A stretch of DNA of 32,344 bases, from contig JAGOFO010000007.1 in assembly GCA_017997155.1 (NCBI GenBank), forward strand, positions 1 to 32,344, in the 5' to 3' direction. The translations under genes were made by a program, and so were the position numbers. The DNA comes from Myxococcota bacterium. Lineage in GTDB: Bacteria; Myxococcota_A; UBA9042; DTJE01. Below the pieces are notes generated by a model. It was not told where the DNA came from and did no database searches. It worked only from the letters and a program-made list of their open reading frames with translations. This document shows, one piece after another, positions 1-32,344 of the stretch (within the stretch, counting starts at the first letter, position 1; each line of letters opens with the position of its first letter).

Positions 1-42
1 GCCCAGTAACAACAGCCTGTGCCTGAAAAACCAGTACAACAT
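1..42 (-). CDS. mreC: MreC N-terminus (partial, runs off the window)
   Basis: Only the first 14 codons are present, reading from 42 down to 1: the peptide is MLYWFFRHRLLLLG. A short positively charged stretch followed by a run of leucines is how MreC, the bitopic inner-membrane partner of MreB in the rod-shape complex, usually begins. The start lies 25 bases after the mreB stop, and mreB-mreC is the usual gene order. The Shine-Dalgarno is weak. The identification rests on position plus this short hydrophobic start, so it is an inference. Confidence 0.6.
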   Translation of the reverse strand, partial: MLYWFFRHRLLLLG

Positions 43-67
43 CGCATCCAACCGTCAGGCGACCTGC

Positions 68-1185
<1,118 letters not shown>

Positions 1186-1221
1186 AAGGTAATCCGGGAC
1201 GCGCCCGCGGGCCGGTTGCGT

Positions 1222-1250
1222 TTGACCATCGGCCACTTACCTGATAAAAC
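1222..1250 (+). promoter_or_regulatory. Candidate sigma-70 promoter for the 1292 lipoprotein
   Basis: TTGACC (1222-1227) and TAAAAC (1245-1250) are separated by 17 bases. This is back to back with the mreB promoter candidate, as expected for a divergent gene pair. Confidence 0.45.
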
Positions 1251-1291
1251 TACGACTTCGGAAATCCGTGAAAACCGGAGGAGAACCCCAG

Positions 1292-1810
1292 ATGTCAACG
1301 CGCACCATTTTCATGACCCTGTCCTGCATCGCGGTGATTGCCCTCGCGGCCGGCTGCTCCGGCTCGAAGAAGGCTGGTGAACAGGTGGCGTACGAACTGC
1401 CGGCGAAGCCCGACCTCCGCGCCAAATCGATCCCCGAAAAGTACGACGACGGCGTCCTGACCGTGTCCGGCGTGGTGAAGAATGCCGCCACCCTGAACGG
1501 GAATCCGGTGAAGGTTCGCGGCAAGGTCGCGAAGGTGAACGTCTGCACGCCCGGCGAGGTTTGCGCGGCCGAGGCGTCGGTCTTTTTGACCGACGATGTT
1601 GAAAACGCAAAGCGACTCCTGACCGTGATGGACCCGAGCGAGGGCCTTTACCATGATCTGGCCAAGGAATTCCAGGTCGGGCAGCTGGTGACGGTCGAGG
1701 GCAAGCTGTCGATGTGGTCGCTGACCGGCAGAACCATCAACATGGACGGGATCCTGCTGCTGGACAAGCCGAAAGAGGCTGAAACCGAGGAAGCCAAAGT
1801 CGAGAAGTAG
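1292..1810 (+). CDS. Small predicted lipoprotein, possible OB-fold
   Basis: A 172-residue protein with a lipoprotein signal peptide: MSTRTIF, a hydrophobic stretch, then the lipobox LAAGC with the lipidated Cys at residue 22. It is therefore expected to be anchored in the outer or inner membrane, facing the periplasm. The mature part reads VSGVVKNAATLNGNPVKVRGKV, then GQLVTVEGKLSMW, a pattern of short beta strands that resembles OB-fold nucleic-acid/oligosaccharide-binding domains of the tRNA_anti-like kind; that is inference only. Two Cys (VNVCTPGEVCAAE) could form a disulphide. The tail is Glu/Lys-rich. The ATG at 1292 is preferred over an upstream GTG because GGAGGA sits eight bases before it. 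Function unknown. Confidence 0.8.
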   Translation: MSTRTIFMTLSCIAVIALAAGCSGSKKAGEQVAYELPAKPDLRAKSIPEKYDDGVLTVSGVVKNAATLNGNPVKVRGKVAKVNVCTPGEVCAAEASVFLTDDVENAKRLLTVMDPSEGLYHDLAKEFQVGQLVTVEGKLSMWSLTGRTINMDGILLLDKPKEAETEEAKVEK

Positions 1811-1816
1811 GCCCGG

Positions 1817-2665
1817 TCAATCCTTCCTGAAGATAGCCTGACCCAATCTTATTTTTGAACCTATACCCGGATGAACCGGCCTGCAGCCACCGTCGCCGAC
1901 CAGGACTATGACCGTGGAACCGAGGTTGAACACACCATACTCGTCTCCGCGTGTGCACGGCAGCGGATCTGTGTAGATCGAGGTTCCCCACGCCTTCTTC
2001 GTGTTCGAGACGACGTCGGAAAACGAAAGGGAGATCCGGCCGACGCTGGTGGCCCCAACCATTACCAGCCCGACGCGCGTGGAACCGGTATCTATGATCC
2101 CGGAAACGCGTTCGTTGGCGCAGAAGACGTTGTCGAACAAGCCAAGCACGCGAGGAGCAACCGACAGCAGTCCGCCGGGAATGTGACGAAGGCTGCGGAC
2201 ATGTCCCGAAACCGGAAAATGAACACGATGATAGTCGCCAGGGCTGAGATAGATGGTCAGATACCACCCTCCATCGAAGCGCGACGCATCGGTCGGACCG
2301 GAAGAAGATTCCCCGAGCAGTTCGGAGAGCCGATACTCGATGCCTTTGGCCTGGAAAAGCATGCCGTCGGTTATTCTGCCAGCCGTCTGAACCATGCCGT
2401 CGCAGGGTGAGATCACCGTCGAGGGATCCGGATCCAGCGGTCTGGCGTCAGCCTTGAGGCGCCTGGTGAAGAATGCGTTGAAAGAATCGAACCCGCCGGG
2501 AGGGATCACGGCCTCTTCCAGGTTGACCCCGAACCTTTTCACCCAGAAACTCATCAGGGCCGACTGGGCCGGTGTCCATCCGAGATCGGACAAATGACCA
2601 AGAATTCTGGACTGAGTCCGTGTTGAAACGGCGCGGAAGGCCATCTTCCTGAGCTGACGCAGCAT
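1817..2665 (-). CDS. psd: Phosphatidylserine decarboxylase
   Basis: This 282-residue membrane-associated enzyme converts phosphatidylserine to phosphatidylethanolamine, the last step of the main PE pathway. Visible hallmarks are SPCDG (Asp89), DYHRVHFP (His146/His149) and LGST at 248-251. The family self-cleaves within LGST, and the Ser (250) becomes the N-terminal pyruvoyl cofactor of the alpha chain; Asp, His and Ser form the processing triad. The open frame extends further upstream to 3172 but overlaps the kinase gene out of frame and is not family-like; MLRQLRKMAF at 2665 follows AGAGG. It starts 14 bases after the PfkB gene and is probably the last gene of a four-gene operon. Confidence 0.95.
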   Translation of the reverse strand: MLRQLRKMAFRAVSTRTQSRILGHLSDLGWTPAQSALMSFWVKRFGVNLEEAVIPPGGFDSFNAFFTRRLKADARPLDPDPSTVISPCDGMVQTAGRITDGMLFQAKGIEYRLSELLGESSSGPTDASRFDGGWYLTIYLSPGDYHRVHFPVSGHVRSLRHIPGGLLSVAPRVLGLFDNVFCANERVSGIIDTGSTRVGLVMVGATSVGRISLSFSDVVSNTKKAWGTSIYTDPLPCTRGDEYGVFNLGSTVIVLVGDGGCRPVHPGIGSKIRLGQAIFRKD

Positions 2666-2679
2666 CGACCGAAGACCTC

Positions 2680-3612
2680 TCAGATGTCCATGTCGGCAAG
2701 TATGCGATCGCCGTCGACGTTTGTCATTTCCACATACGATTTCAATCGTGCCGCTACATCTGACGGCCTCACCCTGCCAAACGCCCGCGGCCCGAATCCC
2801 TCTACGCAGAACGAGGCCATGACCGTGCCGACGGCGAGCGCCCGCCTGACGGCGAAAACGTCGAAATCCGCGATCCGATCCAGATATGACAGGGTGCCAC
2901 CGGCAAAGGAATCGCCGGCGCCGGTCGGATCGACCACCGTCTGAACAGGAAACGCGGGATAGAGCTTGATTCCGGCGGAATCGAACAGGATGGCTCCATG
3001 CTCGCCCTTCTTGATCACAAGCGCCTTCACGCCCATCTTCAAGACCGCGGCCGCGGCATGGAACACGTTGTGTTCGCCGGTGAGCTGCCTCACCTCGTCG
3101 TCGTTCAAGAACAGAAGGCTGGTTCGGGGCAGCATCGACACGAACTCCGCCCTGAACATGTCGATCCAGCACTCGATGGTATCGAGCGCCACAAATCTCG
3201 CGCCCGTCATCTGACGAAGCACCAGCTTCTGAAGGTCCGGCTTGATGTTGCCCAGGCAGACCACGTCGGAATCCCGCAACTCGGGCGGGATCACCGGGCT
3301 GAACTCTGCGAAGACACCCACGGAGGTCTTCAGTGAGTCCCGTCCGATCAGGTCGTCGTGATACCTTGCGTGCCAGCGGAACGTCTCGCCCTGCCGGCGC
3401 TCGATGAACGATGTGTCGATTCCGCGGGCCCGGATAAAGGCCATATCGTCTTCAGGAAAGTCGGTGCCGACAACGCCGACAATGACCGGACGCGCCAGGA
3501 AGGACGCCGCCGTGGAAAACCACGTGGCCGATCCGCCCAGAACCTCAACCGGTTCCCTGCCGGGCAGTTCAATGACATCGTAAGCAACCGAACCGACAAC
3601 AAGAAGACTCAT
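2680..3612 (-). CDS. PfkB/ribokinase-family carbohydrate or nucleoside kinase
   Basis: A 310-residue cytoplasmic kinase of the PfkB fold, which phosphorylates sugars, nucleosides or related alcohols with ATP. The N-terminal glycine motif GGSAT (26-30) and the C-terminal signature DPTGAGDSFAGG (from 228) are both present; Asp234 of GAGD is the expected catalytic base. The substrate cannot be read from the sequence. It sits between mtnP and psd in an apparent operon, so a role in handling ribose or adenosine released by methylthioadenosine breakdown is possible but unproven. The start MSLLVVGSVAYD at 3612 matches the family; the 14 codons upstream do not. Confidence 0.88.
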   Translation of the reverse strand: MSLLVVGSVAYDVIELPGREPVEVLGGSATWFSTAASFLARPVIVGVVGTDFPEDDMAFIRARGIDTSFIERRQGETFRWHARYHDDLIGRDSLKTSVGVFAEFSPVIPPELRDSDVVCLGNIKPDLQKLVLRQMTGARFVALDTIECWIDMFRAEFVSMLPRTSLLFLNDDEVRQLTGEHNVFHAAAAVLKMGVKALVIKKGEHGAILFDSAGIKLYPAFPVQTVVDPTGAGDSFAGGTLSYLDRIADFDVFAVRRALAVGTVMASFCVEGFGPRAFGRVRPSDVAARLKSYVEMTNVDGDRILADMDI

Positions 3613-3680
3613 GGATGACTCCGATATGGACGTCCAGCCTCGGTCACCGGGCAAGAAGCACCTGTGGCGCCCGGGACGAG

Positions 3681-4565
3681 TCAGTCATTCCGGAAATACC
3701 TTCCCACGACCGGCTCCAGACGTTCGATCGCCTCTGCCGGTATGCACTGACGACTGGTCAGAAACGCGTGGCGCAGCGAGTCTCCGCACCCGCAGGGCGA
3801 AGCGGAATCAAGACGCGTGATGGCGCCAAGAATCAGTTCACGGGCACGCGCGGTTCCGGCCGCAAGACGCTCGACCACCGACGCGCACGACACGTCGTCC
3901 TCTTCTTCGTGCCAGCAGTCGAAATCAGTCGGAAGCGCGATGGTCGCGTAGCAGATCTCGGCCTCACGGGCCAGTTTGGCCTCGGTCGCGTTGGTCATGC
4001 CGATCACCGCGACGGAAACCTTTTCGTGCCCTTCGGAAGCGCCGATCTCACGATAGGAATGGGATTCGGCCCGCGACGAAAACTGGGGGCCCTCGATGCA
4101 GACGTATGTGCCGCCGTCAACCACATCCATTCCGATCTGGCTGGCGGTCGCCAGCAGAAGCTCCCTTAACGAGGGACAGAAGGGATCGGCCATGCTGACG
4201 TGGGCGACCAGTCCGTTGCCGAAGAAAGTGTTCTGGCGGTGAATCGTGCGATCGATCAGCTGGTCCACGATGACCGGCCTGGACAGCGCGATATCCTTTC
4301 TCATGCTGCCCACGGCGCTGGCCGAAAAGATCCGATCCACACCCAGTTTCTTCAACGCCCATATGTTCGCGCGACACGGCACTTCAGTCGGGAGAAGACG
4401 GTGTCCGCGTCCATGTCTCGGAAGAAACGCGATCTCGCGGTCTCCCATCCGGCCGACGGTAATCGCGTCAGACGTGGCTCCGAGCGGCGTTGGCACCGTC
4501 ACCTCGTGAACGTCGGTCAGGGAGTCCATGAAGTAGAGACCGGTTCCACCGATTATGCCAATCAT
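3681..4565 (-). CDS. mtnP: S-methyl-5'-thioadenosine phosphorylase
   Basis: A 294-residue enzyme that splits methylthioadenosine with phosphate into adenine and methylthioribose-1-phosphate, recycling the by-product of polyamine and related S-adenosylmethionine-dependent pathways. The start IGIIGGTGLY, the phosphate-binding PRHGRGH (49-55), the CIEGPQFSSRAES segment, IGMTNATEAKLARE and the purine-site TDFDCW are all as in MTA phosphorylases; the TDxDCW form favours MTA phosphorylase over general purine nucleoside phosphorylases. Only 23 bases separate it from the upstream zinc-ribbon gene and 68 from the downstream kinase. The next methionine-salvage enzymes are not in the window. Confidence 0.93.
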   Translation of the reverse strand: MIGIIGGTGLYFMDSLTDVHEVTVPTPLGATSDAITVGRMGDREIAFLPRHGRGHRLLPTEVPCRANIWALKKLGVDRIFSASAVGSMRKDIALSRPVIVDQLIDRTIHRQNTFFGNGLVAHVSMADPFCPSLRELLLATASQIGMDVVDGGTYVCIEGPQFSSRAESHSYREIGASEGHEKVSVAVIGMTNATEAKLAREAEICYATIALPTDFDCWHEEEDDVSCASVVERLAAGTARARELILGAITRLDSASPCGCGDSLRHAFLTSRQCIPAEAIERLEPVVGRYFRND

Positions 4566-4588
4566 CTCAACCCCCGGGCGAAGGTATG

Positions 4589-4861
4589 CTACTCCTCGCC
4601 AATCTCCTCGTCGGACATCTCCTCCGTCGAGTCGAGATCCTCGATCGGAAGCTCTTCGTCCTCAAGGGTCGGAGCGGCATCGTCGTCTTCCTCGATAATC
4701 TCGTCATCAGCGGGAAGCGACACCGCCGCCGTCGTCTCCGGCGGCTTCGACACGTCGGTGCCACACCGCGGGCACAGAGGCGGATTCCGCTTCATGTCGT
4801 AGAACTTGCATCCACACTCGAAACACGAGTGTCTTTCACCGAACTTTTCCCTGTCAACCAT
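4589..4861 (-). CDS. Small zinc-ribbon protein with acidic tail (FYDLN-type)
   Basis: A 90-residue protein. Residues 1-40 hold a two-knuckle zinc ribbon: CFECG then CPRCG, with the sequence CGCKFYDMKRNPPLCPRCG between, close to the 'FYDLN' acid-rich family found widely in proteobacteria. The remaining half is almost entirely Asp/Glu with few positive residues and is probably disordered. The molecular role of this family is not established. It is the first gene of the zinc ribbon-mtnP-pfkB-psd run and is divergent from groEL across a 234-base spacer. Confidence 0.85.
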   Translation of the reverse strand: MVDREKFGERHSCFECGCKFYDMKRNPPLCPRCGTDVSKPPETTAAVSLPADDEIIEEDDDAAPTLEDEELPIEDLDSTEEMSDEEIGEE

Positions 4862-4907
4862 CGAAAACCTCGATTCCAGGAGTCTGTCGAAAGTACAGGA
4901 CGCGCTA

Positions 4908-6688
<1,781 letters not shown>

Positions 6689-6698
6689 CCGACCCTAA

Positions 6699-8393
6699 CT
6701 ATCCGAACTCCTTGAATAATTCCGAAACCTGATGCGCGGTGCCGATCGCTATCAACCTGGCTTCGGGGCCTATGATCGTATCCGGCCCGGGAATGACCGT
6801 TTTATCGCCGATCTGCATGCCAATCACGTTAACGCCGGTCCGGGCGCCGATATTGTTCTCGCGCAAAGTCTTCCCGGTCATCGAGACAGGTGCGCTGAAG
6901 ACATGGAACTCCACGTCGCTGCCCAGGAATACGAAGTCCCTGCCCTGCAGGATTGAAAGGACCGACTCCTGACCCAGCGAGGAGTAGCTGAGCACGAAGT
7001 CCGCGCCGGCGCGGTGAATCGATTCGATGTTCCGGTCGTGAGTGATGCGGGAGACGATCCTGATCTCCGGCTTCAGCTTGCGGAAATAAATGCACAGATA
7101 GGCGTTGGTGGAATCGTCGTTGGTGGTCAGGACGACCGACGCCGCCTCGGCGATCCCTGCCTGGTCGAGCGTGTCGCGGTCAGCCGCCTCTCCAACAAAT
7201 ACCTGGTCCACAAGACCGGCCGACTTCGCCGCCTCCGCGGGATCCCGCTCGATCAGATGCACCATTAGTCCCTTGGCTTTCAAAGCGACTGCCGTCGCCC
7301 GCCCGACCCTGCCGCCTCCCAGAACGATCACGGGGCCGCTGTGGGAGCAGCTCGTGCGGACGAGCTCGTTCAGGGTCTCGATCTGTGCAGACGAACAGAC
7401 CACGACCGGAATACTCCACTGATCGAGCACCGTGTCCGACCTGACCGGTCTGAGCTGTCCACGCTCCCACATGCCGACCACGTTCACGCCGGTCTTCTGT
7501 CTGAGACCGGTCTCGGCCAGCGTCTGGCCCGCAAGCGTGGTGCCGAAAACAGGAAACTCGCCAATCAGAAGACTCTTGAAGCTGCCGATCACATGAACCG
7601 AACTTGCCGTCGACTCGACACGGTTCGCGAGTTGCTCTCCCAGTCGCTGCTTGAGCGACAGAACGTTTGTAGCACCAGCCAATTCGAGCAGGTCCCTGGA
7701 CTCAAGATTTTCGGCGGTCGCGATGATCGGAACCGACGGGCATATCTCGCGCACGGTCAAAATGATGTTGGTGTTCGCGGCATCGCCCTGGGACGCGAAG
7801 ACCGCCCTGGCCCTTTCGATCGCGGCGGCTTCGTAAGTCTTAATGGAGTCCATCTCACCGGTAAGCACGGGTACGCCTTCGACGAAAAGCTCGTTCGCGC
7901 GCACGGGGTCAGGTTCAAGGACGAAATATGGGATTCCGAGCAGCGTCAGACGATCCGCCAGCCCGCGTTCTATCGAATCCCATGCCGTGAAAAGCAGGTG
8001 TCCCGCCGTTCCCAGCGGAACCCTTCGCGGCGCCTGTGTCCTGATGTGGGCATCCAGCCACGGCGCGTAGAAGAACCTGATGAAGGCGAAAGGGAGAACT
8101 ATCAATAGAAGGAAGATCCCCGACATCAGAACGAAGATGCTGAAGATCCTTCCGAGGTCGCTCTCGAACGTGATGTCTCCGAAGCCCAATGTAGACATGA
8201 CTGTCAGGGTCCAGTAAAACCCTGTCACCCATGAATAATCACGGCCCTCGCTGACCATGATCACGTGAAACACCAGCGAGAAAAGGACTATGACTATCGC
8301 CAGAAAGGCCAGGTATCTCGCGAACGCCTTCAGATTGCTGCGGGACTGGTGCTTCTCAAGCATGTAACTGAGGTGACTACCCAGAAACTTCAT
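6699..8393 (-). CDS. Two-TM potassium channel with two RCK (TrkA-N/TrkA-C) units
   Basis: A 564-residue inner-membrane protein. Segment TM1 is about residues 25-47, the selectivity filter is TLGFGD (68-73; a variant of TVGYGD), and TM2 is about 82-108. The cytoplasmic part holds a first RCK unit (about 128-340) whose glycine motif is degenerate (GHLLFTAWDS), and a second (about 353-555) with an intact Rossmann motif VLGGGRVGRATAV. This is the plan of ligand-gated K+ channels such as GsuK/MthK relatives, in which RCK domains bind nucleotides or ions and open the pore. MKFLGSHLSY at 8393 follows a G-run, 16 bases after the ABC-F stop; the two genes are likely co-transcribed. It converges with groEL. 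Confidence 0.9.
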   Translation of the reverse strand: MKFLGSHLSYMLEKHQSRSNLKAFARYLAFLAIVIVLFSLVFHVIMVSEGRDYSWVTGFYWTLTVMSTLGFGDITFESDLGRIFSIFVLMSGIFLLLIVLPFAFIRFFYAPWLDAHIRTQAPRRVPLGTAGHLLFTAWDSIERGLADRLTLLGIPYFVLEPDPVRANELFVEGVPVLTGEMDSIKTYEAAAIERARAVFASQGDAANTNIILTVREICPSVPIIATAENLESRDLLELAGATNVLSLKQRLGEQLANRVESTASSVHVIGSFKSLLIGEFPVFGTTLAGQTLAETGLRQKTGVNVVGMWERGQLRPVRSDTVLDQWSIPVVVCSSAQIETLNELVRTSCSHSGPVIVLGGGRVGRATAVALKAKGLMVHLIERDPAEAAKSAGLVDQVFVGEAADRDTLDQAGIAEAASVVLTTNDDSTNAYLCIYFRKLKPEIRIVSRITHDRNIESIHRAGADFVLSYSSLGQESVLSILQGRDFVFLGSDVEFHVFSAPVSMTGKTLRENNIGARTGVNVIGMQIGDKTVIPGPDTIIGPEARLIAIGTAHQVSELFKEFG

Positions 8394-8409
8394 ATTCCCC
8401 CCGCCGAGT

Positions 8410-10395
8410 TCAGGACTCCTCGAGTTCCCTTGCCGACAGCTCCTCGGCCGCGGCCGTCCACTCATCGAAAACGGTATCCAGCGTCGCCCTCAGATCGCGG
8501 GCCTTCTCGCTCACCTGTCTGGCTCGTTCCAGATCCTCGTAAAGCGAGGGAGAAACAAGTTCATCCTCGACTATCTTGAGTTCGGCCTCAAGGTCAGAAA
8601 TCCTTTTCTCGAATGCCTCGACACGATCACGGAGAGGCTTCAGCATCCGGTAGAGCCTGTTTCGTCTCTCCGCCTCGTCACGCCTGCGATCGCGCTCCGC
8701 CGCCCTGCGCGGCGCCGCCCCCTGGTCCGGTTCCCGACGAGCGTCCGCGGGAGGAGCCAGCAGACCACCCGTCTTTGAAAGATAATAGCTGTAGTTTCCT
8801 TCCCATCGCGTCGCCTTTCCATCCTTCAATTCAACCGTCGTGGTGGCGACGTTGTCCATGAAGCGACGGTCGTGAGTCGTGAAGATCACCGCTCCCGTGT
8901 GCTGCTTCATCGCGGACTCGAGGATCTCGCGCGATGCGATGTCGAGATGGTTGGTAGGTTCGTCGAGAACCAGTATCCCGAATGGCTGCAGAAGAAGCCG
9001 CGCCAGAATCAACCTCGCCTTCTCGCCGCCTGAAAGCGAAACGACCTTCTTGTCATAGTCGTCGTCCGAAAACAGAAAAGCGCCCAGAATGGACCTGACA
9101 TGCGGGGCAGTCGAAAAGTCGGCCACTTCCAGCATCGTCTGCTCGACGGTCCTCTCGGGGGTCAGGATCTCGTAGGAATCCTGCGCGAAGTATCCGACAC
9201 CAACGTTGTCCTGAACGACAACCCTGCCCGCGTCCGCCGCTGTCCTGCCGGCGCACAGCCTCAGCAGCGTGGACTTGCCGGCGCCATTGAGTCCGATCAG
9301 ACACATCCTCTCGCCACGATGGAGTCTCAGGTTCAGATCCCTGAACACCACCCGATCGCCGTACTGGCGGGTGACATCCTCGACACTCAGCGCCAGGTCC
9401 GGCGTCCGCGGCGGCACCGGAAAACGAAAATGCACCTTCCTCAAGGAACCCGGCGGTTCGATGCGCTCGATCTTTTCGAGCGCCTTCATCCGCGACTGCG
9501 CGGCCGACGCACTGGAAAGTCTGGCCCGGTTGCGCGCGATGTAGTCTTCCATCTCCGCGATCCGCTGCTGCTGTTCCTCGTAGCGTTTCCACTGCAGTTC
9601 GACCCAGCGCGCCCGTTCCTCGACGTAACGGTCGTACACCGGCAGCGAAGGGTCGCCACCGAAATCGGTGGCCCCGTTGGGCCCGACCTCGACAACGTGT
9701 GTGACGGTACGGTTCAAGAATTGTCTGTCGTGGGCAATCATCACGACCGAGCCCTTGAAGGACGTCAGGTATTCCTCGAACCAGAGAATGCCTTCCAGAT
9801 CGAGGTGGTTGGTCGGTTCGTCAAGCAGCAGAAGGTCCGGTTCGTCCAGCAGGAGCCTGGCCAGTTCGACGCGCATCAGCAGACCGCCCGACAGCGAATT
9901 CAAGGGTCGGTCGACATCGGCGGGTTCAAAACCAAGCCCGACCAGGATCGCCCTGGCCCTGGCCGGCATGTGATCGGCATCCGCCGCCAGAAGCCGGTCG
10001 TCGATCCAAGCCAGCTTCTTCGCAAGTGAAACATGGATCTCGTCGCTGTCGTGACCGTGTCCCAGCGCATCAAGTTCCGCCAGGCAGGCAGCCTTGTCCC
10101 TGAGAAGCGCGCCGACACCGCGAGCCTTCTCAACACAATAGTCGGCCAGCCCCATGGTCCCGGCCCCGGAAGGATGCACCTCCTGGGGGAGATACCCAAT
10201 CCGCAGGTTTTTCTGAATCTCGACTCTGCCCGAGTCAGGCCCAATCTCGCCCAGGATGACCCTGAAGAGCGTCGTCTTGCCAGTGCCGTTTGGGCCGACC
10301 AGGCCCAGTCGATCGCGCGGATTGATACGCAGATTCACACCCGCGAACAGAACGCGCGAACCAAACGACTTCTTGATATCGATAAGGTCAATCAT
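8410..10395 (-). CDS. ABC-F family ATPase (Uup/YheS type)
   Basis: A 661-residue soluble protein with two ABC ATPase domains and no membrane segment, hence ABC-F: these proteins act at the ribosome (translation factors or antibiotic-resistance proteins). Domain 1 has GPNGTGKTT (34-42), an LSGGLLMRVELARLLL signature and LLLDEPTNHLD; domain 2 has GLNGAGKST, LSGGEKARLILARLLL and LVLDEPTNHLD. Between them lies the interdomain linker with an arginine/alanine-rich helix. The last 110 residues are a charged coiled coil, as in Uup/YheS relatives. The frame is open 46 codons upstream, but MIDLIDIKKSFG at 10395 is the family start; its Shine-Dalgarno is weak. Divergent from rpe. Confidence 0.93.
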   Translation of the reverse strand: MIDLIDIKKSFGSRVLFAGVNLRINPRDRLGLVGPNGTGKTTLFRVILGEIGPDSGRVEIQKNLRIGYLPQEVHPSGAGTMGLADYCVEKARGVGALLRDKAACLAELDALGHGHDSDEIHVSLAKKLAWIDDRLLAADADHMPARARAILVGLGFEPADVDRPLNSLSGGLLMRVELARLLLDEPDLLLLDEPTNHLDLEGILWFEEYLTSFKGSVVMIAHDRQFLNRTVTHVVEVGPNGATDFGGDPSLPVYDRYVEERARWVELQWKRYEEQQQRIAEMEDYIARNRARLSSASAAQSRMKALEKIERIEPPGSLRKVHFRFPVPPRTPDLALSVEDVTRQYGDRVVFRDLNLRLHRGERMCLIGLNGAGKSTLLRLCAGRTAADAGRVVVQDNVGVGYFAQDSYEILTPERTVEQTMLEVADFSTAPHVRSILGAFLFSDDDYDKKVVSLSGGEKARLILARLLLQPFGILVLDEPTNHLDIASREILESAMKQHTGAVIFTTHDRRFMDNVATTTVELKDGKATRWEGNYSYYLSKTGGLLAPPADARREPDQGAAPRRAAERDRRRDEAERRNRLYRMLKPLRDRVEAFEKRISDLEAELKIVEDELVSPSLYEDLERARQVSEKARDLRATLDTVFDEWTAAAEELSARELEES

Positions 10396-10455
10396 GGCGC
10401 CGAAGGTTAACCGATCGCGGCCCCTGATGGAATATCGGAAGATCGACGGGAAGGG

Positions 10456-10484
10456 TTGCCCGATGGACGGCGGAATGCTATCAA
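10456..10484 (+). promoter_or_regulatory. Possible sigma-70 promoter for rpe/tRNA-Pro
   Basis: TTGCCC (10456-10461) and TATCAA (10479-10484) are separated by 17 bases. Each matches consensus at four of six positions. Confidence 0.35.
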
Positions 10485-10551
10485 TGGCAGCACAGGGGAT
10501 TGGTGCCGTGTGAATTGAAGGTCGAGTTATCATCCCCGGGAGGCAGTATCA

Positions 10552-11232
10552 ATGGGTTCTGGAAAACATCCGTTCAATCTGAAGGTCTCTCCGTCGATTA
10601 TCGCCGGAAATCAGGGCCGCCTCGCCGACGAGGTCATCGCCCTGGAGGCCGCCGGAGCCGACATGATTCACCTGGACATCATGGACGGGCACTTTGTTCC
10701 AAACCTGACGATGGGACCAGGTGTCGTCAAGGATCTCAGGCCACATGCCAGGATTACGTTCGACACGCACCTGATGCTTCAGGAACCGTGGCGTTACATC
10801 GAGGCGTTCGCCCGCGCCGGATCGGACAGGATAGGCATTCACGTAGAGATCGAGCAGTCACGGATCCGACCTTCGCTCAAGATGATCCGAGACCTCGGCG
10901 TGTCACCGGGCATTGTCATCAATCCGCCCACTCCGGCCGAGAGCCTGTTCGAGTATCTGGATCTGGTGGACTTCGTGCTGGTCATGACGGTCAACCCCGG
11001 TTTCTACGGTCAGTCTCTTATTCCGGAAGCTCTTGACAAACTGGCCGTGCTGCGACAAAATCCCGTCGCTTTGAGTCGGAACATCACGTTCCAGGTCGAC
11101 GGCGGGGTCAACGCGTCCAATATCGGGCGGGTGGCCAGGGCCGGGGCCGACGAGGTCGTTGGTGGTGCGGCGGTTATGAAGGCTGCCAATTACCGCGAGG
11201 CGATCGACCTGCTGCGACGTGGTGGTGACTGA
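10552..11232 (+). CDS. rpe: Ribulose-phosphate 3-epimerase
   Basis: A 226-residue TIM-barrel metalloenzyme that interconverts ribulose-5-phosphate and xylulose-5-phosphate in the pentose-phosphate pathway. The family signatures are clear: VSPSIIAGN near the start, HLDIMDGHFVPNLTMGP (metal-binding His/Asp and first catalytic Asp), DTHLMLQEP, VMTVNPGFYGQ and the phosphate-binding VDGGVN...GGAAV. Length is normal. ATG 10552 follows GGGAGG. The tRNA-Pro gene begins nine bases after the stop and may share the transcript. Confidence 0.96.
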   Translation: MGSGKHPFNLKVSPSIIAGNQGRLADEVIALEAAGADMIHLDIMDGHFVPNLTMGPGVVKDLRPHARITFDTHLMLQEPWRYIEAFARAGSDRIGIHVEIEQSRIRPSLKMIRDLGVSPGIVINPPTPAESLFEYLDLVDFVLVMTVNPGFYGQSLIPEALDKLAVLRQNPVALSRNITFQVDGGVNASNIGRVARAGADEVVGGAAVMKAANYREAIDLLRRGGD

Positions 11233-11241
11233 CAGTACAAA

Positions 11242-11315
11242 CGGGGCGTAGCGCAGTCTGGTAGCGCACATGGTTCGGGACCATGGAGTCGCTGGTTCGA
11301 ATCCAGTCGCCCCGA
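11242..11315 (+). tRNA. tRNA-Pro (anticodon CGG)
   Basis: A full cloverleaf can be drawn. The acceptor stem pairs CGGGGCG (11242-11248) with CGCCCCG (11308-11314), with discriminator A at 11315. The D arm contains AGCGCAGTCTGGTAGCGC, the anticodon stem CATGG/CCATG encloses TTCGGGA, giving anticodon CGG, and the T arm has GGTTCGAATCC. The C1-G72 end and overall sequence are typical of bacterial tRNA-Pro. The 3' CCA is not encoded (the genome reads CCG after the discriminator). Confidence 0.96.
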
Positions 11316-11361
11316 CCGATTCAACTTCAATCAATCCATCACACATGTACGCCCGCGTGCC

Positions 11362-11391
11362 TTGACAACCGCCGATGGCGGTGGTTAACAT
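11362..11391 (+). promoter_or_regulatory. Promoter of the radical-SAM cassette, with a dyad in the spacer
   Basis: A perfect TTGACA (11362-11367) is followed after 18 bases by TAACAT (11386-11391). The spacer holds the perfect inverted repeat ACCGCC-GAT-GGCGGT (11368-11382), exactly where a repressor or a DNA-distorting activator could act. Transcription would start near 11398, giving a leader of about 60 bases before the first gene. Confidence 0.6.
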
Positions 11392-11456
11392 GCTTGCCGC
11401 ATTCGCCCGGTTCGGGGGACCGCGGCAACCAACCGAATTATCTGGAGGACACTGGA

Positions 11457-11984
11457 ATGCCCGCAAAAAAGGCCGATTCAAGGTCTGAATTCAAGGCGAC
11501 CGTGAAAGGCGATTCTGCCGTGATCAGATTTCACAAGTCACTCTACTCGACGGACGCCCTCTTCGGAACGGCTTTCGTTTTCCTGGATCGTTGCTACGTT
11601 CACTGCGATCTCGCCGATGACGACCATATCGAGGTCGTTCTGACTCCGCGTACAAATTCGAAGTGGTCCCTGGCCGAACTGGCGGGCGAGTTCAAGAACG
11701 AGATGGTGAACCAGGCCCTGCGGTTCAAGCTGGCCAGGCAGACCGAAAAGGTCAGGACCATGATAGTCGGCCGCGCGATCGGCGAATCGATTCCCCCGGA
11801 CGGTCAGCAGACGCCAGCGCCGATCGCCGCCACGGTTCCGGACCTGCCCCCCGAGGTTGCCAAGCTTCTCAGCGAAGAAGAAGAGAGCCTGGATTTTCTG
11901 GACGATCCTTTCGGGATCGCGATCCCCTGGGAGGAAAAGTACAAGAAGGACGAGTCTGCGCGCGGCGAAGGCGGCAAGCAGTAA
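11457..11984 (+). CDS. HxsD-like protein with acidic C-terminal extension
   Basis: A 175-residue soluble protein. Residues 21-108 fit the HxsD component of His-Xaa-Ser type peptide-modification systems as I remember it: a Y-x(3)-A-x(3)-AF pattern, FLDRCYVHCDL, IEVVLTP, then GEFKNEMVNQALRFKLARQTEKVRTMIV. HxsD proteins accompany paired radical-SAM maturases; their exact job is not settled. The extra 65 residues (PPDGQQTPAPIAA..., LSEEEESLDFLDDPFGIAIP) are Pro- and acid-rich and unusual for so small a family. ATG 11457 has GGAGG upstream; earlier in-frame codons run back into the tRNA and are excluded. It is the first gene of the cassette. No signal peptide. Confidence 0.7.
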   Translation: MPAKKADSRSEFKATVKGDSAVIRFHKSLYSTDALFGTAFVFLDRCYVHCDLADDDHIEVVLTPRTNSKWSLAELAGEFKNEMVNQALRFKLARQTEKVRTMIVGRAIGESIPPDGQQTPAPIAATVPDLPPEVAKLLSEEEESLDFLDDPFGIAIPWEEKYKKDESARGEGGKQ

Positions 11985-12026
11985 CAGCTGGCTTTCCGTT
12001 AGGATTCAATCAGTCCAGGGGGACAC

Positions 12027-12242
12027 ATGAAGACCAGGTTGCACAAAAAGATATACCCGGCGCGCGCTGTCAAAACAGCGGTCGCGGCGTTCTCCGAGGT
12101 CGCTTCGATATCGACTTTGCGCGATGGCGACTACACGATCGTCGATCTGCAGTCGGGCGATGCGGCCGATGACGCCGAATTTATGGGCGAGTTCGAGAAC
12201 TTCGTCCTGGGCGAAACCATCTCCATGCGAGGCGTGAAATGA
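12027..12242 (+). CDS. Short HxsD-like protein or leader-like peptide (71 residues)
   Basis: This 71-residue protein lines up by eye with the core of the preceding gene product: R-L-HKKIY against R-F-HKSLY, then A-x(3)-A-x(2)-AF, DGDYTIVDL against DDDHIEVVL, and GEFENFVL against GEFKNEMV. It ends just after that motif, so it lacks the terminal helix of HxsD. It has no Cys, one His and few candidate modification repeats, so it looks more like a partner protein or a recognition domain than a classical precursor, but a substrate role is not excluded. SD AGGGGGA precedes ATG 12027, and its stop overlaps the next start (ATGA), implying translational coupling to the radical-SAM enzyme. Confidence 0.65.
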   Translation: MKTRLHKKIYPARAVKTAVAAFSEVASISTLRDGDYTIVDLQSGDAADDAEFMGEFENFVLGETISMRGVK

Positions 12243-13723
12243 CCGGGAAGCCCGAAAGAAACCTGATTCGTTACCGGCAGGTCGGCGACAGCTTCGTCGT
12301 GACCAATGACGCCGGAGAGTTCATCGTCTTGAATAAGGACGAGATGGACCTTCTTGCGGCAGGCAAGGTCGAGGCCGAATCCGATCTCGAGCGACGCCTG
12401 CTCGAAAAGCACATGCTGATCGCGGGCGAGGAAGGCATCGACACGGCCAGCGAAGCATACGGGCGCAAGATGTCCTACCTGTACCGCGGCCCGGTCCTTC
12501 ACATCATGGTGGTGACGCTGCGCTGCAACCAGGTCTGCCGCTATTGCCATGCAAGCCGCGCCTCGCTGGGCGAGACAGAGACCGATATGTCGATTTCGAC
12601 CGCTGAAAAAGTCGTGGATATCGCGATGCGCTCGCCTTCCGACACGATCACTATCGAATTCCAGGGCGGCGAACCGCTCGTGAACTGGGAGACGGTTCAG
12701 CATGTGGTCGAGTACGGTTCGATGAAGGCTATGGCCGCGGGCAAGCGGGTCATGTTCTCGCTGGTTTCGAATCTTTCCCTGATGGACGACGAGAAGCTTG
12801 CCTATCTGATCGAAAAACGGGTCCAGATCTCGACGTCGCTGGACGGTCCCAAGGACATCCACGACGGAAACCGCCGGCTGTCCGGCGCCAGCGCGCATGA
12901 CAAATGCGTTTACTGGATGGATCGAATCAACAATGCCTACGTTCAGGCAGGACTCGACCCCAAGCTGTACCACGTCGAGGCCCTGGCGACGATCACCCGG
13001 GAACACTTCGGACGCGCGAAGGAACTTGTCGACGAATATGTTGCGCGCGGCTGCCGGGCGATCTTCATGCGACCGCTGAATCCGTTCGGCTACGCCAAGA
13101 AGGCCGAGGAAACGGAAGGCTACCCGGCCGAAGACTTCCTCAAGTTCTACAACGAGGCGCTGGACTACATCCTTGAGCTCAACAGGCAGGGTGTCGAGGT
13201 CATGGAGCGCCTGGCCGCCATCTTCCTTACCAAGATCATGACCCCGGACGATCCCAACTACCTCGATATCCGCAACCCGTGCGGGGCTGGAATCGGACAG
13301 ATCGCCTACAACTACGACGGTTCAATCTTCACGTGCGACGAGGGCCGCATGGTCTTCCAGATGGGAGATGACATCTTCAAGCTGGGGGATGTCGGCAACA
13401 TGACGCTCAAGGACGTCGTGACGCACGACACGGTGAAGACACTGGCGATGGCATCGACCCTGGACTCGATCCCGGGGTGCTCGATGTGCGCCTACAAGCC
13501 GTGGTGCGGGACCTGTCCGGTTTACAACTACGGCGAGCAGGGAAATATTTTCCCGCAGAACAGCACGAATCAGCGATGCCGGATATACATGGGCGTGCAG
13601 GATCGACTGATGCGCCATTTTGTCGAGAACGACAACGAGACGATGGCCATCTTCAATCGCTGGGTCGAGGTCAAGGAACGAACCGAGTACCTTCACGACG
13701 GCCGCAAGGACTCATGCGGCTAG
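12239..13723 (+). CDS. HxsB-like radical-SAM/SPASM peptide maturase
   Basis: A 494-residue radical S-adenosylmethionine enzyme. An N-terminal segment (about 8-60: RYRQVGDSFVVTNDAGEFIVL) precedes the radical-SAM core, whose CxxxCxxC is Cys96-Cys100-Cys103; EFQGGEPLVNWE is the SAM-binding GGE motif and STSLDGP is typical of the family. The C-terminus carries a SPASM-type domain with Cys348, 366, 414, 417, 423, 426 and 447, which should bind two auxiliary iron-sulphur clusters. PVLHIMVVTLRCNQ and the NDAGEF start resemble HxsB of the His-Xaa-Ser system most closely. Such enzymes cross-link or otherwise alter side chains of ribosomal peptides. It overlaps the small upstream gene by four bases. 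No His-Xaa-Ser repeat protein is encoded nearby. Confidence 0.82.
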   Translation: MTGKPERNLIRYRQVGDSFVVTNDAGEFIVLNKDEMDLLAAGKVEAESDLERRLLEKHMLIAGEEGIDTASEAYGRKMSYLYRGPVLHIMVVTLRCNQVCRYCHASRASLGETETDMSISTAEKVVDIAMRSPSDTITIEFQGGEPLVNWETVQHVVEYGSMKAMAAGKRVMFSLVSNLSLMDDEKLAYLIEKRVQISTSLDGPKDIHDGNRRLSGASAHDKCVYWMDRINNAYVQAGLDPKLYHVEALATITREHFGRAKELVDEYVARGCRAIFMRPLNPFGYAKKAEETEGYPAEDFLKFYNEALDYILELNRQGVEVMERLAAIFLTKIMTPDDPNYLDIRNPCGAGIGQIAYNYDGSIFTCDEGRMVFQMGDDIFKLGDVGNMTLKDVVTHDTVKTLAMASTLDSIPGCSMCAYKPWCGTCPVYNYGEQGNIFPQNSTNQRCRIYMGVQDRLMRHFVENDNETMAIFNRWVEVKERTEYLHDGRKDSCG

Positions 13724-13787
13724 CCTGGGCGCGTTCAAACTGGCACGGCCGACCCCATGAACGACCGGTGCCCCGGGGCAGCCTCGG

Positions 13788-14696
13788 ATGATGTCGGACA
13801 ATCCAGTCAGGGCAGTCCTGAAAGTCACCTATTCCTGCAACTCCATGTGTCTTTTCTGCCGCGCGGCGGACTACCGTGGTTCGGTCCCGGACGAGCCGGC
13901 CGAGACCATTCTAAAAAAGGCGCTGGCCGCGAAAAACGCAGGGGCGTCGATGATCCTGTTTTCCGGGGGCGAGCCGACCCTTCGGCGTGACCTGTTCCTG
14001 CTTGCCAGGGGCGTCAGGGCTCTCGGGATGGACTTCGGTCTGATCACGAACTGCGGAATGCTGGGCAACCCCGACTATCTTGGCAGGATGCTCTCCCTGG
14101 GCCTGAAGTACGTCCACACCTCCCTGCACGGCGCCTCCGCTGAAACACATCGCTCAATCACCGGCGCCGACACATTCAACGCGGTCCTGCGATCGCTGGC
14201 GGCCCTTTCCGGGCAGGGTGTCGAACTGCACGTCAACACGGTGCTCAACAGGCGAAACGTGCGCGAACTGGCCGCCATCGGAGACCTGGTCGCTCCATTC
14301 GCGCCGATCACGCACAAGCTGTGCCTGATGGAACCTCGCGGGCTGTTCCAGGATAACGAGGCCGATCTGGCGATTCAGCCTGAACTGGCCGGGCGCGCGG
14401 GGTGCGATGAGGTCGCCAGGACCGCAAAGCGATATCCGGAGAGCGGCTTCAAAACGGTCGTCGAGGGTTTCCCTCTCTGCCAGATCCGCACGGCGCTCGA
14501 CTCGGTGTCGAATCTGCTCGAACACAACATCGTGTTCATGAGCGAAGGTTTCGAGGACGGCATCTACAAGTCCGATCACGGTGACAGGCAATTCACCGAT
14601 ATCTGCGACTCCTGCTCGAAGCGAAACGAGTGCCCGGGTGTTTATCCCGGCTATGTCGAACGGTACGGGGTCGTCGGATTGAGGGCATTCAGATAG
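13788..14696 (+). CDS. Second radical-SAM enzyme of the cassette
   Basis: A 302-residue radical-SAM protein with CxxxCxxC at Cys17-Cys21-Cys24 close to the N-terminus, FSGGEPTLRRD as the SAM-binding GGE motif, and SLHGASAETHRSITG typical of the MoaA/PqqE-like branch. Toward the end PLC (Cys231) and CDSCSKRNEC (Cys273, 276, 282) followed by PGVYPGYVERYG form a compact four-Cys auxiliary-cluster motif. It takes the place HxsC holds in Hxs systems, but its short N-terminus and the PGVY...ERYG ending are closer to the general MoaA-like family than to my memory of HxsC. Start: tandem ATG at 13788/13791, weak SD. It follows the HxsB-like gene by 64 bases on the same strand. Confidence 0.8.
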   Translation: MMSDNPVRAVLKVTYSCNSMCLFCRAADYRGSVPDEPAETILKKALAAKNAGASMILFSGGEPTLRRDLFLLARGVRALGMDFGLITNCGMLGNPDYLGRMLSLGLKYVHTSLHGASAETHRSITGADTFNAVLRSLAALSGQGVELHVNTVLNRRNVRELAAIGDLVAPFAPITHKLCLMEPRGLFQDNEADLAIQPELAGRAGCDEVARTAKRYPESGFKTVVEGFPLCQIRTALDSVSNLLEHNIVFMSEGFEDGIYKSDHGDRQFTDICDSCSKRNECPGVYPGYVERYGVVGLRAFR

Positions 14697-14720
14697 CCTT
14701 GTCGGATTGCGCTCAGGGCA

Positions 14721-16901
14721 CTAACGGGCAACCTGCTTTCCCATCCTGACCGGAACCGATTCCTGGGACACCACGGTGCAGTGCATGTTCACATCGTTGT
14801 ACTCGAAATCACTGGAGTAATCGAACGGCTTGCCGTCTGCGCCAAGTACGTAGGCGCTCAATTCGACCTCAATGGTGTCCGCGTCAAAGAAATGCGGAGA
14901 CCTGGAATCCGGTGGAGTCGGCTCGGGGTTGCCCAGATATGGCGTGGGGAAGCCTTCCGGGAAGACCGGAAGCGTCACGGAAGAGCGGTCGGGCGGAACG
15001 AAGAATTCCCAGAGCGCATGGGAACGCGGCCCGCCAAGGGTTCCGAATTTGCCTTCACCGTCCACGAACCATCTGTTCTCAACCGCGGAGGTTAGATAGT
15101 TCAGACGCAGAATGTAAAGGTCGGGACTGACGGGATTTGACACCGGACGCCAGCGAATCTCCCCGGTAAACAGGTCGGGGGACACCGTGTCCAGCGGCCT
15201 GTCGGGCGGCACGACCGCCGGCTCGAGCAACTCGGGCAGTTCAAGCCACGCGGACGGCGAGTCCAGATGCACGGTATCTCCGGCTTCGACACCAGGCCTT
15301 ACCGGAGTTGAAATCCCCGGCGGATCCCCGGACTTGTATGAAGCGCGGCTCGCCAGGCCGACCGCCAGGTTCGTTATGCGCAGACCAAGGTTCTTCAGGA
15401 CGGGATCGTCGGGATCCGGGAATTTGATCTCGATCGGATTCTGAAAACCTTCCCGGTTATAGTCGCCGTTAATCGAAACGAATATGAAACCCTCGCCGCC
15501 GGTATCGATCACCGGCATGGCGAGTGCATTCGGCATCGGTGCGCCGGTTTTGTAGTCGGTCGGAAGATTGCCGAGGTACATCTGCACCGCGTCCTCCTCC
15601 TGGGAGGAAAGATCGATGTTCATCAGTATGTCGGCCTCATTGACCTGGCCAGGCTTGACGTTGACCCGGGCAATCCCAAGCGCGAGCGGCCTGAAGTCGA
15701 TCTTGTAGGGATCGCTGATCGTCGTGAGCGGATCGGCGACCGTTCCACCGAGCGCGAACACCAGATGCTGACCGGCCGGGACATCGGACAGAGTGAACAC
15801 TGCATACTTGCATGCATTGTCCTTGAGCGCCTGAACCGGATCGGAATACAGGCAGAGCGGCATGTTTCCCGGCACGCCGCCGTCGCCCGGCTTCTCAAGG
15901 ACACTACCCATGGACATCGATGAGAGTGGTCTGCCATTGATCGCGGTCGAGACAATCGCGACCGCGATCCTGTCATCGCCGATAAGACTTGATGAGGACG
16001 GCAGCGGTTCTAGGCCACCCTCGCCCAGGAACCCCGAAACGAGGCCTTCGATCTGCCCGAACCCTGATGCGGCATCCGAAGCAACCACGTCGAGCGGATC
16101 AAGGACGACCGACACCGAGGCGCCGGAAATGCCCAGATACGTGACGTACCTGTGCCCTGGCGCTCCGACCGTGACATCGTAACTCGAAACCAGCGACGAA
16201 TCGAAAAACTCCACGACGCCGGCCGGACCGGTCGTCTGGAACGGAACGGAGCCAGTCCCGGCATCCACGAACACGGAGGCGCCTTCAAAAGGTCTCAAAG
16301 CTCCGTTACAGGTGCGCTGCAACGCGGTCACCTTGACGTGGCCGTTCGCCGGGCCAGCGCCCTGGTCGGGTTCCGTGTTGACGCCAGGAACGGCAAGATG
16401 CTTGAACGAAAGATCGATACTGGCCTTGATCTTGTCGACCCTTCCACCGAGGTTCTGACTCTCAGCTTTAAGGACGGTCTCGGCTTTATGCGGGGAACAT
16501 GCCGTCAACCTTCCGGAGCCGGTATCGTCGGTCGTCACCTCACCGAGGGCGCCCAACTCCCACGAGACCGAGACCTTGGCATTTCCAAGACCGAACCCGC
16601 GTCCATCCAGCACCCTAAAGCCCACAATAACGCAGCGATCTCCGTCTTCGTTCTCGAATGCGGGACTCGCTGTAAGCCTGATCTGCGGATCTCCTGAAAG
16701 CGGATCGTCGTCCCGGCCGTCTGGAACACCATCGTTGTCCGTATCGGATATCGACGAACCGGTTCCGAACAGCAATTCCTGAAGATCCGAAAGGCCGTCG
16801 CCGTCGGAATCGACCCCTGGCCCGCGACCACAGGATGTCACTGACAAAAGCCCTGAAAACAGGATCAGAACCGGCAGCGACATGCGTAAGCATCGAGTCA
16901 T
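14721..16901 (-). CDS. Large surface lipoprotein with thrombospondin type-3-like calcium repeats
   Basis: A 726-residue predicted lipoprotein: hydrophobic signal then lipobox SVTSC with Cys24. The mature start DSDGDGLSDLQELLFGT...SDTDNDGVPDGRDDDP is a pair of Asp-rich calcium-binding loops of the thrombospondin type-3 kind. The rest is beta-rich with a carboxypeptidase-regulatory-like segment (VKVTALQRTCNGALRPFEGASVFVDAG) and no enzyme motif I recognise. Its ATG shares one base with the FadL stop (TGATG), so the two are translationally coupled and the protein may work with that porin at the cell surface. An alternative start is Met7 (16883). Convergent with the radical-SAM cassette, 24 bases away. 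Confidence 0.8.
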   Translation of the reverse strand: MTRCLRMSLPVLILFSGLLSVTSCGRGPGVDSDGDGLSDLQELLFGTGSSISDTDNDGVPDGRDDDPLSGDPQIRLTASPAFENEDGDRCVIVGFRVLDGRGFGLGNAKVSVSWELGALGEVTTDDTGSGRLTACSPHKAETVLKAESQNLGGRVDKIKASIDLSFKHLAVPGVNTEPDQGAGPANGHVKVTALQRTCNGALRPFEGASVFVDAGTGSVPFQTTGPAGVVEFFDSSLVSSYDVTVGAPGHRYVTYLGISGASVSVVLDPLDVVASDAASGFGQIEGLVSGFLGEGGLEPLPSSSSLIGDDRIAVAIVSTAINGRPLSSMSMGSVLEKPGDGGVPGNMPLCLYSDPVQALKDNACKYAVFTLSDVPAGQHLVFALGGTVADPLTTISDPYKIDFRPLALGIARVNVKPGQVNEADILMNIDLSSQEEDAVQMYLGNLPTDYKTGAPMPNALAMPVIDTGGEGFIFVSINGDYNREGFQNPIEIKFPDPDDPVLKNLGLRITNLAVGLASRASYKSGDPPGISTPVRPGVEAGDTVHLDSPSAWLELPELLEPAVVPPDRPLDTVSPDLFTGEIRWRPVSNPVSPDLYILRLNYLTSAVENRWFVDGEGKFGTLGGPRSHALWEFFVPPDRSSVTLPVFPEGFPTPYLGNPEPTPPDSRSPHFFDADTIEVELSAYVLGADGKPFDYSSDFEYNDVNMHCTVVSQESVPVRMGKQVAR

Positions 16902-18235
16902 CAGAATCCAAACCTCAGTGATACACCCGAATTCAGGAACCAGCCGCCGCCGCCCACCGCGGGATAACCTGGATTGCCCGGAATCATTGAAATCTTGACG
17001 TCGGTGTTGTCGATGACGGCCGCGGCCATGAAGTGGGCATCGACCGATATCTTCGGCCCTCCGACGTGCTCGGCGTCGAAACCGATCCCGAACGAACCGG
17101 AGAACTGATCTCCTCCGAGCAGGTTTGTCTCGCCGGACTGGACCGGCAGAGGACTCTGCGCCCAACCGAATCCGGCACGCAACGCCACGGCCTTGTGAGG
17201 ACGATACTCCGCGCCCAGTCGAACGGTGACACTGTCACGCAAACCAGGTGACGGAATCGACGAAGAACCAATCTCATCCTCGCGGCCCGGATCCGAGAAC
17301 AGCTTGACCTCGGGCGAGGACATGCGGTACCCGCTGAACAGATAGCAGATCACGTCGGCCGAAACCGAGTAGTCATCGGCCTTCCATCCGGCGCCGAACG
17401 AAAACTCGTGCGGAGTCCAGTAAGCGATCGCGTTCACCATGAGATAGATCGGGTTTATGCTGTTTGAGACCGTTGCGTCGACTGGCAGTTCAATATGGGT
17501 GCGATTAGCGCCCCGCCAGGAAAAGCCAAGCGTAAGCCCCCGAATCGGTTCAAAAAGCAGACCCACATTCGCCGAAACGCGATAACCGACGGTTATCCCG
17601 AGATAGTTCTGCGGATCGGCTGAGTCCAGGTCCACGCTGACCAACCCGCCAACGGAAGGAAGGACCGACGCTCCGACACCGACCATCAACCACTTCCAGC
17701 GTCCCGCCATCGCGACGTTCACAACCAGACGGGTATTGCGCTTTTCGTAGAACGGAAAGTTCGCCTCGGTCGGCCCGAGCGCCTCGACCGAGTACAGTTC
17801 GGTCGCCGGAGTCTGAACCTGAAGCCCGAAGAACAGGTGCCGATCGAGTCCTTTTCCCAGCGGGATGGGTGCGGCGACGCCGCCCTCAAGAAAGACGGTC
17901 GCGCGATCGAAACGACGCTGCGAGACGGGAGAGGTAGTCTTCGTAACGTCATCGAACTCATTGAACCGGGCGTTCAGCCAGGGCCTGTATACCGAAACAC
18001 CCAGACCGAACTCCACCCGTTCCATCAAGCCGAGCGCGGCGGGGTTGTAATAGGTGGCGCTGTAGGAGTCCGCCGTTGCGGTTCCGGTGCCCCCCATGGC
18101 GATTCCGACCGAACCGGAACCGAACTGATCCATGGGATTCGACAGGGCCGGGGTGGACACGAAATACGTGGCGGCCAGCGTCACCGCGAGCAGCACAACG
18201 AGGTTTCGCCTTCGAACGTCTGTCGACAAAGCCAT
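16901..18235 (-). CDS. FadL/OmpP1-type outer-membrane transport protein
   Basis: A 444-residue outer-membrane beta-barrel. A signal peptide (hydrophobic VVLLAVTLAATYFVSTPALS) is followed by NPMDQFGSGSVGIAMGGTGTATADSYSATYYNPAALG, the N-terminal 'hatch' with the NPAAL motif of the FadL/TodX family, which passes long-chain fatty acids and other hydrophobic compounds. The chain continues as alternating amphipathic strands and ends in SLRFGF, with a terminal Phe as usual for barrels. The frame opens at a TTG (18256); I prefer the ATG pair at 18238/18235, with AGGG just upstream. Co-transcribed with the lipoprotein downstream and divergent from the TULIP-like lipoprotein. Confidence 0.88.
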   Translation of the reverse strand: MALSTDVRRRNLVVLLAVTLAATYFVSTPALSNPMDQFGSGSVGIAMGGTGTATADSYSATYYNPAALGLMERVEFGLGVSVYRPWLNARFNEFDDVTKTTSPVSQRRFDRATVFLEGGVAAPIPLGKGLDRHLFFGLQVQTPATELYSVEALGPTEANFPFYEKRNTRLVVNVAMAGRWKWLMVGVGASVLPSVGGLVSVDLDSADPQNYLGITVGYRVSANVGLLFEPIRGLTLGFSWRGANRTHIELPVDATVSNSINPIYLMVNAIAYWTPHEFSFGAGWKADDYSVSADVICYLFSGYRMSSPEVKLFSDPGREDEIGSSSIPSPGLRDSVTVRLGAEYRPHKAVALRAGFGWAQSPLPVQSGETNLLGGDQFSGSFGIGFDAEHVGGPKISVDAHFMAAAVIDNTDVKISMIPGNPGYPAVGGGGWFLNSGVSLRFGF

Positions 18236-18281
18236 CATACCCTGTTGATGAAGCAAACCGCCCAGAAATCCGGCGCGCAGT

Positions 18282-18290
18282 ATTATAGCA
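18282..18290 (-). promoter_or_regulatory. Extended -10 promoter for the FadL/lipoprotein pair
   Basis: On the minus strand TGCTATAAT (18290-18282) is a perfect extended -10 element (TGnTATAAT). No good -35 is seen, which extended -10 promoters tolerate. Start site about 18275. Confidence 0.6.
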
Positions 18291-18346
18291 ATTCGAGCGG
18301 ACGAAAACCTTGCTAAAATTGCATGTGCCTGGGTTTCTTAAACTAG

Positions 18347-18352
18347 TATAAT
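18347..18352 (+). promoter_or_regulatory. -10 element for the TULIP-like lipoprotein
   Basis: A perfect TATAAT in an AT-rich stretch, 32 bases before the gene start. The -35 is poor. It lies about 60 bases from the divergent fadL -10, so both could share an activator. Confidence 0.5.
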
Positions 18353-18384
18353 TGTTAATCTTGTTATTCCGAACAGGACAACAG

Positions 18385-21126
18385 ATGAAATCACATGTGA
18401 AATCGTGTCTGGGGATACCACTGCTCGTGATGCTTCTCGCTGTTTCCTGCGACGACGGATGGGGACAGGGAGAAGGGCTCGTGATCACCGCGACCGTTGA
18501 CCCTGCCAGTGTTATCGCTGGTTCCACCGTGCAGGTGTCCTGTTCGATCATCGAAGGCGATGTTTCAGCCCCGGTTCCGGACGCCACCATCGAGGTGACT
18601 CCGGCCGATGGCGTGACGATAGACGGCCTGAGCATCGTCACCTCCAGGTCTGGCGGGTTCGAAGTCACGTGCCGCTCGGCATCGCTGCCTCTGGCCGAGT
18701 CGGAATCGGCGGCTTTCATCGTCACTGCGGGTGACCCGGCTGGAACGGTCGCCACCGTTTTTCCCGAAAACGTCAGCGCCGGAGAGTCGGCGACGGTTGA
18801 TTGCGACGTGGTCGACGCCTTCGGGAACGTGGTGACCGGTTTCGAGTCGCTTCCGGAAGGATCCGGCGCGCTCGAGGTTGAAGGCTTCACCGTCAGTTCC
18901 GAAACGGCTGGAGCATGGGAAGTCTTCTGCTCGGCGCCCGCCGAATTTCCTGATTGCGAAAAGAGCCCGGCGATCCTGCAGGTATCTCCCGGCCGGCCGA
19001 TCGGCCTTGAAATGAAGCTGAACCCCGACAAGGAAAACTACGCGCTCAAAGCGGCCATCAAGGTGTCGTGGATCGTCACGGACGCCTGGGGGAACGTGGT
19101 TTCCGACCTCCCGGCGGACATCGTGATTTCACCGACGGAAGGGCTGACGCTGTCGGGAAACACGCTCACGGTTAAACAGGAAGGAAACTGGACGGTCACG
19201 GTGGCTCTGCGCGACTTCGAGCTCTCCGACAGCGACCAGGTCAAGTGCGACCTGTCCGCGCCGGAACTGCAGATTGACTGGCCGCCTCGCGGCGAAACGG
19301 TTGAGGGTTCTCCGGAAGTGGAGGTTCGCGGCACCGTCATCGACGCGGCCAACAGCAACGTGACGCTCAAAATCAACAAAGAGGTCATCGCGATTGGGGC
19401 CGATGGCAGGTTCTCGATGCCGATGACCGCGAAACATGGACTGAACGGACTGCTCTTCTCGGTCAAGGATTCTCAGGGATTCGAATACTCGACCACCCGC
19501 GGCTTCTACTACTCCGATTCCTGGACACCCGTCGATGGCGAGACGCTGATGAGCGACGTGGTCAGGGACGACGGCGCAATGCTCTTTTTAGGACAGTCCT
19601 TCCTGGACGACGGCGACCATGACCGCACGCACCCCAATGATCTCGCGACGCTGATCGAGATTCTTCTGTCCAGCAACGTCGGCGGACTCCTTGATTCGCT
19701 TCCGCCGATCTCGGTTCCGATCCCGAACATCGTCAACTTCGGTATACTGGGCGTGCAGTTGCAGGGCGACCTCGAGGTCGAGGTCCAGTTCCGGGATGTC
19801 AGCTTCGGCGATCCATACGTCGAAATACGCACCAGGGACGGCGGGGTTGCCACCTCGGTCACGCTTCAGCCGGTACACATCGGCCTGGATCTGAAATTCA
19901 CAATCAAGGCCAGGGCGATCGCCTTCGGCAACACCTACGAACTTCTGGACCCGTCCAGTTCATCAGGTTCCTCGATGGAGATCGGCACGTTCGGACTCGG
20001 CGTGTCGCTGAACATCAACAAGACTCCGGATACCGACCTGACTGTTGAAGGTGATGACTTCGAGCTGACCATCGACGACATCCAGCTCGACCCGATCGAA
20101 CACCTTGAGATTGACCTCGGCACCATCGGCGCGCTGGGGATCGATCTCGGCACGATCGACTTGACCAGAATCGTCGGCAGCATCGACGACCTGTTGATGA
20201 ACTGGGTTCTTGAACCCATCCTGAACTTCCTGACGCCGCTGCTGACCGACCTGCTTGAGCCGCTCGTCGTCGAACTGATGGGCACCGTGCTCGAGGCGCT
20301 CTTCGACCAGTTGAACCTGCAGCAGCCCGTCGAGATACCGGCCATCGTCAGCGGCGGGACGCCTGTTACAATGGATCTCTCGCTGGCGCCGTCCACGATT
20401 GTGTTCACCACCTCGGGCGGCACGGTAGGCCTCGAACTGGGCTTCCTCACTGCCCACAAGGTTGATCACGACCCGATTGGCGTAATCGGAAGCCTCACCG
20501 ACATCCAGAGCAATGCATTCGCGTTCGACCCCGAACCCGGCGTGCAGGCGGCCATCGATATCAAGACCGTCAACACGCTGCTTTTCATGCTCTGGCAGTC
20601 GGGCTGGATCACCGGAAAGATCGATCTGTCAGGTCTGGTCGGCGACGTGGGCTTCGGCGTCGGAAACCTGAAGATCACGCCCGATCTCTATCTGCCGCCG
20701 ATAATCAACGACGGCGCGGTGGTCGGCGATGACGGGATGATGGCGCTCGAGATAGGCGACGCATTCCTCAAGGTTCAGGTCGACATTCTCGGGAACCCGC
20801 AGTTCTTCGACCTCTGGCTGCAGATGGCGGTTCAGGTCCAGATAGTTGCAGAGGGCTCCAACGTTGGAATCAGGTTCGGCAAGGTGACCTTCTTCCAGAC
20901 CGAGTTCGTGAACAAGGGCGATCTGGGGGACCTCTTCGACATGTTCCTTCCGTCGATTCCCGACCTGGTCCGATCGATCGAAGGCCAGGAATTCGCCTTC
21001 CCGATTCCCGAGATCGACCTCGGCTCGATCATTCCGGGGATCGAGCCCGGCACAATCGTGCAGCTCGGTAACGGCGTGTCCGATGTCAGGGAAGGAATGG
21101 TCGTGCTCGGGGCTGATCTGCTGTAG
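18385..21126 (+). CDS. Large lipoprotein: Ig-like repeats plus TULIP/BPI-like lipid-binding region
   Basis: A 913-residue predicted lipoprotein (lipobox LAVSC, Cys22). Residues about 30-300 form three Ig-like repeats (ATVDPASVIAGSTVQVSC, ATVFPENVSAGESATVDC, then a related third) and a further beta domain (VRGTVIDAANSNVTLKINKE...). The remaining 500 residues alternate long hydrophobic strands with amphipathic helices (IDDLLMNWVLEPILNFLTPL, LEPLVVELMGTVLEALFDQL) and include NTLLFMLWQSGWITGKIDLS, which resembles the C-terminal barrel of BPI/TULIP lipid-binding proteins. That fold call is inference. Met at 18385 follows AGGA; earlier codons of the frame fall on the promoter. Divergent from fadL, suggesting lipid handling at the outer membrane. 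Confidence 0.75.
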   Translation: MKSHVKSCLGIPLLVMLLAVSCDDGWGQGEGLVITATVDPASVIAGSTVQVSCSIIEGDVSAPVPDATIEVTPADGVTIDGLSIVTSRSGGFEVTCRSASLPLAESESAAFIVTAGDPAGTVATVFPENVSAGESATVDCDVVDAFGNVVTGFESLPEGSGALEVEGFTVSSETAGAWEVFCSAPAEFPDCEKSPAILQVSPGRPIGLEMKLNPDKENYALKAAIKVSWIVTDAWGNVVSDLPADIVISPTEGLTLSGNTLTVKQEGNWTVTVALRDFELSDSDQVKCDLSAPELQIDWPPRGETVEGSPEVEVRGTVIDAANSNVTLKINKEVIAIGADGRFSMPMTAKHGLNGLLFSVKDSQGFEYSTTRGFYYSDSWTPVDGETLMSDVVRDDGAMLFLGQSFLDDGDHDRTHPNDLATLIEILLSSNVGGLLDSLPPISVPIPNIVNFGILGVQLQGDLEVEVQFRDVSFGDPYVEIRTRDGGVATSVTLQPVHIGLDLKFTIKARAIAFGNTYELLDPSSSSGSSMEIGTFGLGVSLNINKTPDTDLTVEGDDFELTIDDIQLDPIEHLEIDLGTIGALGIDLGTIDLTRIVGSIDDLLMNWVLEPILNFLTPLLTDLLEPLVVELMGTVLEALFDQLNLQQPVEIPAIVSGGTPVTMDLSLAPSTIVFTTSGGTVGLELGFLTAHKVDHDPIGVIGSLTDIQSNAFAFDPEPGVQAAIDIKTVNTLLFMLWQSGWITGKIDLSGLVGDVGFGVGNLKITPDLYLPPIINDGAVVGDDGMMALEIGDAFLKVQVDILGNPQFFDLWLQMAVQVQIVAEGSNVGIRFGKVTFFQTEFVNKGDLGDLFDMFLPSIPDLVRSIEGQEFAFPIPEIDLGSIIPGIEPGTIVQLGNGVSDVREGMVVLGADLL

Positions 21127-21131
21127 ACAGT

Positions 21132-21842
21132 TCACAACGTCAGGGACGCCAGGACATCGTCCAGGGACGCATCCTTCGATGTGCCTTGATCCGCGGTCTC
21201 ATCCAGGGTGTCTGCCTCGGCGTCCATTTCCGCGCGGCTTCCACCGATGGCTCCGTCTATGGTCGCGGCGGGACCACAGTGTTTCAGAACAAAGTTCTTG
21301 CGCAACCTGGTCAACGCGGTGCGCTCGGTCCTGCACACGGTCGCCGCGCTTATCCCGAGTGCCTCCGCCACCTCGCGGCAGGTCATGCCTTCAAAGAACC
21401 TGAGTCGGATGATCTCGCGTTCGTCGTGGTCCAGAAAGTCGAGTCCGTCCAGGTCCGAGCCGAGAAAGCGTGAGAACCTCATCAACATGACCCCTGATTC
21501 GATCGAACGGTTAGGACCGTTGTCGTGATCCTTGCGGTACTGAATCTGGTCCTGTGGGTCGTCCTCGGTCAGTCGCTCCCTTGATCTGCGGCAGATGTCC
21601 CTGACGTGATCGAACATCGCGCCGCTGGCGCGTTTGCCGGCGTATGTCGAAAGCGCGCACCCCCTGTCCGGATCGAAGCGCCCGACCGCCTCCATCAATC
21701 CCACGAAGCCTTCCTGAAGGATGTCCTCACGGTCTGCGGGCGACCAGTAGTCGCGTCTGAACCTGGTCGCCAGACGCCTGACAAGAGGGACCAGCGCCGA
21801 GAGTGTCGTGACCTGCTGCCGAACCTGATTCGTCGTTTCCAT
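21132..21842 (-). CDS. Sigma-70 family RNA polymerase sigma factor (group 3-like)
   Basis: A 236-residue sigma factor. Region 2 is clear at about residues 20-85 (DILQEGFVGLMEAVGRFDPDRGCALSTYAGKRASGAMFDHVRD); the 'SGAMFDHVRD' ending is like FliA/SigB-type factors rather than ECF factors. Region 4 (about 135-185: LDHDEREIIRLRFFEGMTCREVAEALGISAATVCRTERTALTRLRK) holds the helix-turn-helix. The region between is short, and a roughly 45-residue acidic tail follows region 4. No anti-sigma gene is adjacent. GGAGGAAAGGA precedes ATG 21842. It converges on the TULIP-like gene, leaving five bases between the two stops. Its targets are unknown. Confidence 0.9.
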   Translation of the reverse strand: METTNQVRQQVTTLSALVPLVRRLATRFRRDYWSPADREDILQEGFVGLMEAVGRFDPDRGCALSTYAGKRASGAMFDHVRDICRRSRERLTEDDPQDQIQYRKDHDNGPNRSIESGVMLMRFSRFLGSDLDGLDFLDHDEREIIRLRFFEGMTCREVAEALGISAATVCRTERTALTRLRKNFVLKHCGPAATIDGAIGGSRAEMDAEADTLDETADQGTSKDASLDDVLASLTL

Positions 21843-21965
21843 CTGTCCTTTCCTCCAGGATGATGGAGGTTCTCATTTCAAGAAGCGTGCCTGAACGGCG
21901 TCGAAGGTCGGCCATAGACGCAAGATCTCCGCAACTTCTTGGATTAAAAAGACAAAGCGATTGGC

Positions 21966-21985
21966 GGCCTGATTTCAACCAGGCC
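21966..21985. repeat. Inverted repeat (stem 6, loop 8)
   Basis: GGCCTG and CAGGCC flank an eight-base loop. In the sigma-factor orientation a T-rich run follows about 14 bases later, too far for a classical terminator. It could lie in the sigma-factor leader. Confidence 0.4.
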
Positions 21986-22014
21986 GATGAACGCGGATTC
22001 CCGATCTTCTTGAC

Positions 22015-22029
22015 GGGGGCGTCGCCCCC
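22015..22029. repeat. Perfect GC hairpin (stem 6, loop 3)
   Basis: GGGGGC-GTC-GCCCCC is a perfect, very stable inverted repeat. No T-run follows on either strand, so it is not a typical terminator. Confidence 0.5.
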
Positions 22030-22045
22030 TTCCGCGGGGGGTAGC

Positions 22046-22098
22046 CACCCAGTGGTCGAGACATTGAAAAAGACAGATAATTACGTCTCGCCTGGGTG
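22046..22098. repeat. Two-part long hairpin upstream of a lipoprotein promoter
   Basis: CACCCAG (22046-22052) pairs with CTGGGTG (22092-22098), and CGAGAC (22057-22062) pairs with GTCTCG (22085-22090), enclosing a 22-base A-rich loop with a small internal bulge. The bases ACCC (22047-22050) can instead pair with GGGT (22039-22042), so two folds compete. It ends two bases before the next promoter's -35. Confidence 0.5.
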
Positions 22099-22099
22099 C

Positions 22100-22128
22100 T
22101 GGAAATGACTCGGCTCAAAGGATATAAT
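22100..22128 (+). promoter_or_regulatory. Sigma-70 promoter for the 22182 lipoprotein
   Basis: TGGAAA (22100-22105), 17 bases, then a perfect TATAAT (22123-22128). Start site about 22135, leader about 47 bases, SD AGGTGG before the start codon. Confidence 0.6.
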
Positions 22129-22181
22129 CGCGTCCAAGTCTTACGACTTGCTTTTTTCTCTTTGTTTACAGGTGGCTTCGA

Positions 22182-23735
22182 ATGAACAAGCGCTTTCTGC
22201 TAGTCTTGCTGACTGCCGTCGCCTTTGCGGGATGCGGTACAGATCCCAACGTTGACAACGACATTGTTGGCACGGATGACATGACGGAAGGGGATGTGGT
22301 CGATCCCCTCGAGGACGTCGTGCTTCCGGATGGCGCGATATGCATGCCTGGTACAGGCAAATGTTCGGCCTCAAACTACCTCATGTGTAACGCGGACGGT
22401 TCGAATTATGACGTCATTCCCTGCAATGGCGGCTGCGACGACAGGACGGGCTGTCTTGACGCTCAGACCTGCACCCCGCTGACCACCAGATGCAACACAG
22501 ACGGCACGGTTCAGGTGTGCCTTGCGGACGGTTCAGACTGGTCCGAAGCCACAAACTGCCCGGAAGGCGAGGTTTGCATCGCTGGCGGCTGCATGACCGA
22601 AAGCTGCATCCCCGGTGCCAGCCAGTGCATCGGCAACACGCTTGTCGCATGTGCCGGCGATCCGGCGAAATGGGTTGAACAGGAATGCGGAACCAAGGCG
22701 ATCTGCTTCAAGGGCGACTGCGTTGAATGTGTCAACGACGACCAGTGCGCGATTGGAAACGAGTGCCTTGACGGTCATTGCACTCCGGTGCCCCTCTCGA
22801 TAGTCACTCCGTACCTGCCCGAAGGTCAGATTAAGATAGCTTACGGCGCGACTCTCGAGGCGATGGGCGGCGTGCCCGAATACACATGGTCGCTGGTTTC
22901 CGGCACCCTGCCGACTGGCATCCTGATGTCGAACGAGGGTGAGATTAGCGGAACCCCGAGCCAGGCCGGCAACTACGAAGTCGTTATCGGCGTGACCGAC
23001 TCCAAGGGCGCGACTGTTCAGAAGCCTTACGAGATTATCATCCACGAGGAAGGTCTCAGTATCATCAGCAAGTCTCCGCTGCCCGACGCCGAGGAAGGCA
23101 CCGACTACTCGTTCCAGTTCCAAGCGCTCGGTGGAAAGGCCCCGTACGGCTGGATGATCATCGAGGGCGCTCTCCCGGACGGACTGACGATGTCCTCTGA
23201 CGGCGCCATCACCGGCATCCCGAACGCGCACGGCGATTTCACCTTCAAGGTCAGGGCCATCGACATCGATGATCCGCCGTCGTACGACTCCCGCGAATTC
23301 ACTCTGCATGTCGCGATCGCGCCGCTGGTGATCTACGGCGACCAGGAATTCAACCTGTTCATCACGAAGGCGATCATTCTGCCAGTGATCACCACCGGCA
23401 TCGGGCTGCCCTACAACGAACAGCTCAAGGCAAAGGGCGGCGTGAAGCCCTACACATGGCAGGAATCACAGATGTCGATGCTGCTCGAGATGCTGATCCC
23501 GAAGTCGGGCGTGCCGGAAGGACTGACGCTCAGTTCCGAGGGCGTACTGTCAGGCAGGGTCACCAGTGTCGACGAGGCAGTCAAGCTTGACCTCAGCATG
23601 ATCGGCATGGACTACGTGATCGAGGGCTTCTTCTTCATGGCCACGGTGACCGACGCGCAGAGCCCCGCCGATTCGGACCAGGCAATCTTCGTCATCCCGA
23701 CCATTCCGATCGACATCGGCGGCCTCGGACTCTGA
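22182..23735 (+). CDS. Cys-rich lipoprotein with putative-Ig (He_PIG-like) repeats
   Basis: A 517-residue predicted lipoprotein (MNKRFLLVLLTAVAFAGC, Cys18). Residues about 50-205 are a Cys-rich region with repeats of the form C-x-N-DG-x-x-x-x-x-C-x-x-G-C and Gx-C-x-x-x-x-V-x-C, expected to be disulphide-bonded and common in extracellular proteins of Myxococcota-like bacteria. From about 206 come repeated putative-Ig domains with the motif G-G-x-x-P-Y-x-W-x-x-x-x-G-x-L-P-x-G-x-x-x-S-x-x-G-x-I-x-G-x-P: three copies are visible (GGVPEYTWSLVSGTLPTGI, GGKAPYGWMIIEGALPDGL, GGVKPYTWQES...GVPEGL). Likely a surface or adhesive protein; no enzyme motif seen. It has its own promoter. Confidence 0.8.
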   Translation: MNKRFLLVLLTAVAFAGCGTDPNVDNDIVGTDDMTEGDVVDPLEDVVLPDGAICMPGTGKCSASNYLMCNADGSNYDVIPCNGGCDDRTGCLDAQTCTPLTTRCNTDGTVQVCLADGSDWSEATNCPEGEVCIAGGCMTESCIPGASQCIGNTLVACAGDPAKWVEQECGTKAICFKGDCVECVNDDQCAIGNECLDGHCTPVPLSIVTPYLPEGQIKIAYGATLEAMGGVPEYTWSLVSGTLPTGILMSNEGEISGTPSQAGNYEVVIGVTDSKGATVQKPYEIIIHEEGLSIISKSPLPDAEEGTDYSFQFQALGGKAPYGWMIIEGALPDGLTMSSDGAITGIPNAHGDFTFKVRAIDIDDPPSYDSREFTLHVAIAPLVIYGDQEFNLFITKAIILPVITTGIGLPYNEQLKAKGGVKPYTWQESQMSMLLEMLIPKSGVPEGLTLSSEGVLSGRVTSVDEAVKLDLSMIGMDYVIEGFFFMATVTDAQSPADSDQAIFVIPTIPIDIGGLGL

Positions 23736-23764
23736 GCCACTGCCCCTTTTGACTGCCATCAAAA

Positions 23765-24802
23765 TCAGGAAACAGGCTTGTCGCAGCGCTGCTTGTGTCG
23801 CCTGATTGCTCCACCAACGAGTGCCGAAAGAAGGTTGGGATAGGAGATGCCGGCGGCAGCCGCCGCCTTTGGAAACAGTGACTTGTCGGTCATGCCGGGC
23901 AACGTGTTCGTTTCAAGCGCCCAGATCGCCCCGTCAGGATCCAGGATGAAATCGGTACGAGAGTACCCCGACAACATCAAAGCTCTGTGGGCCAGCAGGG
24001 CCGCCTCGCGCATCCTCCGCGCCGCGCCCTCTTCCACCCTGGCGGGACAGACTTCGTCGGCCGCCGCCGGGTTGTATTTGCTGCCGTAATCAAAGAAATC
24101 GGCCTTGTGAACGACTATCTCGATGATCGGCAGGGTTCGCGGCACTCCGGTCAAGGGGTCTTCCAGGACCGGAACCGAGAACTCCCGGCCCTTCTTGTAG
24201 GCCTCGAACACCAGCATGTCTGACGTGCCCCTGACCTGCCGAAGGCCGTCATCGAACCGTTCCCGCTCGCGAACTATGGTCACCCCGAAGCTCGAGCCCT
24301 CCCTGGTGGCCTTCAGCACCACCGGGATCCCCGTGATATCCAGAGCGGCATCAAGCGCGCTACGGTCGTCAAGCTCGCGGCCTTGAAGCATCAGTCCCGC
24401 CGGAGTAGGCACGCCGCTGGCCTGGTAGACGGCCTTGGTGACCCACTTATCGATTCCCACCGCCGATCCAATCGAGTCGGAGCCGACATACGGGAGGCCC
24501 ATCAGGTCGCAAAGGGACTGTATCCGGCCGTCCTCGCCAACGGTACCGTGCAGTCCGATGAATATGCAGTCCGGCGCGATCGAGGCAATCCTTCCAATCG
24601 CTTCGGCAAACGACATCGATGGCGCGGAGGCCGCCAGGTCTCCGGCATCCGGGAAAGACATCGATCCGTCACGTCCGATCACGCAAGGGACAGGCTCGTA
24701 GCCGGCCGCTGGGAGGCTCGCGATGATCGCGGCTCCGGTCATCATCGATATGTCGTGTTCACGCGAAACGCCGCCAAGGAAGACAAGTACTCGTGGTTTC
24801 AT
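23765..24802 (-). CDS. ddl: D-alanine--D-alanine ligase
   Basis: A 345-residue ATP-grasp enzyme that joins two D-alanines for peptidoglycan precursor synthesis. Family motifs: GGVSREHDIS near the start, GLHGTVGEDGRIQ, VVLKATREGSSFGVTIV (ATP-grasp lysine), KKGREFSVPVL and, at the end, GYSRTDFILDPDGAIWALETNTLPGMTDKSLFPKAAAAAGI, which carries the metal and D-Ala ligands. MKPRVLVFLGG at 24802 is the normal start; 12 upstream codons are excluded. It lies 32 bases after hutI and is probably the last gene of that run. It is separate from any mur cluster, which is common in this bacterial group. Confidence 0.93.
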   Translation of the reverse strand: MKPRVLVFLGGVSREHDISMMTGAAIIASLPAAGYEPVPCVIGRDGSMSFPDAGDLAASAPSMSFAEAIGRIASIAPDCIFIGLHGTVGEDGRIQSLCDLMGLPYVGSDSIGSAVGIDKWVTKAVYQASGVPTPAGLMLQGRELDDRSALDAALDITGIPVVLKATREGSSFGVTIVRERERFDDGLRQVRGTSDMLVFEAYKKGREFSVPVLEDPLTGVPRTLPIIEIVVHKADFFDYGSKYNPAAADEVCPARVEEGAARRMREAALLAHRALMLSGYSRTDFILDPDGAIWALETNTLPGMTDKSLFPKAAAAAGISYPNLLSALVGGAIRRHKQRCDKPVS

Positions 24803-24834
24803 GAATTCGCCGCAAATGATTGAGAAGCCGGCGG

Positions 24835-26052
24835 TCACCCGCCGTGGTGCCGGATCCGCACCGTGCCGGCCTTGATAACGGCCGCCACGTGATCCGTCGC
24901 GTAATTATAGAACGGTTCCCTGAAGTCGACGCAGTCGAAGACCACCATGTCCGCCGGGGCTCCCGGCCCGACCGTGCCGAACACCGGTGGCAGACCGAGC
25001 GCGGACGCGGCATCCGCTGTTATCGAACGCCACACCTCCGTAGCGGACATCTTCATGAAACTCATGCCGAAAGTGCCCATCAACAGCAGATTGGATGTGA
25101 CCGATGATCCGGGATTGAAGTCGGTCGAAAGCGCGACCTTCATTCCACCGTCGATGAACCGCCTGGCGTTCAACCACTCAGGCCTGCACATACTGACGGG
25201 GCAGCCTGGAAGCAGTACACCGGTCACGCCTGCGGCGGCCATGGCCGCGATGTCGCGGTCGCTGGAATGATCAAGGTGGTCGGCGGACACGGCGCCGAAC
25301 TCGGCAGCCAGGGCACTGGCGCCGGACGCCGAGAGCTGGTCCGCGTGAATCTTGACCCTCATGCCATGTTCAATGGCCGAGGACATGATTCGCCTGCTTT
25401 CCGCGACCGTGAAGGCGACCGTTTCGCAGAACACGTCGCAGAACGTGGCAAGCCCTCTCGAGGCGACCTCGGGAATCCATTCCGAAACGATCGCGTCGAC
25501 GTGGGCGGTCCTGTCAGCAGTCCCGGCCGGAATGGCATGCGCGCCCAGAAAGGTTCGCACAACCGTAACCGGGACATGATTCTGGATCCTGCCGGCAGCC
25601 TCAAGAATCTTGATCTCATCCTGAAGGGTGAGTCCGTAGCCGCTTTTAATCTCAATCGTGGTGATCCCGGACCGAAACATGGCCAGGGCACGTGGGACGG
25701 CGAGTTCGACCAGCGTGTCAATGGAGGCTTCCCTGACCGCCTCGACAGTGCGCTGGATCCCGCCTCCCCGACCGGCAATGGACTGGTAACTGACCCCCAG
25801 GGCGCGCGCTTCGTACTCGTCGGCCCTGCTGCCGGCGTAAATCAGGTGCGTATGACACTCGACCAGCCCGGGCGTGACAAGACCGCCTTCCGCGTCGAGG
25901 CTCTCGACGCCGGAAGGGATCCGCGGACAGTCCGCCTCGAGGCCGCACCACGAAACGACGCCGTCGCGCACCAGAACGGCTGCCGATTCAACCGGCCCAC
26001 CGGAGACTGTCAGAAGGGTTCCGATATTGTGTATGAACAGATCCGCGGCCAT
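24835..26052 (-). CDS. hutI: Imidazolonepropionase
   Basis: A 405-residue amidohydrolase that opens imidazolone-5-propionate to N-formimino-glutamate, third step of histidine breakdown. Metal and substrate features match the family: VECHTHLIYAGSRADEYEARALGVSYQSIAGRGGGIQ, KIHADQLSASG, SADHLDHSSD, LLPGCPVSM and ALSTDFNPGSS. The other hut genes are not in the window, so the pathway must be completed elsewhere. MAADLFIHNIGTLL at 26052 follows a G-rich SD; it begins 25 bases after the helix-hairpin-helix gene. Why it travels with ddl and outer-membrane genes is unclear. Confidence 0.93.
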   Translation of the reverse strand: MAADLFIHNIGTLLTVSGGPVESAAVLVRDGVVSWCGLEADCPRIPSGVESLDAEGGLVTPGLVECHTHLIYAGSRADEYEARALGVSYQSIAGRGGGIQRTVEAVREASIDTLVELAVPRALAMFRSGITTIEIKSGYGLTLQDEIKILEAAGRIQNHVPVTVVRTFLGAHAIPAGTADRTAHVDAIVSEWIPEVASRGLATFCDVFCETVAFTVAESRRIMSSAIEHGMRVKIHADQLSASGASALAAEFGAVSADHLDHSSDRDIAAMAAAGVTGVLLPGCPVSMCRPEWLNARRFIDGGMKVALSTDFNPGSSVTSNLLLMGTFGMSFMKMSATEVWRSITADAASALGLPPVFGTVGPGAPADMVVFDCVDFREPFYNYATDHVAAVIKAGTVRIRHHGG

Positions 26053-26077
26053 TGGTACCCCCGGGAAGAACGACCAG

Positions 26078-26575
26078 TCACCTGACGCCACCGCCAGCAG
26101 GAGCCGCATCGGACTTCAGGAGCGCGGCGGCCTGGTTGATCCAGGACTGGAGATTGTCCCGATCGGGCAGCTTACCAAGCTCCGGGACCTTGTCCCTGAC
26201 AGCCACGATTGCGGCAGCAAGTTCGTCGGGCTGCCTGGAAACCAGGACAGACAGATTCGAAACACCGGCGTGGGTCATAATCCTGGCCACCTTGGGTCCG
26301 ACACCATCAAGGCGAAGCAAATCGCAGAAGTCGTGCCAGCGCTGCACCTCGGCCGGCTTGACCTTCATTTTCGCGGCGAGGGACGCGCGGTCCTTGCTGG
26401 TTCTGGTCCTGTCCCACAACTCGCGCGTCGACCTGATACCGTGGCCGGCCAGACGTGCCGCGACCGTCTCGTCCACAAGCCCCGTCACCGCCACGTCGTA
26501 ATGCCCGGCGAGGGCCGCCACCGGGAGGAACGACAGGACAATGGCCAGCAACAGAACGTGAATTCCCCGTTTCAT
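26078..26575 (-). CDS. Secreted protein with a helix-hairpin-helix domain (DUF4332-like)
   Basis: A 165-residue protein with a clear signal peptide (MKRGIHVLLLAIVLSFLPVAALAG). The mature chain reads as paired helix-hairpin-helix units: GLVDETVAARLAGHGIRSTRELWDRT and LRLDGVGPKVARIMTHAGVSNLSVLVSRQPDELAAAI. These resemble DUF4332-type domains, relatives of DNA-binding HhH proteins, but here exported to the periplasm or outside, so nucleic acid binding is uncertain. It follows an outer-membrane protein gene by 41 bases and precedes hutI. SD GGAG lies upstream of ATG 26575. Confidence 0.75.
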   Translation of the reverse strand: MKRGIHVLLLAIVLSFLPVAALAGHYDVAVTGLVDETVAARLAGHGIRSTRELWDRTRTSKDRASLAAKMKVKPAEVQRWHDFCDLLRLDGVGPKVARIMTHAGVSNLSVLVSRQPDELAAAIVAVRDKVPELGKLPDRDNLQSWINQAAALLKSDAAPAGGGVR

Positions 26576-26616
26576 CGATCGGTCTCCTGGAAAAGAGGTT
26601 GATTGAGCCGGTTCTG

Positions 26617-27318
26617 TCAGCGACCGCGTCTGGTCTCGGGAAGGAAGAAGGAGATGCCGAAGATGAACATCGGGTTCTGCGTCAGCTTGCTTTCTTCCTT
26701 CTCGCTGAGCGCGCGCTGCACCATGTAATCTCTGACATCGAAGTTGAGCGACAGGAGTTCAATCGGGAAGTACCTGAAACCACCGCCGACCATGACGGCC
26801 AGCGCGGCGCTGCCAGGAGGGTTGTCCCAGTCGTAGTAGCTGACCGTGCCGAAACCGACACCCGCGGTCAGATGGATATCCGCATACCCGAGATGCTTGC
26901 CGCCCAGAACGATCTTGCCCGCAAGCGGAACGAACGAGACCTTTCCCAGCACCAGCAGTCCAAGTCCGGAACGACCAAAGCTGGCGACATCCGGGTTGAG
27001 CGCCTGCTGGGAATCATCGTCCACCAGATCGCCGATCATCCGGCCCTGTCCGGTTCGGAAACCGACGCCGGCATAACCGACTTCAAGGCCTGCGGAGAAG
27101 AAATCGAAGAAATGGTACTCGTATGAAAGCTGGAACAGCAGGTCGGTATTGTATTTCTGATTGATGGTCACGCCGAATGCAGGCGTGATCTCGTGACGGC
27201 CCTTGCGCAGAAGCTTCTGGTTGCGGATCGCCGGAGCGTCAGCAAGATTGGCCTCCTGCGAAACGGCGACCGCCGGAAAAACAACCAACGCAAGGATAAT
27301 CGCTGCAATACGCTTCAT
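26617..27318 (-). CDS. Outer-membrane beta-barrel protein (myxobacterial-type), copy 2
   Basis: A 233-residue predicted outer-membrane barrel: signal peptide MKRIAAIILALVVFPAVAVSQ, then alternating strands, with GLLVLGKVSFVPLAGKI and LSLNFDVRDYMVQRAL. The motifs SFVPLxGK and RDYM recur in the gene just upstream, so the two are paralogues of the barrel-domain family common in Myxococcota-like genomes (OMP_myx_plus type). Function of the family is not known; barrels near AgmX/GltJ-like genes have been linked to motility machinery in myxobacteria, which is only a hint here. MKRIAAII at 27318 was chosen because the signal peptide begins there. Starts 14 bases after copy 1. Confidence 0.8.
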   Translation of the reverse strand: MKRIAAIILALVVFPAVAVSQEANLADAPAIRNQKLLRKGRHEITPAFGVTINQKYNTDLLFQLSYEYHFFDFFSAGLEVGYAGVGFRTGQGRMIGDLVDDDSQQALNPDVASFGRSGLGLLVLGKVSFVPLAGKIVLGGKHLGYADIHLTAGVGFGTVSYYDWDNPPGSAALAVMVGGGFRYFPIELLSLNFDVRDYMVQRALSEKEESKLTQNPMFIFGISFFLPETRRGR

Positions 27319-27332
27319 TGCCCGGCCCCCAA

Positions 27333-27998
27333 TCATTTCGGATGCACGTACGTGTGCTTGAAGGGCATGAAGAAGCCCAGTCCGAGCGAGAAGACCACGT
27401 TATTGACGAACTTGTCTTCAAGCGCGTAATTTTCCATGTACATGTAATCGCGAATCTCGAAATTCACAGTCAGCCACTGCGTTGCCGCGAGCCTGAACCC
27501 GAATCCGACGTTACCGGACCCATGGTAGTCGCCAAAAAGGGTCTTGGCCGCGCCGGCGCCGGCTGTCATGTAGATATCCCAGTAAACCGGCTTTCCGTAC
27601 TGCCCGAGCCAGAGGAACTTGCCGGTAAGCGGGACGAAGGACACGTTTGCGCCTACATAGAAATCCATGAGCCGCGCGTAGGAAACGTAGTTGTCCAGAG
27701 CGCCGTCGGCGTCGTCCTTGGACCAGCCGAAATACTTGATGTATTCGGCGCCGACGGCCACCCAGTCCTTGATATGGAAGCGAAGCTGGACGCCCACGCC
27801 GACATGCTGCGTGACCGTCTCGTTCATCGGAAGGTTGAACGTCGGCTCAATCTCGAACCGCATCGCCTTGATAAACGGCTTCTGCTGAAGGACCAGGATG
27901 CCCTCGTCCGTTCCGGACGCCTTGTCCTGCGCGAAGGCGGCACTGCCGACCATCGCGACAATCGCAAATAAAAATGCTGCGAAAACCCTTGTTCTCAT
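27333..27998 (-). CDS. Outer-membrane beta-barrel protein (myxobacterial-type), copy 1
   Basis: A 221-residue predicted outer-membrane barrel. Signal peptide MRTRVFAAFLFAIVAMVGSAAFAQ; mature part with FEIEPTFNLPMNETVTQHVGVG, GANVSFVPLTGKFLWLG and FEIRDYMYMENYAL. It shares the SFVPLxGK and RDYM landmarks with the next gene. The start at 27998 is taken at the signal peptide; 26 upstream in-frame codons are rejected. First gene of a five-gene minus-strand run (two barrels, HhH protein, hutI, ddl), with a good promoter upstream. Confidence 0.8.
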   Translation of the reverse strand: MRTRVFAAFLFAIVAMVGSAAFAQDKASGTDEGILVLQQKPFIKAMRFEIEPTFNLPMNETVTQHVGVGVQLRFHIKDWVAVGAEYIKYFGWSKDDADGALDNYVSYARLMDFYVGANVSFVPLTGKFLWLGQYGKPVYWDIYMTAGAGAAKTLFGDYHGSGNVGFGFRLAATQWLTVNFEIRDYMYMENYALEDKFVNNVVFSLGLGFFMPFKHTYVHPK

Positions 27999-28091
27999 TG
28001 GGCCCCCACTGGACACAAAGCCCCTTGCCGCCTGAGGGCCGATCGAGACAGCCCCGCCAGACACGGCACACCGCAAGGTCCGATGCGTTGC

Positions 28092-28120
28092 AATGTAACC
28101 GTCTACAGCCTCAACGTCAA
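28092..28120 (-). promoter_or_regulatory. Sigma-70 promoter for the outer-membrane barrel operon
   Basis: On the minus strand TTGACG (28120-28115), 17 bases, TACATT (28097-28092). Start site near 28085, leader about 85 bases. Confidence 0.6.
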
Positions 28121-28170
28121 TAAGAAACGTGTGTATTCCAGCAGGGATCTGTCTTTGGACTAGTAATTGA

Positions 28171-29547
28171 TCAGCGCACGTTGATCGTATACGGGAATTT
28201 CATGTTGGGACCGCTGAACTTATCGAAGGAGATCGCGCGGATTACACCCTCAAGACACGCTCTGGCCGCGCCGGCGTTGGTCAGCTTGACGCTGACGACA
28301 CGCCCGGAGCCCTCGATCTCGACGTTCGCCTTTGCCGTGTAGGGTATCGGATCGCCGTTGTCGCGAACGCATGAATCCATCGCACTCTTTTTCGAGTTGA
28401 AGCCCTTCACGACCTGGCTGACCGTCAGCTTCTCGGGCAGGTTGGACGAGGCTCCGGATGAAGCCGTCGCCGTCTTCTCGGTCGGATCCTTCTTTCTGCC
28501 GGCGTTCAACTGGGCCAGCAACGCGTCCGCATCGTTGGCGGAAGCGACGGGATCAGGTTTCTTCACCGTCGTCGTCGTGGTCGTGGTCTTTGTCGCGACC
28601 GGTTCCTGCTTCGGCGTCGTCGTGGTCGTCGCCTTCGTCTCGGTAGTCGGCTTCTTCACGGCGACCGGCTCGGTCTTCCTGGGCTCGGGCTTCTCGGCTG
28701 CCTGGGTCGCAGGTTCGGCCTGTGCAGGCTGTTCGGCCTGGGCAGGTTGTTCCGCCTGCGCCGGCTGTTCCGCCTGTGCCGGCTGGGCTGCCGGTTCCTG
28801 CTGAGCCGGCTGGGTCGGCTGACCCGGTGTGGGTTCCGTGGCCACCGGCACCCTGGGTCCACCAACGATATTTTTGTTTTTCATCAGCTGCCAAGCCACG
28901 AAGGCACCGGCACCGACAACGATTACAATAATCAGACCAATCAAAAGGCCGGTCACACCCGCCTTGGTCTTCTTCTTACGGGCAAGAGCCTCGGCAACCC
29001 GCTGAACCTCGGCCTCGTCGAAGGAAATCATGCCGGCCGCGGCGGATCCGCGGGAAGCGGCGGCTGGTTCCTCATCGAGGCTGCGCACGTCAACGACATC
29101 GGCTTCCTTGACGGAGCCCTGGCTGCGCGTTGCCTTACGCTGTTTGTAGTCATCAAGGGAAAAAAGAACCGAGGTCTCGCGGCGCTGCCAGACCATGCCG
29201 GGCTCGCCGCCCTGGCCGCCACCGAATGCCTGGGCAAATTCCTCGACCTCGCCGGCCTTCTTCCATGCCTCGAAGCCCTGCCGCCACACGAATCCTGTCG
29301 AAGAAAGCTCGCCGGCCGAGATCATCTTCATAACGGCTGCGGTATCGAACGGCCCCTTGCGTTCACGCCCGACAACCACAAACCACTGAATCTGGTCCCC
29401 GGATCCTTTTTCGCCGCCTTGTTCGAGTTCAACCCCGACTGTGGAGCCACAAGCGGGGCAGACGGTATCGAACCTTGACTTGTCCCTGGGCAGGTCGCTG
29501 TCCGCCATATCCCAGGAGTTGCTGCAATCAGAGCAGGTAACCTTCAT
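28171..29547 (-). CDS. AgmX/GltJ-like protein: zinc ribbon, GYF domain, TM helix, TonB-like C-terminus
   Basis: A 458-residue bitopic inner-membrane protein. Cys5, Cys8, Cys30 and Cys33 form a zinc ribbon; about 53-105 (WFVVVGRERKGPFDTAAVMKMISAGELSSTGFVWRQGFEAWKKAGE) is a GYF_2-type domain; a single membrane helix spans about 196-222. A long Pro/Ala/Gln then Thr/Lys-rich periplasmic linker follows, and the last 95 residues (VVKGFNSKKSAMDSCVRDNGDP..., SFDKFSGPNMKFPYTINVR) look like the AgmX/PglI TonB-like domain with two Cys. This is the plan of GltJ (AgmX) of Myxococcus xanthus, part of the trans-envelope gliding complex. Start ATG 29547 has GGAGG. Whether this organism glides cannot be told. 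Confidence 0.85.
   Translation of the reverse strand: MKVTCSDCSNSWDMADSDLPRDKSRFDTVCPACGSTVGVELEQGGEKGSGDQIQWFVVVGRERKGPFDTAAVMKMISAGELSSTGFVWRQGFEAWKKAGEVEEFAQAFGGGQGGEPGMVWQRRETSVLFSLDDYKQRKATRSQGSVKEADVVDVRSLDEEPAAASRGSAAAGMISFDEAEVQRVAEALARKKKTKAGVTGLLIGLIIVIVVGAGAFVAWQLMKNKNIVGGPRVPVATEPTPGQPTQPAQQEPAAQPAQAEQPAQAEQPAQAEQPAQAEPATQAAEKPEPRKTEPVAVKKPTTETKATTTTTPKQEPVATKTTTTTTTVKKPDPVASANDADALLAQLNAGRKKDPTEKTATASSGASSNLPEKLTVSQVVKGFNSKKSAMDSCVRDNGDPIPYTAKANVEIEGSGRVVSVKLTNAGAARACLEGVIRAISFDKFSGPNMKFPYTINVR
28714..28785 (-). repeat. Four tandem 18-base repeats coding for QPAQAE
   Basis: Four adjacent 18-base units (28714, 28732, 28750, 28768), diverged at a few positions, encode QPAQAE-type repeats in the periplasmic linker of the AgmX/GltJ-like protein. 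Copy number is likely to vary between strains. Confidence 0.8.
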
Positions 29548-29613
29548 CTCAAGCCTCCAGAACGCGGTTTCAGGGAACGGGAAAGAGCCATCGGCACAGT
29601 CAGGCCGGACCGT

Positions 29614-29619
29614 ATTATA
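29614..29619 (-). promoter_or_regulatory. -10 element upstream of the AgmX/GltJ-like gene
   Basis: A perfect TATAAT on the minus strand, 67 bases upstream of the start, between the helicase stop and this gene. No convincing -35 is seen. Confidence 0.4.
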
Positions 29620-29638
29620 TCCAACCGGGTCCTTTTGG

Positions 29639-31144
29639 CTATCGGTCTTTTGACGCGGATTCCAAATCAGGATTCTTCTCAAAATCCTCCCTGATGGAGA
29701 ACTTCCGGTAAACGGTCTGACGACGACGGAACTGGCTTACGAGCAGGGAAACACGGGAATCGCAGAAGTCAACGATTCGTCCGGCCACTTTGCCGGCCGA
29801 GGGTCTCAGAGCGCGCCCCAGCATCTGCGTCGTCCTGGCGATATTACCGTTTGGCAATGTCAGCACGACTGTGTCCAGTGCGGGCAGATCGAACCCTTCC
29901 CCAACCAGTGAACTGGTAGACACCAGCACCTTGAAGGTCCCCTCGCGGAAGGCGGCCAGGAGCGCGTTCCGGTCATCCCTGGCCACCGCGCCGGTCAGAA
30001 CCTCGGCGCGAACACCGGCAGCGAGAAGCATCTGCTTCAGTTTCTCACAATGATCGACGCGCTCGGAAAGAACCAGTGTCCTTTCCCCCATGTGACGCAA
30101 CACAGCATCGACGACAAGTTCATTCCGCCTGCGGTCGCCGGCGATACGCGTGATCAACCTGCCGTAGTCCTTGGTGTAACGCGTCGAGTACGCAGTCTCG
30201 ACCCCGATCACCTCGACCGGAGTAATGCTTCCTGAAATCATCAGATTCCTGGGATCCACGCGGGCGATGATCGGACCGATAATGTCGTAGAGCACCGGGT
30301 GAAGGCGGTCCTTTCTTGAGGGAGTCGCTGTCAATCCGAAACGGAACGCTGCCGGGAATCCTCCGACGATAGTCCTGAACGAATCGGCAGGGCAGTGATG
30401 TGCCTCGTCAAGTATCACCATCCCGAACATCGGATGAAGGGACGACAGATCCCGCCGTGCCAGGCTCTGAACCATCGCCACCGTCACGGCACGGGGGTCG
30501 TCCCGGCCGCCACCGATTATGCCGGGTTCGACTCCCAGGAACTGCCTGATTGCCGCCACCGTCTGTTCAAGCAGCACCGAGGTGTGAACGACGAACAGCG
30601 TGTTCAAGCCGGTAGCAGCCATCAAACCGCAGGCGATGACGGTCTTCCCGCTGCCGGTCGGAGCCTGAATCACGCCCTGCGTGGCCTTGATCGCCTCGCT
30701 GACCGCCAAGGTCTGGTAATCGCGCAGGGCGGCCGTGAGTCGGAATCCACCGGACGAGGCCCTGACTGTATTGTCAAGCCACTCCTGTTCAACATCCGGC
30801 TCATATTCCGCCAGCAGGCGACGGATGACCGGTTCGGCTCCGCGCGGCAGATGCCAGTTCAAGACTCGGCGGCATTCATCGTCGGCGCTGGCGAAGAGAT
30901 CCGGCGACGGATTCCGCGCAGGCTGCTCAAAATCCTCGGTTGCGGAAAAAAGCGCCACCTGACGAGGAATGTGGCGGCATGGGCGCCTGAATCGACGCGC
31001 ATCCGCGTAGACCGGATTGTCCCTGACGAACCTTTCGGTCATGGCCTCGCGCAGCCCATCGAGCCGCTCCGCCGGAACAGCGGCCAGCACATCCGAAATC
31101 AGGATTTCGCCGGACCTTGTTATCCTGAGCTTTCCAGAGGCCAT
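29639..31144 (-). CDS. SF2 DEAH-box helicase (SSL2/UvsW-like)
   Basis: A 501-residue superfamily 2 helicase. Core motifs in order: motif I APTGSGKTV, motif II DEAHH, motif III TATPSRKD, then the second RecA domain with STSSLVGEGFDLPALD and QMLGRALRPSAGK (motif VI). The first 140 residues (SGEILISDVLAAVPAERLDGLREAMTERFVRDNPVYADARRF) resemble the N-terminal domain seen on many COG1061-type bacterial and phage helicases. No restriction or nuclease partner is adjacent, so a DNA repair or recombination role is as likely as defence. MASGKLRITRSGEI at 31144 is taken as the start; upstream codons are not family-like. It precedes the AgmX/GltJ-like gene by 91 bases. Confidence 0.88.
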   Translation of the reverse strand: MASGKLRITRSGEILISDVLAAVPAERLDGLREAMTERFVRDNPVYADARRFRRPCRHIPRQVALFSATEDFEQPARNPSPDLFASADDECRRVLNWHLPRGAEPVIRRLLAEYEPDVEQEWLDNTVRASSGGFRLTAALRDYQTLAVSEAIKATQGVIQAPTGSGKTVIACGLMAATGLNTLFVVHTSVLLEQTVAAIRQFLGVEPGIIGGGRDDPRAVTVAMVQSLARRDLSSLHPMFGMVILDEAHHCPADSFRTIVGGFPAAFRFGLTATPSRKDRLHPVLYDIIGPIIARVDPRNLMISGSITPVEVIGVETAYSTRYTKDYGRLITRIAGDRRRNELVVDAVLRHMGERTLVLSERVDHCEKLKQMLLAAGVRAEVLTGAVARDDRNALLAAFREGTFKVLVSTSSLVGEGFDLPALDTVVLTLPNGNIARTTQMLGRALRPSAGKVAGRIVDFCDSRVSLLVSQFRRRQTVYRKFSIREDFEKNPDLESASKDR

Positions 31145-31238
31145 CAACCCACCGCATTGACCGTTCGGACGGCATGCCCGCCGCCACACGCCAGCCAGAT
31201 CGGGGCCGGGCGAGGCTGCATGATACATCTTTCATGCC

Positions 31239-31267
31239 TTGTGTGAATGACGACAAACCGTTATACA
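31239..31267 (+). promoter_or_regulatory. Possible promoter for the PilZ gene
   Basis: TTGTGT (31239-31244), 17 bases, TATACA (31262-31267). The -35 is poor, the -10 good. About 30 bases before the start codon. Confidence 0.35.
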
Positions 31268-31296
31268 GTCTGATGACGAAGCGTTCAGGAGGGCCC

Positions 31297-32106
31297 ATGA
31301 GCGCATTTGAGGACGAAAAGCGATTCGAGCCGCGGCTGCCCTTCCCGATGAGAGCGGTACCCATCACTCCCGGCTACAAACCGTGGAGGATTGTGGACGT
31401 GTCGCCGGGCGGCGCCGGTATGACAGGCGATCTGTCTCCGGGCAAGGGAGAAATCATCGACGTGATCCTCACCGCGCCCTTTCTTGAACGCCCCGGCGCG
31501 GCCATAGACGTCGCCGCCTCGGTCGAGGTGGTGCGCCAGCTCACCGATGAAAACGGCAGGATTGAGGGTATCGGCATTGCCTGGCTCAGCATCGTGTCCA
31601 GGGGGCCGGTCTCGACATTCCGGGATTTCGTCAGGGGCATCCTGTGCATCCCGTCGGGGTACTTCAGGAAACTTCCCGGCGAAGACATGTGGGAATACAT
31701 CTTCCCCAGAGCGGCCAAACCTGTCACCGGAACCGGAATACCGCCGACGGTTTCAACCGGCGCCGAACAGGTCAAACAGCCCGGCGTGTTCAAGGTCACC
31801 TTCCCTACCGTGTTTGAGACGGACAAGGAAAAGGGTGGCGGATTCGCCATAAAAGTCATGACGCACGCGATGCGGATCGCCACCAGGAACCAACCGCCGG
31901 CGCCATATTCGAGAATCAGAATCGCGCTGAAGATTGGTGAACAGGTTCTGGAACTGTCGGGAACGGTCGGAAACGTGAAGAAAGCGACGGACGGCCAGGA
32001 AAGCCGCTTCGACGTTCAGCTTTCCCTGGGAAACAACCCGGGTGATCTGGCCACTTACCGGCGACACATCGAGGAACTGGCGGCCTCGTCCGACCGGGCT
32101 GGCTAG
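31297..32106 (+). CDS. PilZ-domain protein (probable c-di-GMP receptor)
   Basis: A 269-residue cytoplasmic protein. The N-terminal domain opens with EKRFEPRLPF, which fits RxxxR, followed by IVDVSPGGAGM, which fits DxSxxG: together the cyclic-di-GMP binding motif of PilZ domains. The rest (FKVTFPTVFETDKEKGGGFAIKVM...YSRIRIALKIGEQVLELSGTVGNVKKATDG) reads like a second, divergent beta-barrel of PilZ type without the Arg motif. No output enzyme domain is fused, so it may act by binding a partner, for example in motility or polysaccharide export. ATG 31297 has AGGAGGG just upstream; 41 earlier codons are rejected. Divergent from the helicase. Confidence 0.82.
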   Translation: MSAFEDEKRFEPRLPFPMRAVPITPGYKPWRIVDVSPGGAGMTGDLSPGKGEIIDVILTAPFLERPGAAIDVAASVEVVRQLTDENGRIEGIGIAWLSIVSRGPVSTFRDFVRGILCIPSGYFRKLPGEDMWEYIFPRAAKPVTGTGIPPTVSTGAEQVKQPGVFKVTFPTVFETDKEKGGGFAIKVMTHAMRIATRNQPPAPYSRIRIALKIGEQVLELSGTVGNVKKATDGQESRFDVQLSLGNNPGDLATYRRHIEELAASSDRAG

Positions 32107-32143
32107 GAGGTTCGGTCCGGGACGGAATATTTAACCGCCGTTG

Positions 32144-32171
32144 TTGACTGAGACAGTTGTTGTGCTATCTT
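32144..32171 (+). promoter_or_regulatory. Sigma-70 promoter for the terminal lipoprotein
   Basis: TTGACT (32144-32149), 16 bases, TATCTT (32166-32171). Leader about 58 bases. Confidence 0.5.
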
Positions 32172-32234
32172 TTCGCGACGTTCGTGGCCGGCATCATCCG
32201 ACCGCGTTTCTGGCTTGAACCCCGGAGGAGTCCG

Positions 32235-32344
32235 ATGTCCCTGCGTACCATTTCTGTTCCGCTCGCCGCAACGCTGTTCGTCCTGACCGCCGTGTCGGGC
32301 TGTTCGGGTGACAAAGTTCAAAAGGCGCGCTCCATCATCGAAAC
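32235..32344 (+). CDS. Predicted lipoprotein, N-terminus only
   Basis: Thirty-six codons are present before the window ends. MSLRTISVPLAATLFVLTAVSGC is a lipoprotein signal with the lipobox VSGC, Cys23, followed by SGDKVQKARSIIE. GGAGGAG precedes the ATG. The leader is like that of the lipoprotein at 1292 (MSTRTIF...GCSGSKKAGE). Function cannot be judged. Confidence 0.75.
   Translation, partial: MSLRTISVPLAATLFVLTAVSGCSGDKVQKARSIIE

Follow-up and report, generated by a model that had tools for sequence, protein, structure and literature searches.

Known His-Xaa-Ser systems

The closest described counterpart of the locus analyzed here is the Hxs system, with its families HxsA (TIGR03979), HxsB (TIGR03978), HxsC (TIGR03977), and HxsD (TIGR03976). 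A passage of PMC9062424 that cites Haft and Basu describes HxsB and HxsC as putatively maturing the His-Xaa-Ser peptide, and no Hxs system with a known product was found in the literature searched. Our locus shares with this system HxsB and HxsD above the family cut-offs, a genome-encoded precursor with His-Xaa-Ser repeats, and paired radical-SAM enzymes. It differs in that the precursor is of the HxsA4 type and sits at a separate locus, an HxsC above the cut-off is absent, and there are an extra HxsD paralogue, a conserved HxsD tail, and four more HxsC-like enzymes elsewhere.

Along similar lines, an unannotated gut contig filed as a phage (MT837156.1, positions 663 to 6238; L121) carries a full HxsA3-type system with the genes for HxsD, a second HxsD-like protein, HxsC, HxsB, and a repeat protein. 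Like our system, it has two HxsD-type proteins and a KKxIQxxLxxEEGxIT leader; in contrast, everything lies at a single locus, its HxsC falls in the canonical clade, the (GSH)n...W arrangement is missing, and the tail is only faintly similar. Among solved structures, the closest relatives of HxsB by sequence are CteB, the SCIFF maturase (5wgg), and the anaerobic sulfatase-maturating enzyme (4k37), but their substrates differ and their function is not transferable to HxsB.

A four-gene cassette

The window, that is, the whole stretch of 32,344 nt that we analyzed, corresponds to bases 1 to 32344 of contig C132, part of a 2.64-Mb assembly in 291 contigs that is 87% complete. At positions 11362 to 14696, a promoter-like site is followed in a row by the genes for HxsD, an HxsD-like protein, HxsB, and the radical-SAM enzyme P4, all on the plus strand. 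The elements listed in the first-pass annotation (promoter, two HxsD-like genes, an HxsB-like SPASM enzyme, a second radical-SAM enzyme, and an ATGA overlap) are all present. The sigma-70-like promoter TTGACA-18-TAACAT (11362 to 11391) agrees with 10 of 12 consensus positions and is a consensus match only, the scan having given 2 such sites in the region versus 0.8 expected.

The HxsD gene (P0001, 175 aa; 11457 to 11984), with GGAGGA immediately 5' of its ATG, encodes a folded N-terminal domain and a conserved C-terminal tail, and the protein scored 57.7 bits on TIGR03976 (cut-off, 50) in profile scans. The HxsD-like protein (P0002, 71 aa; 12027 to 12242) reached 65.4 bits on NF038315 (cut-off, 41), and its stop codon overlaps the start of HxsB through the ATGA. 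HxsB (P0003, 494 aa; 12239 to 13723) scored 527.7 bits on TIGR03978 (cut-off, 370) and has an intact CX3CX2C motif at residues 96 to 103 and SPASM cysteines between 348 and 447. P4 (P0004, 302 aa; 13788 to 14696) is HxsC-like, with an intact CX3CX2C at residues 17 to 24 and a CX2CX5C at 273 to 282. In this profile check of the four proteins, which had been proposed beforehand, three pass the curated Hxs cut-offs and P4 does not. The 71-residue protein had been put forward as a possible substrate; we rejected it as a precursor because it is a conserved paralogue of HxsD and contains no candidate core peptide.

The gene order of the cassette is kept in relatives from the window's family, and the clustering of the four genes is far beyond chance. 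A search of genome contigs with HxsB matched one metagenome-assembled genome only. Radical-SAM/SPASM enzymes are established as doing radical chemistry on peptide side chains, and by analogy HxsB and the HxsC-like enzymes should do the same here. Five loci of family f6 (L060, L067, L077, L079, and L089) carry a second HxsB paralogue without HxsD neighbors, directly behind a delta-type radical-SAM enzyme (see below); in several of them, this paralogue is flanked by a lipoprotein with CxxCH-like motifs on one side and a cytochrome-rhodanese-like protein on the other.

Next to the cassette on the minus strand (14721 to 18256), the window encodes a DxDxDG-repeat lipoprotein and a porin of the FadL/OmpP1 type. 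We considered whether this lipoprotein (14721 to about 16900), with the adjacent porin, could be the substrate or a functional partner, given that most assemblies of the family, even the one with the rearranged locus L045, have it next to the cassette. However, it is missing from f6 genomes, which have the system, and is unlinked to HxsB in f2, f3, f9, and genome G008, while the synteny extends to unrelated genes such as those for ribulose-phosphate epimerase and an ABC-F ATPase. The association is not general; we rejected the pair as the substrate and regard this explanation as highly improbable.

A remote HxsA4 precursor

Within the 32,344-nt window, the repeat-pattern search found no encoded His-Xaa-Ser repeat protein, in agreement with the first-pass annotation. 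Its description of the cassette as lacking a His-Xaa-Ser precursor fails at the level of the genome. A DNA pattern of consecutive His-Xaa-Ser units gave 15 matches in the whole genome, all on one strand (the reversed control gave 0), and all 15 fit a single array on contig C223. There, positions 5348 to 5686 of the minus strand encode a 112-aa protein in an intact frame, MASKRVPTFKKRIQDFLSSEEGKITRGQAAAIGTFMLMAGTSGQALASGEAETSAASDFGAQTHCSHASH(GSH)nGSW, in which a leader is followed by HCSHASH(GSH)nGSW. It scored 103.1 bits on the HxsA4 family NF038313 (cut-off, 55). Because the genome encodes this HxsA4, the cassette is not precursor-less. The lead to it came from relative G018, in which a 112-aa (HGS)n protein has as neighbors three radical-SAM enzymes, an HxsD-like gene, and an HxsD with the tail. 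Judged by its sequence, HxsA4 has the usual build of a precursor, a leader plus a repeat core; nearly all intact copies retain the HCSH first repeat and the C-terminal Trp, and the leader is of one type within each family. As for canonical HxsA, none of the 90 relatives had a match at the TIGR03979 cut-off, and the sole match in the own genome (19 bits, contig C165) was discarded as the peptidoglycan-binding domain of an L,D-transpeptidase. Two genes adjoin HxsA4 in most genomes of the family (L215, 5784 to 7676): one encodes a conserved protein of ~190 aa, and the product of the other, 439 aa long, looks like cyclic 2,3-diphosphoglycerate synthetase.

In a comparison sample of 90 relative genomes, we counted HxsA4 at E values of ≤1e-6 and took as HxsB positive all genomes above the cut-off plus G006, in which HxsB is split across two contigs. 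The co-occurrence was strict: HxsA4 was present in 50 of 51 genomes with HxsB versus 5 of 39 others (Fisher test, P = 2.6e-18; shared ancestry inflates this and the other Fisher P value given below, and independence is overstated). In the one HxsB genome left (G054, 79% complete), HxsA4 was not found. The five HxsA4 genomes without HxsB comprise two incomplete assemblies with a strong HxsA4 (G010, 68%; G051, 58%) and three with weak repeat matches. This survey of neighborhoods, suggested at the outset, gave recurrence of the cassette within the same family and co-occurrence of HxsA4 with HxsB.

In 11 genomes from seven other families, HxsA4 starts 77 to 306 nt 3' of the HxsB match. The typical order in those families is HxsD, HxsD-like, HxsB, HxsA4, and then one or two radical-SAM enzymes; in f14 (L095), the enzyme that follows HxsA4 is an ortholog of P4. 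Since HxsA4 is linked to the cassette neither in the window's family nor in f6, the pairing of enzymes and substrate rests on co-occurrence together with the order in other families. The simplest reading of these gene orders is that HxsA4 either left its place between HxsB and the trailing enzyme or never joined it.

P4 and the other HxsC-like enzymes

P4 obtained 78.7 bits on TIGR03977 against an HxsC cut-off of 267.9, with similar scores on several other families. In a tree of HxsC-like enzymes, the P4 group (f1, f2, f14, and f22) falls outside the canonical HxsC clade, and further groups, which we call alpha, beta, gamma, and delta, can be recognized; the tree was built by a quick method and has several long branches, and from it we used the ortholog groups and did not trust the deep order. 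Neither the own genome nor any of the 90 relatives has an HxsC above the TIGR03977 cut-off. The earlier remark that the second enzyme is unlike HxsC is borne out, and since P4 is both below the HxsC cut-off and outside its clade, the designation as a variant system stands. That annotation had set against itself the case of a canonical hxsA elsewhere in the genome with the cassette genes scoring as ordinary HxsB/C/D. This case applies by half: HxsD, the HxsD-like protein, and HxsB are indeed ordinary scorers, and an HxsA4 does lie elsewhere, but P4 does not score as an HxsC. With respect to the NCBIfam pair HxsA4/HxsC4 (NF038313/NF038332), our precursor fits HxsA4; the 500-bit cut-off of HxsC4 was reached by none of the enzymes scanned (P4, 77.9; alpha, 97.4; an enzyme on contig C246, 107).

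The own genome encodes one enzyme each of alpha, beta, gamma, and delta, in tandem on contig C182 (L216). A conserved membrane protein resembling prepilin peptidase stands behind this four-enzyme operon (L216, 2277 to 3653; L219, 8927 to 10222; L221, 10726 to 12192). In f3 (L057), orthologs of the C182 enzymes are divergent from HxsD, HxsD-like, and HxsB, and in 19 loci (f6, f10, f16, f23, and f26), alpha and beta are directly upstream of these three genes. Alpha is single copy in 48 of the 90 genomes, namely, 47 of 51 with HxsB versus 1 of 39 without (Fisher test, P = 1.1e-19, likewise inflated by shared ancestry). Given that C182 orthologs stand beside the cassette or HxsA4 in other families and that alpha tracks HxsB, the full system likely consists of HxsA4, two proteins of the HxsD type, HxsB, and some five enzymes that are HxsC-like, distributed here over three contigs.

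Conceivably, HxsA4 could be matured by the C182 enzymes only, with the window cassette serving another target. The HxsA4 locus of f7 (L139) would suit this: alpha and beta adjoin HxsA4 and the HxsD pair (HxsD and HxsD-like), with three radical-SAM enzymes between the pair and the precursor, but HxsB is absent. Against it, HxsA4 lies directly behind HxsB in seven other families, and HxsA4 above the cut-off is always accompanied by HxsB except in the two assemblies of 58 to 68% completeness, so we consider such a division of labor very unlikely.

The conserved tail of HxsD

HxsD ends in a tail with the consensus DFLDDP[LF]GIA[VI]PWE[ED]K[FY], after the folded domain and a variable linker. In the window, the near-invariant motif is DFLDDPFGIAIPWEEKY (residues 146 to 162; 11892 to 11942, plus strand). 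Among 40 HxsDs, mean pairwise identity reached 92% in the 11-residue tail core, compared with 47% in the domain and 33% in the linker. Because synonymous codons vary at nearly all tail positions, selection on the tail acts at the protein level. Searched with a degenerate pattern, the tail was found once, never twice, per genome in 47 of the 90 relatives, all 47 with HxsB, and the reversed pattern gave 0 matches in the same 90. The HxsD tails of f10, f16, f23, and f26 take DDPLEISVPWE-like forms.

The structure model of HxsD, built from a two-row alignment (mean pLDDT, 66.6), predicts a b-b-a-b-b-a domain at about residues 11 to 90 with pLDDT values of 86 to 90, and the tail stretch was modeled at low confidence, as expected of disorder. 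A search of solved structures with the HxsD profile found no convincing relative (best E value, 0.0067). The top matches in a fold search with the model were RNA-polymerase Rpb11-type subunits (E value, 0.0045; probability, 1.00; TM score of about 0.5 by target length), and among viral models this search returned nothing useful. We take the Rpb11/L likeness of the model as a weak lead to a dimerizing fold, which might suit an HxsD/HxsD-like heterodimer, and do not rely on it.

Could the tail itself be the substrate? HxsD would then be a fusion of leader and core, with HxsB and/or P4 modifying residues of DDPLGIAVPWEEK[FY], and there is precedent in PQQ and mycofactocin, cofactors derived from short conserved peptides of a precursor. 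No other stretch of HxsD is as conserved as the tail, which follows a variable linker, is predicted to be disordered, and occurs once per genome exclusively alongside HxsB. Canonical HxsDs of plasmid loci mostly end shortly past the domain, which also sets the tail apart. However, the same genomes have a proper repeat precursor, and the tail has no Cys, its fixed residues being limited to D, P, I, W, and E. In family f15, HxsB occurs (in genome G059 together with HxsA4 and alpha), but a tailed HxsD is absent near HxsB, and a pattern search found none elsewhere. Moreover, three canonical HxsDs show faint look-alikes of the tail, including L120 (LSDPVGFNPQSI) and L121 (DAIAKDWFDEK); both of these loci have an ordinary repeat precursor, which suits a docking element better. 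Overall, we favor docking or assembly over a substrate role for the tail. We consider it unlikely that the tail serves as an additional substrate, in the form of a core peptide attached to its own recognition domain, with modified HxsD made in addition to the modified (HGS)n peptide; if true, the tail could, for example, carry a cross-link at its fixed Trp or be linked to HxsA4 through the Cys or the C-terminal Trp of the latter.

A probable split His-Xaa-Ser system

Among the substrates proposed initially, the evidence favors a remote protein by a wide margin, whereas the acidic HxsD tail is more likely a docking element and the 71-residue protein offers no candidate core peptide. We infer, with a probability of roughly 78%, that an HxsA4-type His-Xaa-Ser system is spread here over at least three loci and that the cassette contributes its enzyme half, which acts on the remote HxsA4. 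HxsD and the HxsD-like protein would pair up, without catalytic activity of their own, to present the precursor or to assemble the complex, and the invariant HxsD tail would most likely serve for docking to one of the radical-SAM enzymes. Guided by the conserved KKRIQDFLSSEEGKIT leader of HxsA4, HxsB, P4, and the four C182 enzymes would all act on this one peptide and modify its HCSH(GSH)nGSW repeat region.

The locus thus belongs to a variant of the known His-Xaa-Ser kind. It can be described as a compact set: a simple (HGS)n peptide as the putative substrate, in which a Cys and the C-terminal Trp are fixed, along with HxsB, a pair of HxsD-type proteins, and a family of HxsC-like enzymes. The short conserved motif of HxsD provides a named target for mutation. 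A precursor can be missed when the search is confined to the surroundings of the radical-SAM gene, and the system is present in about half of the 90 sampled genomes, all from one phylum.
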